Source of the DNA: Nitrososphaerota archaeon
GTDB lineage: Archaea; Thermoproteota; Nitrososphaeria; Nitrososphaerales; Nitrosopumilaceae
Assembly (NCBI GenBank): GCA_021323705.1
Contig: JAJPKL010000020.1
Location: 1 to 64,000, forward strand
Length of the DNA: 64,000 bases
Direction of reading: 5' to 3'
Below are positions 1 to 64,000 of this stretch, piece after piece. The first letter of the stretch is position 1, and each line of letters opens with the position of its first letter. The notes beneath the pieces are model-generated. The model made no database searches. It was given only the letters and a program-made list of their open reading frames with translations, and was not told the DNA's origin. Both the position numbers and the translations under genes were made by a program.

Positions 1-187
1 ACCATATCTAGACTAGAAACATCAAACACAAACTAACTTTCCCCCTTTTCCTTTTTGTAAATTTCAGAGACTAACGGCAGTTGAATCAATTTCAAGGTAT
101 AATGATATTAGTTGAATTATATCAGGACGTAAATTTCAAAAGTTGAATACTATAGAATTATGAAGGATATGATTTTTCAACTTGCTT

Positions 188-214
188 TATGTTGTAGATA
201 TAACGTACAACATA
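188..214. promoter_or_regulatory. Perfect inverted repeat upstream of pstS
   Basis: TATGTTGTA and TACAACATA are exact reverse complements separated by 9 bases, so the half-sites repeat every 18 bp. The repeat lies 54-80 bases before pstS and just upstream of a TATA-like TCTATACT at 223-230. The position fits an operator for a phosphate-responsive regulator; the binding protein is unknown. Confidence 0.6.
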
Positions 215-267
215 CTATGTATTCTATACTGGGCATTTAGAAATAATCAAACGATCGTCATAAGCTT

Positions 268-1392
268 ATGGCAAAAAAAATTATCTTAGGTTTGGCACTA
301 ACGCTGATCCTAATTATGCCGACAACGACAATGTTTGCACATGCAGACAGTTCACCAACCCCGCCGCCTAGTGGCACAAACTATAACATAGTGGGTGCTG
401 GTTCGTCATTTGTCTTTCCGTTGATGGACAAATGGAGAGTCGAGTACAACGCATTCTATCCGAATGTGAAGCTGAACTATGCATCAGTTGGAAGCGGAGC
501 AGGCATTAACCAATTCACCAAGAAAACAGTAGACTTTGGGGCTACCGACGCTCCACTGTTTCCCAATGAGATGAAAGCAGCTCCAGGCGCTCTTACCTTT
601 CCAGAATCAATAGGAGCCATAACCATAGCCTATAATTTGTATGGTGTAAAAACCGGACTCAAATTAACAGGACCGACAATTGCAGATATTTTTGAGGGCA
701 AGATAATTTACTGGGATAATCCAGCTATAACTAGTAACAATCCAGGAGTTTATCTTCCACATGCAAGGATTACAGTGGTTCACCGCTCTGATGGCTCTGG
801 AACAACATTTGCCTTCACACAATATCTATCCACAGTAAGTGTGCAGTGGAAAAAAGATATTGGATTTGGAAAGACAGTGCCGTGGAGGGCAGGTATAGGT
901 GCACCAAATAATGCAGGTGTGGCACACTATGTACAGCTTACTCCCTATTCAATTGGATATGTCGAACTAGCATATGCAATGCAAAATAAGATGACATATG
1001 CAGCAGTTCAAAATGCTGATGGGGACAACTTTGTCCTACCTACATTGGACACAACATACAACGCTGCAAAACAAGCAGGAAGCTTACCAGCATCAAACGG
1101 AGACTGGCACAATGTTTCCATAGTAAATGAACCGGGGCCCAATTCGTATCCCATTGCTTCATTTACATACATTGTTGTGTACTCTGACCTTAGCAAACTG
1201 AAATCTATGACTCCGGACAAGGCTGGAGTCTTGGTTCACCTAATCTGGTGGATGATACATGACGGTCAGCAATATACCAACAACCTGTGGTATGTCAAAC
1301 TTCCAGACAACGTGGTACAAAATGATATGAACGGCTTGGCCATGTTCAAATTCAAGGGACATCAGCTGTTCAACTATACTGGCGGAGCATAA
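268..1392 (+). CDS. pstS: Phosphate ABC transporter substrate-binding protein PstS
   Basis: Secreted phosphate-binding component of a high-affinity Pst uptake system. Residues 1-27 form a signal peptide (hydrophobic stretch, then AHADS). The mature protein carries the PstS signatures GAGSSFVFPLMDKW, SGAGINQFTK, DFGATDAP and HRSDGSGTTFAFTQYL, which form the phosphate pocket. The length of 374 aa is normal for the family. No pstCAB genes follow, so the rest of the transporter must be encoded elsewhere. The gene stands alone, is preceded by a strong inverted repeat and ends before a T-rich tract. The ATG at 268 is the only start that gives a proper signal peptide. Phosphate control is inferred from function and from the upstream repeat. 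Confidence 0.93.
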   Translation: MAKKIILGLALTLILIMPTTTMFAHADSSPTPPPSGTNYNIVGAGSSFVFPLMDKWRVEYNAFYPNVKLNYASVGSGAGINQFTKKTVDFGATDAPLFPNEMKAAPGALTFPESIGAITIAYNLYGVKTGLKLTGPTIADIFEGKIIYWDNPAITSNNPGVYLPHARITVVHRSDGSGTTFAFTQYLSTVSVQWKKDIGFGKTVPWRAGIGAPNNAGVAHYVQLTPYSIGYVELAYAMQNKMTYAAVQNADGDNFVLPTLDTTYNAAKQAGSLPASNGDWHNVSIVNEPGPNSYPIASFTYIVVYSDLSKLKSMTPDKAGVLVHLIWWMIHDGQQYTNNLWYVKLPDNVVQNDMNGLAMFKFKGHQLFNYTGGA

Positions 1393-1402
1393 GCAAACAC
1401 CC

Positions 1403-1415
1403 TTTTTTCTTTTTT
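1403..1415 (+). terminator. T-rich terminator after pstS
   Basis: Two runs of T (TTTTTT, C, TTTTTT) begin about 10 bases after the pstS stop. Archaeal intrinsic termination needs only a U-rich tract, so this is a likely terminator. No hairpin precedes it. Confidence 0.5.
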
Positions 1416-1511
1416 GTTCAATTAACTAATGTTAATTATAGACTCTAAAGCTGATTTCATGTAAGTATAGAGTTTATGGTAACTATTTGCGCTTGATTAA
1501 AGTTTCATTGC

Positions 1512-1730
1512 ATGTTTCTATACTACAGTGATAAAGCGTTGCCAGATAAGATTTGCAGAACCTGCGGTGAAGAGTTGATCGGATATTCTCAATGCTTTGA
1601 ATGCAAAAAACCAATACAGCAAATCTGTGTAAAGTGTGGAAAAAGAACAATGGAGAGATTTCATTTAAGGTGTTTCTCTCAGGCAAGAAATAACCCACCT
1701 CTATCCAATAGCATCTCACTTGCAGAATAA
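1512..1730 (+). CDS. Small zinc-ribbon protein
   Basis: A 72-residue protein with four CxxC-type cysteine groups: CRTC, CFEC, CVKC, and a final C after RFHLR. This pattern fits one or two structural zinc ribbons. No catalytic domain fits in this length, so a nucleic-acid or protein-binding role is the plausible reading. Such short zinc proteins are common in Thaumarchaeota. It stands alone between pstS and a secreted protein. The start is uncertain: the ATG at 1512 adds an N-terminal tail without clear structure, and a TTG at 1539 would begin closer to the first cysteine. Function unknown. Confidence 0.6.
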   Translation: MFLYYSDKALPDKICRTCGEELIGYSQCFECKKPIQQICVKCGKRTMERFHLRCFSQARNNPPLSNSISLAE

Positions 1731-1846
1731 TATAGCGTCTGCAATACAACCATAAAATATGCATTTTCAAATTTTTTTCATAGAACTCTTGTTTTATGAA
1801 ATCTATGTTCTACAAGGAAAAATAGGTTGTTTATTACTGAAACCTA

Positions 1847-2374
1847 ATGACAAGAAAAATATTCATTGCGTCAGGAATCTTTGTAATTTTTATTTCATTG
1901 TATCTGAATGCGATAAGTTATGCTGTCGTAGATGATACAGCAAAACAACCCATCTATACAAGCATGGATGGGTTTGCATTTACAAATGATGGATGTTGCC
2001 CAAAAGTTTCGACTAATCTCAATGGTGAAGCGACAATTGATTCAGATGACACAATGGAGCTTTTGCAACAAAGTGGAACTATTATAATAGGATCTACAAT
2101 TTACAGCTTGGAATTCACACCTACTGATAAAACAACCAAAGAAATAGTAAACAATGACTGTTCTTCAAGTATTACCTATCAACAAGATGGCGAGATAAAC
2201 ATGGTTGGAAGTGATGGAACAGTAATCAAGGGCTCAGGTGAGTATTCTTGGGGAACCTATCCCAGCTGTTCTGATGAAAAGCATTCATTTACTAACTTTA
2301 GTGGAAAGGTACAGGATGCTTCTGGTCAATCAATAGAATTTTTCACTGGAACAGACTTGTTGCCTATAATCTAA
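1847..2374 (+). CDS. Secreted hypothetical protein
   Basis: A 175-residue protein with an N-terminal signal peptide or anchor (about residues 5-27, strongly hydrophobic) followed by a polar domain rich in Ser, Thr, Asp and Gly, as expected of a beta-rich extracellular protein. Four cysteines (a CC pair near residue 50, then two single cysteines later) could form disulfides. No family is recognised. The gene is monocistronic, 116 bases after the zinc-ribbon gene and 83 bases before nadM. The ATG at 1847 gives the signal peptide and is accepted. Confidence 0.65.
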   Translation: MTRKIFIASGIFVIFISLYLNAISYAVVDDTAKQPIYTSMDGFAFTNDGCCPKVSTNLNGEATIDSDDTMELLQQSGTIIIGSTIYSLEFTPTDKTTKEIVNNDCSSSITYQQDGEINMVGSDGTVIKGSGEYSWGTYPSCSDEKHSFTNFSGKVQDASGQSIEFFTGTDLLPII

Positions 2375-2457
2375 CTCTCTGTATTTTCTACAATCTAAGC
2401 TAAACGAACCATCTAATTAGCAAATAGTTTTTTAAATAAACGGATAAGAGGTTTACA

Positions 2458-2955
2458 ATGAACGGACTTTTAATCGGTAGGTTCCAACCGTTTCATATTG
2501 GACATCTGTCGGCAGTCAAGTTTGCCTTGTCCAATGTTGAAAAACTTTGGATAGGAATTGGCAGTTCAAACAAAAGTCATGAAAAAAGAAACCCGTTCAC
2601 CGCAGATGAGAGAAAGCAGATGATCCTCTTCTCCCTTGATCCTGAGACTAGGGGCAGAGTTGAAATCTACTATGTACCAGATATAGGAGACCACGAGAGG
2701 TGGACATATCACCTTGACTCGATAGTGCCAAAGTATGATGTCGTATTTTCAAACGACGACTTTACCATCTCCCTTTACCAAAAGCGAGGAATAAAGGTAA
2801 TCCCTGTTCCATTATTGCAAAGGGAAATGGTTTCTGGTACCAATATACGAGAAATGATCGCTGCAGGAAAAGACTGGTCAAGTCTTGTTCCGCAAGGAAC
2901 CAAGAATGTTTTGCTGAGCATAGGCGCAAAACAAAGACTTTGCAATATTCTGTAA
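2458..2955 (+). CDS. nadM: Nicotinamide-nucleotide adenylyltransferase NadM
   Basis: Makes NAD+ from NMN and ATP in the last step of NAD synthesis. Residues 7-16 read GRFQPFHIGH, the archaeal NadM version of the nucleotidyltransferase GxFxPxHxGH motif. VSGTNIR near residue 125 matches the second ATP-binding ISxTxxR motif. The 165-residue length is typical of the archaeal enzyme. A cytosolic hexamer is known for the family. The ATG at 2458 directly precedes the first core strand. The aminotransferase gene begins about 40 bases downstream, so the two may share a transcript. Confidence 0.92.
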   Translation: MNGLLIGRFQPFHIGHLSAVKFALSNVEKLWIGIGSSNKSHEKRNPFTADERKQMILFSLDPETRGRVEIYYVPDIGDHERWTYHLDSIVPKYDVVFSNDDFTISLYQKRGIKVIPVPLLQREMVSGTNIREMIAAGKDWSSLVPQGTKNVLLSIGAKQRLCNIL

Positions 2956-2997
2956 TTATAAATAATGGTCTATAATTTTAGGGAATGGAGAATTTAT

Positions 2998-4140
2998 TTG
3001 GAATACTTGGTAATGTTGCCGGGACCTACAAACGTTCCGGAAAGAGTAACGCGCGCAATGTTTACTCACATGATAAATCACAGGAGCAAAGATTTTGTAA
3101 AATTATACTCAGATGTTGTTGAAAAGACTCAGAAAGTTTTTGATACAACTGGAGATGTCGTTGCACTCAGTGCCTCAGGTACTGGTGCAGTAGAGACCTC
3201 GGTTGTAAACATGATAAAAAAAGGCGATAAAGTAATCATACCAGTAAATGGAGAGTTTAGCAGCAGACTTGCAACAATGCTAGAATGGGCAGGAGCAAGC
3301 GTAATCAAACTGCAGACTCCATTTGGCCAGAACGCAAGTTTTGAGCAAGTAAAAGAGGCATTTGACAACAACAAGGATGTCAAGGCGTTTTATGTAGTAT
3401 GGAATGAAACCTCGACTGGAACAATGGTAAGATATCTAGACAAAATTTCAAGCCTTACTGCAAGAAACGATTCATTCTTTGTAGTAGACGGCGTATCAAT
3501 AGTTGGTGGAGAAGAGCTCCACATGGACAAGTGGGGAATAGATGTATGTGTCACAGGAGCACAAAAGGCTCTTGCGGCTCCACCCGGCATCTCCCCCATC
3601 GCAGTAAGTCCAAAGGCAAAAAAACACATGATTGCAAACCAGCCTCCAACATTTTACTTTAACATGGCAAGGTACTTCAAGTATTATGACGAAAACAAAG
3701 AGACTCCATTTACTCCTGCAATACCACTGCTTTATGCATACAAAGAAGCGCTTGACATGATACTAGAAGAGGGAATGGACAAGAGAGTGCGCAGACACAG
3801 AATTTGCTCTGATGCATTTTACAGTGGTCTTAGTGCACTTGGTCTCACACCATTTGCAAAAGAGGATGCACGCTCTACGGTTGTTATTGCACTAAACTAC
3901 CTGCAGGGACTTGATGACAAAACCTTTAGAGGAACATTGTCAGAAAAATTCCGAGTTCTAGTAGCAGGTGGATTTGGCGAGCTGAAAGGAAAGGTGTTCA
4001 GAGTTGGCTGTATGGGAGAAGTCGACAAGTATCATGTGATGAGAACCATTTCTGCAATTCACTCAACTCTTGACATGATGGGATACAAGACAAACCCAGA
4101 TGCACTCAAAGTAGCTGAAGAAAAACTAAAGGCACTGTAA
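2998..4140 (+). CDS. Class V aminotransferase (alanine-glyoxylate / serine-pyruvate type)
   Basis: PLP-dependent aminotransferase of the AGXT/SPT group. The N-terminus reads LVMLPGPTNVPERV, the family hallmark. SASGTGAVET binds the PLP phosphate, VDGVSIVGGEE supplies the ring-binding Asp, and TGAQKAL carries the Schiff-base lysine. Likely substrates are serine, alanine, glyoxylate or pyruvate; archaeal members also act in glycine or serine metabolism, and the exact reaction cannot be read here. The TTG at 2998 is chosen because GGAG lies 7 bases upstream and the family protein starts with this LEYLVMLPG segment. An upstream ATG at 2965 would add 11 atypical residues. Confidence 0.88.
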   Translation: MEYLVMLPGPTNVPERVTRAMFTHMINHRSKDFVKLYSDVVEKTQKVFDTTGDVVALSASGTGAVETSVVNMIKKGDKVIIPVNGEFSSRLATMLEWAGASVIKLQTPFGQNASFEQVKEAFDNNKDVKAFYVVWNETSTGTMVRYLDKISSLTARNDSFFVVDGVSIVGGEELHMDKWGIDVCVTGAQKALAAPPGISPIAVSPKAKKHMIANQPPTFYFNMARYFKYYDENKETPFTPAIPLLYAYKEALDMILEEGMDKRVRRHRICSDAFYSGLSALGLTPFAKEDARSTVVIALNYLQGLDDKTFRGTLSEKFRVLVAGGFGELKGKVFRVGCMGEVDKYHVMRTISAIHSTLDMMGYKTNPDALKVAEEKLKAL

Positions 4141-4162
4141 AATTTAGGTTCTATTGCAAATT

Positions 4163-4173
4163 CGTAATCTACA
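4163..4173. promoter_or_regulatory. GTA-N3-TAC dyad, distal site before tbp
   Basis: CGTAATCTACA, one copy of the recurring 9-bp dyad GTA-N3-TAC seen in several promoters of this window. It lies 121 bases before the tbp start, with a second copy nearer the gene. Confidence 0.45.
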
Positions 4174-4237
4174 AAATATTTTACATTTGAAATAAAGCAA
4201 AACAGAAGATAAATTTTTTAAAATCAACACATAATCA

Positions 4238-4246
4238 GTAAACTAC
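4238..4246. promoter_or_regulatory. GTA-N3-TAC dyad, proximal site before tbp
   Basis: GTAAACTAC, centred about 23 bp upstream of the presumed TATA box at 4261-4269. The same spacing recurs at the other dyad-bearing promoters. Confidence 0.5.
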
Positions 4247-4260
4247 AAATTTTATAATCT

Positions 4261-4269
4261 GGTATATAT
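4261..4269 (+). promoter_or_regulatory. TATA box of tbp
   Basis: GGTATATAT is centred about 28 bases before the tbp ATG, the normal spacing for a leaderless archaeal transcript. Confidence 0.55.
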
Positions 4270-4292
4270 GCAACCAAATCTCATCTTGGTGG

Positions 4293-4880
4293 ATGCCTCA
4301 AACAAAACCGATAGTCGACATTGTAAACGTAGTTGCATCTGCATCAGTTGATCAAAAAATCGATCTTAACGAAATCACAAGAAAATTTCCAGAAGCAGAA
4401 TATCACCCAGAACAGTTCCCTGGGTTAGTCTTTCGATTAAAATCTCCAAAAACGGCCACCTTGATTTTCAGTTCAGGCAAGTTTGTATGTACTGGTTCAA
4501 AATCGGAAAAAAGTGCAATCGGTGCTATACAAACTGTAGTACATTCACTTAGAAAAGCCAAGATAAAGATAACAAATGAGCCCACAATTAAAATTCAAAA
4601 TATTGTAGCCTCCGTAGATCTTGGTGGTGGAGTTCATTTGCCTCTTGCAGCAAGAAGCCTTCCTAGAAGTATGTATGAGCCAGAACAGTTTCCAGGAATA
4701 ATACACAGGATGATCGAGCCCAAAACCGTAACCTTGATCTTTGTAAGTGGAAAGCTTGTGTGTGCTGGAGCAAGAAATGAGGAGGATGTTCACAGGGCAG
4801 TTAATAATCTACATACCTATCTTGAACAAAAAAATCTAATGAAATATGACATTAAACCGTCTCCGATTTTAAAAGCATAG
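4293..4880 (+). CDS. tbp: TATA-box-binding protein
   Basis: General transcription factor that binds the TATA box with TFB to recruit RNA polymerase. The protein is the classical pseudo-dimer of two saddle halves of about 90 residues. YHPEQFPGLVFRL in the first half matches YEPEQFPGIIHRM in the second, and each half ends with an ATLIF/TVTLIF strand followed by a SGKFVCTG or SGKLVCAG turn. The 195-residue length is normal; the C-terminal tail after residue 180 is short and lysine-rich. It appears monocistronic, with its own TATA box and two upstream GTA-N3-TAC dyads, which raises the possibility that tbp itself is regulated. The ATG at 4293 fits a leaderless message. Confidence 0.95.
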   Translation: MPQTKPIVDIVNVVASASVDQKIDLNEITRKFPEAEYHPEQFPGLVFRLKSPKTATLIFSSGKFVCTGSKSEKSAIGAIQTVVHSLRKAKIKITNEPTIKIQNIVASVDLGGGVHLPLAARSLPRSMYEPEQFPGIIHRMIEPKTVTLIFVSGKLVCAGARNEEDVHRAVNNLHTYLEQKNLMKYDIKPSPILKA

Positions 4881-4926
4881 GATAAATCAAAAAGAATTTT
4901 TGTACCTGTCTTAACTCTTTGCATAC

Positions 4927-5082
4927 TTACATCTGAGGATTTCTTATGATTATTTCATGTCCGTAAAACTTGTGCAAGGCACAATATTGATTTGCAATTT
5001 TTTCAAGTGATTTTCTACTATAATATTTTTCATTGTAAAGGCCAAATGATTTGTTGCAGTTAAGACAGATTATCTCTTTCAT
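4927..5082 (-). CDS. Small protein with CxxC motif
   Basis: A 51-residue reading frame, ATG at 5082 to TAA at 4927. It begins MKEIICLNCNKSFGLY and later has CALHKFYGH, giving CxxC plus a C-x2-H pair that could bind one zinc. The start is strong for such a short frame (Cys, His and aromatic residues at typical finger spacing), and it lies about 110 bases downstream of the UreA-like gene on the same strand, so it may belong to the same transcript. No family recognised; function unknown. Confidence 0.5.
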   Translation of the reverse strand: MKEIICLNCNKSFGLYNEKYYSRKSLEKIANQYCALHKFYGHEIIIRNPQM

Positions 5083-5190
5083 TTCAATTAATTTTTGTCA
5101 TTGTCCAGTCTGAAGAAATATGCTTTTCCTTCCAATCCTGAAATAATTATGATTGCTAATCTAGTCCAAAGTTTTTCAAAGAATTTACTG

Positions 5191-5610
5191 CTAGACTGTT
5201 TCACAATTGGTCACCCCAATTGCTCCATGTTCTCCCATGACGTAATTCACAGTTGGAATTGGCTTGATGAAATGGATTGTCCTTTTTGGAAAATTATCCA
5301 CTGTAATATTGAACGTAATGTCTCTTAAAGTTTCAGGGACTCCGATTAAGACATCCTCTTGGCTTAGGATCTTTGTAGAGTTGTTTGTTATATCCAAATC
5401 TGATTTGTGTTCCCGGATCTCGCTTACAAGATAAGCACAATAGATCAGCAATGTTTCATGAACATTTAATTTAAGATTTCTAGAAAGCTTGTCTTTTACA
5501 ATTTCTATCATGTTGTAAAAAATTGGTTCGTCTTCATCTAAAAAATTGAAAACCTTGGAGAAGGGATGTGTGTCTGGCTCTCCCTTTACCAAGGCCCGGA
5601 TGGTAATCAA
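5191..5610 (-). CDS. Divergent urease gamma-subunit-like protein linked to a ureohydrolase
   Basis: A 139-residue protein whose central part (about residues 45-115) aligns with the true UreA of this window: LKLNVHETLL against [25 protein letters not shown] against [15 protein letters not shown], and TIHFIKPI against LVTVHDPI. It has about 40 extra residues at the N-terminus and about 25 at the C-terminus, and lacks the ARDG stretch of UreA. Its ATG overlaps the ureohydrolase stop by 4 bases (ATGA), so the two are translationally coupled. No beta or alpha urease gene accompanies it. It is therefore unlikely to be an ordinary urease subunit; a partner, regulator or scaffold of the neighbouring ureohydrolase is an inference. 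Confidence 0.75.
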   Translation of the reverse strand: MITIRALVKGEPDTHPFSKVFNFLDEDEPIFYNMIEIVKDKLSRNLKLNVHETLLIYCAYLVSEIREHKSDLDITNNSTKILSQEDVLIGVPETLRDITFNITVDNFPKRTIHFIKPIPTVNYVMGEHGAIGVTNCETV

Positions 5611-6725
5611 TTTCTTTTTGGAATCTTTGCCTTTGGCCCATTACCAAAGTCATAGGTGTGACCTTTGCCACGATATAGCTTTGGTCGTACTGGACTTCCA
5701 TTTTGGAGTCCTTTCTTTGTAAGGGATAGTCCTGCCAAAAGCTCTACAATCAAGCGATTTGCAAGACCTGAAGTAATTCCACCGTTATAGGAATTACCAT
5801 CGCTTACATCATAGTTTGGAGCCACTTCTACTAGGTCAAAGGCAAATTTGTCAGGGTCGAATGAGGTTGAAAGTAGTCTCATCAACCTCATTCCCTCCCT
5901 GGAGGTCAAGCCGTTGGGTTCTGGTTCTCCGGTTCCTGGTGCATAGGCGGGATCAAATGTGTCAATATCCCAACTGATGTAAACCGCGTCTACGTTGTCA
6001 TTAGCTCTATCTGCAGCCTCTTTTGCAATTTGGTCTATGCCTAATTCTTCAACATCAAGCATGGTAAACCACTGAAAGTCTTGGTCTGCCATCCATTTGT
6101 AAAGATCTGGCCCAGGCCAATATCCGCGAGGCCCAATCAAGGTGTAGTTTTTACCCTTCAAACAACCAAGCTCCATAATTCTTCTTATGTGAGCTCCATG
6201 ATCATATTTGAAACCACACAGACCCTGTGGAGCACAGTCAGCGTGAGTATCAATATGGATCATTCCTATGTTCTTGTATTTCTTTGCAAAGGCTCTCACA
6301 TTTGCAAAAGTAATAGAATGATCGCCACCAAGCATTACTGGAATGCCATCTATGTCTAGGACTTCCTTGACCTTATCGGTCATCCTTCTGTGAGATTCTA
6401 CTACATCACCTGGTGAAATGTTGACATCGCCATAATCTACTGTTTTGAATACTCCAAACGGATCGACTCCTGTCTCAATGTTAAAGTGCTCATATGGCGG
6501 TGATGGTACTGTTGAAGCTGCTCTAATGGCTCGTGGTCCGTATCTGGCACCAGGCCTGATAGTAGTTCCAAAGTCGAAAGGCTCTCCAATTATTGCTACA
6601 TTGGGTCGCACCTTTTCCAACTCTGCCTTACTTTTTATCCAAGGCAATTTCAAGAACGTAGGGATGCCCACAAAAATTGGTTCGTCATTGCCCTTGTATG
6701 AATCTCCATAGAATTCCATTCCCAT
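5607..6725 (-). CDS. Ureohydrolase (arginase/agmatinase/guanidinase family)
   Basis: Binuclear metal hydrolase that releases urea from a guanidino compound. All six metal ligands are visible: His136 in GGDHS; Asp159, His161 and Asp163 in IDTHADC; Asp253 and Asp255 in SWDIDTFDP. The substrate loop PGTGEPEPNG differs slightly from the usual agmatinase PGTGTPEPGG, and the 372-residue length with a long N-terminal extension (about 40 residues) exceeds classical agmatinase (about 300). Arginine decarboxylase at 20.6 kb could supply agmatine, making agmatinase the default call. Guanidine or another guanidino substrate is possible given the altered loop and extension. The gene is followed by the coupled UreA-like gene. 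Its promoter has a TATA near 6750-6757 plus a GTA-N3-TAC dyad and a 15-bp palindrome. Confidence 0.88.
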   Translation of the reverse strand: MGMEFYGDSYKGNDEPIFVGIPTFLKLPWIKSKAELEKVRPNVAIIGEPFDFGTTIRPGARYGPRAIRAASTVPSPPYEHFNIETGVDPFGVFKTVDYGDVNISPGDVVESHRRMTDKVKEVLDIDGIPVMLGGDHSITFANVRAFAKKYKNIGMIHIDTHADCAPQGLCGFKYDHGAHIRRIMELGCLKGKNYTLIGPRGYWPGPDLYKWMADQDFQWFTMLDVEELGIDQIAKEAADRANDNVDAVYISWDIDTFDPAYAPGTGEPEPNGLTSREGMRLMRLLSTSFDPDKFAFDLVEVAPNYDVSDGNSYNGGITSGLANRLIVELLAGLSLTKKGLQNGSPVRPKLYRGKGHTYDFGNGPKAKIPKRN

Positions 6726-6771
6726 ATTTATCGCATTAATAATAGGTTAGTATATACTTAAATTTGTCTAA

Positions 6772-6780
6772 GTAATCTAC
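6772..6780. promoter_or_regulatory. GTA-N3-TAC dyad before the ureohydrolase gene
   Basis: GTAATCTAC followed by G. It is centred about 51 bases upstream of the ureohydrolase ATG (6725, minus strand) and about 23 bp upstream of its TATA box. Confidence 0.5.
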
Positions 6781-6792
6781 GTTTTTCAATTA

Positions 6793-6807
6793 GTTCTACA
6801 GTCGAAC
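6793..6807. repeat. 15-bp palindrome, copy 1
   Basis: GTTCTACAGTCGAAC, one mismatch from the perfect dyad GTTCGAC-N-GTCGAAC. It is one of four copies between 6.8 and 12.4 kb; it lies 68-82 bases upstream of the ureohydrolase start. Confidence 0.5.
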
Positions 6808-6845
6808 TTTTTTGTACTTGATTCATAAATTGCGAAATACCTTCC

Positions 6846-6854
6846 GTAATCTAC
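6846..6854. promoter_or_regulatory. GTA-N3-TAC dyad, distal copy between divergent genes
   Basis: GTAATCTAC within CCGTAATCTACGTG. It lies 121 bases from the ureohydrolase start and 119 bases from the start of the small membrane protein on the plus strand, so it could serve either. Confidence 0.45.
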
Positions 6855-6972
6855 GTGTTAAATCGTAGAAAAAATATTCATAACATGAAAAAATCAGTAC
6901 CGACTTTCAATCAGAATAGCTCCAAAAAATGCAAGCTAAAATTTTAAATATATTAGAATTAATAATACTGGA

Positions 6973-7116
6973 ATGACCGACCTTACCGGCATTTACGGAA
7001 TGTTTACTGCAATATTAGTTGCAGCAGGATTCTTCCTATTCCTTGGTACAGTTGGAATAAAAGGCGATAAGAAAGAAGACCAATTGCACAAATCAGAAGA
7101 ATCCCCCAATTCTTAA
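6973..7116 (+). CDS. Small single-span membrane protein
   Basis: A 47-residue reading frame beginning MTDLTGIYGMF, with one hydrophobic span (about residues 9-29, AILVAAGFFLFLGTVG) and a charged C-terminal tail rich in Lys, Asp and Glu. A clean TATA (TTTAAATA, 6943-6950) lies 26-27 bases before the ATG, the expected geometry for a leaderless archaeal gene, which supports it being real. No family recognised. It lies between the divergent ureohydrolase promoter and a TPR gene. Confidence 0.6.
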   Translation: MTDLTGIYGMFTAILVAAGFFLFLGTVGIKGDKKEDQLHKSEESPNS

Positions 7117-7178
7117 CCTCTCACATCATATTCTCTTGCACAAATACTAATTTAAACTAGGAAAACCTGAGTATCAGG

Positions 7179-7697
7179 ATGATATTTCACTGGTTCAAAA
7201 AGAACAAACCACAGCAGCCCACTATAGAATACAAGAAAGTTTCTTCAAAAAAAGAGGCATCCGAAGATCTTGTAAGAATGGGCGAAGATATGGCAAATAA
7301 GAGCAATTATGAACAAGCTTTGAAATATTTTGAGAAAGCCATTGAGATGAACTCCAAAAATGATTTTGCGTGGGGAGACCGTGGGCTCATGCTAGACAAG
7401 TTAGGTAGGAAAGATGAAGCAATTGAATCATTTTCCCGGGCATTAATGATAGATTCTTCTAACGCAATAACATGGCACAACAAAGGATTGACACTGATAA
7501 AATTAAGCAAATTCGAGGAATCAATTGAATGCTTTGACAAGGCTATCGAGTTAAATGGAAAATATGCAAAAGCTTGGTACAACAGAGGTCGTGCCTTGGC
7601 CCTTCTAGGAAACGAAACTGAAGGTCAAAAGAGCTTTGACACTGCAAAAAAATTAGATCCTATGCTATATACCAAACTCAAAAAAATGAAATCATAA
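7179..7697 (+). CDS. TPR-repeat protein
   Basis: A 172-residue soluble protein made mostly of tetratricopeptide repeats from about residue 27 on. Repeat signatures are ALKYFEKAIEMNSKN, AIESFSRALMIDSSN and SIECFDKAIELNGKY, each preceded by W-x-x-(R/K)-G. About three to four 34-residue units form a protein-binding solenoid. The N-terminal 25 residues are lysine-rich and unstructured. Partner unknown. It precedes the C2H2 zinc-finger gene on the same strand, with about 70 bases between. Confidence 0.85.
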   Translation: MIFHWFKKNKPQQPTIEYKKVSSKKEASEDLVRMGEDMANKSNYEQALKYFEKAIEMNSKNDFAWGDRGLMLDKLGRKDEAIESFSRALMIDSSNAITWHNKGLTLIKLSKFEESIECFDKAIELNGKYAKAWYNRGRALALLGNETEGQKSFDTAKKLDPMLYTKLKKMKS

Positions 7698-7764
7698 GTT
7701 TGGCATTGTTTCCTTTTTGGTTGCCAAGAAATTTTTAAATAAAAATAAAACCAAAAATGCACAC

Positions 7765-7947
7765 TTGTTTGGTAAAAGTTATGGATGTGGTGCATGTGGT
7801 ATGCGATTTAAATATAGAGATGAGTTGGTCAAGCATGCACAAGATAGTCATGACAAAAAAACTACCTATCTGTGTATAACCTGTGATGAATCTTATGAAA
7901 ACGAATCATCTTTCATGTTGCACATGGCACGCGAACATAGAGTTTGA
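7765..7947 (+). CDS. Two-finger C2H2 zinc protein
   Basis: A 60-residue protein with two C2H2 zinc fingers of the form C-x2-C-x12-H-x4-H: CGAC...HAQDSH and CITC...HMAREH. Likely binds nucleic acid. The TTG at 7765 is chosen because TTTAAATA (7734-7741) lies 27 bases upstream, as in leaderless genes; a TTG at 7717 would add 16 lysine/asparagine-rich residues and overlap the TATA box. Archaea have many such short C2H2 proteins. It lies just upstream of the urea-type transporter, but no functional link is shown. Confidence 0.72.
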   Translation: MFGKSYGCGACGMRFKYRDELVKHAQDSHDKKTTYLCITCDESYENESSFMLHMAREHRV

Positions 7948-7948
7948 A

Positions 7949-7960
7949 TTTTTTTGTTTT
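7949..7960 (+). terminator. T-rich tract after the zinc-finger gene
   Basis: TTTTTTT, G, TTTT directly after the stop codon; a U-rich archaeal terminator is likely. Confidence 0.4.
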
Positions 7961-8028
7961 GAAAGATTGCAAATCTGAGATCTAAATGAAAATGATTTTG
8001 CGATAAAAGCAATGTATGAAATTTTATT

Positions 8029-8043
8029 GTTCGACTGTCGAAA
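8029..8043. repeat. 15-bp palindrome, copy 2
   Basis: GTTCGACTGTCGAAA, nearly perfect GTTCGAC-N-GTCGAAC dyad. Its centre is 59 bases before the transporter start and about 30 bp upstream of the TATA box at 8061-8070. Confidence 0.55.
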
Positions 8044-8060
8044 ATTGGCTCATCGCCGAC

Positions 8061-8078
8061 ATATTTAATAATATATAA
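8061..8078 (+). promoter_or_regulatory. TATA region of the urea-type transporter
   Basis: ATATTTAATA is centred about 28 bases before the transporter ATG, followed by another AT-rich ATATATAA. Either could seat TBP; the first fits a leaderless message. Confidence 0.5.
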
Positions 8079-8094
8079 TTACTAATCATATGGA

Positions 8095-9684
8095 ATGGGA
8101 GATATTCCAATCGCGTATCCGATAGTAGTTCTAGCGTTTGTAGCTGCAACTGCTGCCATTGGAGTTCTCGCAGTAAAATTTGTCAAAAGAAGTAGCAAGC
8201 GCTACATTGTAGCTGGCAAAAGCTTGCCATTGTTTTTCATTGGTACAATGTTAGTGTCTGAAGCTGTAGATGGAAATGCATCGCTTGGAAATGTCTCTTT
8301 GACCTATGGCTTGGGATTCTGGGCGGGAGCAACTATACCCCTTGGCTTGGCAGTCTGCCTAGTTCTGACAGGTGCCTTCTTTGGAAAACGATTTAACAGA
8401 ATGTCAATGATAACACTGGCAGATTTCTACTACAGACGATATGGTAACACAACTGAAGTAATGTCTGGAACACTAATGGCCATAAGTTTCATCGTACTTG
8501 TGGCAGGTAACCTGGGTGCCAGTGGTTATATCTTGTCTGTGTTGCTTGGAATACCTTTGATCTATGCCATGCTAATTTCCACCGCGGTAGTCTTACTGTA
8601 TACCTACTTTGGAGGCCTGTTCTCCTGTGCTTATACCGATATTTTTCATATCTATCTTGCAATTGTAGGATTTTGGGCCGGTTTCATATACTTCATTGGC
8701 CCCTGGTCACCGATTCCGGGAGGCTTGGAAACCATAGTCGCAAACGCTCCAGCCAATTTCATGGATATGTCTGGTTTGTACGATATCAACAATGGGGCAT
8801 TGCCTAACTGGGCTGGAATAATATCGTTGGGAGTTGGAGATATAGTTGCACTTGATTTCATGGAAAGGGTATTTGCCGCAGATGGTGGAAGGACAGCTCA
8901 AAAAAGTTGCTACTTTGGAGCAGGTCTGACATTATTGTTTTTGATACCGACTACAATGGTAGGAATAATTGGACTGAGCCTAGAGCCAAATCTTAGTGAT
9001 CCGTACACTCTCTTTCCAATTGTGGCAATAAAGCACGCACCCATGGTAATAGGCATTCTGATGTTGGTAAGTACGATAAGTTGTGGTATGTCAACTGCAA
9101 ACGGCGGAACCTTGGCTATAGCCAGTGTACTTTCGAGAAACTTTTTGCAGCGCAATATACTCAGAGTTATGAAGAAACAGAAGCTCAATGACAGACAACT
9201 ACTACTTGCTACAAGACTTCTTGTAATCCCCATGTTCTTTACTGCATTTGCTTTAGGCGATCTTATCCCAAGACCTGGAATCTATCTCATTTTGGCATTT
9301 GACATCGTATTAGCAGGATGTCTGGTACCGTTGGTTTTTGGAACCTACTGGAAAAAGTCTACTGCATCAGGAGCAGTTGCATCCATAGCAGTTGGTACTG
9401 GACTGAGACTGATCTTATTCTTCCTCATAACAAATGCACCTCCTGGCAGTGCCTATGCAGCTTACGCAGGTCTTGATACAATCATTCCGCCACTAGTATC
9501 TCTGCCTGTGTTCATATTCACAAGTCTTGCAACACAAAGGAAAACACCACCACGACACGATGTGGTATATCTGATTCCAAATGACATGGATGTCGTTAGT
9601 GGAGCTGACGTAAAAGACTGGGTCAATCCAATAGACATGAGAATAGTCGACAAAAGTGGCGGTAACAACCGTGGGGCAATATAA
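8095..9684 (+). CDS. SSS-family sodium:solute symporter, probable urea transporter
   Basis: Polytopic inner-membrane carrier of 529 residues with about 13 hydrophobic spans. It shows the SSS core: a GKSLPLFFIGTMLVSEAVDGN segment after the first span (broken here at 20 residues by family variation), SLTYGLGFWAG, and a TLADFYYRRYG loop. Ammonia-oxidising archaea use DUR3-like SSS carriers to import urea, and this gene lies with urease and ureohydrolase genes, so urea is the likely substrate; other small solutes cannot be excluded from sequence alone. The C-terminal 60 residues are polar and cytosolic. The uspA gene follows after 43 bases on the same strand. The promoter has a TATA and a 15-bp palindrome. 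Confidence 0.85.
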   Translation: MGDIPIAYPIVVLAFVAATAAIGVLAVKFVKRSSKRYIVAGKSLPLFFIGTMLVSEAVDGNASLGNVSLTYGLGFWAGATIPLGLAVCLVLTGAFFGKRFNRMSMITLADFYYRRYGNTTEVMSGTLMAISFIVLVAGNLGASGYILSVLLGIPLIYAMLISTAVVLLYTYFGGLFSCAYTDIFHIYLAIVGFWAGFIYFIGPWSPIPGGLETIVANAPANFMDMSGLYDINNGALPNWAGIISLGVGDIVALDFMERVFAADGGRTAQKSCYFGAGLTLLFLIPTTMVGIIGLSLEPNLSDPYTLFPIVAIKHAPMVIGILMLVSTISCGMSTANGGTLAIASVLSRNFLQRNILRVMKKQKLNDRQLLLATRLLVIPMFFTAFALGDLIPRPGIYLILAFDIVLAGCLVPLVFGTYWKKSTASGAVASIAVGTGLRLILFFLITNAPPGSAYAAYAGLDTIIPPLVSLPVFIFTSLATQRKTPPRHDVVYLIPNDMDVVSGADVKDWVNPIDMRIVDKSGGNNRGAI

Positions 9685-9727
9685 CGTAATGACTAGAATG
9701 AATTGCCAGAAAATGGAGAAATAAAAA

Positions 9728-10195
9728 ATGTCAGAAAAGAACCAAGTCAAAGTAAAAAAAATTCTTCTTGCAATTGACAAGTCAGGATACAAAGACAAAG
9801 CCACTGCATATGCAATCACTTTGGCCAAATCCCTAGGAGCGGAGGTGACCGCACTTCATGTAATTGGTAGTTCGTCACTTGGTGCAACGAGGGACGTCCT
9901 AGGATATTATCGAGGGGGCAAACTGAAGGCTTACCAAGATGCATTAAAGAATGAAGCCGAAAAATTGCTTGGCAAAGTAGTAGAACTTGGCGAAAAGGAA
10001 GGAGTGACAGTCAACTCAGAGGTCATAATAGGCTCGCCGGTGAAAAAGGCGATAATAGACTACGCCAAAAAACAAAAAGTGGATCTAATTGTGATAGGAT
10101 CCAAGGGTATGGTAGGAATGGAAAAATTTGTCTTGGGAGGAGTTGCTCACGCCGTTGTATCTTACGCGCACTGCCCAGTGTTGGCAATTAGGTAG
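9728..10195 (+). CDS. Universal stress protein, UspA family
   Basis: A 155-residue single Usp domain. The N-terminal strand KKILLAIDKSG, AVTALHVIGS-like second strand, and the C-terminal GSKGMVGMEKFVLGGVAHAV loop (G-x2-G-x9-G-S/A type ATP-binding region) match ATP-binding UspA proteins. The function is stress response or regulation of a partner. Placement 43 bases after the SSS transporter suggests co-transcription; Usp proteins are often encoded beside transporters and can regulate them, which is inference here. Confidence 0.88.
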   Translation: MSEKNQVKVKKILLAIDKSGYKDKATAYAITLAKSLGAEVTALHVIGSSSLGATRDVLGYYRGGKLKAYQDALKNEAEKLLGKVVELGEKEGVTVNSEVIIGSPVKKAIIDYAKKQKVDLIVIGSKGMVGMEKFVLGGVAHAVVSYAHCPVLAIR

Positions 10196-10209
10196 TTTGT
10201 GATAATTCC

Positions 10210-10224
10210 GTTCGGTTGTCGAAC
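10210..10224. repeat. 15-bp palindrome, copy 3
   Basis: GTTCGGTTGTCGAAC, between the uspA stop and the end of the ParB-like gene, where no promoter is expected because both genes end here. Confidence 0.55.
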
Positions 10225-10973
10225 TAATTGAGATGTCTTACCAGAAGATTTTTGACGTAGTCTGTTACCTCTAACCCATTTTGGGAGGCTTTTTCATTTA
10301 GATGATCCCATAATTTTTTGTCAAATTTCTTCTTTGGGTTGAAGACAAGACGTACTGTTAACAATCCTTTTGGAGCTCCCCGTTTTACTCCAGTCTTTAT
10401 CATTACTTCTTGAAGTTTTCCATCAGATACTGCATTTACCAACTTTTCTTGGATTGCTTTTGGTTTTCTTGCTATCTGTATTGCTTCATACATGGTAATC
10501 TCTCCACCCTCAATTGCTCGTTGCAAAGGTTCGGCTAGTGTTAAGATACTAAGCCATTCACTAACCGTGCTTTTAGAAAGTCCATATTTTTTTGATACAC
10601 CAGTAATGCCAGACTCGGTAGAGTCTACCAATTTTTTTACCATTTTTGCTTTCTCAAGTGGTGAAAGGTCCTTTCGAATCAGATTTTCAAATAATGATGC
10701 CGCCTCTGCTTCTGCCCCTTCGAGTTCTGTTACTACTGCTGGAATCTCTCTTGAACCTTTTGCACTTAGTGAAAGAAATCTTCTGCGTCCAATCAAAAGT
10801 TTGTATCTCTTACTTGCATTGTCAAACCTAACAACTACAGGTTGCAGCAAGTCAAACTTTGACAGATGATCTTTGATAAGATCATCTCTTGAATCTTCAC
10901 CAAAGGGATGATCCTTTCTAACATTTTCATCTGCAATATCTATGAGCTTAAGGGGGATGTTCTTAATCTTCAT
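10224..10973 (-). CDS. ParB-like DNA-binding protein
   Basis: A 249-residue ParB/RepB/Spo0J-family protein. Residues 1-90 form the ParB N-terminal domain: LLQPVVVR, then YKLLIGRRRFLS (the GxRR box), then a FENLIRKDLSPLEKA segment. A KorB-like helix-turn-helix follows (YGLSKSTVSEWLSIL, near residues 130-145). The C-terminal 60 residues (KKKFDKKLWDHL) could dimerise. ParB proteins bind palindromic parS sites and, in bacteria, use CTP for sliding; the family may also act as a transcription regulator. No parA neighbour is present. Three 15-bp palindromes lie within 3.5 kb and a fourth in its own 3' flank. Role in chromosome organisation or regulation is not resolved. Confidence 0.88.
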   Translation of the reverse strand: MKIKNIPLKLIDIADENVRKDHPFGEDSRDDLIKDHLSKFDLLQPVVVRFDNASKRYKLLIGRRRFLSLSAKGSREIPAVVTELEGAEAEAASLFENLIRKDLSPLEKAKMVKKLVDSTESGITGVSKKYGLSKSTVSEWLSILTLAEPLQRAIEGGEITMYEAIQIARKPKAIQEKLVNAVSDGKLQEVMIKTGVKRGAPKGLLTVRLVFNPKKKFDKKLWDHLNEKASQNGLEVTDYVKNLLVRHLN

Positions 10974-11072
10974 AAATATTTCTTAATTAGTAAATCTATT
11001 TATTAATTTCTTTTCTTTCATACCTGTTTTTGCAATGAAAGTGCAATTTTTACAACAAGTTCTATCTAAAAT

Positions 11073-11081
11073 GTAGATTAC
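11073..11081. promoter_or_regulatory. GTA-N3-TAC dyad, distal copy before the 97-residue protein gene
   Basis: GTAGATTAC, within ATGTAGATTACGTA. It lies between the divergent ParB-like gene (100 bases away) and the gene at 11164 (83 bases away). Confidence 0.45.
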
Positions 11082-11105
11082 GTATCAATTTTCCGCTGTA
11101 AATCA

Positions 11106-11114
11106 GTAGTTTAC
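11106..11114. promoter_or_regulatory. GTA-N3-TAC dyad, proximal copy before the 97-residue protein gene
   Basis: GTAGTTTAC (reverse complement GTAAACTAC, the same nonamer as before tbp). It is centred about 24 bp upstream of the TATA element TTTAAATC at 11131-11138. Confidence 0.5.
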
Positions 11115-11163
11115 ATTTTTTACCCTAATCTTTAAATCATTTTTGAAGGATCTACCTAAAACT

Positions 11164-11457
11164 ATGGAGAGAACGAGTATGGGGTTTGACACAAAAACAG
11201 AAGAATTTCTATGCAAAACCTCTGTCCTGAGTTATTATATAGCAACATACAATGCTGTGAATGGAGAACTAGGGCTTGATGGCGAGCCTGTCACCGTAGA
11301 TGAAATATTTGATTTCATAAATGACCTAAAGCACGAGGCAGGTCTAGAAAACGTACAAAACATAACAAAATCAGACGTTTCTTTAGCTTTCAGGATACTG
11401 TTGAAAGCAGGATTGGGAAAGCAAAATTCGCTAAATCTTGCGTCTTTGTCAAATTAG
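11164..11457 (+). CDS. Hypothetical protein, 97 residues
   Basis: A small soluble, mostly helical protein of unknown function. It starts MERTSMGFDTKTEEF; a central VTVDEIFDFINDLKHEAG stretch and a C-terminal DVSLAFRILLKAGL helix suggest a compact helical fold. The ATG at 11164 is chosen because TTTAAATC at 11131-11138 lies about 29 bases upstream; a TTG at 11143 would add seven residues. Its promoter shares the GTA-N3-TAC pair with tbp, suggesting common control. Confidence 0.6.
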   Translation: MERTSMGFDTKTEEFLCKTSVLSYYIATYNAVNGELGLDGEPVTVDEIFDFINDLKHEAGLENVQNITKSDVSLAFRILLKAGLGKQNSLNLASLSN

Positions 11458-11489
11458 TTTCGTACTTGCACCATAGTGCAAACCCATCA

Positions 11490-12011
11490 CTATAATGTAA
11501 GAACCCTTTTTGCAGAATTAACTCTATCAAGCAAATCTTTAAGGAATACGTCCGCAAAATGTTCAAAGGTTTTTACGCCAAATTTCGTTTCATATTCTTT
11601 CTTCCTTTGATCATACTCTGACTTGAGCCAGGCAAAATCTGATTCCTTCAGATTAATTACATTGTTACTAGCCTCAGCTTTGGATTCGAACATGTTGAGC
11701 ATGAAAATACTTGCAAATTTCGTAAAATTGTTTGCCCTGTATTTCTTCTCATATTTTTCCTTCAATGTCTTATAATTCTCCTCAAACCATTCTTTAACAT
11801 CGGATCTGACGGTTAAAGATGTGTATCTTCCAGAAAAGTCTATCTTGATGTTGTGCATTCCTACCGTGTAGTATTCTCGTTTTATTTCATTCATCATGAT
11901 TATCAACGCACTGGGTAGGAACATTCCTGGATAGTATTCATCAGTCTTATCTTGCAATTTTGAGATGATTGCTGGTTTGAGTCCTATTGTTGCATACCCC
12001 TGACTAGGCAT
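11490..12011 (-). CDS. Protein with three tandem ribbon-helix-helix-like repeats
   Basis: A 173-residue protein that reads as three beta-alpha-alpha units. Unit 1: strand YATIGLK, helix AIISKLQDK, helix LPSALIIMMNEIK. Unit 2: strand SLTVRS, helix VKEWFEENYKTLKEKYEKKY, helix FTKFASIFMLNMF. Unit 3: strand VINLKES, helix FAWLKSEYDQRKKEYETKFG, helix FEHFADVFLKDLL. Units 2 and 3 are clearly similar to each other (W/FxxxY...KYExKF...F..FA..F). Ribbon-helix-helix proteins bind operator DNA as dimers, so a DNA-binding regulator is inferred. It lies between the ParB-like and urease gene clusters and is convergent with the 11164 gene. Confidence 0.65.
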   Translation of the reverse strand: MPSQGYATIGLKPAIISKLQDKTDEYYPGMFLPSALIIMMNEIKREYYTVGMHNIKIDFSGRYTSLTVRSDVKEWFEENYKTLKEKYEKKYRANNFTKFASIFMLNMFESKAEASNNVINLKESDFAWLKSEYDQRKKEYETKFGVKTFEHFADVFLKDLLDRVNSAKRVLTL

Positions 12012-12128
12012 GAAGACCGATTGGAGAATTACGTTAAAAATCTTTAATTAGTATTTAAATAAATTTTCTACTTTCTGCACAACCAAGAATAAGTATCTAA
12101 AAAAACGAAAAATGTGTTTACAATGGAT

Positions 12129-12383
12129 CTACAAAGGAACCATTGTATCAATCAGTCTTGCATTGGTTACATGACCGTCTTTCATTTGAATAACCAAATC
12201 TACTGTGTGCTTCAACTTGTTTAGCAGAAAAGTCGTTTGTACATCCCAAGAGTCTTGTGGACCTTTTTCTGGCAATGGGAAGAGTTCTCTTATCTTGAAA
12301 TCTTGTATTTCACTGCCATAAAGCGCCTCTACTGCTTTCTTTGAAGCTTTTTCTACTTCGTCACGTGTTTTGACTGGTGACAT
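12129..12383 (-). CDS. Small conserved-looking protein downstream of ureC
   Basis: An 84-residue soluble protein, MSPVKTRDEVEKASKKAVEA at the start, then a segment WDVQTTFLL...HTVDLVIQMKDGHVTNARLIDTM that looks like a beta-strand pair with a turn (KDGHV). No family recognised. It lies 52 bases downstream of ureC on the same strand but has its own AT-rich TATA region at about 12405-12420 (28 bases before the ATG), so it may be transcribed both alone and by read-through. A role with urease is only suggested by position. Confidence 0.62.
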   Translation of the reverse strand: MSPVKTRDEVEKASKKAVEALYGSEIQDFKIRELFPLPEKGPQDSWDVQTTFLLNKLKHTVDLVIQMKDGHVTNARLIDTMVPL

Positions 12384-12421
12384 ATTTTATTTATACTTAG
12401 TAAATATAAAAATATATTGAT

Positions 12422-12436
12422 TTTCGATTGTCGAAC
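12422..12436. repeat. 15-bp palindrome, copy 4
   Basis: TTTCGATTGTCGAAC, between the ureC stop and the promoter of the 84-residue gene; its last base touches the ureC end. Confidence 0.5.
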
Positions 12437-14148
12437 TAGAACAAATGATACAGTCTTGCCATCGGAAGTTTTTTCGACGCTTCAGTTGTAGCTAACTTTC
12501 CATCTATCAAAACCTTGTAGGTCTCAGGATCTATCTCAATTTTCGGCAGTAAGTTATTGTAAACCATATCTTTCTTGCTTATCTTTCTGCAATTCCTCAC
12601 TGGAAGTAGTTTCTTTTTCAGGCCCAATTTTTTTGCCAAACCATTTCGTATTGCCAATTTTGAGGTGAAAGTTACCGAAGTGGAATGAACTGCTTTTCCA
12701 AATGCGCCAAACATTGGACGGTAGTATACTGGCTCGGGGGTAGGAATTGATGCATTTGGATCTCCCATCAAAGAGTATGCTATGAATCCACCTTTTATCA
12801 CAAGTTTAGGTTTAACACCAAAGAATTCAGGAGTCCACACTACAATATCTGCCATCTTGCCTTTCTCTAAGGAACCAACATAGCCGGAAATACCGTGTGT
12901 TATTGCTGGATTGATAGTAAGCTTTGCAATGTATCTTTTGACACGTACATTGTCATTATCTCCAGTTTCCTCTGCAAGACGACCAAATAATTTTTTCATC
13001 TTGTCGGCAGTCTGCCATAATCTAATACTTACTTCACCCACTCTTCCCATTGCTTGGCTGTCAGAAGAATACATGCTTAGGGCACCAATGTCGTGCAGTA
13101 CGTCTTCTGCAGCAATTGTTTCTCCTCTAATTCTAGATTCTGCAAACGCCACATCCTCTCTTACGGATGGATTTAGGTGGTGACAGACCATCATCATATC
13201 TAGATGTTCTTCTAATGTGTTAACAGTAAAAGGTCTGGTCGGATTAGTAGAAGAGGGAAGGATGTTTTTCTCTCCTGCTATTTTCATAATGTCAGGTGCA
13301 TGGCCGCCACCGGCTCCTTCAGTGTGATATGTATGAATTGTTCTTCCGTTTATTGCTTCTATTGTATCATCAACAAAACCGCATTCATTTAATGTATCAG
13401 TATGGATAGCAACTTGCGTGTCTGTTCTGTCAGCAACACACAACGCAGCATCAATCGTGGCTGGAGTAGAACCCCAATCTTCATGCAATTTCAATCCGCA
13501 AGCTCCTGCTGCAATTTGTTCCATTAGCGTAGCTTCTCTGGAATCGTTTCCTTTCCCAAGCAAGCCGAAATTTATGGGAAATTCGTCCAACGCCTCAAGC
13601 ATCCGATGAATATTCCATGGACCAGGAGTACAAGTTGTTGCCTTGGTACCATCCGCAGGTCCTGTTCCCCCGCCGATCATCGTTGTCGTACCGCTGCATA
13701 TGGCCTCAATTGCCTGTTGGGGCGAAATAAAATGAATATGAGTATCAATCATTCCGGGAGTGCAGATGGTATGCTCGCCAGCAATTACCTCGGTGCATGC
13801 AGATATCACCATATCTATGTCATCCATAATGTTTGGATTTCCTGCTTTTCCTATTCCAGCCACCACGCCATCTTTGATGCCAATGTCTGCCTTGATGATA
13901 CCAAGAATGGGATCGATGATAATTGCATTCGTTATAACTACATCAAGAGAGTCTTTGCTGGTAACCCCACTTGCCTGCCCCATTCCATCTCTGGCACTTT
14001 TACCCCCGCCAAAAACTATCTCATCTCCATAAACCTGAAAATCCTTTTCAATCTCAATTATGAGATCCGTATCGGCAAGCCTGATCTTGTCTCCTTTTGT
14101 CGGCCCATAAAGATCAACATACTGCTTTCTTGGAATTATTAGTGTCAT
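12436..14148 (-). CDS. ureC: Urease alpha subunit UreC
   Basis: Catalytic subunit of urease, hydrolysing urea to ammonia and carbamate. All active-site residues are present: His137 and His139 (DTHIHF), Lys220 that is carbamylated (GLKLHEDWG), His249 (VAIHTD) and His275 ([12 protein letters not shown]) on nickel, His323 (VCHHLNPS) on the flap and Asp363 (SSDSQAMG). The 570-residue length is standard. The three structural genes run ureA-ureB-ureC on the minus strand; ureC overlaps ureB by 4 bases (ATGA), so translation is coupled. Nickel insertion requires UreDEFG, which are transcribed divergently just upstream of ureA. Ammonia produced here would feed ammonia oxidation and assimilation. Confidence 0.97.
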
Positions 14149-14516
14149 CTCTGATCACTGTCCTTGAATCCCAGCTTTCGTGCTTTTTTGATCGCAATTT
14201 CTTTTCTAGTAGAAAGCTTGCCGTTTACAAGACCGTTGAATCCATAGACAATTTTTTGTCCGCTATATTCAGTAAGTTCTACTTCCTTTGTATCGCCGGG
14301 TTCAAACCTCACTGATGTTCCTGACGGAATGTTCAGGTGAAATCCATAGGCTTCCGCCCTAGGAAATAGAAGAGCTTTGTTTGTTTCAAAAAAATGAGTA
14401 TGAGAACCTACCTGTACCGGCCTATCTCCAGAATTACTCACTGTAATCTTGATAGTCTTTCTTCCTTTATTTGCAATAATTGGAACATCATTTATGAAAT
14501 ACTCTCCTGGGATCAT
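14145..14516 (-). CDS. ureB: Urease beta subunit UreB
   Basis: Structural urease subunit of 123 residues. It contains the diagnostic segments [38 protein letters not shown]-like [19 protein letters not shown], and the C-terminal [10 protein letters not shown]. It assembles with UreA and UreC into the (abc) trimer. It starts 2 bases after the ureA stop and overlaps ureC by 4 bases. The length is slightly above the bacterial 100-110 because of a lysine-rich C-terminal tail. Confidence 0.96.
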
Positions 14517-14518
14517 AT

Positions 14519-14821
14519 CTATACGATAGGATCGTGTACAGTGACGAGTTTTGTCCCATCTTCAAATGTTGCCTCTGTCTGTACGGTTTTGATTAACTCA
14601 GGCACGCCTGGCAGAACATCATCTCTTGTTAAAACTCTCCTGCCTGAACTCATTAGCTCCGATACAGACCTGCCGTCTCTTGCTCCTTCCACTATATGAT
14701 CAGAAATTAGTGCCAAAGCTTCTACATAGTTAAGCTTCAATCCTCTTGCTTTTCTTCGTCGTGCAACCTCTGCAGTCATAAAAATATAGAGTTTATCTAT
14801 TTCTCTTGGAGTAAGCATCAT
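14519..14821 (-). CDS. ureA: Urease gamma subunit UreA
   Basis: The smallest structural urease subunit, 100 residues, full length. Family signatures are [10 protein letters not shown] at the N-terminus, [38 protein letters not shown] and the C-terminal [10 protein letters not shown]. First gene of the ureABC operon. The promoter lies in the 96-base gap to ureE: an AT-rich TTTATAAT at about 14855-14862 would place the start about 10 bases before the ATG. A distant paralogue lies at 5191-5610. Confidence 0.97.
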
Positions 14822-14854
14822 ATCTCTATCTATCCTGACTTCTTGTATTTATTA

Positions 14855-14894
14855 TTTATAATAAATTACTATGAATTTGATCAAAAAATATAAT
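14855..14894. promoter_or_regulatory. Divergent ureA / ureE promoters
   Basis: The 96-base gap between the two urease operons holds TTTATAAT (14855-14862) facing ureA and AATATAAT (14887-14894) facing ureE. The latter is centred 27 bases before the ureE ATG, implying a leaderless ureE message. Confidence 0.55.
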
Positions 14895-14917
14895 TTCAAA
14901 GATTGAGCTAGATTATC

Positions 14918-15418
14918 ATGCTAACAATCACATCAATAATCGGAAATATTTTTCAAAACAAGGACTTGATGGAAAAATTCAAACAAATGGAGTCAGAAAA
15001 AAGATGTGAAAAGATCAAGATCTCACGCCTTGAACTGGAAAGAGGAAGGATTAGGAAAAAGACTGATGTTGGAACTGATATTGGTCTTGTTCTTGATTCT
15101 AGACTATATCATGGTGATGTTGTATTATCAGACCAAGAAAAATTCATTGTAATTGAGCAACTACCTGAAAAAGTGTTCTCAATAAAAATAAAGAATTTGA
15201 AGGATAATGCTACTGGTCTGCTTACTATTGGTCACATAGTAGGAAATAGGCACAAACCAATAGCAATAAGTGACAACGTTTTTTCATTTCCAATACACTC
15301 CGATTCCGAAGTAGATGTTTTCAAAAAATTATTGTCAGGCGTCGCAAGTGACCTCGAATTTGAGGTAGGGGAACAGATTTTTCAACCTCAAGATGGGATG
15401 TATGTACATGAACACTGA
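14918..15418 (+). CDS. ureE: Urease accessory protein UreE
   Basis: Nickel metallochaperone that delivers nickel to UreG and apo-urease. The 166-residue protein has the UreE N-terminal beta domain (RGRIRKKTDVGTDIGL) and the C-terminal ferredoxin-like domain with GHIVGNRHKPI, where the conserved His binds nickel. The C-terminus (VHEH) is only weakly His-rich, unlike bacterial UreE tails with many His. First gene of ureEFGD, which runs opposite to ureABC. Confidence 0.93.
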   Translation: MLTITSIIGNIFQNKDLMEKFKQMESEKRCEKIKISRLELERGRIRKKTDVGTDIGLVLDSRLYHGDVVLSDQEKFIVIEQLPEKVFSIKIKNLKDNATGLLTIGHIVGNRHKPIAISDNVFSFPIHSDSEVDVFKKLLSGVASDLEFEVGEQIFQPQDGMYVHEH

Positions 15419-16109
15419 TCACGAGTTTTTTTTAATGCAGTTTTCTGACTCTTTCTTTCCATCCGGTATGTTCAGTCTGTCAAACGGTCTAGAGTCCTTA
15501 GTGAAGCGTCAGGTGGTAAAAAACGATAAAGACGTTTTAAATTTCATTGAACAGCAGATCGAATTTCAGATAGTGCCTTGTGATTGCATGATTTTCCTGG
15601 CGGCTTTTGATGCTGTAAGAAACAAGAATGTTGAAGAACTGGTTCAAGCAGACAAGAGGTTCTACTCGATGAGACTGATTAAAGAAGCAAGAAACTCTTC
15701 TGTTAGATCTGGCTCCCAAATATTGAATTGTGCAATTCAAATGGCACTTGACAAAGATGATAACAAAATCGCAAAACAGTTTCAAAAATTAATATCGTCA
15801 AACCATACTCCAGGGACATATCCTGCCTGTTTGGGTATAATCACTAGCATTTTTGGAATTCCACCTGAAAGCGGCATCAGAATAATGCTATATTCATTTA
15901 GCCAGAGTATTGTGGGAGCGGCTATTCGATTAGGAGTAATTGAGCACATTGCTGGTCAAAAAACTCTTTCATCACTTTCCATCAAGATTAATGACATTTC
16001 AAAAAATATCAAGAAACAACCACTGGATAACCTATGGCAATTGACACCATTGACAGATATTTTTCAAATGATGCACGAATACGATAATTCCAAGATGTTC
16101 ATCACATAG
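15408..16109 (+). CDS. ureF: Urease accessory protein UreF
   Basis: All-helical partner of UreD that recruits UreG and gates nickel insertion. Key sequences are MQFSDSFFPSGMFSLSNGLES at the N-terminus (family QLADSxFPxGxFxxSxGLE, here broken to 20 residues by its first Met), RSGSQILNCA and the GTYPACLGIITSIFGIP helix. The ATG at 15408 is chosen because it overlaps the ureE stop by 11 bases and leaves the family N-terminus almost directly at the start; upstream ATGs at 15393 and 15402 add only a few residues. About 233 residues, normal length. Confidence 0.9.
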   Translation: MNTDHEFFLMQFSDSFFPSGMFSLSNGLESLVKRQVVKNDKDVLNFIEQQIEFQIVPCDCMIFLAAFDAVRNKNVEELVQADKRFYSMRLIKEARNSSVRSGSQILNCAIQMALDKDDNKIAKQFQKLISSNHTPGTYPACLGIITSIFGIPPESGIRIMLYSFSQSIVGAAIRLGVIEHIAGQKTLSSLSIKINDISKNIKKQPLDNLWQLTPLTDIFQMMHEYDNSKMFIT

Positions 16110-16121
16110 ATTTGGTCGATT

Positions 16122-16790
16122 ATGTTGTCAAAGAATAAAAAAATTCCAAAGGTCGGAATAGGAGGGCCAGTAGGCTCCGGCAAGAGCCGTTTGATCGAAA
16201 GAGTAGTCCCAGTCTTGATAGAAAAAGGTTACAGATGTTGTATAATATCAAATGATGTCATATCAAAGGAGGACGCCGAGCGCATGCAACGAGTATTAGC
16301 TACAGAGCTTAAAGTCATGCCCGAAAACATGATTATAGGTATAGCCACTGGTGGCTGCCCACATACTGCCATACGTGAAGATCCCACAATTAATCTTGCA
16401 GTCATTGATGAAATAGAAAAGAAGGACCCTACTCTAGACTTGATAATTATCGAAAGTGGTGGCGATAACGTTATGACCACCTTTAGCCCCTCCCTTGCAG
16501 ATTATTTCATTTACATAATAGATGTAGCAGGCGGCGACAAATATCCCAGAAAAGGAGGATTGGGAATAGAAAGCAGTGATCTGCTTGTAATCAACAAGAT
16601 TGATTTGGCGCCACATGTTGGTGCAGATCTTGCTGTTATGGAAAGGGATGCAAAAAAAATCAGAAAAGAAAAACCCTTTGTATTTGTCAACTGCCAAACT
16701 GGTGAGGGCATAAACCTAGTTGCTGAAAACATAATCAGATCCATCCTCTTTGACAAAGAACCCATTGTAAAAAAGGATAGAATTGTATGA
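16122..16790 (+). CDS. ureG: Urease accessory GTPase UreG
   Basis: GTPase that carries nickel to the urease activation complex. P-loop GPVGSGKS at residues 15-22, the nickel-binding Cys79-Pro-His81 motif in TGGCPHTAIRED, ESGGDN as a switch-type metal motif, and NKIDLAP as the guanine-specificity motif. The 222-residue length is standard. Its stop overlaps the ureD start by 4 bases, so UreG and UreD are translationally coupled, consistent with the UreG2F2D2 complex. Confidence 0.97.
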   Translation: MLSKNKKIPKVGIGGPVGSGKSRLIERVVPVLIEKGYRCCIISNDVISKEDAERMQRVLATELKVMPENMIIGIATGGCPHTAIREDPTINLAVIDEIEKKDPTLDLIIIESGGDNVMTTFSPSLADYFIYIIDVAGGDKYPRKGGLGIESSDLLVINKIDLAPHVGADLAVMERDAKKIRKEKPFVFVNCQTGEGINLVAENIIRSILFDKEPIVKKDRIV

Positions 16791-17668
16791 GTTCTCACAT
16801 TCCAGACATTTTCAAAAATTTCACAAACAACAAAGTCAAGATGCCGGGCCAGACCGGTACAATAAAGATAGAGTTGCAATCAGATGAAAACTCAAAGACG
16901 TATATCAAATCATTGATGTCAAAGGCGCCATTTTTGATTCAAAAAGCCATATACCCAGACTCGGACAATCCTCATTTTGCACACGTTTACATGATGTCAT
17001 CTTCCGGAGGCATTCTACAGGGCGATGAACAGAAAATCAATATCGTGATGGGAGAAAATTCCACTGCAAGAATCACGAATCAATCTGCCACTAAAATTTA
17101 CAAGATGGAGGAGGGTCATGCTTCTCAATACATCAGCATACATTGTCAAAAGGGAAGTTATCTCGAATTCATCCCGCACCAGATAATCCCATTTAAGGCA
17201 TCAAGATTTTATCAAGAGGTAAGTCTTGAGGTTGACGAAAATGCTGTATTGATTTATTCAGAAATTATATCAGCTGGTCGTATAGCCTCTGGAGAAAAGT
17301 ATGATTTTGATCTCTGTTTTTTCCGTACGTCTGCTCATAGAAACGGCCAACTATTGTTTACAGATGTAATGAATCTAGATCGAAGAGGCAAACCAAATCT
17401 TGAATCAGTGTTTGATGGAAAGGGAGTATTTTCAACAGTTTACATTATTGGAAGCTCAATTGCAGCGGATAAGATTGCAGAAGAGATAGCGCAGGTAACA
17501 AAAAATTCATCCCTGTTAGCAGGTTGCTCATCTCTACCTCATAATGCTGGAATGATTGTCAGGATGCTATCAAATTCAGTTTCTGATATTATTTCCCTTA
17601 CAGAATTAATAGCTGGTATTCTAAAAGATAATGCCAAAGTTGAAACCATGATTCAAAATCACCCATGA
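16787..17668 (+). CDS. ureD: Urease accessory protein UreD (UreH)
   Basis: Scaffold that binds apo-urease and, with UreF and UreG, forms the activation complex. Family features are the strand-rich fold with SSGGILQGDEQKINI, ITNQSATKIYKM and the LEFIPHQIIPFKASRFYQ segment. The 293-residue length is normal. Last gene of ureEFGD; the next gene (chaperonin) starts 88 bases on with its own TATA box. Confidence 0.92.
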   Translation: MSSHIPDIFKNFTNNKVKMPGQTGTIKIELQSDENSKTYIKSLMSKAPFLIQKAIYPDSDNPHFAHVYMMSSSGGILQGDEQKINIVMGENSTARITNQSATKIYKMEEGHASQYISIHCQKGSYLEFIPHQIIPFKASRFYQEVSLEVDENAVLIYSEIISAGRIASGEKYDFDLCFFRTSAHRNGQLLFTDVMNLDRRGKPNLESVFDGKGVFSTVYIIGSSIAADKIAEEIAQVTKNSSLLAGCSSLPHNAGMIVRMLSNSVSDIISLTELIAGILKDNAKVETMIQNHP

Positions 17669-17725
17669 ATCTAATCTAACATAAGTTCCCTATCTAAAAA
17701 TTCTTGTAAATTATACGATCAGAAG

Positions 17726-17733
17726 TTTTATAA
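17726..17733 (+). promoter_or_regulatory. TATA box of the His-tailed chaperonin gene
   Basis: TTTTATAA is centred 26 bases before the ATG at 17756, a leaderless geometry, so this gene is transcribed independently of ureEFGD. Confidence 0.5.
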
Positions 17734-17755
17734 TTACTAATTATATTATATTTAC

Positions 17756-19453
17756 ATGGATTCTAACGGCAATTTACTTGGTGAGGGAACTGAATTTTCC
17801 TCAGGTGAGGAAACTCGTAGATACAACTTGCTTGCTGGAAAATTAATTGCTGATCTTATCAAAACTTCATTTGGACCCCACGGATTTGAAAAAATGTACA
17901 TTGATCTTCTAGGCGAGGTAACTTTGAGCAAGAACGGCTCCACCATCTTGCGAAAACTTGACGTTGAACATCCAGCAGCCAAGATTATGATAGACGCTTC
18001 AAACTCTGTTGACAATGAGGTCGGAGACGGAACTATATCGGTAGTTGTTTTAGCAGGCTCTCTTCTTGAAAAAGCAGAAAAAATGCTGGATTTAGGTATC
18101 TCTCCTTCAACAATTGAAACAGGATACAAGAAGGCCGCCGAAATGTCATTAGACATTCTAAAATCAATGGCAAAACCATCAAGCTATAAGAATAAAGAAG
18201 TAATGGTCAAACTGGCTGAAACATGCCTGAGTTCAAAGGCTATTTCCATACTATGTGAGAGCAAGTCAATAGCAGAGTTAGTTACAGAGGCCTTCTATAC
18301 AATTGCAGATTTTGTAGAAAGAAAAGTCGAAACAGATGATGTAAAGATAGAGGAAAAACCAGGTAATACATCTGATATTCAACTAGTAAAAGGCGTGGTA
18401 ATTGACAAGACAATTGATAATTCTGCAATGCCTAGAAGAATTGAAAATGCGAAAATTCTCTTAATTAACGAAGAACTTGACAATAAAAGAACAAAGGCTG
18501 ATGCAGAAATCACAATCAATTCACCAGAAGAGATGCAAGAATACATTACAAGAGAGAATAAAGACGTAAAGGAAAAAACTCAGAAGATAATTAATTCAGG
18601 AGCAAATGTAGTGATATCCCAAAAAGGAATCAGCCTTTTAGCTCAACATTACCTTGCAAGGTCAAATATAATATCAGTTCGTAGAGTGAAGGAAAATGAC
18701 CTTCACTGGTTAGAGAAAGCCACAGGCGGAATTATAACAAACGAATTTGACAACATCACCAAAGAACATCTGGGTTTTGCAGGTAAGGTTTATGAAAAAT
18801 TTGTGGGAGATGATAAGATGGTGTTTGTAGAGGAATGCAAAAACCCAAAATCGGTGACCATCCTATTGCGAGCAAATTCCAAGCGATTACTAGATGAATA
18901 CCATCGTACGGTACTTGATGCTCTGGCAGTTCTAAAAGACCTTTTCATCAACTCCTCAATAGTAGCGGGTGGAGGTTCAACTGAAGCAATTATTGCAAAT
19001 GAGCTAAGAAAAAGATCATTGTCTTTAGAAGATAAACAACAGGTAACAATTACAAGTTTTGCTGAAGCTCTTGAGGAAATTCCATTAACAATAGCAAGAA
19101 ATTCCGGAATGAATGTAATTGATACGCTTGTACAAATAAGAAACAAAAATGCTGAGCATAACAATGGCAAAGTTCACTCATGGTATGGTGTAGATACAAT
19201 TGAAAGAAAGGTAAAGGAAATGTACTCACAAAAAATAATCGAGCCTCTCATAGTTAAGGAACAGATAATCAAAACAGCATCAGAAGCTGCATCATTGCTT
19301 TTACGTGTAGATGAGGTCATCATGAGACAACCTGCAATGTACACACATACTCATGGAGATGGTACTACACATTCGCACGCAAGAGGAAACAAGCCCCATG
19401 ATCACTTTGACAAGCTTGGTAAGATGCAGAGACCAGCACACCATTACTATTGA
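17756..19453 (+). CDS. Divergent group II chaperonin (thermosome-like) with His-rich C-terminus
   Basis: A 565-residue thermosome/CCT homologue. LIKTSFGPHGFEKMYID near residue 40, NEVGDGTISVVVLAGSLL near residue 90, and LDALAVLKD followed by VAGGGSTEAI near residue 400 mark it as group II. Two motifs are altered: the usual TNDGATIL is SKNGSTIL (Asp to Asn at a position implicated in ATP hydrolysis) and the usual GDGTTT is GDGTIS; the catalytic Asp of the LDAL motif is kept. The tail is not the usual GGM end but 8 His in the last 38 residues, e.g. MYTHTHGDGTTHSHARG. Position next to ureD suggests a nickel- or urease-related role; that is inference. Confidence 0.88.
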   Translation: MDSNGNLLGEGTEFSSGEETRRYNLLAGKLIADLIKTSFGPHGFEKMYIDLLGEVTLSKNGSTILRKLDVEHPAAKIMIDASNSVDNEVGDGTISVVVLAGSLLEKAEKMLDLGISPSTIETGYKKAAEMSLDILKSMAKPSSYKNKEVMVKLAETCLSSKAISILCESKSIAELVTEAFYTIADFVERKVETDDVKIEEKPGNTSDIQLVKGVVIDKTIDNSAMPRRIENAKILLINEELDNKRTKADAEITINSPEEMQEYITRENKDVKEKTQKIINSGANVVISQKGISLLAQHYLARSNIISVRRVKENDLHWLEKATGGIITNEFDNITKEHLGFAGKVYEKFVGDDKMVFVEECKNPKSVTILLRANSKRLLDEYHRTVLDALAVLKDLFINSSIVAGGGSTEAIIANELRKRSLSLEDKQQVTITSFAEALEEIPLTIARNSGMNVIDTLVQIRNKNAEHNNGKVHSWYGVDTIERKVKEMYSQKIIEPLIVKEQIIKTASEAASLLLRVDEVIMRQPAMYTHTHGDGTTHSHARGNKPHDHFDKLGKMQRPAHHYY

Positions 19454-19465
19454 ATTACTGTTAAC

Positions 19466-19473
19466 TTTTTTTT
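19466..19473. terminator. T-run between convergent chaperonin and DHS genes
   Basis: Eight consecutive T, 13 bases after the chaperonin stop and 11 bases before the end of the convergent deoxyhypusine synthase gene. Acts as a U-rich terminator for the plus-strand transcript. Confidence 0.4.
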
Positions 19474-19483
19474 ACTAAAACTT

Positions 19484-20425
19484 TCAGCCATTTACTCTAG
19501 AAAGAAGCGCAGAATACAGAAAGGGTAAGATGGTTGTTATTTCTGCATGTATTGTGGTTTGTTTTGCATTCTGTGTGACTTTTCCCCATGATATTGCCTC
19601 TCTTACAAGTGCCCCGCTCAAACTTCCATCAAATTCTTGTGCAGTGGTGATATAGACGGCGTAATCTAGGCCATCTCGATACTGATTCCACCATAGGGTA
19701 TGGTGCTTGGATATGCCGCCGCCCAACATGAGAGCCCCTGATTTTTTTGCTTTGAAAATAAGTGAAGACAAAAGATCACTGTCTGCTGCTACATTTAGTT
19801 TGAAATCGCGATGTTTCTGAGTAAACATCCAAATCTGGCTCCCAACTCCACCGTCCATTATTCCAGGAACAATCACTGGAATGTTATTTTTGGCTGCCCA
19901 ATACAAGAAGGATCCCTCCCCCAGATTCTCGCCAATCATTCTTGTGATGTCTGCAGTGGACATTTCCTTCCTGCCAGATTGATAAGCCTCTTCCAAAAAT
20001 AGTTGCATTTTTTCTTCGATTATGGGGCCGTAGCTGTCCATTGGGACAAGCACATTACCTAATCGGTGGATGTTTTTCTTTAATAGCTCCGAGTCATCAA
20101 GAGTAAACGATCCTTCAAGATAATTTGAGAAATATCTTGCGATATCATGATCAAGAGCACCGCATGTAGTGATTACAACATCGAACATCTTGTTTTTTAA
20201 CATATCAGCAATTATTCCTCGAAGACCAGTTGAAGTAATTGCTGCTACAAATGAAAGAAATTTCAGACATTGCTTGTCATTTATCATTGTTGAGAGTATT
20301 TCAAAACCGTCAGAAAGATTTCTTGATTCAAAACCGCCAGATGTTGCCATTTGTCTAAATATGTCTTGAAGGTTGGTTTCGTTTTTAATTGACAAGTCTC
20401 GTACTGGCCTTTCTTTATTTTTCAT
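19484..20425 (-). CDS. dys: Deoxyhypusine synthase
   Basis: Transfers an aminobutyl group from a polyamine to a lysine of aIF5A. The archaeal core is intact: GALDHDIARYF and the C-terminal GGGISKHHTLWWNQ, DYAVYITTAQEFDGSLSGA and SWGKV with the catalytic lysine at Lys282. The 313-residue length is typical. In some archaea the donor is thought to be agmatine, with later removal of the guanidino group by an agmatinase-like enzyme. Divergent from arginine decarboxylase across a 125-base promoter containing a GTA-N3-TAC dyad. Confidence 0.92.
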   Translation of the reverse strand: MKNKERPVRDLSIKNETNLQDIFRQMATSGGFESRNLSDGFEILSTMINDKQCLKFLSFVAAITSTGLRGIIADMLKNKMFDVVITTCGALDHDIARYFSNYLEGSFTLDDSELLKKNIHRLGNVLVPMDSYGPIIEEKMQLFLEEAYQSGRKEMSTADITRMIGENLGEGSFLYWAAKNNIPVIVPGIMDGGVGSQIWMFTQKHRDFKLNVAADSDLLSSLIFKAKKSGALMLGGGISKHHTLWWNQYRDGLDYAVYITTAQEFDGSLSGALVREAISWGKVTQNAKQTTIHAEITTILPFLYSALLSRVNG

Positions 20426-20491
20426 CCTGTAGTAATTTGATTAGTGGTATAAATTTCTTGTATCATAGGTACAACTATCAAAAATCAAAAC

Positions 20492-20500
20492 GTAATCTAC
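20492..20500. promoter_or_regulatory. GTA-N3-TAC dyad between dys and pdaD
   Basis: GTAATCTAC, within the perfect 11-bp CGTAATCTACG. It is about 24 bp upstream of the pdaD TATA (TTTTTAAATAAT, near 20516-20526) and 67 bases from the divergent dys start. Confidence 0.5.
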
Positions 20501-20550
20501 GCATTCAAGACCAATTTTTAAATAATAACTGAAGGAGAAAATGATGTACC

Positions 20551-21102
20551 ATGCTTGATTTAGTACCAAAAAAATTATTTCTTACTAAAGGCAAAGGGGT
20601 CCACCAAGATCAACTGACAAGTTTTGAATATGCCCTGAGGGATGCAGGCATACCAAATACAAATCTAGTCCTTATCTCAAGTATATTTCCCCCAGGAGCA
20701 AAAATAATTCCTCGCCAGGAAGGATTGAAGCTGATACGTCCTGGTAGCGTCCAGTTTGTAATCTATGCAAGGCAACAGTCAAACGAGCCACATCGATTAA
20801 TGGCAGCATCAGTAGGATTGGCAGAGCCAGTTGACAGAAAAAAGTGGGGTTACCTATCGGAGTATCATTCTTTTGGAGAGACAGAAAAGGAAGCTGGTGA
20901 TTATGCTGAAGATATTGCAGCACAAATGTTAGCATCGTCTCTTGGAATACCATTTGATGTAGACAAAAACTGGGATGAGAAAAGGCAACAATGGAAAGTG
21001 TCTGGACAGATATACAAGACTAGAAACATCACCCAGAGTGCAGTTGGAGATTCTAGAGGTAGATGGACTACTGTTTTTGCAGCCGCTGTTTTAATTCTTT
21101 AA
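20551..21102 (+). CDS. pdaD: Pyruvoyl-dependent arginine decarboxylase
   Basis: Makes agmatine from arginine. The proenzyme self-cleaves between two serines to create the pyruvoyl group: LISSIFPPGA, cleavage between Ser43 and Ser44. Other family segments are RPGSVQFVIYA, AASVGLAEP and SEYHSFGETEKEAGDYAE. The 183-residue length is standard; the enzyme is a trimer of alpha-beta pairs in the cytosol. It is flanked by two DHS-family genes. Its start is preceded by GAAGGAG, an SD-like sequence, 16-22 bases upstream and a TATA about 30 bases upstream. Confidence 0.95.
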   Translation: MLDLVPKKLFLTKGKGVHQDQLTSFEYALRDAGIPNTNLVLISSIFPPGAKIIPRQEGLKLIRPGSVQFVIYARQQSNEPHRLMAASVGLAEPVDRKKWGYLSEYHSFGETEKEAGDYAEDIAAQMLASSLGIPFDVDKNWDEKRQQWKVSGQIYKTRNITQSAVGDSRGRWTTVFAAAVLIL

Positions 21103-21140
21103 AAATAGTCTCTTTCTCAAGTATGAAATAATATTTTGCG

Positions 21141-22217
21141 TTATCTTTGAGATAGTTTCTTTTTATTAAAATAAATTTCAGAAAGTTCTTTGTAGTACTG
21201 ACCTAATTTTTTGTAGATGCGTTTTGGTTTTCTTGGATTTTCAGTACTCAAAGCATACAAGCACAAAACTGGAAATGCTATAGTAGCATCAGTATAAACA
21301 ACGATGACATCTTCATGAGAATCCTTTACCTTTCCCCAACTCTTGCCTTCCTGAAGGGTAGCCCCAGACAGACCGCCAGTATCTGGCCTGGCGTCGGTAA
21401 TCTGGATGATATAATTTTGTCCTCCATGACCCATCCCTAAGATTTGGTCAAGCATGGGTCCTGTTTGCTGTGCAGTGTTTTTAGGTACGCCACCGCCTAT
21501 CTCTACAATTCCTGCTTTCTTTGAATTGTATAAGATCGCCGCCTGTTCAATAATTTCACGTACAAAATCAAGTGAAAATTGCTGGTTTGCAAGCCTTAAC
21601 GGAGCCAGATCTAATGCTAATGACGAGTCTTTTAGTGTAGATATGTAAAGAGGTACATCATAATCATAGGCAGAAACTACAAAACTTCTTTCCGGATGTT
21701 TAGAATGCTCTTTGGAGTATTTGCCCATCCAATTGGCAAATTCAGCCGTTGTAAAGGGTTTCCCCATAAGGTTATTTTCAAACATTTTTTGTACAATTTT
21801 GTCTTGTTTTTTCAATGTCTCCTCACCCTTGATGTAAACATCCCTTATTCTGACAATGTCTTTTTGATAAAGAATCATATCATCTACTTCGAAATGTCCT
21901 TGTTTTACAGGCAGGTTCCAAGCAAAATGATCCTCATGATACAAATTAGAACCAGTAGATATTATCCAATCAACAAACCCATTTTCAATAAGGGCCTTGA
22001 ACAGCCCTCCAAAACCGACGGGCGTCATTGCGCCTGCTATAGTAAGACAAATAGTTGCATTGTCATCGATCATTTTACAAAATAATTTTGCAGCCTCCCC
22101 AAGTTGCCTTGCATTATATCCAGATCTTGCATAGATCTCCACAAGATCGTCGATCTTCATATCTGGGTTAACTTCGATATGCGGTATGTTTTTTCCATGG
22201 AAGTGATGAAAATCCAT
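21141..22217 (-). CDS. Deoxyhypusine synthase-like protein (second paralogue)
   Basis: A 358-residue DHS-family protein distinct from the canonical copy at 19.5 kb. It has the NAD-binding pattern (AGAMTPVGFGG, WIISTGSNLYHEDHFAW) and keeps the SWGK lysine (Lys296), but the GGGISKHH site reads GGGVPKNT and the middle contains an inserted VIKGEETLKKQD-like stretch. This resembles the DHS-like family thought to form homospermidine or another polyamine product rather than hypusine. Exact product unknown. It ends 38 bases downstream of pdaD, facing it, so three polyamine-related genes sit together. Confidence 0.85.
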   Translation of the reverse strand: MDFHHFHGKNIPHIEVNPDMKIDDLVEIYARSGYNARQLGEAAKLFCKMIDDNATICLTIAGAMTPVGFGGLFKALIENGFVDWIISTGSNLYHEDHFAWNLPVKQGHFEVDDMILYQKDIVRIRDVYIKGEETLKKQDKIVQKMFENNLMGKPFTTAEFANWMGKYSKEHSKHPERSFVVSAYDYDVPLYISTLKDSSLALDLAPLRLANQQFSLDFVREIIEQAAILYNSKKAGIVEIGGGVPKNTAQQTGPMLDQILGMGHGGQNYIIQITDARPDTGGLSGATLQEGKSWGKVKDSHEDVIVVYTDATIAFPVLCLYALSTENPRKPKRIYKKLGQYYKELSEIYFNKKKLSQR

Positions 22218-22363
22218 TATTCCGTAATCATACCTATTGCTACTAGATAATTTTTTCTAAATATGATTAATCACATGATGAAAATCCGTAAATGTAACCA
22301 TAATATTGATTTGTATCCAAAATTATTTTTGCACTTTACGCATATTGTATTAAAGGAAGTTTT

Positions 22364-22372
22364 GTAGATTAC
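22364..22372. promoter_or_regulatory. GTA-N3-TAC dyad before the nickel permease
   Basis: GTAGATTAC (then GT). It is about 26 bp upstream of a TATA-like TTTTTATACAAATA near 22388-22401, which would place the start about 65 bases ahead of the permease ATG. Confidence 0.45.
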
Positions 22373-22484
22373 GTTTTTTCAAGGCATATTTTTATACAAA
22401 TAGCAGACATTTTTCTTGTGCAGTTATCATTACTTAAACCAATTATCATAATATTCACATACTCTTCATGCGGGGATATTTATC

Positions 22485-23309
22485 ATGATTGATGCTTTTT
22501 GGACCTTCATCTTATTGTCAATACCTACCATGCTGGTCCTAGGAATACGCCATGGGCTGGACGTTGATCACATCACTGCAATTGATAATCTAGTAAGGTT
22601 GCATAACGCTTCAAAGAAATCAAGACTGGTAGGAGCAGGATTCAGCTTAGGCCATATAATATCAGTTCTGGCCGAAATGGTTTTCATAATTTATGTAGTT
22701 GGCAGCATCACAAGTACGGGAAATCTCCAGTTCTGGGGAGGTATAGTAGGCGCAGCTGCGTTAGGAGTGATAGGTGGAATCAATATCTATGCTACGAAGA
22801 GGTGGGGTAGGAGCGGTTCTGCAATACTTGCTACAAAGATCTTACATAGAACTGGCATGCTGGGCCCTGTAGGATCTTCACTTGTTACTGGTCTGGTCTT
22901 TGGTTTGGGTTTTGACACAGCAACACAAATTTCTGCAATCACTCTATCTGCTGTGGCCTCGGCTACAACCGGAATCCAGACAGCACTAGTTCTGTCAGGA
23001 TTCTTTGCACTGGGTATGATTCCTGTAGATGTGTTGGATAGCATCCTGCTTCGCTCAGCATTTTCCAAGATATTTAATGCAAAAGGGTTCAGATACATGG
23101 GATATGCTTTGAGTGGAGCAGCAGTATCCATTGCATCTCTAGAGTCTTATGGTACTGTCACTAGTGCAAACTTATTGCCAGAATGGGCAGGACCAGTTCT
23201 AGCCGTAAGCATAGTATCAGCATCGTTTGGATATGCCTTTGTGACCAGAAATAAGAGATCACCTCATGATCACTGTATAAAAAAAGAAGCTGAAGAGAAT
23301 AGTTTCTAA
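22485..23309 (+). CDS. NiCoT-family nickel/cobalt permease
   Basis: High-affinity nickel importer of 274 residues with about 7-8 hydrophobic spans. The NiCoT signature RHGLDVDHI is at residues 22-30, followed by AIDN, and LGFDTATQI marks the second conserved region. Nickel is needed by the urease of this window, and NiCoT genes often lie near urease, so nickel is the likely substrate; cobalt cannot be excluded. The His at the C-terminus (PHDHC) could bind the metal. Monocistronic. Confidence 0.93.
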   Translation: MIDAFWTFILLSIPTMLVLGIRHGLDVDHITAIDNLVRLHNASKKSRLVGAGFSLGHIISVLAEMVFIIYVVGSITSTGNLQFWGGIVGAAALGVIGGINIYATKRWGRSGSAILATKILHRTGMLGPVGSSLVTGLVFGLGFDTATQISAITLSAVASATTGIQTALVLSGFFALGMIPVDVLDSILLRSAFSKIFNAKGFRYMGYALSGAAVSIASLESYGTVTSANLLPEWAGPVLAVSIVSASFGYAFVTRNKRSPHDHCIKKEAEENSF

Positions 23310-23324
23310 AGCAAGTTTGGAATT

Positions 23325-23603
23325 CTAATTCCAGATTAATCTTCGTGCAAACATGGAAAACGAAAGAAATCCACTAATGAAAGGTATAATGAGTAGCCAC
23401 TCAACGCTTGCATTTCTCAAGTTGTTACATTTTGACTGCTCATCAGAGAATACCATTTTTTCACATTGAAGCTTATCAAAATAATTGCCAAACCCACCAA
23501 CCATTGCATCATCTAGCAATATGCCAAGCAGTACACCGCTACCTATTATGATGGAAATAACGAGTTTCCTATTAGTAATAACATAATAAGTAACTGTTTT
23601 CAT
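23325..23603 (-). CDS. Hypothetical two-span membrane protein
   Basis: A 92-residue protein with two hydrophobic helices (about residues 11-31 and 68-88) and a polar, Cys-containing loop between them (two cysteines, CEK and CNN). No family recognised. It is convergent with the nickel permease gene, separated by 15 bases; no functional link can be stated. Confidence 0.6.
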   Translation of the reverse strand: MKTVTYYVITNRKLVISIIIGSGVLLGILLDDAMVGGFGNYFDKLQCEKMVFSDEQSKCNNLRNASVEWLLIIPFISGFLSFSMFARRLIWN

Positions 23604-23693
23604 GGATCTTCACTTGTTTTTCATGTAATAAAAACCGAAGAAAGATTTTCGGCTTTGATAATGACCTTCATTTTTACCAAAGATGGCGACAAG

Positions 23694-23852
23694 TTACCTT
23701 TTAGGCTGTCTTTTTGCCATTTCTAATTGGGTTGTATGAAGGTCTATTTCGTCAAGCCTTTGTTTGATCTTTGAGCTATATTTCTTCATGGCAGCCCACG
23801 TAAGAAGTCCACAGGAACCAAAAATTGCTACTATGGCTAAAGTTTCTATCAT
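23694..23852 (-). CDS. Small membrane-anchored coiled-coil protein
   Basis: A 52-residue reading frame, ATG at 23852 to TAA at 23694. One N-terminal hydrophobic span (about residues 4-20, LAIVAIFGSCGLLTWAA) is followed by a basic, helical tail (KKYSSKIKQRLDEIDLHTTQ). The small size and strong amphipathic pattern support a real gene; no family recognised. Upstream the region to 24027 is AT-rich. Confidence 0.5.
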   Translation of the reverse strand: MIETLAIVAIFGSCGLLTWAAMKKYSSKIKQRLDEIDLHTTQLEMAKRQPKR

Positions 23853-24026
23853 ATTCAAGTTCGAATCAGTATATTTGAAATATAAGATGGTATACTGTTA
23901 TAGGATTAATTTTTTGACAGAGATTATAGAAAAATTATATCAAATTTTATCTATGAAAAAATAATTTCTCATAATGTAATTGATAGATATCATATTTTGT
24001 CAACTGCTTAAATCTGGCAAGTATTA

Positions 24027-24035
24027 GTAAATTAC
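24027..24035. promoter_or_regulatory. GTA-N3-TAC dyad, orphan copy
   Basis: GTAAATTAC in a non-coding stretch, 175 bases upstream of the small membrane protein gene (minus strand) and not positioned at the usual distance from a TATA box. Confidence 0.3.
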
Positions 24036-24098
24036 GTATACTAAATCAAACGGCTTTAGAAAAAATTGAATTAGCTGTTCTTTTTACAAAAGAAACAT

Positions 24099-24290
24099 CT
24101 AGTCGAATTTTACTTCTTCTTGCTGTCCTGATGCATTGCAGTGAGCGCATTTCTCTGAAGGGGTCTTGTAGTATACCATATGGCAGTTTTTGCAGGCTCT
24201 CAGATCACTTAGTCTAACCATTAGATCTAAGCCGTGACTATGGTAGAAAAATCTTATTTTAACTGGACCCATGCTCAGAGTTTCAAACAT
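24099..24290 (-). CDS. Zinc-ribbon protein
   Basis: A 63-residue protein ending in a C-terminal zinc ribbon: CKNCHMVYYKTPSEKCAHC gives two CxxC knuckles 12 residues apart. The N-terminal 30 residues (MGPVKIRFFYHSHGL) look like beta strands. The ATG at 24290 is chosen; a TTG at 24299 also fits a TATA at about 24322-24330. Function unknown; zinc-ribbon proteins often bind RNA, DNA or ribosomes. Confidence 0.65.
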   Translation of the reverse strand: MFETLSMGPVKIRFFYHSHGLDLMVRLSDLRACKNCHMVYYKTPSEKCAHCNASGQQEEVKFD

Positions 24291-24366
24291 TAGGTACAAT
24301 CTATCATCTTTCAGACCTAATATATGAACAAGTGACTTAATTTATCTGCAAGAAAATAAAATAAGA

Positions 24367-24822
24367 TTGGTGGAAAAAGGCTACAAGGAATATCTCATAC
24401 TGAACAAAAACATCTTACTTGGATTCTTTGCATCTGTTACAGTCTCTGCAATTATTGCCCAGGTTTTGTCTTTGCAAGCAAAATATCTTAATAGTTCAGC
24501 AACTCTCGCAGTAGATTTATCCGTCTATTATGCAACTTTCTCAGGCTTTTTTTATGTTGATAACAAAAAGAAATATCGTCTAGATTCTGGAGAGTTGGAC
24601 AAGTCTAGACTAAAGTCCGATCTCATAAAAATAATCACGTCATTAGGATCAGGAGAAATAGTTTACAGTATATGCAGGTGGTCTATCCAATATTATATGC
24701 TAAACAGCGCCTATGAAGCATATATTGCGTCTGTTTTGGCCCAGTCTATTTCATTTGTTGTATATCTGATTTGGGTAAATTTGATAGCAAGATCTGTGAG
24801 ATTGTATAAAGATAAACTATAG
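24367..24822 (+). CDS. Hypothetical membrane protein
   Basis: A 151-residue protein with about three to four transmembrane helices (around residues 15-35, 45-63, 88-108 and 118-140) and a basic cytosolic loop DKSRLKSDLIKIIT. No family recognised. The TTG at 24367 (or GTG at 24370) lies 26-29 bases after CTTAATTTATC, a TATA element, so the message is likely leaderless. Confidence 0.62.
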   Translation: MVEKGYKEYLILNKNILLGFFASVTVSAIIAQVLSLQAKYLNSSATLAVDLSVYYATFSGFFYVDNKKKYRLDSGELDKSRLKSDLIKIITSLGSGEIVYSICRWSIQYYMLNSAYEAYIASVLAQSISFVVYLIWVNLIARSVRLYKDKL

Positions 24823-24950
24823 GATTTCTTTATACGAAAATTTTTGTGATAAATGCATCGCTTAATCCTTACTATGCGACAGACGAAGAAAGTAAAATAT
24901 CAGGTATTAAATTATTCATGTTAACTTAATATAAGGAACAAAAAGGATCG

Positions 24951-25703
24951 ATGACGTTGACTTTCCAAAAAGGCACCTTGATTCTGGTAGATTATACTGC
25001 CAAAGTAAAAGACACAAACCAAGTCTTTGAAACTACTAGAGAAGCTGATGCCAAGTCAAGCAATATCTTTGATGCAAATGTCAAGTACCAACCGCGACTT
25101 GTCTCAGTAGGCGAGTCTTGGGTACTCAAAGGTCTAGACGATGCACTACTTGCAGCAAATGGAGGCGACAAGCTCACAGTTGAGGTACCACCAGAGAAGG
25201 GATTTGGTGCAAGAGACACAAGCAAGGTCAGAATGATTCCGCTACGAAAGCTAGGTGATGATGCAGACAAGGTATCTGTCGGAGATACAATTGAACTTGA
25301 TGACAGAACTGGAATTATCAGATTCATAGGCTCAGGTAGAGTCCAAGTTGATTTCAATCACAGATTTGCAGGTAAGACAATTCTTTATGACGTAAATGTA
25401 ATCAAGTCTCTTGACACTGATCAGGATAAAATCATGGGATTGCTCAAAAGGAGATTCCCGCTTGATGACTCTAAACTAAAGTTTGAGATCAAGGGAACAC
25501 AACTTGATGTCAACATACCAGATGAGGCCATGATGATGGAAGGCCTTCAGGTAGTAAAGCGAGCAATTGCAAATGAAATATTCAAGTTTGTGCCAAGTCT
25601 TGAAAAGATAAACTTTGTAGAGGCATACAACAAAGCAAAACCGCAAGAAAAACCAGCAGAACAAAAGGCTGCTGAAAAGCCTGCACAGCCAAAAGCTGCC
25701 TAG
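24951..25703 (+). CDS. FKBP-type peptidyl-prolyl isomerase
   Basis: A 250-residue SlyD-like FKBP. The N-terminal FKBP half has LILVDYTAKVKDTNQVFETT, the SVGESWVLKGLDDALL motif and the active-site wall EVPPEKGFGARD; the inserted IF domain carries VSVGDTIELDDRTG and VQVDFNHRFAGKTI. A second alpha/beta domain (residues about 150-225) and a Pro/Ala/Glu/Lys-rich tail (KPAEQKAAEKPAQPKAA) follow. It speeds proline isomerisation and helps folding. It is convergent with the G1P dehydrogenase gene, their stop regions overlapping by 4 bases. Confidence 0.9.
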   Translation: MTLTFQKGTLILVDYTAKVKDTNQVFETTREADAKSSNIFDANVKYQPRLVSVGESWVLKGLDDALLAANGGDKLTVEVPPEKGFGARDTSKVRMIPLRKLGDDADKVSVGDTIELDDRTGIIRFIGSGRVQVDFNHRFAGKTILYDVNVIKSLDTDQDKIMGLLKRRFPLDDSKLKFEIKGTQLDVNIPDEAMMMEGLQVVKRAIANEIFKFVPSLEKINFVEAYNKAKPQEKPAEQKAAEKPAQPKAA

Positions 25704-26740
25704 AGGACACCAGTACTTTTTGCAAGGGTTATAGCTTTTTCCTCAGTCATTTTTACCTCGCTCAATATTGTATATCTTTCCGGTCTTAGCGACTGCGCAA
25801 TGGCAAGCGCTTTGGCCAATATCTGTGGAGACAATCCAATCTCTCTTGCCTTTGTTGGAGCGCCCACATTTTTTAGCATCTGAATAATCTTTTTCCAGTC
25901 CTGACCCTGAAGCTTGGCAATTAGTATTGCTCCAATGCCGCATTTTTCTCCATGCAGGCCTACACCAGGCTGCAGATAATCTACTGCATGTGAAAACAAA
26001 TGTTCTGCTCCAGAACAGGGTCTGCTAGAGCCTGCAATGCATGCAGCAACACCTGAGCTTATCAGGGCCTCTACAATCATTCTAACATCCGGTTTTTTCT
26101 TGAAATTTTTTGAATTATCAATCACTATTTTTGCGCTCATGGAGGCCAAGTTTGCTGCATAGGTACCAAAATATTCCCCGACCTTATCCCTAGCAAGCTC
26201 CCAGTCTCGCACAGCAGTAACCTTGGCCATTAGATCGCCGCAGCCGCTTGCAAGCAGCCTATGTGGAGCCTTCTTCAATATTTCGATATCAACAAAGACA
26301 CCAAGTGGAGCTGTGGCAACAATAGAATAGGGTTTGTCTCCGCGCAGGGACACAAACGGGCTTGCAATACCGTCATGTGAGGCTGAGGTTGGAACACTGA
26401 CAAACGGCTTTTTCAGCTTGAAGGCAATCATCTTTGCAATATCTACAGACCTGCCTCCACCAATTCCTACAATAAGATCGCTATTGTCATTTTTTATTTC
26501 AACCAGAGTCTTTTCTGCCGACTTGACGTCGTTGCTCGTACTGCGACGCCATGCATTTCTTATCTTGGATTTTTTAAGTGACTTGGAAACCTTCTTGTAT
26601 GTGATTTTTTTTACCTGATCGCCTGAAACAAGAGAAATTTTTCTTGGATTGGCAAGACCCTGCAGGAAACTTCCAATATCGTCAATGTTTTTCTCGCCTA
26701 CAACTATCTGCCTTGGTAGTTCCATGACATGTGAGGGCAT
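25700..26740 (-). CDS. egsA: NAD(P)-dependent glycerol-1-phosphate dehydrogenase
   Basis: Reduces dihydroxyacetone phosphate to sn-glycerol-1-phosphate, the backbone of archaeal ether lipids. The iron-alcohol-dehydrogenase/DHQ fold is visible: GIGGGRSVDIAK, VPTSASHDGIASP and the metal-binding His residues in SRPCSGAEHLFSHAVD and LHGEKCGIGA. The 346-residue length is standard. A hallmark of Archaea. The promoter lies between this gene and the divergent psmB. Confidence 0.96.
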   Translation of the reverse strand: MPSHVMELPRQIVVGEKNIDDIGSFLQGLANPRKISLVSGDQVKKITYKKVSKSLKKSKIRNAWRRSTSNDVKSAEKTLVEIKNDNSDLIVGIGGGRSVDIAKMIAFKLKKPFVSVPTSASHDGIASPFVSLRGDKPYSIVATAPLGVFVDIEILKKAPHRLLASGCGDLMAKVTAVRDWELARDKVGEYFGTYAANLASMSAKIVIDNSKNFKKKPDVRMIVEALISSGVAACIAGSSRPCSGAEHLFSHAVDYLQPGVGLHGEKCGIGAILIAKLQGQDWKKIIQMLKNVGAPTKAREIGLSPQILAKALAIAQSLRPERYTILSEVKMTEEKAITLAKSTGVL

Positions 26741-26846
26741 GAGTTTTTCCTCAAATCTCGTTATTTATCAATATCCACAACTTGCAGTAACACCTTTAAA
26801 GCGGTGTAATGCTAGTCAAGGTATCTCTAGTTAGGGAGAATGTTAT

Positions 26847-27479
26847 TTGTCAGACTATATTGAACAACACACATTTCATGGAACAACAACGGTAGGCATT
26901 GCCTGCACGGATGGAGTAGTCTTGTGCGCAGACATGAGAGCAAGCGCTGGCTATTTCATTGCAAACAACAACACAATGAAGATTCAAAAGATCGATAACC
27001 ATGCAGGCATGACCATAGCCGGAGGAGTAGCAGATGCTCAAAACGTCACTGACATGCTGAGATATCACTGCAACATTCACAGAATAGAGAAGGGAGAATA
27101 TCTTCCAATCAAGTCAATTGCAAGACTTGCATCACTAATCTTCTTCCAGAATAGATACTATCCATTCATAGCCGATATTCTTGTAGGTGGATATGACAAA
27201 CAAGGACCAGCACTATACAATATCGATATGTTCGGCTCTCTTGACAAGAAAAATTATGTCACAACGGGAAGTGGTTCCCCAGTAGCATATGGTCTGCTTG
27301 AAAGCGAATATCGAGACGGACTTGCAGTAGAAGAAGGCAAAATAATTGCACTACGAGCTGTCAAGGCTGCAATAACAAGAAACATCGGAACAGGTGACGG
27401 AATAAACGTGGCAATAATTGACAAGCAGGGATACCGACTCTTAACGAAAGAACAGAAAAAAGCCATCATTACGCTCTAA
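26847..27479 (+). CDS. psmB: 20S proteasome beta subunit
   Basis: N-terminal nucleophile protease of the proteasome core. A 12-residue propeptide ends in HG before the catalytic Thr13 (T1 of the mature form: TTTVGI); the helper residues Asp17 (Asp29 here) and Lys33 (Lys45 here, in TMKIQKI) are present, and SGSPVAYGLLE gives the S129/D166/S169 region. The 210-residue length is normal. Starts with TTG at 26847. Eight bases separate it from the downstream FttA gene, so the two are likely co-transcribed. Confidence 0.94.
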   Translation: MSDYIEQHTFHGTTTVGIACTDGVVLCADMRASAGYFIANNNTMKIQKIDNHAGMTIAGGVADAQNVTDMLRYHCNIHRIEKGEYLPIKSIARLASLIFFQNRYYPFIADILVGGYDKQGPALYNIDMFGSLDKKNYVTTGSGSPVAYGLLESEYRDGLAVEEGKIIALRAVKAAITRNIGTGDGINVAIIDKQGYRLLTKEQKKAIITL

Positions 27480-27487
27480 GTGATTTA

Positions 27488-29419
27488 ATGCAAAGAAAAC
27501 AGCAACAAAGAGAAATGTCGCCATTACCCAATATCATGGGCACCATACTTCAAAGTATACCAAAAGAGGCAGAGGTGACCAAGATAGAGTATGAGGGTCC
27601 AAGAATTGCAATTTACACAAAAAACCCCAGATATCTAATGGAGCACAACGATGTCATTTCTAACATGGTCAATGTAATAAAAAAGAGAATTGTAGTTCGA
27701 ACAGAAGAATCTATCAGAAAGAACGAGGAGGAGGCAAGACAGATTCTCACCCAAATGCTTCCAAAGGACATTGAGTTGCGCGGAACCTTCTTTGATACCG
27801 CAACAGGCGAGCTTACAATTGAGGTAAAGCATCCGTGGCTTCTGAGCAACAACGAGTCTTTCAATATTGCAGACTTGGTCTCAAAGATAGGCTGGCGTGT
27901 TAGAATAAGAAAAGCAACAACAATCCAGTCCCAAACCATCCAGACAATAAACTATAACCTCAAGATATCATCTTCAGAGAGAAGCAAGCACCTCCGACAG
28001 GTAGGCGAGCAGATCTTTAGGCCAAAACTGTCTGAGGACGCCGAGGTCTCATTGATCACCCTTGGTGGATTCAGCCAGGTGGGCAGGTCATGTATGCTAT
28101 TGAATACGCATGAAAGCAAGGTCCTAATTGACTGTGGCGTAAACCCAGGTGCTCGAAGCCCAATGGAGGCGTTTCCTCGCCTTGACTGGGCAAACATCAC
28201 GCTTGACGAGCTTGATGCCGTTGTTATTAGCCATGCCCACCTTGACCATACGGGATTTCTACCAGTCTTGTTCAAATACGGCTACAAGGGGCCAGTTTAC
28301 TGCACAGAACCAACCCTTCCGATGATGAACCTGATTCAGCTTGATGCCATCAAGGTTGCTGCTGCTCAAGGCAAGGTTCCGCTGTACTCTGAAAGAGATG
28401 TCAAGCAGATAATGAAGCAGACAATACCTCTTGCTTATGGCACTGTTACGGATATCTCCCCTGACATCAAACTTGTCTTCTCAAACGCAGGACACATCTT
28501 GGGTTCCGCGTCGTGTCATTTTCACATAGGTAATGGAAACCACAATTTTGTTTACACTGGTGATCTAAAGTATGGCAAATCTATGCTCTTTGAGAGTGCA
28601 TCGTGGAATTTCCCAAGGGTTGAGACACTCTTAATTGAGAGCACATATGGTGCAAAAGAGGACATACAGGCCACAAGAGAAGAAGTTGAGGGCGCATTTA
28701 TCAAATCAGTAAACGAGACACTACGAAATGGTGGCAAGGTGCTGATTCCAATTCCAGCGGTGGGTCGTGCACAGGAATTAATGATGGTAATTGATCAATA
28801 CATGAAAGCAGGACAGCTCATGGAAGCACCTGTCTTTACAGAAGGAATGATTGCAGAGGCAACTGCAATTCATGAAGCATATCCAGAATATTTGGCACGC
28901 GACTTGAGAGAAAAAATACTTAGCACAGAAGAAAATCCGTTTGATTCTGAATACTTTACAAATATTGAACACTCTGATGCAAGAGAAGAACCACTTCGCG
29001 AGGGTCCCTGCATCATCATGGCAACTTCCGGTATGCTAGAAGGTGGGCCAGTGCTTGAATACTTTAAAAACATAGCACCAGTGCAAAAGAACAAGATCCT
29101 CTTTGTGTCATATCAGGTAAATGGTACTCTTGGAAGAAGGGTGCTTGACGGTTCAAGGCAGGTGTCAGTTGTAGGAAAGGACGGAAAGGTTGAGATAATC
29201 AACATAAACTGTTCAACTGAAAAACTTGATGGATTCAGCGGACACAGCGACTACAACCAGCTAATGTCATACGTACACAAGCTCAGACCAAAACTTCGTA
29301 GAGTAATTGTAAACCACGGCGAGAGAAGAAAATGCGAGAATCTTGCAAGTTCTATTCACAGAATGTTTAGAATTGCAACAACCTGTCCACAAGTACAAGA
29401 AGGCATCAGACTACTTTAA
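27488..29419 (+). CDS. beta-CASP ribonuclease FttA (aCPSF1)
   Basis: Archaeal transcription-termination factor that cleaves nascent RNA downstream of genes. It is a 643-residue protein with two N-terminal KH domains (about residues 1-145), a metallo-beta-lactamase core with SHAHLDHTG near residue 248 and DCGVNPGARS, and a beta-CASP domain (IPIPAVGRAQE, MATSGMLEGGP) ending in SGHSDYNQL and VNHGE. The KH domains mark FttA rather than bacterial-type RNase J. Its stop overlaps the convergent sepF gene by 9 bases. Confidence 0.95.
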   Translation: MQRKQQQREMSPLPNIMGTILQSIPKEAEVTKIEYEGPRIAIYTKNPRYLMEHNDVISNMVNVIKKRIVVRTEESIRKNEEEARQILTQMLPKDIELRGTFFDTATGELTIEVKHPWLLSNNESFNIADLVSKIGWRVRIRKATTIQSQTIQTINYNLKISSSERSKHLRQVGEQIFRPKLSEDAEVSLITLGGFSQVGRSCMLLNTHESKVLIDCGVNPGARSPMEAFPRLDWANITLDELDAVVISHAHLDHTGFLPVLFKYGYKGPVYCTEPTLPMMNLIQLDAIKVAAAQGKVPLYSERDVKQIMKQTIPLAYGTVTDISPDIKLVFSNAGHILGSASCHFHIGNGNHNFVYTGDLKYGKSMLFESASWNFPRVETLLIESTYGAKEDIQATREEVEGAFIKSVNETLRNGGKVLIPIPAVGRAQELMMVIDQYMKAGQLMEAPVFTEGMIAEATAIHEAYPEYLARDLREKILSTEENPFDSEYFTNIEHSDAREEPLREGPCIIMATSGMLEGGPVLEYFKNIAPVQKNKILFVSYQVNGTLGRRVLDGSRQVSVVGKDGKVEIININCSTEKLDGFSGHSDYNQLMSYVHKLRPKLRRVIVNHGERRKCENLASSIHRMFRIATTCPQVQEGIRLL

Positions 29420-29689
29420 GTCGTATTCTGCCCTCCAGATTTTAACACCTGAAGGAGTCACAATAATTCTTTCTTCTCCCAATCTTGCAATGTCAGCATC
29501 ATTGGTCTTTGCAATGCTGTAAATCTCTTCCACCGTCTTTCTTAGCTCATCTACGTTTTTTTGTGCAAGCGGAGTAACACGCAGAACCAAGATCATCCCC
29601 TTTTTGATATCTTCTTTTACAGTATGGATGTCGCTATAGTCCCGAAGCGTAATGGCCTTGAGATATGTAGGGGCCTTTTGTGTCTGCAT
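29411..29689 (-). CDS. sepF: SepF-like cell-division protein
   Basis: A 92-residue protein with the SepF core KGMILVLRVTPLA, then ARLGEERIIVTPSGVKIW. In Archaea SepF anchors FtsZ to the membrane, but Thaumarchaeota divide mainly with Cdv proteins, so its role here is uncertain. The N-terminus lacks an obvious amphipathic membrane anchor. It overlaps the fttA stop region. Confidence 0.82.
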   Translation of the reverse strand: MQTQKAPTYLKAITLRDYSDIHTVKEDIKKGMILVLRVTPLAQKNVDELRKTVEEIYSIAKTNDADIARLGEERIIVTPSGVKIWRAEYDLK

Positions 29690-29759
29690 GATCTGTATGC
29701 AAATATCTCCCTCAAAAAGGCTTTGCAGTCAATTGCAATTCACAGACTAGCTTGCTTGA

Positions 29760-30764
29760 CTAAATTCTGTATTTGAGATACTCTGACTCGGAAATGGCAC
29801 CAGCTGAAATCTCTGACCCTATGTCATTTTTTTGTGTAATGACTATGCCGGGTAATTCCTTTGGAGCATCGGAATATCGAAAAGTAATGTCTGAAGCTAG
29901 TTTTAAATTAGTCTGAGAATCGTCTCCTCGCAAAAGAGAAACTGGGCCGACATGATCTTTTGTTTCAAGCAGTACATCGCCGGAAAGTGCAAGGGCCTTT
30001 AGCATCTCATTTTCATCTTTATTTCTTCCGACAATCAATTTTGTCTTTGCATCAAATCTGAAATGCCTTCCAATCTTTAAGAGATCAATGTCATTTGTTG
30101 TGGGAGTCTCTGTGTGATTAAAAAGATCTTTTGCTCTTAATGCAAACTTTGGGTCAGTGAGCAGACAGCCGCCACCAGCATTTGGAGGATCTTGAAATCC
30201 AAACTTTTCTGCAAGCTTCAATTGTTCCTTCCTTGATCGTCCGCGGATCATTCCAAGGTCTTCTCGTTTTATCAGTCCCCTCTCTTCTGGTTCTGTTTTT
30301 GGTAGCAGGGCACCGGAAAGTGGCCTTACAATCTTTCCCTCAAGTCCAGCTTCTTTTTCTATGGTACGAAGTGCAGGTCCATGCTGTGACATTGGTCTTT
30401 GGCCAAGCACCTCTCCTGAAATAACAAACTCTGCACCAATGTCTTCCATCACTTTTTTTCCAGCCTTGAACATCATTGCCCGACAATCTATGCATGGATT
30501 CATGCCCGAACCAAATCCATGCTTTGGATTTTTGAGCATCTCGATGTACTCGTCTGCAAGATATACTGTCTTTAGATCTACATCTAACATGTCTGCAGTC
30601 TCGCGAATCTCAAAACCGCAACCTCTTCCACAATCAAAATCGCAAAACGGTGTCTTGATTGCAACAGCAGTTACATCAAATCCTTGATTTTGCATCATCT
30701 TTACCGCTAGTCTGCTGTCGAGCCCTCCTGAAAGTAATGCTACGACTTTCTTTTTTTCTTCCAC
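29760..30764 (-). CDS. PP-loop ATPase, tRNA thiolation type
   Basis: A 334-residue PP-loop enzyme: SGGLDS at residues 12-17 is the ATP pyrophosphatase motif, and NPCIDCR near residue 90 gives a CxxC site as in MnmA-type enzymes; a CDFDCGRGC cluster near residue 43 and GGGCLLTDP near residue 200 add more cysteines. It likely activates a tRNA (or a cofactor) for sulfur insertion; the exact substrate is not clear. It lies head-to-head with the peptidase gene, 47 bases apart. Confidence 0.75.
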   Translation of the reverse strand: MEEKKKVVALLSGGLDSRLAVKMMQNQGFDVTAVAIKTPFCDFDCGRGCGFEIRETADMLDVDLKTVYLADEYIEMLKNPKHGFGSGMNPCIDCRAMMFKAGKKVMEDIGAEFVISGEVLGQRPMSQHGPALRTIEKEAGLEGKIVRPLSGALLPKTEPEERGLIKREDLGMIRGRSRKEQLKLAEKFGFQDPPNAGGGCLLTDPKFALRAKDLFNHTETPTTNDIDLLKIGRHFRFDAKTKLIVGRNKDENEMLKALALSGDVLLETKDHVGPVSLLRGDDSQTNLKLASDITFRYSDAPKELPGIVITQKNDIGSEISAGAISESEYLKYRI

Positions 30765-30811
30765 AGGACAAAAACTTGGCTTCCGTTATCTAAACTTTCC
30801 AACAAACATAA

Positions 30812-31900
30812 ATGAAGATGAGGTCAAGTTTGAGATTGATGCAGAACCGAAGAAAAAATCTCTTAAAATTTTGTAATAACTTGGAGTGTGACACACTAGT
30901 TGCCTTTGAGCCTGAAAACCTATTTTACATGACTGGATTTTGGGGCGAGGCAATTGGAATACTTGACAGGACTGGCGCAACCATCATAGCGCCGGAGCTT
31001 GAGGTAGGGCGCGCCAAGGAAGAATCAATTAACTGCAAGGTAATCAAGTCAGAGCGCGGCAAGGGCTCACTGTCTACTCTAATCCAAGCCGTAAAAAACA
31101 GGAAGATCTGCACAGATACGAACAACTATGATATGGTCCAGTCACTCAAAAAGAGCCTTCCACGCGTAAGGTCTACAACTGAGCCTTTCTACCAGGCGCG
31201 GCAGGTAAAGGACAGGGACGAGATTGCCATTCTACAAAAGTGCTCCTCTATTCTTGATGAGATGTATGAGCTCTGCGTGGACGAAATCAAGATTGGAATG
31301 TCAGAGATGGAACTTCAAACTATTTTAATGTCTTATGCAATGGAAAGGGGCGCCTTTGCCACAGGCTACAAATCCACCCTTCAACCCCTTATCATAGCAG
31401 GGGGGCCAAACAGCGCACTTCCGCATGCGCAGGTAACTGAAAGGAGATTTCAAGACGGAGACATGATTGTAGTAGACCTTACACTACGCCACAAGGGGTA
31501 TGTCTCTGATGCAACAAGGACATTTGGCCTAGGTACAATATCTGCAGAGGCAAGAAAGGTCTACGATATTGTAAAAAGATCACAGGAGGCAGGCCTGCAT
31601 GCAGTAAAACCCGGAGTCTCTTGCAAATCAGTAGATGATGCATGCCGAAAAATAATTACAAAGAAAGGATATGGAAAATATTTCATCCATTCAACAGGTC
31701 ACGGAATAGGACTTGAAGTGCACGAGCTTCCAAATCTTGGCCCATCAAGCAAAGCCATATTATCAAAGAACATGGCAGTTACAGTAGAGCCTGGAATCTA
31801 TCTGCCGAAAAAATTTGGTGTGAGAATTGAGGATTCAGTTATCGTTGGACCAAAAGCAAATGTCATGCACAAGTTCACAAAAGAATTGATTGTTATCTGA
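30812..31900 (+). CDS. M24-family Xaa-Pro aminopeptidase
   Basis: Metallopeptidase cleaving an N-terminal residue before proline. The M24 metal ligands are visible in order: DLTLRHKGYVSDATRT (two Asp), HSTGHGIGLEVHE (His), VEPGIYLP (Glu) and RIEDSVIV (Glu). The N-terminal creatinase-like domain precedes it. The 362-residue length is normal. An alternative start at ATG 30839 would remove nine basic residues. Convergent with coaBC by 2 bases. Confidence 0.9.
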   Translation: MKMRSSLRLMQNRRKNLLKFCNNLECDTLVAFEPENLFYMTGFWGEAIGILDRTGATIIAPELEVGRAKEESINCKVIKSERGKGSLSTLIQAVKNRKICTDTNNYDMVQSLKKSLPRVRSTTEPFYQARQVKDRDEIAILQKCSSILDEMYELCVDEIKIGMSEMELQTILMSYAMERGAFATGYKSTLQPLIIAGGPNSALPHAQVTERRFQDGDMIVVDLTLRHKGYVSDATRTFGLGTISAEARKVYDIVKRSQEAGLHAVKPGVSCKSVDDACRKIITKKGYGKYFIHSTGHGIGLEVHELPNLGPSSKAILSKNMAVTVEPGIYLPKKFGVRIEDSVIVGPKANVMHKFTKELIVI

Positions 31901-31902
31901 GA

Positions 31903-33144
31903 TTAGAGATCAAAATTTTCTGCAAATCGTCGTTTTATCTGGTTGGCAACAAACTTTGCTATCTTTTCCTTGTCTTTCCATCCAGATTCCAACTTACTTT
32001 TAGAGTCAACAACGATTACGTTGTTTTGATTTGGATTTTTTTTATACCTTGTACCAATGTCATTTGCAACTATCATGTCGGCACCAGATTCCTCCATCTT
32101 TTTGCGCGACAATGCAACTAGTTTTTCTTTTGATACGTTAGTTTCCGCCTTGAACCCTACCAAGAACACGTCTTTTTGAAGCTTCTTTACCTCGTTTATT
32201 ATCTTTGGAACTTTGTCAAGTTTTACTACAATCCTGTCTGCAGTGCTCTTTATCTTTGTCTTGTTTGGCTTTTCAACAGTATAATCAGATACGGCTGCAG
32301 CAAGTATCACCAGATCAAATTTTCTTTGCATCTCACGCCGTACTGCCTCCCGCATTTCCTTGCTTGTCTCTACTCTCACAACTTTGGCCCCCTTGGGAGG
32401 CAATTCTGTGCCTGGGCCGTAGATGAGTGTGACCCTTGCGCCATATGAGACAAATTCTTTTGCAAGCAGGACGCCTGTCTTGCCAGAGCTCTGGTTGGTG
32501 ATTACCCGTATTGGGTCGATGTACTCTACAGTAGGGCCTGCAGTTATGAGCACCTTCCTGCCTTCAAATACAGGAGACGCGCCAAATTTTTTCAACACAA
32601 AGTCAAGCACTTCTTCAGGCTCGGCAGCTTTTGCTTTTCCTTCGACAAACTGCGGCACAATAAAACTCACCTTGTTTTTTAAAAATTCAATATTCCTTGT
32701 TACAGCAGGATTCTCATACATGGCCCTGTGCATTGCAAGTGAGATTATTATTGGAATCTTGGCTCCAAATCCAACACTTAGAACCGTAGAAATTGGTGTA
32801 TCGTCTATTCCATGTGCAAGTTTTCCAAGAGTATTTGCAGTACAAGGATACACCACAATCAAGTCAGATTGTTTGTAGTCTGCAACCTTGATGTGTTCAA
32901 GGCCTCCTGTTAGCTTTGTTATGACATCGTTTCCCGTTGCCCACTTGAAGTAGCTGGGCTTGATAAGATCGGTTGCTGCCTTGCTTGCAACACAGACTAC
33001 ATCTGCACCATGTCGCATAAAGAGCCTTGCAAGCTCAATTGACTTGTATGCAGCAACACTTCCTGTTATGCATAGTACGATTTTTTTTCCAGCAAGCTCT
33101 GTACCATCGGAGCTTACAATATCTAGGGAAGGATGTTCACGCAA
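31903..33144 (-). CDS. coaBC: CoaBC: phosphopantothenoylcysteine synthetase/decarboxylase
   Basis: Bifunctional enzyme of CoA synthesis: the N-terminal flavoprotein CoaC decarboxylates phosphopantothenoylcysteine (CITGSVAAYKSIELARL, AMHRAMYENPAV) and the C-terminal CoaB joins phosphopantothenate with cysteine (ITAGPTVEYIDPIRVITNQSSG, with later AAVSDY and KIKS). The 413-residue length is standard. Last of four CoA genes transcribed together; its start overlaps panB by 8 bases. Confidence 0.95.
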   Translation of the reverse strand: MREHPSLDIVSSDGTELAGKKIVLCITGSVAAYKSIELARLFMRHGADVVCVASKAATDLIKPSYFKWATGNDVITKLTGGLEHIKVADYKQSDLIVVYPCTANTLGKLAHGIDDTPISTVLSVGFGAKIPIIISLAMHRAMYENPAVTRNIEFLKNKVSFIVPQFVEGKAKAAEPEEVLDFVLKKFGASPVFEGRKVLITAGPTVEYIDPIRVITNQSSGKTGVLLAKEFVSYGARVTLIYGPGTELPPKGAKVVRVETSKEMREAVRREMQRKFDLVILAAAVSDYTVEKPNKTKIKSTADRIVVKLDKVPKIINEVKKLQKDVFLVGFKAETNVSKEKLVALSRKKMEESGADMIVANDIGTRYKKNPNQNNVIVVDSKSKLESGWKDKEKIAKFVANQIKRRFAENFDL

Positions 33145-33985
33145 TTTCTTTTTTCAACCTTTCAAGTTCAGTTTTTTCCATCGAAAAAGAGTGCTCCTGT
33201 GACGGAAACTTGCCAGATATCACGTCATTTCTGTATGCCGTAACAGCTTTTACTATATCTGCAGAGAGCTCAAGATAGCGCTTGGCAAACTTGGGCTTGA
33301 TCTTTTCATATAGTCCCAAAATGTCATGAACAACAAGGACCTGCCCATCGCAGTCAGGACCTGAGCCTATTCCAATTGTTGGAATTGCAACAGATTCCGT
33401 TATTATCTTGGATACCTCTCTTGTCACCATTTCTAATACAATGCCAAAGGCACCTGCTTCTTCCAACGCCTTTGCGTTCTGGATTAGGACAAGAGCAGTA
33501 TCTTTTGTCTTTGCCTGTACCTTGTAGCCTTCCTGAAGCGTAGTCGTTTGAGGTTGAAATCCAATGTGGCCCATGACTGGTATGCCAATTTCTACAATTG
33601 ACTTGACAGTATCTTTTATCTCAACTCCACCTTCCAGCTTTACTGCGTCGGCTCCTGCCTTGACAAGCCTGCCGGCATTTTCTATTGCCTGCGACTTGGA
33701 CGCTTGGTATGACATGAAAGGCATGTCTGCAACAACCATGGCATTCTGTCTGCCCCTGCTCACGGCTTGGGTGAAAAAACACATCTGCTCCATTGTAACA
33801 GGAATCGTATTTTCATAACCTAGCATCACCATGCCGCCGCTGTCTCCAACCAAAAGTATATCGACACCTCCTTTGTCGCAAAGTTGTGCGGTGGTAAAGT
33901 CATATGCAGTGATCACCGAGATCTTTTTTGTTCCTTTCATTGAAAGAATCTCTCTTGCAGATTTAGGCATGCGACAATCTCCCAA
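33137..33985 (-). CDS. panB: 3-methyl-2-oxobutanoate hydroxymethyltransferase PanB
   Basis: Makes ketopantoate from 2-oxoisovalerate and a folate C1 unit. Signatures are VITAYDFTTAQL, GDSGGMVMLGYENT, DMPFMSYQ, VKLEGG and IGIGSGPDCDGQVLV. The 282-residue length is normal. Part of the CoA operon; overlaps PPS by 23 bases. Confidence 0.95.
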   Translation of the reverse strand: MGDCRMPKSAREILSMKGTKKISVITAYDFTTAQLCDKGGVDILLVGDSGGMVMLGYENTIPVTMEQMCFFTQAVSRGRQNAMVVADMPFMSYQASKSQAIENAGRLVKAGADAVKLEGGVEIKDTVKSIVEIGIPVMGHIGFQPQTTTLQEGYKVQAKTKDTALVLIQNAKALEEAGAFGIVLEMVTREVSKIITESVAIPTIGIGSGPDCDGQVLVVHDILGLYEKIKPKFAKRYLELSADIVKAVTAYRNDVISGKFPSQEHSFSMEKTELERLKKEIA

Positions 33986-34709
33986 GGTTGTTTTTTATTG
34001 TAAGGATTGACTGATTCAGGTTTTTTTTGTTGTCAAACTTGAAATTTTTCTCCAGCGAAGACTTTTTCATCTTCTTGCAGGTCTCAACGAGTAACTCCAT
34101 CCCCCTTGTTACGTTATCCACTATAGTAATGTCAGCAGTCTGTGCGGTGCGTGACATTGGGTTGAGATCAAAGGTAATTACTTTTTTTCCAAATTTTTTT
34201 AACGCAATAGTTCTGTCTCCGTCCTCTAGAGGCACCAATACAACATCAGCAATGAACATGCCGCGCTCATCTACAACTCTTCTTGCACTGTCAAGCCTTG
34301 GAATCTTCTGAGAAAACTTGGCATCAAATCCAAGCACCTTGCGGGCACCGTTCTTTTTGAGGAAATTAGCTATTGCCTTTTTTCTTTTCTTGCTTGCGTA
34401 AAACAAGTTTACCTCAATTTCTGCACCTGTGACTTGGGCAAGACGCACAATTTCTCTTGCACAAAGAGCAGCCATGTTGCCGTTTACCGATATGACAGGA
34501 TGTTTTGCTGAAAGCAGCATGTGTGCAGCGGCTTTTATTGCAGCATGAGATGTCTTCAAAGTCTTCTCACCTACGAGGTAGTCAAACATCTCGCCTCTCC
34601 CGTGAGCCAAAAGGCCTTCTTCTACTACCAGCCCTTTTCTATATCCGCTGACTAGTTTTTCTCTAATGTGCAGGGATGCTGCCCTGGGGTGCGATCTTGG
34701 AATTAGCAC
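33963..34709 (-). CDS. 4-phosphopantoate-beta-alanine ligase (phosphopantothenate synthetase)
   Basis: Archaeal enzyme that replaces bacterial PanC, joining 4-phosphopantoate with beta-alanine. RSHPRAASLHIREKLVSGY, EEGLLAHGRGE, ISVNGNMAALC and NPMSRTAQTADITIVDN are family hallmarks. The 248-residue length is typical. It works with pantoate kinase encoded directly upstream (1-base overlap), which makes its phosphorylated substrate. Confidence 0.93.
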   Translation of the reverse strand: MLIPRSHPRAASLHIREKLVSGYRKGLVVEEGLLAHGRGEMFDYLVGEKTLKTSHAAIKAAAHMLLSAKHPVISVNGNMAALCAREIVRLAQVTGAEIEVNLFYASKKRKKAIANFLKKNGARKVLGFDAKFSQKIPRLDSARRVVDERGMFIADVVLVPLEDGDRTIALKKFGKKVITFDLNPMSRTAQTADITIVDNVTRGMELLVETCKKMKKSSLEKNFKFDNKKNLNQSILTIKNNLGRLSHA

Positions 34710-35593
34710 TAGGATTCTCTGACCCCACTTTTATCAATCTCTGTTTTGATTATAATCCCATCATGATATTTTTCTAAAATCTGTAGAACTTGAGATTCTT
34801 TTGTCTTTGGTACCAGCGTGAACACAGTTTCACCAAACATTGCAACACCGCACTTGAATCCATGTTGTTGCAGGTCATCAATTACCTGTTGCATCTTTGG
34901 AGTAATAACGCCTACATATCTTGCAAATTCAAGCGACATGTCCAAAAACTCCATGTGGTTTCTTGACCTGAGCAACCTTGTAACCATCTTTGCTCCAAGG
35001 CCGTTTATCTTTGAGAGCTCAGTCCTGATGAATTTCTTTGTAGATATTGGAGAAAAACAAATTACAATTGGCACAAAGTCGGTGTGAATTTTTTTCAGGC
35101 TGCCTATGCCTGGTGCCCCATGTTTCGTTCTTATTTCAAAACCGCCGTGGTATGAAGACAGTACAGTTCCAAGGCCTGTTTTGCAGTGGATCTCTGCGTT
35201 GTGAGCTATCTGCCCTACTTGGGTTCTTGAAAGATTTGTCCCAAGTGCCCTGTTTAGCGCAAATGCCAAGCTTAGTGCAACAGCACCGCTTGAACCAAGA
35301 CCATATCCTACAGGAATTTCGGCATGGTGCTCTATCTCCAAAAAATGGTTTCCCTTTGCAATCTTGAGGAACTCTTTTGCAACATATTCAGAAACTTGGG
35401 TGTTATCAGACCTGTATCCTGTGTTTGTAATCTTAAAGCCTGACTTGCCAGTTGTGACCTTGACCTTGGTTGTAACTCCATTTTTTATGCAAAACCCCGC
35501 ACCAATAGATCCCTTCAGTTCAGGTCTTGCCGGTTCCACCTGCGCCTTGAAAAAACCAGTTATGTGCCCTGGGGCAAAGGCTTGTGCCTGCAT
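34709..35593 (-). CDS. Pantoate kinase (GHMP family)
   Basis: Phosphorylates pantoate, the first committed archaeal step replacing the bacterial PanC route. It is a GHMP kinase: N-terminal FAPGHITGFF, then the ATP loop PVGYGLGSSGAVALS near residue 97, and GVAMFGETVF near residue 255. The 294-residue length fits. First gene of the four-gene CoA operon. Confidence 0.92.
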   Translation of the reverse strand: MQAQAFAPGHITGFFKAQVEPARPELKGSIGAGFCIKNGVTTKVKVTTGKSGFKITNTGYRSDNTQVSEYVAKEFLKIAKGNHFLEIEHHAEIPVGYGLGSSGAVALSLAFALNRALGTNLSRTQVGQIAHNAEIHCKTGLGTVLSSYHGGFEIRTKHGAPGIGSLKKIHTDFVPIVICFSPISTKKFIRTELSKINGLGAKMVTRLLRSRNHMEFLDMSLEFARYVGVITPKMQQVIDDLQQHGFKCGVAMFGETVFTLVPKTKESQVLQILEKYHDGIIIKTEIDKSGVRES

Positions 35594-35655
35594 GATGAAT
35601 TTAAATTTTAGAGAAAATATAAAAATAATGATTATATAATATAGATTGATATAAA

Positions 35656-36633
35656 TTGACTAAATTTATTCGACGCCTGCAAAAGGTTGGCAGCAGCATA
35701 CTTGTCTCACTTCCAATAGAGTGGGTTGAGGCAAACAAGCTTGAAAAAAGCGATGAGGTTGAACTTGAGACTGGCACTAACAGCATATCGATCACTCCCA
35801 CAGGAAACAGCAGGCCTCCAAAGGAGGTCATAATAGAATATCCTGTATCAAAACAAGAAAACATCAGCGCCGACGTAACAGGGGCTTACCTTCTTGGATA
35901 CGACATTATCAAGATAAAGGGCAAGTCTGCAATCTCAGTTGAAGACAGGGAAAAGATTCGAGGCCTCATGCGCCGTCTAGTTGGCATGGAGATTGTCGAC
36001 GAGGACGCAACAAATGTCAACGTGCAGTTTCTTTTGGATGCCACTACTCTCAGTCCTGACAAGATCCTAAAGAGGATGAGCTCAATAGCGCTCGGATTAT
36101 TTCGAGATACAATAAACTCGCTTACAGCAGACGATAAAACTGTACTGCAGACAATTCCAAGCAGGGATGACGAGATAGACAGACAGTATTTTTTGCTTGT
36201 GCGGTTGATTCGCAGTGCGATGGTAGACAAGAGGCTTGCAACTGCATTCAATTTGGGAAACATTGACATCTTGGATTATAGAATTGCAGCAAACTTGATG
36301 GAAACTGCAGGCGATACCATAGTAGAGATTGCAAACTCCATACCAGAGCTTGGCATCTCTAAAGCAGAATTAAAAAAACTGCATGCATTGGCATTAGAAA
36401 TTGAAGACATCCATGAAAAAGCTATCACTTCATTTATAGAAAATAACCGACTGCTTGCAATTGAAGCAATTACATCATTTAGGAACTATCAAAAGAAAAT
36501 TTCTGACATCAGGTCTTCGCTTGAACCAAAAAAGCAGGTGTCGATACAGTTGCTGGACTTGGTCTATACACTTGAAAAACTTGCAAGGTGCTGGGCCGAC
36601 ATTGCAGATCTTGTAAAACCAGTTTACACGTAG
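35656..36633 (+). CDS. AbrB-PhoU phosphate-type regulator
   Basis: A 325-residue protein with an N-terminal SpoVT/AbrB swapped-hairpin DNA-binding domain (FIRRLQKVGSSILVSLP, then KSDEVELETGTNSI) and a PhoU-like helical domain after residue 100 (EIDRQYFLLVRLIRSA, ETAGDTIVEIAN, EDIHEKAITSF). In archaea this pairing controls phosphate uptake. It is far from pstS (1.4 kb vs 35.7 kb), but the pstS inverted repeat is a possible target. Starts with TTG at 35656. Confidence 0.88.
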   Translation: MTKFIRRLQKVGSSILVSLPIEWVEANKLEKSDEVELETGTNSISITPTGNSRPPKEVIIEYPVSKQENISADVTGAYLLGYDIIKIKGKSAISVEDREKIRGLMRRLVGMEIVDEDATNVNVQFLLDATTLSPDKILKRMSSIALGLFRDTINSLTADDKTVLQTIPSRDDEIDRQYFLLVRLIRSAMVDKRLATAFNLGNIDILDYRIAANLMETAGDTIVEIANSIPELGISKAELKKLHALALEIEDIHEKAITSFIENNRLLAIEAITSFRNYQKKISDIRSSLEPKKQVSIQLLDLVYTLEKLARCWADIADLVKPVYT

Positions 36634-37151
36634 ATCTTATTTTTCATCGAATACGTTAAAACGGCACAGATAGTCTTTGAATCAGTAATCTTGCCTGACA
36701 AGACCATCTTTAGCACCTTCTTAAAATCCATCTTTACAACAGAAATTATTTCATCATCATCCAACTCTAGGCCAGATATTTTTTTGATTCCAGATGCCAC
36801 AAAGCAGTGAATTATCTCTGTGTTGTATCCAATGGAAGGATAGTACTTTACAAGGGGCAACTTCTTCTTTGCCTCATAGCCAGTCTCTTCTTTCAGTTCC
36901 CTAAACGCGCACTTTTTGGGGCTCTCGCCCTTCTTGAGCGTTCCTGCAGGAATCTCAAGGACAAATCCATGTGGGAACCTGTGCTGCTTTACAAGCAATA
37001 CCTTACCGTTTTCTATGGCAAGCATTGCAGCAGCTCCTGGATGCTCAATTACCTCTCTTGTTACTTTGCGTCCCCTAATTGATGTCTTGTAGACATTAAG
37101 GGAAAGAACTCTGCCCTGAAAAATTTTTTTGCGCATCAAATCAAATGACAA
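36624..37151 (-). CDS. Nudix hydrolase, ADP-ribose pyrophosphatase type
   Basis: A 175-residue Nudix protein. The box is complete: G, five residues, E, seven residues, RELKEETGY (around residues 67-89). The MutT/ADPRase-type EIPAGTLKKGE loop precedes it. It likely hydrolyses ADP-ribose or a related nucleoside diphosphate sugar. Its end overlaps the AbrB-PhoU gene by 10 bases (convergent). Confidence 0.87.
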   Translation of the reverse strand: MSFDLMRKKIFQGRVLSLNVYKTSIRGRKVTREVIEHPGAAAMLAIENGKVLLVKQHRFPHGFVLEIPAGTLKKGESPKKCAFRELKEETGYEAKKKLPLVKYYPSIGYNTEIIHCFVASGIKKISGLELDDDEIISVVKMDFKKVLKMVLSGKITDSKTICAVLTYSMKNKIYV

Positions 37152-37160
37152 ACAAATATG

Positions 37161-38075
37161 TTATGAATGTATCTGGGATGCAAGATGCAACTTTTTTGAT
37201 TTCTTTGCATGCTCAATTGTATTTTTCACCCAAATTTGTGGAAAATTGATCTCCTTTGGAATGAAAAGATCTACTGATTGTACCCCATCTACCTCGTGCA
37301 CCTTTTGGCTCAACTCGTCAATCTTGTATATGTCATTGCCGTAAAAGAAGACAACTATCTTATCCAGGTGCACAAATGGTTTTTGCAAAAACGAGTCTGA
37401 AAATTTTTCTTTCAGCTTGGATAACACCTTTTTGACATCGTTCACTGAAACAAGCATTGTAAAGGGAATAAAATCTCCCATGTTTCTTGGATTGTATATC
37501 AAGGTAAACTGTATCGCTTCATCATGTTGCAGTTTGTCAAGCGATCTTGCAACTGTCTTTGTAGAGAATCCTGAGATCTTGGCAATCTCTTCTATCTTCA
37601 GGCGGGGATCCTTTAACAATATGTCAATTATTGCAATATCGGTCTTTGTAAGATCAGATCTTATCTCCGGATTTTTTGCTTCAAATATGGAAAGTACTCT
37701 GGCATCTCTTAGAATATTTTTTGCAATCTCCATAAAGCGTTTAGGATCTCCTTTTACCACAATGCTGCATACAGTAATTCCTCCAACACACGGAACAACA
37801 AAGAAAGGCTCTCCCACAAGTCGTATCTTTTCTAAAATATCTTCGACCTCCTTTCCGACTACAACAAAATAGAGAACGCTGTAACCCAAGACGGGCGGCT
37901 CAATCTTTAGCGTAAACTCTTCGATTATCTTTTGTTTTAGCATCTTCTGAATCCTTGACTTGACAGCAACGCCTGACACTCCAATCTCCTTGCCCATCTG
38001 GCTATCAGGTGTCCTGCAGTTATCAAGCAGGCAAGACAGTATTTTCATGTCTAATTTGTCCATTCTATACATCAT
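37161..38075 (-). CDS. Lrp/AsnC-type regulator with two tandem units
   Basis: A 304-residue protein made of two Lrp/AsnC units. Each has a winged helix (first: KLDMKILSCLLDNCRTPDSQ, then KEIGVSGVAVKSRIQKM; second: KTDIAIIDILLKDPRLKIEE, then KISGFSTKTVARSLDKL) followed by a RAM-like alpha/beta part. Usual Lrp proteins are single units of about 150 residues, so this is a duplicated or fused form. Amino-acid or redox ligand unknown. Confidence 0.88.
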   Translation of the reverse strand: MMYRMDKLDMKILSCLLDNCRTPDSQMGKEIGVSGVAVKSRIQKMLKQKIIEEFTLKIEPPVLGYSVLYFVVVGKEVEDILEKIRLVGEPFFVVPCVGGITVCSIVVKGDPKRFMEIAKNILRDARVLSIFEAKNPEIRSDLTKTDIAIIDILLKDPRLKIEEIAKISGFSTKTVARSLDKLQHDEAIQFTLIYNPRNMGDFIPFTMLVSVNDVKKVLSKLKEKFSDSFLQKPFVHLDKIVVFFYGNDIYKIDELSQKVHEVDGVQSVDLFIPKEINFPQIWVKNTIEHAKKSKKLHLASQIHS

Positions 38076-38179
38076 TATCCTATTACGATTTGATTTTAGA
38101 ACATTTACATATATAATTGTCTTGTTATTAAATAAAAATATGACAAAATATTAAATATACGACTATTTCCTGATCACTC

Positions 38180-39379
38180 GTGGATTATAGGGCACAGATA
38201 GGCATTAGGTTCATCACGAGGCGTAGGGGAAGCCTCATAGCTGCCTGCCTTGCAATTGCGATTGCAATCTTGGTAGTGCAGGTAAACTCGGTAATCTTTC
38301 AAGGGCTGTACGATGCGATTGTAAGAGACCTTGTAAATTATAGATTCGGACATGTCTTTATCTCAAAACGTGGAGACTTTATTTCAAGATCAGACTTTAT
38401 GTTGGTAAACTGGCTTGAAAGAATTCCATACGTCCAAGCTGCAGCACCAAGGCTGGAGTATTCTGCCCTATCAATAAACTCTACAGTAAATGGACAGCTG
38501 ATACAAGATGCCAATGCGCCGGTTCCAGTACTTGGTGTAAAACCAGAATGGGATGTCGCTGCATCTACGCTGCACGAAACCGTAAAGGGACAGTTTGTCT
38601 CGTTTCGCGATTCAATAGTTTTGGGCGCACTAGTTGACAGAGATCTTGGCTATCCAAAAATTGGCGACACTGTAAAGTTGAGATTCAAGGATCAGTTCGG
38701 TAACGATGTGGTTAAAAGATTTGTAATAGTTGGAATCACCCAAACTGCCGGCAGCCAAGGCAGTGACAATGGAGTAATAGTAAATATCGATACGCTGCGA
38801 GAAATAATGGCAAGACCAGGCCAGAGCTCAGAAATTATTGTTAGATTAAATGATCCGTCCAAGGCAGAGTATGTAAAACAGCTCTTTCTTAGCGCATTTC
38901 CATCAAGTGCAGACAAATTCAAGGCACAAACAATAGAAGAAGCTGCCGAGGTACAGCTTGCAGGTTTCAGATCAGGAATTGCGCTAATTAATTTGGTTGG
39001 GCTCTTTGGAATGATCTCATCAGCATTTGGTGTAGTAACAATCCAGATGATGCAGGTAACAAGCAAGACACGCGACATTGGAGTAATGAGAGCAATTGGC
39101 TCAAAGAGAAAAGATATCCTGCTTGTCTTTATTTTTCAGGGAATAGTAATAGGTGCTATAGGGGCAGCCATGGGAACAGGATTGGCCCTTGCTTATACCA
39201 CCTATGCAAAGGAAACCCACATGACATTTAATGGAAGCTTGGCCTTGGAGGTAAAATACAACTGGACAGGTCTAATCCAGACAGACATTATGGCTTTTGC
39301 GCTAGCAATTGTAGCCTCGATATATCCAGCATTCAAGGCCACAAAACTTCAACCAGTGGAGGCGATCAGGACTGCGTGA
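38180..39379 (+). CDS. FtsX/MacB-like ABC transporter permease
   Basis: A 399-residue permease with the MacB/LolC topology: an N-terminal membrane helix (about residues 18-40), a large extracellular domain (residues 45-265, including SRSDFMLVNWLERIP and SVNGQLIQ) and three C-terminal helices (from about 268). GVMRAIGSKRKDILLVF is the FtsX loop. Starts with GTG at 38180. Works with the ATPase at 39393; the substrate is probably a peptide, lipoprotein or lipid. Confidence 0.86.
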   Translation: MDYRAQIGIRFITRRRGSLIAACLAIAIAILVVQVNSVIFQGLYDAIVRDLVNYRFGHVFISKRGDFISRSDFMLVNWLERIPYVQAAAPRLEYSALSINSTVNGQLIQDANAPVPVLGVKPEWDVAASTLHETVKGQFVSFRDSIVLGALVDRDLGYPKIGDTVKLRFKDQFGNDVVKRFVIVGITQTAGSQGSDNGVIVNIDTLREIMARPGQSSEIIVRLNDPSKAEYVKQLFLSAFPSSADKFKAQTIEEAAEVQLAGFRSGIALINLVGLFGMISSAFGVVTIQMMQVTSKTRDIGVMRAIGSKRKDILLVFIFQGIVIGAIGAAMGTGLALAYTTYAKETHMTFNGSLALEVKYNWTGLIQTDIMAFALAIVASIYPAFKATKLQPVEAIRTA

Positions 39380-39392
39380 TACTGTACTAGAG

Positions 39393-40070
39393 GTGCGCAA
39401 TTTGGAAAAAGTATACGGCGAAGGTGATACTGCAGTTCATGCACTGCAGAACATCAGCTTTTCAGTAAGACGGGGTGAGTTTATGCTAATAGTAGGAAGC
39501 TCAGGCTCTGGCAAGTCTACTTTGCTAAACATGATAGGCCTGCTTGACAGGCCTACCAAGGGAAAGGTACTCATTGATGGGGTAGACACCTCAGCCCTTA
39601 ACGACAACCAACTATCTGCATTTAGGAACTCTAAACTTGGATTCATATTTCAATTCTCAAATCTCCTGCCAGACCTGACTGTTCTTGAAAATGTAATCTT
39701 GCCGCGAAAGATTCAGGGTACGGTAGAGGGTGCAGAGGAAGAGGCAAAAGCACTGCTCAAAACTGTAGGACTTGAGTCGCAGTACAACAAATTTGCAAAC
39801 AAGATCTCAGGTGGTCAAGCTCAGAGGGTTGCTATTACGCGCTCCTTGATAAACAAGCCGTCCATAGTTCTAGCAGACGAACCAACTGGCAGCCTCGACT
39901 CGGTATCAGCAGAGACCACGGTTCAGCTACTAAAATCGTTGAACAGAAAGCTAAACCAGACTTTTATCATTGTTACACATGAGAAACCACAGTTTGGTGA
40001 AGTTGACAGAATAATAACGGTAAAAGATGGTAGGATTATAGAAGGCGAGATGGAGGCAAGCTTGGCATGA
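39393..40070 (+). CDS. ABC transporter ATPase, LolD/MacB type
   Basis: Powers the FtsX-like permease. Walker A VGSSGSGKSTLL, signature ISGGQAQRVAI, Walker B VLADEPTG and the switch His in IVTHE are all present. The 225-residue length is typical. The GTG at 39393 is the only usable start, yet the family usually begins a few residues earlier (as LEVRNLE), so the real start could be a rare codon upstream. Overlaps the next gene by 4 bases. Confidence 0.9.
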   Translation: MRNLEKVYGEGDTAVHALQNISFSVRRGEFMLIVGSSGSGKSTLLNMIGLLDRPTKGKVLIDGVDTSALNDNQLSAFRNSKLGFIFQFSNLLPDLTVLENVILPRKIQGTVEGAEEEAKALLKTVGLESQYNKFANKISGGQAQRVAITRSLINKPSIVLADEPTGSLDSVSAETTVQLLKSLNRKLNQTFIIVTHEKPQFGEVDRIITVKDGRIIEGEMEASLA

Positions 40071-41725
40071 TTTACAAATCTATTCTACTGATGACAATAT
40101 TTCTTGCAGGACAGCTTGTAATACCAAGCTATGCAACCTCCCCAGAACAGCTCCAGCCAGGTGCCTCTCCATTTACACACGGATATACTGATGTCAAGTT
40201 TCTTGATGCCTATTTTGGATATCCAAACCAAAAGATAGAGGTACAGCCAGGCGACCAGAATGTTCCACTGACAGTATTGTTTTCAAACGTAGGAACAGAA
40301 GACATTGCAGGTATACGGGGATTGCTCAGCCTCCCCATGGGTTTTTCGGCAGCAACTCCTCTAGTTGAGGGCCTAATTGAGGCAGACAACTCACAGACTG
40401 CAACGTCTGGCAGCTCATTCACCCTTACATTCTATGTCAACCTTGACAAGTCAATTAACGTACACGACTATGCAGGAACTGTCAAGCTTACCTATAGCAG
40501 AGTCAGAGAAAATGGCGTGCGAGAGGCTTACTATGACTTTAACTTTAAGGTGACAGGCAGGAGCGTTCTTAACATGAACGCCGTAAACCCATTCATCCAG
40601 CCAGCATCAAACAACCAAGTGACGGTACAGGTGTTTGATAACGGCACTGCGCCACTAAACAATGTAGATATTGTATTCAGCTCTTTGTCGTCTAATTCCA
40701 GTCTTGCCAGCATGTCTAACTTACAAAATGTTGTCATAGACCAGCGCCACTGGAATGTGGGAACTGTTACGGCCGGATCAGCAAAGGCATTCTCGTTTAG
40801 CGCATTTGTACCGCAAGATGTTGCAGGCCAGAGTTTGCACCTGCCTCTGACTGTAACATACTTTGATGGCCAGGGAAATCAAATAACTACAGAGAGGACA
40901 GTAGATCTAATTGTAGGTCCTGCAAACTCTAACTTTAATGTAAAACTCTCAACACCATCTTACATCATGATGGGCGTAATGCAAAATCTTACTCTCGGCT
41001 TGGAAAATCTTTCCCCGTCAAAGATATCAAACATTGCAATTACGCTTACACCAAGCTCATCTAATCTGAGAATTCTTGACGATCCAAGGTGGTTTGTAAG
41101 TGAGATACAACCGTTGACTGCCACCACCTTAAACATTCCAGTGTTTGCAGATCAGAACATTGCAAACCAAGCAATCAACTTTGATGTTAACATACAGTAC
41201 ACAAAGGATGGCTCTACAGTAATAGAAAAGCAGAGCTTTGCCACATACATCAGACCAGTAATTGATGTATCAGTTTATGGCGTCCAAGTCTCAGAAATTG
41301 CAGGACAGCAAATGATAATCGGAAATGTACTCAACCAAGGTAACATCAAGGGACAGTTTGCAATAGTGACAATTGATCCAATGGAAGGCGCTACATTTAA
41401 GGAAGCGACACAGTACATTGGTGACATCGATACGGATGCACCAACTCCGTTCAACGTTCCAGTTCAATCAACAACAGGCCAACTCTCAGGTGACCAAAAG
41501 GTGCTAGTTACATTGACATACAAAGACACGCTTTTGCAGCCACATACAATAACACAGGTGGATACCGTATCGTTTGGAACACCGACGCCCCAGTCTGGAG
41601 AATCTTCCTCACAGTTACAGCTGGTGATTCTCATTGCAATAGCTGCTGGAATTGGGGGAATTGTCTTTAAGATAAAGAAAAAGCCACGGGAAACACTTGA
41701 AAAGAAAGTCCAAGAAACAAGCTAA
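40067..41725 (+). CDS. Secreted beta-sandwich protein of the MacB-like operon
   Basis: A 552-residue surface protein: signal peptide (about residues 1-24), repeated Ig-like beta domains resembling CARDB/NEW3 modules (DVKFLDAYFGYPNQKIEVQP near the N-terminus, then DNGTAPLNNVDIVFSS and LENLSPSKISNIAI), and a C-terminal transmembrane helix (LVILIAIAAGIGGIVF) followed by a short basic tail. It is co-translated with the ABC ATPase (ATGA overlap), so it is likely the extracellular partner of the exporter, comparable to the MacA role; exact function unknown. Confidence 0.78.
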   Translation: MIYKSILLMTIFLAGQLVIPSYATSPEQLQPGASPFTHGYTDVKFLDAYFGYPNQKIEVQPGDQNVPLTVLFSNVGTEDIAGIRGLLSLPMGFSAATPLVEGLIEADNSQTATSGSSFTLTFYVNLDKSINVHDYAGTVKLTYSRVRENGVREAYYDFNFKVTGRSVLNMNAVNPFIQPASNNQVTVQVFDNGTAPLNNVDIVFSSLSSNSSLASMSNLQNVVIDQRHWNVGTVTAGSAKAFSFSAFVPQDVAGQSLHLPLTVTYFDGQGNQITTERTVDLIVGPANSNFNVKLSTPSYIMMGVMQNLTLGLENLSPSKISNIAITLTPSSSNLRILDDPRWFVSEIQPLTATTLNIPVFADQNIANQAINFDVNIQYTKDGSTVIEKQSFATYIRPVIDVSVYGVQVSEIAGQQMIIGNVLNQGNIKGQFAIVTIDPMEGATFKEATQYIGDIDTDAPTPFNVPVQSTTGQLSGDQKVLVTLTYKDTLLQPHTITQVDTVSFGTPTPQSGESSSQLQLVILIAIAAGIGGIVFKIKKKPRETLEKKVQETS

Positions 41726-41757
41726 AGTTATTATTTAGACGACGGCCAGTTTTTGGC

Positions 41758-42150
41758 ATGGCTTCGGATGAGATCGAAGTCCCAAAAGATGTTCGACCAT
41801 TTATGCTAGAGAACGCTGAGGAAACAAACTTGGGACAAAAAAATGGAGCCATAAGACAGTTTCGATATGGCAATCTGCATATTCGTGAATATGAAGACAA
41901 GTATCTAGTTCACATGGACAAGGTAGACCCAAGAAATGATCCTTTGGGGCATCTTTTGCACGACGCCCCAGAATTTCTAGTTGGAATAGCAAGCGCATAC
42001 CTTGGCGGAAAAAAAGTTGCCTCCGAAGTTTACAAGATGCAAAAGAGCATGCCCTTTGCTGCAGTCGGTGCAGGAGTTGCAGGTCTGCTCGCTTCAGTTG
42101 TGACAGGATACGTAGGATATTCCTTGGTAAAGAAGATAAAGGAATTCTAG
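41758..42150 (+). CDS. Hypothetical membrane-associated protein
   Basis: A 130-residue protein: a soluble N-terminal half (RQFRYGNLHIREYEDKYLVHM) followed by one C-terminal glycine/alanine-rich hydrophobic span (about residues 97-122) and a short lysine tail. No family recognised. It is followed immediately, in the same reading frame, by the UbiB-like gene; the shared frame after its stop is unusual (see findings). Confidence 0.62.
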   Translation: MASDEIEVPKDVRPFMLENAEETNLGQKNGAIRQFRYGNLHIREYEDKYLVHMDKVDPRNDPLGHLLHDAPEFLVGIASAYLGGKKVASEVYKMQKSMPFAAVGAGVAGLLASVVTGYVGYSLVKKIKEF

Positions 42151-42201
42151 GAGTGGATTGGCATCACACTATCTAGAACGCTTGGAACCTTTCTCAAACT
42201 C

Positions 42202-43713
42202 TTGCCCCTTGTCTTGGCCCTGCGAAAAGACAGGAGGGAGTGGGTAAGAAGAGAGGGCAAGAACGTAAATCTATCAAGATACCAAAAAAATGCCCGTAGA
42301 GCACTCAAAACTTTTGTCTCGCTTGGTCCAGTATACATTAAACTTGGCCAGTGGCTCTCGTCAAGGGCAGATATACTTCCGCAGCCATATCTTGAGGAGC
42401 TTGCAAAGCTCCAGGATGAGGTGCCTGCAGCGCCATTTGATCAAGTAAAACCAATCATAGAAAATGACCTTGGACCAATTGAAAGAAATTTTGAATACAT
42501 CGACAAAAACGCAATCTCTGGCGCCTCGCTTGGGCAGGTATACCGCGCAAAAATAAAAGGCCAAGATGTAATTGTTAAAGTAAAGCGCCCAGGAATTGAA
42601 CAAGTAGTAGAGCAAGACATCAAGGTCTTGAAAAAAATAATTCCTTTTGCGATGAAGTTTGTTGACCCAAACTTGCGGTATTCTGCAGAAGCCATGCTGT
42701 CGCAGTTCATAGAGACAATACACGAGGAAATGGACTATAGAATCGAGTCGCAAAACCTAAAGACAATTCGAAGAAACCTTAGGAGCTACCCAAAGGTGAT
42801 AATTCCTTCAGTACTAGATGACTATTCAAGCAAGAATGTACTTACGATGGAGTACATTCCGGGAATCAAAATTACAAATGTAAAGGAACTTGACGCTGCC
42901 GGTGTCAATAGGGAGCAGCTTGTCGTGCGAGCACACAAGGTCTTTTTTACTATGCTTTTGCGCCACGAGATGTTTCATGCAGACCCGCATCCGGGGAACC
43001 TTTCCGTTACAAATGACGGCTCGCTGATACTGTATGATTTTGGGATGGTGGGAAAACTTGACCAAAAAACTCGCCTAAAGCTGATACGACTCTATCTTGC
43101 ACTGGTAGAAAAAGACCCATCAAGGACAGTAAACGCAATGGATGACCTTGGCATGCTGATGCCTGGATACGACAGGGGAATCATAGAGCAGGGAATTGGG
43201 ATGTCAATTCAGGCAATGTATGGAACCAAGGTAGACAGGATGGAGGTAAGAGCCTTGATGGAGCTTGCAAACAAGACAATGAGCAGATTTCCATTCAAGC
43301 TCCCAAAACACTTGGCGCTCTACATGAGGATGGCATCAATCCTTGAAGGAATCTACCTTACACACAAGGTCAACTTCAGATTCATTGGAGTGCTGCAAAA
43401 CATCTTGGAAGAGGAAGATGTTGTAAAGGACGCCTACATTGAGGAGGTAAAACTTGCATTCAATAGGTTTGTCAAGTCTGTTGATGCAACAATAGCAGTT
43501 GTTCCGGAGATAAGAAAATTCCTAGAAGATACAAAAAGGCTGCGCGAGAATCCTCCAAAACAAAAAAACACGCTGCTTGCAGGAAGCATCTTGGCAGCAG
43601 CAGTCTTTGTTGGATCTACAATACTTTATGCAACAAACTCGTTGATTGGAGAAGTAGGGATGGCAGGCTCTGCAGTAATTATGGGAGTAACTATTGCAAT
43701 AAAGGAACGCTAG
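42202..43713 (+). CDS. ABC1/AarF/UbiB-family kinase-like protein
   Basis: A 503-residue atypical kinase of the ABC1/UbiB group. The KxGQ motif is YIKLGQWLSSRADILP, the alanine-rich nucleotide loop is SGASLGQVYRAKI, the ion-pair lysine follows in VIVKVKRPG, and the catalytic HADPHPGN and DFGMVG motifs are present. Two C-terminal hydrophobic helices end the protein. It may act in quinone metabolism or lipid homeostasis. The TTG at 42202 misses about 15 in-frame upstream residues (WIGITLSRTLGTF...) that resemble the family N-terminus, so the real start may be a non-standard ATT at 42157. Confidence 0.88.
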   Translation: MPLVLALRKDRREWVRREGKNVNLSRYQKNARRALKTFVSLGPVYIKLGQWLSSRADILPQPYLEELAKLQDEVPAAPFDQVKPIIENDLGPIERNFEYIDKNAISGASLGQVYRAKIKGQDVIVKVKRPGIEQVVEQDIKVLKKIIPFAMKFVDPNLRYSAEAMLSQFIETIHEEMDYRIESQNLKTIRRNLRSYPKVIIPSVLDDYSSKNVLTMEYIPGIKITNVKELDAAGVNREQLVVRAHKVFFTMLLRHEMFHADPHPGNLSVTNDGSLILYDFGMVGKLDQKTRLKLIRLYLALVEKDPSRTVNAMDDLGMLMPGYDRGIIEQGIGMSIQAMYGTKVDRMEVRALMELANKTMSRFPFKLPKHLALYMRMASILEGIYLTHKVNFRFIGVLQNILEEEDVVKDAYIEEVKLAFNRFVKSVDATIAVVPEIRKFLEDTKRLRENPPKQKNTLLAGSILAAAVFVGSTILYATNSLIGEVGMAGSAVIMGVTIAIKER

Positions 43714-43716
43714 ATA

Positions 43717-44100
43717 CTATTCTATTGTAATGTTTTTTCCTGATTTTATTGGAATTGTTAGCACAAGTACGCCGTCATGATACTTGGCAGATGCGCCGAG
43801 GTCTTCTTCGTCTTTTACTCTCATTGGTAACCTTATCTTCTTGTCTATGACATTTGGCCTCTGGCGCCAGATTACTGTACCCTCTTCAACAGTTTCTCTC
43901 TTTGCAGCTATAGACAGTATGTGGCCGTGAATTCGAAGCTTGATGTCTTTTTTATCAAATCCCGGCATGTCTATTGATACAATGAGGTTGTCGTTTTGCA
44001 TAACTATATCCACCGGAGGAAGAATGAACTCGAAGAACTCTCTTGACTTGTTTCCTATTTCTTTCATGACTTCTTTTACCATGTAATAGCCCAAGCCCAT
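43717..44100 (-). CDS. Hsp20 (alpha-crystallin) small heat-shock protein
   Basis: A 127-residue ATP-independent chaperone. The alpha-crystallin domain has DIVMQNDNLIVSIDMPGFDKK, SIAAKRE and the C-terminal DGVLVLTIPIK; the IPI-like motif TIPIKS is just after. The short N-terminal arm (25 residues, MGLGYYMVKE) is typical of archaeal forms. Convergent with the UbiB-like gene, 3 bases apart. Confidence 0.92.
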   Translation of the reverse strand: MGLGYYMVKEVMKEIGNKSREFFEFILPPVDIVMQNDNLIVSIDMPGFDKKDIKLRIHGHILSIAAKRETVEEGTVIWRQRPNVIDKKIRLPMRVKDEEDLGASAKYHDGVLVLTIPIKSGKNITIE

Positions 44101-44159
44101 TTGCTATTTTAGTACTTTTTTGATTATTAAACCTTAGTCAAATCAACACGTCTCAAATT

Positions 44160-44175
44160 TACAATTTTTATCTAC
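44160..44175 (+). promoter_or_regulatory. TATA region of tmk
   Basis: TACAATTTTTATCTAC is centred about 29 bases before the ATG at 44197, leaderless geometry. Confidence 0.4.
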
Positions 44176-44196
44176 TGCCCCATTCAATAGGATTTG

Positions 44197-44778
44197 ATGA
44201 TTATAGTTGTAGAGGGCTTTGACCAGGCAGGAAAGATGACGCAATCAAAACTCTTGGCCAAATTTCTCAAGACAAAAAACATGAAATCAAAAATATTTAG
44301 TTTTCCAGATTACCGCACACCGATAGGCAAAGAAATCAAGCGCTATCTTGGCGGAAAGAGGAAATTTTCCCCACAGGTGATTCACTGCCTCCTTGCTGCA
44401 AACAGGTGGGAAAAGGCAGAGGAGATACGCAATGCCCTGCAAGAAAACAACATTGTAATCATGAACCGATACTATCAATCAAATCTAGTTTACGGAACAG
44501 TAAATGGACTTGACATGCAATGGCTTCAAAATCTCGATAAAGGACTCCCAAAAGAAGATCTTGTAATTCTTCTTGATGTAAACCCGACTGATTCTTTTTC
44601 TCGCAAAAGAGAACGACGCGACAAGTTTGAAGAAGATATCGAGTTTGCTAAAAAGATTACACAAACATATCGAAATCTTGCGGACAAATTTGGATGGAAT
44701 GTTGTAAACGCATCTAGCCACAAGCAGCAAGTTCATCAAGACATCAAACAGATTGTTCTAAAACATATAACAAAATAA
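44197..44778 (+). CDS. tmk: Thymidylate kinase
   Basis: Phosphorylates dTMP to dTDP. EGFDQAGKMTQ is the P-loop, FSFPDYRTPIGK gives the DR/DY dTMP site, and FSRKRERRDKFEED is the lid. The 193-residue length is normal. The P-loop residue after Lys is Met rather than Ser/Thr (GKMT instead of GKTT/GKST), which is unusual. Followed after 1 base by the HD-domain gene. Confidence 0.88.
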   Translation: MIIVVEGFDQAGKMTQSKLLAKFLKTKNMKSKIFSFPDYRTPIGKEIKRYLGGKRKFSPQVIHCLLAANRWEKAEEIRNALQENNIVIMNRYYQSNLVYGTVNGLDMQWLQNLDKGLPKEDLVILLDVNPTDSFSRKRERRDKFEEDIEFAKKITQTYRNLADKFGWNVVNASSHKQQVHQDIKQIVLKHITK

Positions 44779-44779
44779 C

Positions 44780-46027
44780 ATGGCAAAAAAATATCTCCAA
44801 ATAGTTGACCCGATACATGGATTTATCAACGTATACGGACACGAAGCTGCAGTCATTGACAGTCCAATATTTCAAAGGCTCCGCAGGATAAGGCAGTTGG
44901 CAGGTGCACACCTAGTTTATCCAGGTGCACAGCACTCTAGATTCGAGCACTCGCTTGGAACAATGCATGTGGCAGGAGAGGCGTCTGTAATACTTGAAGA
45001 AAAGGGATACCTTGATTCTGACCGCGTAGAAAATCTCAGGCTTGCGGCTCTACTGCATGACATAGGGCACGGCCCCTTTTCACATTTGTTCGAAGAGGTA
45101 CTGCAAAAAAAGAAAAAAATTTCTCATGAAAAAATTGGCGAAAACATCATCTCAAAAACCGAAATTGGAGACCTTGTCTCAAGAGGAGGCTTTGACAAGA
45201 ACTTTATCAGTAAACTTGCTTTTGGAAACTCGAGATTTCAATTCATGAACGAGATAATCTCAGGCGGCCTGAGCTCTGACATGATGGACTATTTGCTTCG
45301 CGACGGCTACTTTACTGGGGCAGAGCATGCAAAAATAGACTTTAAGAGAATCATAAACTCGCTTGACGTGCATCAAAGAAAACTCTCCCTTGACAAATCT
45401 GCACTGCGTTCGTTTGAATCAATGATGATCTCAAGATACCAGATGTTCAGGGCCGTCTACTTTCACAAGACTGTGAGGGCAGCAGAGGTGATGCTTCTAG
45501 AAGCAATGCTTCTTGCAGACTCGGAGCTTGGGCTTGCAACAGACAACCTGAAAAAATATGTAAATCTAACAGACGAGCTTGTCATATCAAAACTTGTCTC
45601 CCTCCCAAGGACAAGCTCTGACCTTAGAAGGTCAGGCCAACTTGCGCTTGACTATCAAGAACGCAGGCTCCTCAAGTGCGTCTATGAAAAAATTTTCATG
45701 AAGCCAAGGATGGGAAAGGTAAACGCAGAAGAGCTGCAGCGCGATATTGCAAGAAAAGCCAAGGTAGACGAAGCTGAGGTGTTTGTTGACATATCAAAGA
45801 CCCCCTCCATACCGCTTGCGCCGTCCAAAAAAGAATCCAAGTCTATCATTCTTACCTCAACTGGAAAAGATGGCCCAAAGGAGGCCTATGAGCTTCCAAT
45901 CTCTGAGATTCCGTTGGTGTCTGCAATCTCGGGATTCATGGACATACTTCGAATCTATGCAAGACAGCAGTTTAGAAAAAAGGTTGAAATGGCAGCACAA
46001 GTCATCCTTGGTGAAAACAGAAAATGA
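44780..46027 (+). CDS. HD-domain phosphohydrolase (SAMHD1/dGTPase-like)
   Basis: A 415-residue metal-dependent phosphohydrolase. The HD motif is complete: SRFEHSLG (His), [16 protein letters not shown] (His-Asp) and a later Asp in [14 protein letters not shown]. The N-terminal [11 protein letters not shown] and IRQLAG segments match SAMHD1-type proteins, which hydrolyse dNTPs. Lies between tmk and the UMP kinase gene, so a nucleotide-pool role is fitting. The stop overlaps pyrH by 4 bases. Confidence 0.88.
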
Positions 46028-46701
46028 GAAAAAGAATAGTCATAAAACTGTCGGGCAGTCTTTTTGGCCTTGAAGATACAAAAACGCTAAAGCAGTTTGC
46101 AGAATTTTTTGTAAGATCAAGTAAGATTTGTCAGCCGATAATAATTGCAGGGGGAGGCAAGATTGCCAGGCACTATATCTCGCATGCAAGGTCGTCTGGT
46201 GCAGACGAGTCAACACTTGATGAGATTGGAATCGAGGTGTCAAGGCTGAACGCAAAATTATTGATCTTTGCACTTCAAGACAAGGCCTATCCGCATCCGC
46301 CGACTAATCTAAAGGAGGTGGCAAACGCTGCAGACAGCGGACAGATAGTGGTTACAGGGGGCCTCCATCCTGGTCAGAGCACAAACGCCACTGCTGCATT
46401 GATTGCAGAAAAAGTGAGGGCAAGTGCATTCCTTAATGCAACCGATGTGGACGGTGTGTACGACTCTGATCCAAGAAAGAGCAAGCATGCAAAAAAATTC
46501 AAAAAAATTCCACTCAAAAAACTCCGCGGGATGCTTGTGCACCAAGATTCCGTTGCAGGTGGCTATGACCTGATGGATATCGTAGCCCTCAAGGTAATAG
46601 AGCGCTCAAAGATAAAGACAAGGATTCTCAAAGCAGACATCAAAACGCTTGAAAAAGCAATCAGGGGAAGCCCCGAGGGCACAGAGATTACACTAGTTTG
46701 A
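46024..46701 (+). CDS. pyrH: UMP kinase (archaeal PyrH)
   Basis: Makes UDP from UMP. The amino-acid-kinase fold has the N-terminal [21 protein letters not shown] and the UMP-binding [15 protein letters not shown], then [13 protein letters not shown]. The 225-residue length is typical of archaeal UMP kinase. Co-translated with the HD gene (4-base overlap). Confidence 0.93.
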
Positions 46702-47002
46702 CAGTTCCGGTAAATTCTGGGATTCCGGCAGCAACTGCTTTTTGCAAAATTTCTCTAGCTTCTTTTTCTAACAAGACCTTTGACTGGGCTTTGGCGTATC
46801 CTTCTTCGTCCACTATTACAGCAACCCACCCTTCTGGTTTTTGAGCCACAGAGACAAGCTCTTTTTCCCCTACAGGGACAAAGGAGCCTTGGGATTTCTT
46901 TACTGTAAGTGTAAGCATGGCAAAGCCTGCATGCTCAAACAGAGTCATTTGCGACTTTCTTGCTCTGTCCTGACCAATTCTTATTGCCTGGTGGTACTGC
47001 AC
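46688..47002 (-). CDS. Hypothetical protein
   Basis: A 104-residue protein of unknown function with alternating strand/helix character ([13 protein letters not shown], then [22 protein letters not shown], then [14 protein letters not shown]). Its end overlaps pyrH by 14 bases (convergent). The true start may be internal, e.g. the Met of MTLFEHAGF. Confidence 0.6.
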
Positions 47003-47077
47003 AAATCTAATTCCTAGAACTTTTACTATAAGGGTTTTTCAGCTGAAGGTTTAATTGAAGATCAAATTCATTGGCTG

Positions 47078-47644
47078 ATGTATTTGGATACTAGAATCTT
47101 GCTTGGAGGAGTTGCTGCTGTAATTGTTGCAGCAATTGCTGTGTTTGCACTATTGCCAGGCTCTGGCATGCTAAAAAATTTTGTCCCTCAAAGTCCAAAC
47201 ACTCCTACCTCACTTACATCAATCTCGGCCCAGATAAAGCCGCTTTCCATATCGTACAATGGAACATCGGTTGTATCGTCTACTGAAAAAGATGCGACAC
47301 TGGCGACCAACTTTTACATCACAAACCCCAACACCACCACCGTAATTCTTGAATCTATAACCTATGACATCTACGCCAATGGAATAGTGGTTGGCCACGG
47401 ACAGATAGGACAGAGATATGAAGGAAGTTGGGAGAGCTCCTACTACTATCCGCTTGTGGCAGGAACCTCAGATAACATAAGCAACAATGTCGACATAAAA
47501 AACACTGGAAACTATCCTGACGTTTGGACTGCACTGCAAAAGGGAACTGCAAAGATTATGATTTCTGGAACTGCCTACTATGCAACAAAGACTGCATTTA
47601 GCGGCAGCGACTTTACACAAGACTTTAACTTTACAAATTCCTAA
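47078..47644 (+). CDS. Membrane-anchored extracellular protein (LEA14-like domain)
   Basis: A 188-residue protein with an N-terminal signal anchor (about residues 8-28, GGVAAVIVAAIAVFALLPG) and an extracellular beta-sandwich (ATNFYITNPNTTTVILESITYDIYANGI) resembling LEA type 2/NDR1-like domains. No more exact function can be read. Convergent with the next membrane protein gene, 3 bases apart. Confidence 0.65.
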   Translation: MYLDTRILLGGVAAVIVAAIAVFALLPGSGMLKNFVPQSPNTPTSLTSISAQIKPLSISYNGTSVVSSTEKDATLATNFYITNPNTTTVILESITYDIYANGIVVGHGQIGQRYEGSWESSYYYPLVAGTSDNISNNVDIKNTGNYPDVWTALQKGTAKIMISGTAYYATKTAFSGSDFTQDFNFTNS

Positions 47645-47647
47645 AGC

Positions 47648-48181
47648 CTAGTGCAGGGCTGGGTTGTATCTAGATCGCATGAACTTTACTAGATACACAA
47701 AACCAAGAATTATCCAAGTAAGTATCATCATTGCCCAAACAAAGACGATTATCTGTTCCAAGTTTATGTTATACTGCGACATGATTGCAGTCACTTGAGG
47801 CGGCAGTATTGTATTTAGTTGGTACAGTGGGAAAAGATACGGGTTTAGGTTTTGATTAAACGACAATGTATCCCCAAGCAGCCTTACTACTGCATGCCAT
47901 CCAAAGAAAAATGTCACAAAAAAGAATACGGCCTTTCTGCCCACTGCCTTTTTGTATCCGCGTTTTTCATATCTCTCAAGTTTTTGTTTTACGCGGCTAA
48001 GCTCTGATTTTAATTCCTCAACAGATTGCTGCTGTCCGGTTTTTCTTTTAGACGGCTCTATGTATGTATCTATCAATGACTCGAGATATTTTTTGTCGGA
48101 GATGTACAACGGCCTGTTGTCTTGGAGCATGCTTAGAATGTAGTTTAACCTACCGCCGTCTCCCTTTTTTGCATCAATCAA
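47648..48181 (-). CDS. Coiled-coil membrane protein
   Basis: A 177-residue protein with a coiled coil (QQQSVEELKSELSRVKQKLERYE, shown here as two parts: EELKSELSRVKQ and KLERYEKRG), then two transmembrane helices (about residues 88-110 and 143-165). In-frame residues upstream of the TTG start (INEELIEHVLYL) continue the conserved-looking N-terminus, preceded by AGGTGA, so translation may start at a rare ATA at 48214 (see findings). Confidence 0.65.
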   Translation of the reverse strand: MIDAKKGDGGRLNYILSMLQDNRPLYISDKKYLESLIDTYIEPSKRKTGQQQSVEELKSELSRVKQKLERYEKRGYKKAVGRKAVFFFVTFFFGWHAVVRLLGDTLSFNQNLNPYLFPLYQLNTILPPQVTAIMSQYNINLEQIIVFVWAMMILTWIILGFVYLVKFMRSRYNPALH

Positions 48182-48322
48182 GTATAATACGTGTTCGATT
48201 AGTTCTTCGTTTATTGCAAATCACCTATGCCTCAATATGTGTCAGATTGTCAGATCCGCCTTTAGATAACTTTATCAACATTATCAAGCTCCTTTGGAAA
48301 AGGAATTTGATTATTTGTTATA

Positions 48323-49015
48323 CTAGCTCACTTTTTTGAGGAAATTTAGAATGGGCTCCTTTTCTGTACTTGACAGAGATGAGAATCCCTCCAACAGCTC
48401 ACGCTGAATTGTAAGGGATTCGTCAAGTGCCTTCTTTACGCCCTCGCTGTCAAACGGTACAAGCTTGTCAATCTTTCCCTCGCTGTACGATTCTACGTAT
48501 CTACGCAAGAGGGACGAAACAAAATTTGGGGCAACTTTAAGCAATGTTAGAATTGAGTTTTTTAGATCCTTGTCTTTTGAATTGGAGTTTTTCTCAAAGA
48601 ACTCGCTCATGATCCGTATTCTCTCTTTTCCCATTTCTGAAAGTGAAGCAGCAACAAGCAAACCTCCCTCAGTAAGCTGGTAGTATGGAACTCCTTGCTC
48701 CTGGAGTGCCTTGGGGCCCCGCTTTATTGGAAGCCTGCCTGATTCTTCAACTATTTCAAGCGGCAAAAGAATTTCATCAAGATCCCTGAAAATTCCGGAA
48801 TAGATGTTTTGCCAAGTGGTCCCATTTTTTTCTGCAAGCCTATGCGCAATTGCAGTCCTTGTCTTTTTTGTTGGAAGAGTTTCTATGGCAAGATGCATAA
48901 TTATTCCGCGCTGGCGCATGGCCTCGCCTGTAAACTCCTTGTTCTTTGTCTTGAACGTTTGAAATACAGATAACTTTGGGGCAGTCTTCTTTGGCTTGGT
49001 CATATTTCTACTCAC
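48323..49015 (-). CDS. Winged-helix regulator-like protein
   Basis: A 230-residue protein. The central part (residues 35-125) looks like a winged helix: IIMHLAIETLPTKKTRTAIAHRL, then NIYSGIFRDLDEILLPLEIV, then PYYQLTEGGLLVA. It resembles PadR-like or similar transcription regulators but the family is not firmly recognised. The C-terminal half is helical (KKALDESLTIQRELLEGF). Confidence 0.68.
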   Translation of the reverse strand: MSRNMTKPKKTAPKLSVFQTFKTKNKEFTGEAMRQRGIIMHLAIETLPTKKTRTAIAHRLAEKNGTTWQNIYSGIFRDLDEILLPLEIVEESGRLPIKRGPKALQEQGVPYYQLTEGGLLVAASLSEMGKERIRIMSEFFEKNSNSKDKDLKNSILTLLKVAPNFVSSLLRRYVESYSEGKIDKLVPFDSEGVKKALDESLTIQRELLEGFSSLSSTEKEPILNFLKKVS

Positions 49016-49278
49016 TTGACAATTTTAGTACTGATAGATGGTATAGATTAATACTATTATAATTTGAGATTTTCATTTTGTGATAGTATCATACTTTACA
49101 TAGATATAAGAATTTACGATTTCAGATAAAACAAGCAAAATACATCCTTTCCAGAGATGGTAGCATAGTTTGGCAGCAGCAAAATTTAGAGATTTTCTAA
49201 AGAATTTCATCCCTTGTATGTGTTATACAACTGCAAAAATATGAAATGAATTTACATTGGGTGGTATAGTAAACCTTC

Positions 49279-50055
49279 ATGCTAAAATCACCAGAGGAAC
49301 TTGTAAAAATTCTTGAGATGCCAAACTTGGTTCTAGTTGACTGCAGGTCGTATAAGGAATATGCAGAAGGACATGTACCAGGTGCTGTCAACGTTGACCT
49401 CTTCTATTATCATTGGCTTGACACAACAAAGGATGGAATAAAGTCATTTGAGAGACAGATGGAGACGCTCTTCTCATTTATGGGCATTACAAAAGACGCA
49501 ACTGTGATATTTTACGACGATGTTGCAGGCATGAGCGCTGCAAGAGGAGTCTGGCTCTTGAAATACTTCTCGCATCAAGACGCGTTCATGCTAGATGGTG
49601 GATTTCGAAAGTGGAAAATCTTAGGACTGCCGGTAGAGACCAAGACAAATGGATTTAGGCCTGCCAAGTTTTCCGGCAAAATTAACAAGGAGGTGCTGGT
49701 TGGCTTTGAGTATATCAAGAAGAAACTTGGCAAGGCAAAGATAATCGATGCGCGTACAAGAGAAGAATATGAAGGAAAAGTAATTCGTGCGGCAAGAAAG
49801 GGACGCATACCAAACGCTGTCAACATAGACTGGATGAGCAACATCAATGAAGATGGAACGATGAAGTCACTTGACGAACTTGGAAAATTATACCAATTTT
49901 CAAAAGGCGATGAAATTATAACATACTGCCAGGGTGGATATCGAGCCGCAAACTCGTTTGTGGCGCTAAAGATGCTTGGGTTTGAAAATGTAAAGGTCTA
50001 TCTTGGTTCTTGGGGCGAGTGGGGAAACAGACTTGATCTGCCAATTGAAGAGTAG
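49279..50055 (+). CDS. Thiosulfate/3-mercaptopyruvate sulfurtransferase
   Basis: A 258-residue two-domain rhodanese. The N-terminal domain (VDCRSYKEYAEGHVPGAVNVD) lacks the active cysteine, while the C-terminal domain has TYCQGGYRAANSF with the catalytic Cys near residue 216. It moves sulfur from thiosulfate or mercaptopyruvate to an acceptor such as cyanide or thiols. Monocistronic. Confidence 0.9.
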   Translation: MLKSPEELVKILEMPNLVLVDCRSYKEYAEGHVPGAVNVDLFYYHWLDTTKDGIKSFERQMETLFSFMGITKDATVIFYDDVAGMSAARGVWLLKYFSHQDAFMLDGGFRKWKILGLPVETKTNGFRPAKFSGKINKEVLVGFEYIKKKLGKAKIIDARTREEYEGKVIRAARKGRIPNAVNIDWMSNINEDGTMKSLDELGKLYQFSKGDEIITYCQGGYRAANSFVALKMLGFENVKVYLGSWGEWGNRLDLPIEE

Positions 50056-50154
50056 ACATGTTCCAGATATTGCAACATGCCAGATGCAATGTACGATGAT
50101 CGCACCATGAAATTTCTTAATTTTTTGAAAAAATGAAGTGATGCTTTGCAGGAA

Positions 50155-50170
50155 TTAGATTAATATACCG
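50155..50170 (+). promoter_or_regulatory. TATA region of the ATPase operon
   Basis: TTAGATTAATATACCG is centred about 27-28 bases before the atpK ATG at 50192, implying a leaderless operon message. Confidence 0.5.
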
Positions 50171-50191
50171 TCGACAAATGAGCCATACCTG

Positions 50192-50536
50192 ATGGTGCTG
50201 AACAAGCGTTCTAAATTATCGCTTATCATCATAATGGCGGGGTTGACAATTGGGGTATCAACCTTCTTTACAACTCATTCTGCATTTGCTGCAGAAACCG
50301 GCGCTGCAAACAGCAGTCTGACAAAACCATTACTTGCTATCGCTGCAGCAATTGCAATTGCTGGAGGTTTGATAGGTACCGGTAATGCACAACAAGGTAT
50401 CGGTGCTGCCGGTATGGGTATCATTGCAGAAAAGCCGGAGAAGTTTGGCCAGGTGCTATTCTTCTTCGTCATTCCCGAAACATTATGGATCATCGGATTC
50501 GTATTGGGAATAATCTTACTGCTAGGTATCCTGTAG
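50192..50536 (+). CDS. atpK: A-type ATP synthase subunit K (proteolipid, c subunit)
   Basis: Rotor-ring subunit carrying the ion across the membrane. A signal-like leader (residues 1-33, ending AFA) precedes a single two-helix hairpin of about 75 residues: helix 1 is about 44-66 and contains GNAQQG, helix 2 about 88-112 carries the ion-binding Glu96 in VIPETLW. The 114-residue length is standard once the leader is counted. First gene of the operon; whether H+ or Na+ is carried cannot be read with certainty. Confidence 0.93.
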   Translation: MVLNKRSKLSLIIIMAGLTIGVSTFFTTHSAFAAETGAANSSLTKPLLAIAAAIAIAGGLIGTGNAQQGIGAAGMGIIAEKPEKFGQVLFFFVIPETLWIIGFVLGIILLLGIL

Positions 50537-50547
50537 TGGTTTAAGTA

Positions 50548-51102
50548 ATGAGCATCGAGACTTTCCTCCTTGAGATAGAGAATAGAAAGAAGAAGGAAAT
50601 TGATAGTCTCGACAAGGACCTAGCAGAAAAGAAATCCAAACTTCAAAGGGAACTTGACATCACCGTAAAAGAGATCCAAGAAAAGTTTGCAAACGAGGCC
50701 AAGATCAAGTCAGAAAGGGAGCATGCAAGAATAATTGAAGCTGCAAAACTTCAAGCAAAAAAAATAATGTTTGACGCAATCAACGAAAACATGCAGTCTG
50801 CATTTGATGTTATCAAAAAAGAAATTGAAAGTTATGCCAAGGGCCCGCAATACAAAAAAGCCCTTGAAACGATGGTGAACAGCTCCAAGAAAAAACTTGG
50901 GCAAAACATTGTTGTTCACTGCAGAGACGAGGACAAGTCTCTGCTCAAAGACATGGGAGTGGCAGTTGGCAAGTCAATCAAGACTCTTGGAGGTATAGTT
51001 GCAGAAAACAAGGAAGGAACAAAAGAACTCGATCTTACTTTTGAAGAACTACTGCGAACTCACGAGGACCAAATCAAAAGTTTCCTTTCGGAGAGAATGT
51101 AA
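50548..51102 (+). CDS. atpE: A-type ATP synthase subunit E
   Basis: Peripheral-stalk subunit of 184 residues. A long N-terminal helix (ENRKKKEIDSLDKDLAEKKSK, pattern of heptads; cited in parts as KKKEIDSLDKDL and EIQEKFANEAKIK) and a C-terminal alpha/beta domain (GGIVAENKEGTKELDLTFEE) identify it. Pairs with subunit H to connect the A1 head with subunit I. Confidence 0.88.
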   Translation: MSIETFLLEIENRKKKEIDSLDKDLAEKKSKLQRELDITVKEIQEKFANEAKIKSEREHARIIEAAKLQAKKIMFDAINENMQSAFDVIKKEIESYAKGPQYKKALETMVNSSKKKLGQNIVVHCRDEDKSLLKDMGVAVGKSIKTLGGIVAENKEGTKELDLTFEELLRTHEDQIKSFLSERM

Positions 51103-52167
51103 TTGCCGACATCGCAGTATGCATCATCCTTTGGACGTTTACAAGCAATCTCGTTAAATCTTCTATCAAAAGAATCTGTGCAAAATCTGATAAAGGCAAA
51201 AGACGAGGGTGAGATGGTAAAAATTCTCGAACCAACTTGGTATGGCCCTGAAATTGAAAAGGCAGCTACTCTATTCAAGGACGCAAACTTGCTAGAGGTT
51301 GCACTGAACCGACACTTGGTGCAGGTAAACAAGATTGCACTTGAGGCAACTCCGTTCAACGGCAAGTCTGCAGTGCGTGCATATCTTTCCAAGTGGGACA
51401 TTTACAACATCGAGCTCATACTTTCCTCAAAAAGCATGAACAGGCCAATTACTGAAGTAGAGTCATTTCTTGTGTCTAGCAGAAACGTTCCGGCCGGAAT
51501 CTCGGCAGGAAACATCCCTCACGATGAGATGAAAGTAATACTATCGCAGAACAGCGTGGATGGAGTTGTAAACCAGCTGGTCAAGTACAACTATGGTACC
51601 ACACTCATGCAAAATCTTGAGATTTATCAAAAGACAGGAGATCTAGGTCCAATGATGTCAGCACTTCAGGCCCACTACTACCAAAATCTATTGGAGTCGC
51701 TCAAGTTTTTTCAGGGAGATGAGGGCGTGATTCGAGGACTGTTTAGGGCAGAGATTGACAAGAAAAATGTCCTAAACCTGCTCAAGGCAAAAGAATCAAA
51801 CCTTGACAGGGAACTGCTAGGCAAGCACCTAATCGACGGTGGAATGGTTACAAAAAATGAACTGATGGATATCTACGGAGCAAAGGACGTTCCAGAAATT
51901 GTGGGAAGAGTAGAGAACCGCTTTATGCTAGTCAACGCACTTGCGCAGTACAAAAAATCAAAAAGCCTCATTGATTTCGAGGTCGCGTTGGATAAATTCA
52001 TAAATTCCGAATATGTGAGCAAATTGAAAAATATTGCATTGTCAATTGGAACAATATTCTACTTTATCATCAAGATGGAACAGGAGCGTGAAAACATAAA
52101 GAGGATAGCATATGGTAAACGCTACAACCTTTCAACAGAACACATTACATCGTTATTGCTAGAGTGA
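51103..52167 (+). CDS. atpC: A-type ATP synthase subunit C
   Basis: Funnel-shaped helical subunit (V-ATPase d homologue) joining the central stalk to the c ring. 354 residues, all helical, with QYASSFGRLQAISLN at the N-terminus and internally repeated KNVLNLLKAK and YNIELILSSK stretches. Starts with TTG directly after the atpE stop. Confidence 0.88.
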   Translation: MPTSQYASSFGRLQAISLNLLSKESVQNLIKAKDEGEMVKILEPTWYGPEIEKAATLFKDANLLEVALNRHLVQVNKIALEATPFNGKSAVRAYLSKWDIYNIELILSSKSMNRPITEVESFLVSSRNVPAGISAGNIPHDEMKVILSQNSVDGVVNQLVKYNYGTTLMQNLEIYQKTGDLGPMMSALQAHYYQNLLESLKFFQGDEGVIRGLFRAEIDKKNVLNLLKAKESNLDRELLGKHLIDGGMVTKNELMDIYGAKDVPEIVGRVENRFMLVNALAQYKKSKSLIDFEVALDKFINSEYVSKLKNIALSIGTIFYFIIKMEQERENIKRIAYGKRYNLSTEHITSLLLE

Positions 52168-52174
52168 TAATATA

Positions 52175-52513
52175 ATGTCGACTCAAAAAACACAATCAAG
52201 TGGAAGGATCGCTGTAGTAGGAGAGCGAGAACTTGTGATAGGGTACAGCCTTCTTGGAATCGAGGACACCTTTGTCGTAAGCGGTGAAGATGCCAGCAAG
52301 ACAGTACAAGAATTGTATTCGTCAGGAAAGTTTAGTCTCATTATTGCAAGCGATGCTGTAAGAAATGTGCTTCCTGCTGTGTTTAGAAAAAAGATCGAGG
52401 CATCAATAGAACCTCTGGTTCTTTTTATGCCGGCCATGGAAGGAAACATTCAAGAGGAGTCAATAGCGGCACTGGCAAAGAGAGTGTTAGGAATAAGTAT
52501 CCCTACAAGTTGA
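52175..52513 (+). CDS. atpF: A-type ATP synthase subunit F
   Basis: Central-stalk subunit, 112 residues, Rossmann-like: RIAVVGERELVIGYSLLGIE, LIIASDAVRNVL, and VLFMPAMEG. It binds subunit D and can regulate ATP hydrolysis. Ten bases separate it from atpA. Confidence 0.92.
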   Translation: MSTQKTQSSGRIAVVGERELVIGYSLLGIEDTFVVSGEDASKTVQELYSSGKFSLIIASDAVRNVLPAVFRKKIEASIEPLVLFMPAMEGNIQEESIAALAKRVLGISIPTS

Positions 52514-52522
52514 TGATAGTAA

Positions 52523-54286
52523 ATGACTGATGGAATAATCTCAAGAATATCAGGTCCGGTAGTTATCGCTAGTGGACTTGAGGGGGCCCAAATGTTTGAT
52601 GTCGTTCGTATAGGTGAGATGGGGCTGGTAGGAGAGATAATCAGGCTGGAAGGAAACAAGGCAACTGTACAAGTTTATGAAGATACCACAGGTCTGCGCC
52701 CAGGAGAGAAGGTAATCAATACAAAAAGGCCTCTCTCAATGCAGCTAGGCCCAGGACTTTTAACTTCGATTTATGATGGAATTCAAAGGCCGCTTGATGT
52801 CCTAAGAGAGCAAAGTGGTGACTTTATCAGCAGAGGTAAAGTAATCCCTGCACTTGATCAAACAAAGAAATGGGACTTTGTTCCGTTAAAGAAAAAGGGA
52901 GACCATGTATCCCCAGGTGAGATAATTGGTGAGGTACAAGAGACTCCGCTTATCATGCACAAGATAATGATACCCCACAACGTAGAGGGAACGCTATCAG
53001 AAATTTCTGAAGGCAAGTTTACAGTTAACGATATTGTTGCAACGGTGCAAAACAGTGTCAAGACAGACATTGGCCTTTCAAGCTGGTGGACTGTTAGAAC
53101 TCCAAGACCAGTTCTTCGAAAACTTCCACCAGAGGAGCCGCTTCTTACTGGACAGAGAGTGCTTGATACATTCTTCCCGGTTGCAAAGGGCGGAACCGCT
53201 GCAATCCCAGGTCCATTTGGAAGCGGAAAGACAGTAACGCAGCAGCAGCTTGCCAAGTGGGCAGACAGCAATGTAATTGTCTATGTAGGATGCGGCGAGA
53301 GAGGAAACGAGATGACCGAGGTCCTTTCGACATTTCCAAAACTTGAGGATCCAAAATCTAAACGACCTCTGATGGAGCGTACAATTCTTGTAGCTAACAC
53401 TTCGAACATGCCTGTCGCAGCAAGAGAGGCAAGCATCTACACCGGCATTACGATGGGTGAATACTATCGTGACATGGGTTATGGTGTTGCACTGATGGCA
53501 GACAGTACATCAAGATGGGCAGAAGCACTACGAGAGATTTCCGGCAGACTTGAAGAGATGCCGGGTGAAGAAGGATATCCAGCTTATCTTGGAAGAAGAC
53601 TGGCAGAATTTTACGAGAGGGGAGGAAAAGCAATTGTCATATCTCCTGAGGAACGTGTAGGCTCACTTACCCTTGTAGGCGCAGTATCTCCACCGGGCGG
53701 AGACTTTTCAGAACCCGTATCACAAAACACACTTAGAGTAACCCGAGTCTTCTGGGCACTTGACGCAAGCCTTGCATCAAGGAGACACTTTCCATCAATC
53801 AACTGGCTTACCAGCTATTCGCTGTATGCAGACGGCATGGGCGACTGGTACAAGCAACACGTTGCGGCAGAATGGATAGCGCTGCGAAAAGAAGCCCTTG
53901 AGATCCTGCAGAAAGAATCTGAACTGCAAGAAATTGTTCAGCTTGTTGGATACGATGCACTGCCAGAACCAGAAAAGGGAGTTCTGGATACGGCACGCTC
54001 AATCAGAGAAGACTATCTGCAGCAGAGTGCATATGATGATGTAGATACATACACATCAATTAGAAAACAGTTCCTAATGCTTGCTGCAATCATCGAATTT
54101 GGAAAGATGGAAGCAGAGGCAATCAAAAAGGGAGTACCGTCATCAAAGATAGGTGCATTAGAATCAAGAAAGATGATATCCAAGATCAAATGGACAAAAG
54201 AGGACCAAGTAGAACAACTCGTCAAAGACTTTCAGGGCCAGATGCAGCAAGATTTCAAGAACTTGTTAGTGGAGGTAACGCACTAG
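52523..54286 (+). CDS. atpA: A-type ATP synthase catalytic subunit A
   Basis: Catalytic subunit of the A1 head, 587 residues. The archaeal non-homologous region lies before the P-loop [13 protein letters not shown] (about residue 232); [11 protein letters not shown] carries the catalytic Glu, [20 protein letters not shown] is the Walker B region, and a [10 protein letters not shown] loop is present. Full length with no intein. Confidence 0.97.
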
Positions 54287-54288
54287 AG

Positions 54289-55680
54289 ATGTCTACCATA
54301 TCGTACAAGACAATTGACAAGATTGCAGGTCCATTGATGTTTGTAGAAGGAGTGGACAATGCTGCCTATGGTGAAATTGTAGAGATTAAACTTGTAAACG
54401 GAGAGAGGAGGCAGGGTCAGGTACTTGATACAAGACAGGGCCTTGCAGTAGTGCAGGTGTTCGGCCCGACACTGGGACTGAACACAAGCGGTACCTCAGT
54501 CAAGTTCCTTGGCGAGACTGCACAACTTGCAGTATCTGACGAAATGCTTGGAAGAGTCTTTGACGGACTTGGAAATCCAAGAGACAACGGACCAAAGATA
54601 GTCTCAAAGCACAAGGTAGACTTGGTAGGTTCCGGCATCAATCCGTATTCTAGAGAGGAGCCGTCTGAATTCATCCAGACAGGTATGTCAAACATAGACG
54701 CAATGAACACACTTGTAAGAGGACAAAAACTTCCTGTCTTTTCAGGCGCAGGCCTTCCGCACAACTTGCTTGCAGCACAAATTGCAAGACAGGCAAAAGT
54801 GCTCAGCGCATCTGAAAGCTTTTCAGTAGTATTTGCAGCAATGGGAATTACAAGCGAGGAGGCAAACTTTTTCGTAAAACAATTTGAGGAAAGCGGTGCA
54901 CTTGGAAGAACCTCACTTTTCCTAAACTTGTCATCTGACCCATCAATGGAGCGTTTGCTTACTCCAAGACTTGCACTGACCACTGCAGAATATCTTGCAT
55001 ATGAAAGAGACATGCACGTACTTGTAATCATGACTGATATGACAAACTATTGTGAGGCATTAAGAGAAATTTCTGCCGCAAGAGAAGAGGTGCCTGGAAG
55101 AAGGGGATACCCAGGTTACATGTATACTGACTTGGCCTCTCTCTATGAAAGAGCAGGAAAGATAAAGGGAAGACACGGCTCGGTAACACAGATTCCAATT
55201 CTTACCATGCCTGCAGACGATATCACCCACCCAATTCCTGACCTTACAGGATACATCACTGAAGGACAGATTGTCATGAGCAGAGATCTCCACAGGGCAG
55301 ACGTACACCCTCCGGTAGATGTGCTGACAAGCCTCTCACGTCTTATGAACCAGGGAATTGGAAAGGGAAGAACAAGGGAAGACCACCGAAACCTTGCAGA
55401 CCAACTCTATTCTACTTATGCGCAGGGAAAAGATGCAAGGGCACTTGCAGCCATTGTGGGTGAAGAGGCCCTAAGCGACCTTGACAGAAAGTTCCTAAAG
55501 GTTGCCAACAACTTTGAAAGAAAGTTTGTCAATCAAGGAATGGACGAGAACCGCTCAATCGAACAGACACTAGATATCGGATGGGAATTGCTAAGCGAAT
55601 TATCAGACTCTGAGCTAAACCGCATCAAGCCCGAATTCATCGAGAAATACAGAAAGAGGACCACCACAGGTGAAAAGTAG
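54289..55680 (+). CDS. atpB: A-type ATP synthase subunit B
   Basis: Non-catalytic nucleotide-binding subunit, 463 residues. The degenerate P-loop is [11 protein letters not shown], and [24 protein letters not shown] and a C-terminal helical domain are present. The ATG at 54289, two bases after the atpA stop, is used; a reading frame open from 54190 overlaps atpA and adds unrelated residues. Confidence 0.97.
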
Positions 55681-55682
55681 AG

Positions 55683-56351
55683 TTGCCGTCAGCCCTTAAC
55701 ATCAGACCGACCCGACTCGAATACATCCGCACAAAAAGAAGAATAAAGATTGCACAAAAGGGCCTCAAGCTGCTCAAGCTGAAAAGGCAGGCCCTGATCT
55801 TAGAATTTTTCAATACAAGCAAGACTGCTGCATCACTCAGAGGGGCACTGCAAGCCGAGCTCATAAAGGGATACCAAAGTATCAAGATGGCAGAAATGCT
55901 GGCAGGCTCGATGAGACTAGAAAACGAGGCAATGAAGATTCCACAACTAAACAAACTGCAGATTGCATCAAAAAACGTCATGGGTGTACGAATTCCAAAG
56001 ATAGGGGGCGGACAGAGCGACCGCGTACTGGTAGAGCACCTGCTTGAGCTTCCACCATCAATCAACGAGGCAATCAAGGCATACCAGAACGTGCACAAAA
56101 TGGTGCTTGAAGTTGCAGAAAAGGAGACTGCACTGCGCAAACTCTTGCTTGAAATAGAAAAGACAAAGCGCAAGTCAAACGCAATAGAAAACGTATTCAT
56201 ACCAAGACTGCAGGCCGCAGTAAAATTCATTACCTTCAGGCTGGACGAGATGGAGCGAGACACCTTCATTATGCTAAAGACAGTCAAGAGAAAGATGGGC
56301 GAAAGAGAACAGCAAGCTCAGCTAAAAAAGGAGAAGGAGATAGTTGCCTAG
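55683..56351 (+). CDS. atpD: A-type ATP synthase subunit D
   Basis: Central shaft of 222 residues, an antiparallel helical pair: N-terminal IRPTRLEYIRTKRRIKIAQ, GLKLLKLKR; C-terminal ALRKLLLEIEKTKRKSNAIEN, cited in two parts, and FITFRLDEMERDTFIMLK. TTG start at 55683. Its last 8 bases overlap the small membrane gene. Confidence 0.93.
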   Translation: MPSALNIRPTRLEYIRTKRRIKIAQKGLKLLKLKRQALILEFFNTSKTAASLRGALQAELIKGYQSIKMAEMLAGSMRLENEAMKIPQLNKLQIASKNVMGVRIPKIGGGQSDRVLVEHLLELPPSINEAIKAYQNVHKMVLEVAEKETALRKLLLEIEKTKRKSNAIENVFIPRLQAAVKFITFRLDEMERDTFIMLKTVKRKMGEREQQAQLKKEKEIVA

Positions 56352-56469
56352 CTTTAAGAACGAACAGCAGAAAAAGTTCTACATGATAATGAGAGCCTTC
56401 AAGTTTGGAAACATCTTTGGCACTGTTGCGCTTGTGCTGTATGCTGGGAGGCACTTTCTAGGAGTTTAA
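56344..56469 (+). CDS. 41-residue membrane protein within the ATPase operon
   Basis: A TTG-started frame from 56344 (preceded by GGAGATAG) to TAA at 56467-56469. It reads MPSFKNEQQKKFYMIMRAFK at the N-terminus, then one hydrophobic segment (GNIFGTVALVLYAG) and a short basic end (RHFLGV). It overlaps atpD by 8 bases and ends one base before the subunit H ATG, so it is almost certainly translated with the operon. It is too short for any known A-type ATPase subunit. See findings. Confidence 0.6.
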   Translation: MPSFKNEQQKKFYMIMRAFKFGNIFGTVALVLYAGRHFLGV

Positions 56470-56470
56470 A

Positions 56471-56794
56471 ATGTCAACTGCAGAAAAATACGTGCATTCC
56501 CTCAAGCAGATAAAAGAGGCCGAGGAGAAGATTCAAACACAGATAGAGGAACACAAGAAAAAAGTTTCAGAGGAATTTAGAAATTTTGAGATCTATGTAT
56601 CTAAGACAATCAACACTGCAAAAAGCGACGGCGAAAAACTGGTAGAGTCCAGCATGGAGCAATCTAAGAAAAAGGCCTCGACAGAAACAGAAAACATAAT
56701 TGGCGAAGCTACATCCAAGTCAAAGACAGTCTCTGCAAGAATTGACGCGCAGACTGTACGAGAAATAATTGATAACTTGTTAAAAGAGGTATAG
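56471..56794 (+). CDS. atpH: A-type ATP synthase subunit H (peripheral stalk)
   Basis: A 107-residue coiled-coil protein (HSLKQIKEAEEKIQTQIEEH, KKVSEEFRNFE) that pairs with subunit E to form the peripheral stalk. The right length and position between atpD and the subunit I gene identify it. Confidence 0.82.
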   Translation: MSTAEKYVHSLKQIKEAEEKIQTQIEEHKKKVSEEFRNFEIYVSKTINTAKSDGEKLVESSMEQSKKKASTETENIIGEATSKSKTVSARIDAQTVREIIDNLLKEV

Positions 56795-56797
56795 ACT

Positions 56798-58813
56798 TTG
56801 GTTCTAAAACCTGTACCAATGGCACGCATTGCCGTGCTGGGACTGCGAAAAGAAAGACAGACCGCAGTCTCAATTCTTCATGACCTAAACGCAGTTCAGC
56901 TCGAGTCCCTCTCAAAAGACGTTGCCGCCATGATGAGAAACGAGCATGAGGACGGCGAGTACAGACAAGTTTCCGACCAGCTCCTAAGGATGAGAGCCCT
57001 AAGAACAGTCCTGCCCCCAGTTGAGATTACGCAGTGCCAGAGGTTTGGCTCTGTGGTGCAACTCCTGGAAAAGGCCAAGTCCATTGATATCGACGACAAA
57101 GTAGCATCACTTGAGAGAGAAAAAGAAAACCTTCTCACACAGATGAGGGAGGTTGAGAACAACTCAAAACTAGTTGAAGAATTTTCGTTCTTTCCTGAAG
57201 ATTTTAATGTATTGCAGCTATCATCTGCACACTCGTACTTTGGCAGGATGGACCAAAAGAACTTTGCTGGATTCAAACAGGCGCTAGATGTAAACAGCCA
57301 AGACGTATTTTTGTATTCAAAAGAAGGCAAGGACGCAACGCACATCATACTTGTTACTTTTCCAAACTTTCCGCCGCATGCGCTAGCTACGGTAGTTCAG
57401 GAATACAACGTAAAACTCGAAGCTGTTCCAAAACTAAAGGGAAAAGCGGCTGAGCTTACGCAGAGCTTGAAGAGCAGACAAAACGAAATAAATCAAAAAA
57501 TAAATGATGTTGACAGGCAGCTTGCCGAGATCTCAAAGAACCACTATGTAGATATCACATGCGTTGAAGAACAGCTGGAAATTGAGAACAAAAAACTCGA
57601 AGTTGTAGACAACCTAGGTGTTACTTCCGACTCTTTTGCGTTAGAGGGGTGGATCCCCAAGTCAAAGGTAGACCAGCTGAAGGGTGCTTTTGACAGCCAT
57701 GCCAAAGGGACAATGCTTTTTGTGCTAGAGACTGACGAAAACCCGCCAACCATGTTTGATAATCCAAAGAGATTCAAACTCTTTGAGGCCTTTATCCGAT
57801 TCTACTCGTTGCCTTCAGGAAAAGAATTTGATCCAACTATAATCTTTGGAACTTTCTTTCCAATATTTTACGGACTTATGATAGGTGACTTTGGTTACGG
57901 TCTTGTCATATTACTAGTATCAAGATGGGTTATTCGAAGAGTAGAGGGAGGAAAGAAGAACTTTAACATCATGCCCACTCCGCTGCGCAAGTTTGCTCTG
58001 ACCATACTCAAGCCGCGGCAGATGGTAAAACTTGCCAAGGCCATGACGCCTGGCGCAATCATTGCAATGGGGTTAGGATTTGTGTTCAACCTGTACTTTG
58101 GGTTCCATCTCAATGGATACCTCTTCAACTATCTCAGTACAACATTTGGACTGCACTTGCCTGCAAGCGGCGCGTTCTTTGAACCTATCACTGGACTGAG
58201 AAAACTGCTGCTCATAGCTGGATACATAGGCCTTGGCATGGTAACATTTGGCTTGGTCCTTGGCATACTAAATACCATAAGGGAAGGGCACAAGAAACAT
58301 GCGATAAGCAAGATAGGGTGGCTGCTCTTTGGATGGGGCGTTGTCTTTACAGGACTTGCGCTGATGCACCACCAACACGTCAATCCGATTCACCACGTAG
58401 AAGGAATTGGGTATGTTGGAGTGATGGTTGCTGGAATAGGTCTGATGGTATATGGCGAGGGAATGAACGCAATCATGGAGCTTCCATCGATAGTATCCCA
58501 CATTTTGTCGTATACAAGACTTGTTGGAATCTTGCTTGCATCTGTGATTTTAGCTGATGTCATTGACTTTATCTTCATCAAGACGCTGCACCACTCGATA
58601 CCCTTCATAGTGCTTGGCGTGGTCATAGTTTTCATAGGGCACATATTCAATATCATAATTGGAGTGTTTGAGCCTGGAATCCAGGGAGCTAGGTTGATTT
58701 ATGTGGAATTTTTCTCCAAGTTTTACCACGGCAACGGAAGACCGTTCAGGCCATTTGGTACTACAAGAAGGTACACGTACGACCAGTACGAGATGAAGGC
58801 CAAGGAAAAATAA
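56798..58813 (+). CDS. atpI: A-type ATP synthase subunit I (a subunit)
   Basis: Stator membrane subunit of 671 residues. The N-terminal half (about 1-330) is a soluble coiled-coil arm; the C-terminal half has 7-8 membrane helices, with SHILSYTRLVGILLASVILA and HIFNIIIGVFEPGIQGARLI holding the ion-channel arginines (Arg in YTRL and in QGARL). TTG start at 56798. Last gene of the operon. Confidence 0.95.
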   Translation: MVLKPVPMARIAVLGLRKERQTAVSILHDLNAVQLESLSKDVAAMMRNEHEDGEYRQVSDQLLRMRALRTVLPPVEITQCQRFGSVVQLLEKAKSIDIDDKVASLEREKENLLTQMREVENNSKLVEEFSFFPEDFNVLQLSSAHSYFGRMDQKNFAGFKQALDVNSQDVFLYSKEGKDATHIILVTFPNFPPHALATVVQEYNVKLEAVPKLKGKAAELTQSLKSRQNEINQKINDVDRQLAEISKNHYVDITCVEEQLEIENKKLEVVDNLGVTSDSFALEGWIPKSKVDQLKGAFDSHAKGTMLFVLETDENPPTMFDNPKRFKLFEAFIRFYSLPSGKEFDPTIIFGTFFPIFYGLMIGDFGYGLVILLVSRWVIRRVEGGKKNFNIMPTPLRKFALTILKPRQMVKLAKAMTPGAIIAMGLGFVFNLYFGFHLNGYLFNYLSTTFGLHLPASGAFFEPITGLRKLLLIAGYIGLGMVTFGLVLGILNTIREGHKKHAISKIGWLLFGWGVVFTGLALMHHQHVNPIHHVEGIGYVGVMVAGIGLMVYGEGMNAIMELPSIVSHILSYTRLVGILLASVILADVIDFIFIKTLHHSIPFIVLGVVIVFIGHIFNIIIGVFEPGIQGARLIYVEFFSKFYHGNGRPFRPFGTTRRYTYDQYEMKAKEK

Positions 58814-58822
58814 TTCTAGGAA

Positions 58823-59284
58823 TTAATAGTACTTTAGTTCGTTAACATCCAATATTCTTGTGCAGAACCTGCAACGCAGCACAAGTCCTGTCTTGTCTAC
58901 TACATCCATCATCGGGTCTATGTCTTCGTCGCTGTTTGAGATGCAGTCGGGGTTTGAGCATCGAAATATTCTCTCAATCTCGTTTGGCAGTGTAACGCGC
59001 CTTTTTTCCACAAGCTTGTACTCCTTGATGATGTTTACAGTTGCTTTTGGAGCAATCAGTGCAAGCTTGTTTGTATCAGAATCCTGTAGAAACCTGTTTT
59101 CTACCTTTATGATATCTTTTTTTGCAACCTTTGAGCTTGGAACGTTTAGTGCTATTGTAATTACGTTACCGTCCTTTCCATCTATGCCAAGTGCATTGAG
59201 AACCTTGAGGCCCTTTCCTGCCTCGATGTGATCAATGACAGTACCATTTTTTATCTTTCGAACGATTAGGTCGGACTCTGACAT
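58823..59284 (-). CDS. pyrI: Aspartate carbamoyltransferase regulatory chain PyrI
   Basis: A 153-residue regulatory subunit that binds nucleotides and a structural zinc. KNGTVIDHIEAGKGLKVLNAL is the allosteric domain start (family Asp-His), and CSNPDCISNSDEDI...CRFC supplies the four zinc cysteines. The ATG at 59284 (MSESDLIVRKI) is chosen because TATATA at 59308-59313 is centred 27 bases away; a longer frame to 59383 adds unlike residues. Divergent from pyrB. Confidence 0.95.
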   Translation of the reverse strand: MSESDLIVRKIKNGTVIDHIEAGKGLKVLNALGIDGKDGNVITIALNVPSSKVAKKDIIKVENRFLQDSDTNKLALIAPKATVNIIKEYKLVEKRRVTLPNEIERIFRCSNPDCISNSDEDIDPMMDVVDKTGLVLRCRFCTRILDVNELKYY

Positions 59285-59307
59285 TGGAATAGTTTTTGTA
59301 GTACCAC

Positions 59308-59313
59308 TATATA
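59308..59313 (-). promoter_or_regulatory. TATA box of pyrI
   Basis: TATATA within CACTATATAACAG, centred 27 bases before the pyrI ATG (minus strand). Only 14-19 bases before the pyrB ATG, so it cannot also place a standard leaderless pyrB start at that ATG. Confidence 0.55.
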
Positions 59314-59326
59314 ACAGTGAACTGCA

Positions 59327-60259
59327 ATGAGCAATACTTTTTTCCAAAAAGATATTGTCTCGGTACGCGATTTTGATAAACAAAAGTTTGAGCAGGTATT
59401 TCAGGCAACCGACAAAATAATTGAGATGAATCCAAACGAGCGCAGGGAACTTGCACGGGGAAAAACTCTTGGATATCTTTTCTTTGAGCCAAGCACCAGA
59501 ACTAGACTGAGCTTTGAAGCCGCGATGGCCTCGCTTGGGGGCACATCAATTGGCATAGCAGATGCGTCGTCATCTTCTGCAAAAAAGGGCGAAAGCTTAG
59601 CCGACACGGTGCGAATAATGTCACTTTATTCTGATGTCGTTGTGCTGCGCCACCAGCTTGATGGCTCAAGCAGGTTTGCAGCAGAGGTCTCAGAAAAGCC
59701 TCTCATCAATGCCGGCAGCGGAACAGAGGAGCACCCCACACAGGCCATACTTGACTTGTATACGATCAGAAAAGAAAAGAAGAAGATTGACGGCCTCAAG
59801 ATTGGCATAGTAGGGGACCTAAAGTACGGCAGGACAGTCTACTCTTTGCTGTATGCGCTAAGCAACTACAAGGTAGATGTCCACTTGATATCTCCGCCAT
59901 CGCTTAAGGTTCGTTCTGACTCGACATATGAGATAAGAAAAAAACTAACGTACACGGAATCTACAGACCTTGAAGAAAACATAGACGACCTTGATGTCAT
60001 CTATGTAACCAGAATACAAAAGGAGAGGTTTGCAGACATGGAAGAATATGTGAAGGTAAAGGGCAGCTACAAGATAGGCCCTGATCTTTTGAAAAAGATG
60101 AAAGAAGATGCCATAATCATGCATCCGCTACCGCGTCTTGATGAAATATCCCACAAAATTGATTCTTCGCCCCATGCAAAATACTTCAAGCAGGCCCAGT
60201 ACGGCAAGGACGCCCGAGCCGCACTGCTTGCGCTGGTTCTAAACGAAAAAGGAATCTAG
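59327..60259 (+). CDS. pyrB: Aspartate carbamoyltransferase catalytic chain PyrB
   Basis: Second step of pyrimidine synthesis: carbamoyl phosphate + aspartate. The carbamoyl-phosphate site FFEPSTRTRLSFE, the 80s loop SSSAKKGESLADT, VLRHQLDGSS and the HPLPR signature (IMHPLPRLDEI) are present. The 310-residue length is standard. Convergent with the secreted protein gene, adjacent end to end. Confidence 0.96.
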   Translation: MSNTFFQKDIVSVRDFDKQKFEQVFQATDKIIEMNPNERRELARGKTLGYLFFEPSTRTRLSFEAAMASLGGTSIGIADASSSSAKKGESLADTVRIMSLYSDVVVLRHQLDGSSRFAAEVSEKPLINAGSGTEEHPTQAILDLYTIRKEKKKIDGLKIGIVGDLKYGRTVYSLLYALSNYKVDVHLISPPSLKVRSDSTYEIRKKLTYTESTDLEENIDDLDVIYVTRIQKERFADMEEYVKVKGSYKIGPDLLKKMKEDAIIMHPLPRLDEISHKIDSSPHAKYFKQAQYGKDARAALLALVLNEKGI

Positions 60260-61435
60260 CTATTTTACTACGCCGACACTCTTTAGGTACTTTATCTCAT
60301 CAACAACCATGTCTGCAGGCATGTTGCCGTATATCATGTACCCTACAGTTTTCTTCACCCACTGGGGGATGTAACTGCCGTGAATTCCAAGCACCTCTAA
60401 CAGCTTGGCATCTGAAATGGTAAACGTTGAAAAGCCAGCCCATGCGGTGAGTGCACCCCTTGCGTCAAGGTAAAAGTACTCGTCATTGTTTGGAATGTAA
60501 TCTGGATCAAACCCTGAGATTGTCACCTTGTGCTGGCCATAACCAACATTGAATGCCACATGCCAGTTTTTGGTTTCGTTATCAATGCTTACCAGTGCAT
60601 TCGTTTTTGTACCGTCAACTAACACCTCAAAGTTTCCTTTGCTTGAATCTTCAGGGAACATAAAGTTGGCATAGTACGGTATCTGCCAAGGATTTGATGC
60701 GTCAAAAGACATCGAGTTGCTGTTTTCATCAAATTTTTGATTTGTGAAATATACAATCGAGAGCAGACTGATGTAAAATGTCTTGCCTTTCATTGGCACT
60801 GACAACTCGATGGAATTGTCAGTTCCTGGAACGAAACAGCTGTAATAGTACACTTCTTTTGCAACAGTGGAATCAGGATACATCACAAATTTTGTCTTGT
60901 TTCCTGGACTCAGACTTGGAATTGTCCATGTGCTTTGTACCTCATCAAGATAGTCGTTCTTCTTGTCATGGACCAATGCATAGATGTCAACGTTGTTTAC
61001 TGTCTTGCTACCAGTATTTGTGATAAAGCCTGTGAGGTGGCCGTCTGGATATTTTATCAGAGTCTTGTCATAGTTTATCTCTATGTTTAGTGGATTGCTG
61101 TTGGTAAGAATAAAGGAAACTGCAGGCTTTTGAAGAATTGGTTTTCCGCTGGTTATCTGCGGAAACTTGAATTTGAATGGCATGTCATTTAAGGAGTATA
61201 TCAGAGGAAGAATTCTAGATTCTGAAAATGTGGCGTTTCCGTTGGTTACAGTTACCTGCACTTTTGCAAGCGCTGGCTGGCTCTCGGTGTTTTTGACAGC
61301 GCCATACACTGTATAGGTGCCGTCACTTGCAAAATATCCTGCATATTCCTTGTCAGATATGTATACGTCAGCACTTGCAGCATGGAACAGAATGCCAAGC
61401 AATACTAAAATGGGAATTGCGTAAAAAATTTTCAT
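60260..61435 (-). CDS. Secreted beta-rich protein
   Basis: A 391-residue protein with a signal peptide (about residues 1-22, ending AASA) and Ig-like beta modules (YTVYGAVKNTESQPALAKVQ, GHLTGFITNTGSKTVNNVDI, KWNV-like GQHKVTISGFDP). The C-terminal 60 residues resemble a small helical segment (VKKTVGYMIYGNMPADMVVD) as found in surface proteins. Function unknown. Confidence 0.7.
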   Translation of the reverse strand: MKIFYAIPILVLLGILFHAASADVYISDKEYAGYFASDGTYTVYGAVKNTESQPALAKVQVTVTNGNATFSESRILPLIYSLNDMPFKFKFPQITSGKPILQKPAVSFILTNSNPLNIEINYDKTLIKYPDGHLTGFITNTGSKTVNNVDIYALVHDKKNDYLDEVQSTWTIPSLSPGNKTKFVMYPDSTVAKEVYYYSCFVPGTDNSIELSVPMKGKTFYISLLSIVYFTNQKFDENSNSMSFDASNPWQIPYYANFMFPEDSSKGNFEVLVDGTKTNALVSIDNETKNWHVAFNVGYGQHKVTISGFDPDYIPNNDEYFYLDARGALTAWAGFSTFTISDAKLLEVLGIHGSYIPQWVKKTVGYMIYGNMPADMVVDEIKYLKSVGVVK

Positions 61436-61470
61436 TGTGATATGATATGCCTCACTTAATTTGTATGTGA

Positions 61471-61854
61471 CTACATCGAGACAAGTTTAACATTTTCCAT
61501 TTTCTTGTTTATCTTAAAATCCTTAGTCATGTTGCTGATCTTTCCAGCATCTCCATGTAACAAGAAGAGCTCCATGCACTTGTTTCCGTCCACCTTGCTG
61601 TGAAGGTGGGTGCCTATCAGGTCCTCGTGGTTGTGCTTGATTCCAGTAACTATCTGCTCTGACTCTTCATCATGTATAACCATCAATATTGCATGAATCT
61701 GGCCTGAAAGTGTTGCCCGCTGTCTTTCTTCTGATACTAAATTTCTGATTCCGGCTCGGATGATCTCTGATCTTCCTGAAAAACCCATTGTCTTTTGCAG
61801 CTTGTCAATCTCTGAGAGTATCTCCTCATTCAAAGAGATGGAAACAACAGGCAA
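61471..61854 (-). CDS. NikR/CopG-like ribbon-helix-helix metal regulator
   Basis: A 127-residue regulator: N-terminal ribbon-helix-helix (VSISLNEEILSEIDKL, SGRSEIIRAGIRNL) and a NikR-type metal domain (HAILMVIHDE, KHNHEDLIGTHLHSKVDGNKC). By alignment with NikR, His76, His87 and Cys95 equivalents are present, but the His89 position is Lys, and an extra His sits at position 85. It is divergent from a zinc-type ABC transporter, so zinc or another metal rather than nickel is plausible. Leaderless: CTTATAAG is 26 bases upstream. Confidence 0.85.
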   Translation of the reverse strand: MPVVSISLNEEILSEIDKLQKTMGFSGRSEIIRAGIRNLVSEERQRATLSGQIHAILMVIHDEESEQIVTGIKHNHEDLIGTHLHSKVDGNKCMELFLLHGDAGKISNMTKDFKINKKMENVKLVSM

Positions 61855-61876
61855 TGATATTCATATTATTAACTAT

Positions 61877-61884
61877 CTTATAAG
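61877..61884 (-). promoter_or_regulatory. TATA box of the NikR-like gene
   Basis: CTTATAAG, a perfect palindrome centred 26-27 bases before the ATG at 61854. Confidence 0.55.
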
Positions 61885-61890
61885 TTTAGC

Positions 61891-61900
61891 AATAATTATT
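61891..61900. promoter_or_regulatory. 10-bp palindrome between the NikR-like and znuA-like genes
   Basis: AATAATTATT, a perfect palindrome centred 27 bp from the next one. Possible operator; AT content makes chance occurrence likely. Confidence 0.35.
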
Positions 61901-61917
61901 ATTAATATTTTATAGAT

Positions 61918-61927
61918 TTATTAATAA
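61918..61927. promoter_or_regulatory. 10-bp palindrome overlapping the znuA-like TATA region
   Basis: TTATTAATAA, perfect palindrome centred 23-24 bases before the GTG start at 61946, so it may act as TATA box, operator or both. Confidence 0.4.
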
Positions 61928-61945
61928 TCATAAAGTAATTTTGGT

Positions 61946-62929
61946 GTGAAGTCTGGTAAAAAAATTGTTGCAGTCGGTGGAGTTGCAGCTGTAGTAATCA
62001 TAATCATTGCCAGTTCAAACATCTTTGTTCAAAACAATGCCAAAACAACCGTGGTTCAAAACAGCACAAACTCTGCAAGGCTCAAGGTTGTTGCATCATT
62101 TTTTCCAATGTACGAGTTTGCAAGAAATGTAGGCGGTGACAGGGCAGATGTAAGAGACTTTATTCCAATTGGAGAGGAACCGCATGGTTGGGAACCGCCG
62201 ACTCAAGCCATATTGGATGTGCAAAACTCACAACTTTTCGTCTATAACGGAGCAGGTATAGAAGCATTCATTCCATCATTTTTGTCAGAGGGCAATTTTC
62301 CAAATACAACATTTGTCAAAGCATCTGAGGGCATTGCTATGCTCAATGCAGATGTACAACACATGGACAAAAATGAAGCTGCACCTGTCATATCACAGGG
62401 AGGAAAGGATCCACATGTATGGAACGATCCAATACTTGCAGAGCAAGAGGTGCGAAACATTGCAAATGCGATGGAAAAAGCAGACCCTGCAAATGCGAAA
62501 TACTATGAAAATAATACCGTGTCATATATTGCAAAACTATCCAAACTAGATCAGGATATTAGGTCTGGATTTACAAATTGTAAGACACACACGTTTGTGT
62601 CATTTCATAACGCGTTCAATTACTTTTCACAGAGATACAATTTGACCAATTACTGGATATCAGGAATTGCTCCAGAGGCAGAGATCACTCCGCAAGACTT
62701 GGCAAGAGTAGAAAATATTGCAAAAACCAACAATGTAAAAATAATTTTTGCTGAAGATGTTGTAGATCCAAAGCTTGCTGAGACTTTGGCTGCAGATGTG
62801 GACGCACAGGTGAAAATATTGAGTCCCCTTGAGGGAATAAATGAAACTGAACGAAAAGAGGGAATTACATTCATAGACAAATGGTATCAAAACTTGGCTA
62901 ATCTAAAAGAGGCAATGGGATGCCAATGA
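61946..62929 (+). CDS. Zinc-type ABC transporter substrate-binding protein
   Basis: A 327-residue ZnuA/TroA-family solute-binding protein with an N-terminal signal anchor (about residues 8-28). Metal ligands are at GEEPHGWEP (His), GKDPHVWNDP (His), VSFHNAFNYF (His) and the AEDVVDPK loop (Asp/Glu), the classic three-His zinc pattern; a short MNADVQHMDKN loop could help capture. Zinc is likely; manganese is less so because the third His is kept. GTG start; co-translated with the ATPase gene (10-base overlap). Confidence 0.93.
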   Translation: MKSGKKIVAVGGVAAVVIIIIASSNIFVQNNAKTTVVQNSTNSARLKVVASFFPMYEFARNVGGDRADVRDFIPIGEEPHGWEPPTQAILDVQNSQLFVYNGAGIEAFIPSFLSEGNFPNTTFVKASEGIAMLNADVQHMDKNEAAPVISQGGKDPHVWNDPILAEQEVRNIANAMEKADPANAKYYENNTVSYIAKLSKLDQDIRSGFTNCKTHTFVSFHNAFNYFSQRYNLTNYWISGIAPEAEITPQDLARVENIAKTNNVKIIFAEDVVDPKLAETLAADVDAQVKILSPLEGINETERKEGITFIDKWYQNLANLKEAMGCQ

Positions 62930-63729
62930 ATGTACTTGATGTAGAAAATGTATCTGCAAGCCATAATGGCACGCTTGCAATAAACAAGATCTCTTTTAGC
63001 GTTAAAGAGGGAGACCTGTTAGGAATAGTAGGGCCAAACGGTGCAGGCAAAACCACGTTGTTTAGGGCAATTCTGGGGCTGCAGAACTATCAGGGAAAAA
63101 TAAGGTTATTTGGCTACGAAGGAAGTCAATATGCCGCACTGCTGCCTATGGTGGGATATGTTCCTCAAAAAGTAAGTTTTGAGTCAAACTTTCCTGCCAC
63201 AGTATTTGATGTTGTAGGGATGGGACTGCTACCTAAGAAAAAACTGCAGAGGGGTGTAGCCCTGATTCAAGGATGTGGATGCAATTGGAATAGAATTTTC
63301 GGAGAGTCGAGCAAAAATACTGAAAAAATCGGAAAAGCACTTGAAATTGTAGGCCTAGAGCATCTGCGAGACCGCAGAATTAGCGAGCTGTCAGGAGGAG
63401 AACAGCAGCGTACCTTCATTGCAAGTGCGCTTGTCAAAGAACCTGTTTTGTTGATACTAGATGAGCCAGTAACCGGAGTCGACATGGAAGTTCAAAACAA
63501 ATTCTATTCTGTTATAAGAAAGATAAACAAGGAAAACAAGATTACAATAATTTGGGCGTCGCACGATCTTACCGCAATCTCTGACTATGCAACAAAGGTA
63601 GCATGCATGAACAGAGACTTGTTCTTCCATGGTGAGAAAGAGGAGTTTTTCTCAAACAAGGACTTGTTAAAGACATATTCCGAGTCTGCCATGCAGATGC
63701 ACATGCACAACCACAGCCACGAAGTGTAA
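62920..63729 (+). CDS. Zinc-type ABC transporter ATPase
   Basis: A 269-residue ZnuC-like ATPase. Walker A GPNGAGKTTL, signature LSGGEQQRTFI, Walker B LLILDEPVTG, and switch His in ASHDL. A Cys-containing segment GCGCNWN (near residue 115) is inserted where the family has a shorter loop, and the tail HMHNHSHEV is His-rich; both are unusual and could bind metal. Overlaps the substrate-binding gene by 10 bases. Confidence 0.93.
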   Translation: MPMNVLDVENVSASHNGTLAINKISFSVKEGDLLGIVGPNGAGKTTLFRAILGLQNYQGKIRLFGYEGSQYAALLPMVGYVPQKVSFESNFPATVFDVVGMGLLPKKKLQRGVALIQGCGCNWNRIFGESSKNTEKIGKALEIVGLEHLRDRRISELSGGEQQRTFIASALVKEPVLLILDEPVTGVDMEVQNKFYSVIRKINKENKITIIWASHDLTAISDYATKVACMNRDLFFHGEKEEFFSNKDLLKTYSESAMQMHMHNHSHEV

Positions 63730-63732
63730 GAT

Positions 63733-64000
63733 ATGGTTCTGGATTTTTTGGCCTATGGTTTTATGCAGAGGGCACTTGTCACTGGAACTGCTGCTGCAGT
63801 TTGCTGTGCAATGATAGGGCTGTACCTTGTACTGAAGAGATATTCGCTTTTTGGAGACGCCCTATCACACATGGCATTTGGAGGAATAGCGCTTGGATAT
63901 TTTCTTAACATATATCCAATTTGGACTGCAACCGCCGTCTCTGTTTCTGCCGCTATGGGAATTACAAAGATAAGAAAGAGCACCAAGATATCAGGAGACG
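63733..64000 (+). CDS. Zinc-type ABC transporter permease (5' part)
   Basis: Partial gene cut by the window end; the first 89 residues read as an ABC-3 permease. MVLDFLAYGFMQRALVTGT starts the protein; helix 1 spans about residues 13-34, followed by RYSLFGDALSHMAFGGIALG, the family segment between helices 1 and 2. It begins 3 bases after the ATPase stop and completes a ZnuABC-type system. Confidence 0.9.
   Translation, partial: MVLDFLAYGFMQRALVTGTAAAVCCAMIGLYLVLKRYSLFGDALSHMAFGGIALGYFLNIYPIWTATAVSVSAAMGITKIRKSTKISGD

Follow-up and report, generated by a model that had tools for sequence, protein, structure and literature searches.

A urease gamma-subunit paralogue coupled to a distinctive archaeal ureohydrolase within a putative module for guanidino compounds

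Organisation of the locus

The window analysed here is a stretch of 64,000 nucleotides from a Nitrososphaerota archaeon (assembly GCA_021323705.1, contig JAJPKL010000020.1), one of the ammonia-oxidizing archaea (AOA). Two overlapping genes on its reverse strand encode an arginase-fold ureohydrolase and a small protein related to the urease gamma subunit, UreA. A transporter, a set of urease genes and a thermosome paralogue are found in the same window. The features are:

5191..5610 (-): UreA-like (urease gamma paralogue) gene, 139 aa, start TTG; assigned by PF00547, the AF2 model and Foldseek
5607..5610 (-): stop/start overlap of 4 nt, TTGA; translational coupling
5607..6725 (-): ureohydrolase (arginase fold), 372 aa, six metal ligands, GTGEPEP clade signature; assigned by PF00491 and by alignments to 3nio, 9fek and 7esr
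8095..9684 (+): SSS-family transporter, probable substrate importer; co-occurs with the ureohydrolase
12436-14148 (-): UreC, within 12436..14516
14145-14516 (-): UreB, within 12436..14516
14519..14821 (-): true UreA (urease gamma), 100 aa, with the ARDG motif
14918..17668 (+): UreE, UreF, UreG and UreD urease accessory genes, from open reading frames and family resemblance
17756..19453 (+): thermosome (TCP-1) paralogue with a His-rich C-terminal tail; PF00118, E=1.3e-150

A sequence-only reading of this DNA had placed the pair at 5191-5610 (139 aa) and 5607-6725 (372 aa) on the reverse strand, and both positions are correct. It had also described a four-base ATGA overlap between the genes. The overlap is present, but it reads TTGA because the start codon of the UreA-like gene is TTG. 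The arrangement was thought to be undescribed; a literature search that covered few subscription papers, most being outside its reach, returned no paper that pairs a UreA paralogue with a ureohydrolase.

Other genes of the window also recur near the ureohydrolase. These include two small genes with no Pfam family above cut-off, one of 84 aa (12129-12383, minus strand; 64 of 90 ureohydrolase loci) and one of 173 aa (11490-12011, minus strand; 53 of 90), as well as a ParB-like protein (10224-10973, minus strand; 31 of 90). The region 19484-22217 contains a gene for a pyruvoyl-dependent arginine decarboxylase (20551-21102) flanked by two deoxyhypusine synthase-like genes.

A urease gamma fold in the UreA-like protein

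The UreA-like protein is a true relative of urease gamma. Over residues 31-104 it scores 35.7 bits with PF00547 (E=1.1e-8), above the Pfam gathering score of 23.9, and it matches urease gamma in the PDB (1a5k, E=1.7e-7). A profile built from 44 UreA-like relatives recovers the UreA of the same genome at E=8.6e-14. The resemblance first proposed from the letters is therefore well above chance. An AlphaFold (AF2) model of the protein alone, with an input of 44 relatives, has the urease gamma fold and a pLDDT of 89.8. In Foldseek searches with this predicted model the best 18 PDB matches are all ureases, and free-standing urease gamma chains are matched with a probability of 1.00 and a TM(target) of about 0.80.

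The protein shares with UreA (PF00547; 1a5k, 4fur) the fold, the LKLN and GVPE blocks and the P-I end, and the N, GVPE and P-I positions are retained. Unlike UreA it is paired with a ureohydrolase, and it lacks the ARDG motif and has an N-terminal extension, both as the earlier reading had noted. The predicted model shows an added N-terminal beta-hairpin (strands 2-9 and 17-23) and an added, disordered C-terminal tail. The NCBIfam equivalog cut-offs for urease gamma are missed by far (NF009712, 34.8 against 123; TIGR00193, 31.8 against 82.3).

UreA-like proteins and UreA are split in a tree by a branch with support of 100/94, and the UreA-like protein of the window does not cluster with UreA. 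A 110-aa UreA-like copy in another genome (G112) retains an ARxG motif and falls on the UreA side of the longest branch, a placement that is unsure in a tree limited by few columns and long branches. The split and the position of this copy fit a duplication of UreA as the origin of the UreA-like protein. Outside the order Nitrososphaerales, matches to the UreA-like profile resemble urease gamma or gamma-beta fusions, as judged by score and frame length only. A plasmid search with the protein gave six weak matches, of which the four annotated ones are urease subunits. One lone, decayed UreA-like gene (L146 of genome G061, 9239-9634) has lost GVPE and has no ureohydrolase nearby; it is possibly a relic.

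Coupling and conservation of the pair

The ureohydrolase is present in 86 of 400 genomes of the class, with about 76-98% identity. At 76 of the 82 AOA loci with a readable 3' side the UreA-like gene lies directly downstream, usually translationally coupled, and the survey of genomes thus bears out the suggestion that the small gene stays with this ureohydrolase clade. The same -1 offset of the start (4-nt overlap) is seen in 38 of 62 relatives. Two genomes (G318 and G231) have a duplicated ureohydrolase, each copy with its own UreA-like gene. No natural fusion of the two genes was seen among the loci read. The scan of genome contigs gave one relative only.

In most of the pairs compared, the UreA-like gene has a dN/dS of about 0.12-0.4 and the ureohydrolase one of about 0.01-0.04. 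The UreA-like gene diverges much faster than its neighbour and is still under purifying selection. These values indicate that both genes are real. That the two genes are co-translated and have stayed side by side points to a UreA-like protein acting directly for the ureohydrolase. The sequence-only reading had suggested a subunit, an activator or a channel helper; nothing in the analysis points specifically to a channel that guides urea.

The six AOA loci that have no UreA-like gene belong to one family (f1; G154, G105 and G260), in which a NicO-like transporter gene follows the ureohydrolase, and to one genus (g24; G242, G182 and G187). The ureohydrolases without the partner differ from the rest at only one weak position, residue 30. 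The gene is also missing next to the haloarchaeal orthologues described below, and the two sets of loci together indicate that catalysis by the ureohydrolase does not depend on the partner everywhere.

It is very improbable that the UreA-like protein is an alternative gamma subunit that substitutes for UreA in some urease complexes. Such a role would suit its fold and ancestry. However, the same genome has a normal ureA in its urease operon, the UreA-like gene follows the ureohydrolase at nearly all loci and the equivalog scores are far too low.

A distinct clade of ureohydrolases

The larger protein of the pair matches PF00491 with E=2.7e-79 and keeps all six metal-ligand His/Asp residues, at positions that are conserved in its relatives. 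Sequence comparison with the PDB places it nearest to guanidinobutyrase, guanidinase and proclavaminate amidinohydrolase. The GTGEPEP loop singled out by the sequence-only reading is indeed present, with E in 74 of 75 relatives. The extended N-terminus that it also reported is not unusual, being a stretch of about 40 residues common to guanidinobutyrase and guanidinase types. A seven-residue insertion after the VExxPxYD motif further marks the clade. Haloarchaeal plasmid proteins with 51-54% identity have the same clade features, and AOA and haloarchaeal enzymes form one clade (100/99) apart from the guanidinases 9fek and 7esr in a coarse tree into which PDB sequences were entered as aligned portions only. 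The haloarchaeal orthologues have neither an adjacent UreA-like gene nor the C-terminal tail of the AOA enzymes (about residues 354-372). An AlphaFold model of the ureohydrolase (12 rows) had a pLDDT of 67 and was set aside.

The best PDB sequence match is guanidinobutyrase GbuA (3nio, E=1e-51), which has GTGT where the window enzyme has GTGE and does not have the insertion in the active-site loop. We know of no UreA-like partner for GbuA.

In soil AOA the enzyme has been annotated as the agmatinase SpeB, and an adjacent SSS gene was noted (PMC11131427). An ordinary agmatinase would convert agmatine to putrescine for polyamines or hypusine, and the UreA-like gene would be a side passenger. Besides that annotation, membership of the ureohydrolase family and the arginine decarboxylase gene (PvlArgDC) in the window favour this view, which we nevertheless regard as quite improbable. 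The enzyme falls below the TIGR01230 agmatinase cut-off (155.8 against 174.3), while two other ureohydrolases of the same genome exceed it (229.6 and 179.8), and its active site carries the clade-specific GTGE and seven-residue insertion. The enzyme is tied to an importer and occurs in only a minority of the genomes, and a side passenger would not keep its adjacency at so many loci.

Free guanidine is a possible, if doubtful, substrate, which would make the enzyme a second, archaeal kind of guanidinase. This proposal concerns the substrate only and is compatible with the explanation that we favour below. The published guanidinase signature requires Thr and Trp (PMC11410670). At the corresponding positions (Thr105 and Trp313, N. 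inopinata numbering) the Thr is kept, as GTT, and the diagnostic Trp is replaced by Glu in 74 of 75 relatives and by Gln in one; the acidic Glu could bind a cation. A route from guanidine through urea to ammonia is known in comammox, but the same survey, by its own criteria, reported no guanidine-degradation genes in AOA among a large set of genomes (PMC11410670). The enzyme also lies outside the guanidinase clade, and no guanidine riboswitch was matched in Rfam at E<=1 within positions 1-24000 of the window. The sole match noted in that search, to 5_ureB_sRNA (13707-13993, plus strand; 48.5 bits against a cut-off of 40), is antisense inside ureC and is probably a similarity of coding sequence.

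The Ni-dependent guanidine hydrolase GdmH (Synechocystis 7oi1/7esr; Nitrospira inopinata 9fek) has the fold, metal ligands, N-terminal region and Thr of GTT in common with the window enzyme, and the proposed route to urea and urease is likewise common to both systems. The AOA enzyme differs in its Glu for Trp, its separate clade, its UreA-like partner, its SSS importer and the absence of a riboswitch match.

The transporter follows the ureohydrolase

Among high-quality genomes the SSS transporter is found in 56 of 58 with the ureohydrolase, 1 of 30 with urease only and 0 of 22 with neither. Within urease-positive genomes, the carriers with UreC being entered as 54/56, the association has a Fisher p=2e-19; co-occurrence counts here and below treat related genomes as independent, so that p-values overstate certainty, and the contrasts recur across several genera and families. 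In the lone exception (G193, urease only) the transporter is a fragment at a contig end and the chaperonin is on the same contig, so the assembly may be lacking the ureohydrolase. Homologous SSS genes, 36-37% identical, lie beside the haloarchaeal ureohydrolase orthologues.

The gene does not fit the urea transporter DUR3. It is found in that single urease-only genome of 30 and has 23% identity (E=8e-8) to a 769-aa SSS protein of a urease-only genome, which we take, from its length and general knowledge, to be DUR3. A published study of soil AOA presents the SSS gene product as a urea transporter (PMC11131427). That it follows the ureohydrolase and not urease argues for re-testing its substrate.

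Urease and the probable metal-handling neighbours

The pair is closely associated with urease at the level of whole genomes. UreC is present in 56 of 58 high-quality ureohydrolase carriers against 31 of 162 others, in a tally from printed lists that takes 220 high-quality genomes as the total. Only G231 and G276 are high-quality carriers without UreC, and neither has a close UreG. Other apparently urease-free carriers of the pair are mostly incomplete assemblies, several with pieces of UreG or UreC. In most genomes the pair lies outside the urease operon. In G112 (L134, 649-8337) a single strand carries, in order, a ureohydrolase with a His-rich tail, the 110-aa UreA-like protein, NicO, UreA, UreB, UreC, UreE, UreF, UreG and UreD.

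These associations bear on a proposal that the UreA-like protein, through a urease-facing surface, docks the ureohydrolase to urease or to UreD/F/G for handover of urea or shared nickel delivery. We consider it unlikely. The UreA ancestry with its retained positions, the presence of urease in nearly all carriers and the gene order of G112, where the pair precedes all the urease genes, are in its favour, and the C-terminal tail of the ureohydrolase, which is confined to AOA and absent in the partner-less haloarchaea, could be the dock. Against it, urea is small and diffuses readily, which makes handover unnecessary, the ARDG motif is lost, the UreA-like protein diverges fast relative to the ureohydrolase and the two genes are generally apart from the urease operon. 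Another, rather doubtful reading gives the UreA paralogue the part of an adaptor: it would bring the ureohydrolase, an unrelated enzyme, to the nickel chaperones of urease or to urease itself, in a dedicated archaeal module that also supplies an importer and a His-tailed chaperonin with a possible metal-binding role. Bridging to urease and a role in assembly or metal loading are inseparable by sequence alone.

The chaperonin of the window is a thermosome paralogue that ends in THTHGDGTTHSHARGNKPHDHF...HHYY. All 50 neighbours examined have the His-rich tail, and the His-tailed thermosome is found in 28 of 30 genomes with the ureohydrolase, 1 of 30 with urease only and 0 of 20 with neither. One of the two ureohydrolase genomes without it is G112, where the His-rich tail is on the ureohydrolase instead. 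In Haloarcula a TCP-1 family gene with a short His cluster near its end lies near the ureohydrolase. The paralogue is possibly a dedicated metal-binding group II chaperonin. Helicobacter pylori HspA, which is linked to nickel enzymes, is likewise a chaperonin-type protein with a His-rich tail; HspA is of the GroES type, whereas the module chaperonin is a group II thermosome paralogue. In 32 of 70 loci the next gene downstream of the UreA-like one, at a spacing of -11 to 24 nt, encodes a NicO nickel/cobalt-type transporter.

A proposed module for guanidino compounds

Homology and fold, coupling, co-occurrence, selection and module membership are computationally well supported. Complex formation, the use of nickel, the substrate and the assembly role of the UreA-like protein are what we infer from them. 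The explanation that we favour, and hold to be moderately probable, is a module for the import and hydrolysis of guanidino compounds, whose ureohydrolase would probably depend on nickel and have the UreA paralogue as a small partner of its own. The SSS transporter, the His-tailed chaperonin and the NicO transporter, which make this module wider than the pair, had been overlooked in the sequence-only reading.

An archaeal UreA would have been duplicated, and one copy would have become the UreA-like partner of a distinctive archaeal ureohydrolase. The pair, made from one coupled message, most likely forms a complex. A small guanidino compound would be imported by the SSS transporter and converted by the ureohydrolase to urea and an amine or ammonia, and urease would then convert the urea to ammonia, which the cell would oxidise and assimilate. 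Nickel is the probable metal of the ureohydrolase, and the His-tailed chaperonin and NicO would help this enzyme to fold and to obtain its metal. Genes that probably handle metals (the His-tailed chaperonin, NicO and the urease helpers) surround the UreA-like protein, which suggests that it takes part in assembly or in metal loading. Most likely it is a subunit that assembles or stabilises the ureohydrolase and so aids its metal-loaded state, and possibly it offers a urease-like surface to the urease nickel chaperones.

Some points count against the nickel reading. Manganese is a common metal in enzymes of the arginase family, His-rich tails can also bind metals besides nickel, and NicO and the nickel may serve urease alone.

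A parallel is offered by the metformin and dimethylguanidine hydrolases MefH and DmgH, in which a ureohydrolase requires both a second subunit and nickel helpers, as the AOA enzyme may. There the partner is a degenerate ureohydrolase, whereas the AOA partner has a urease gamma fold. HypA, which helps to load nickel in MefH and DmgH and usually assists nickel ureohydrolases (PMC11399263), was not found in G000 or in its 12 searched congeners.

Implications for AOA

AOA are among the most abundant nitrifiers. In part of them the importer, the ureohydrolase, the UreA paralogue and the His-tailed chaperonin occur together as a coherent module, and the cultured Nitrososphaera viennensis is probably among these carriers: genome G132 fits it in having two ureC copies, as reported for that species (PMC10753782). 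Other AOA, such as G109, have urease and lack the module. The module suggests an overlooked route by which AOA obtain ammonia from guanidine-like compounds. Should the UreA paralogue turn out to assist assembly, it could also be relevant to the delivery of nickel to ureohydrolases in organisms without HypA.
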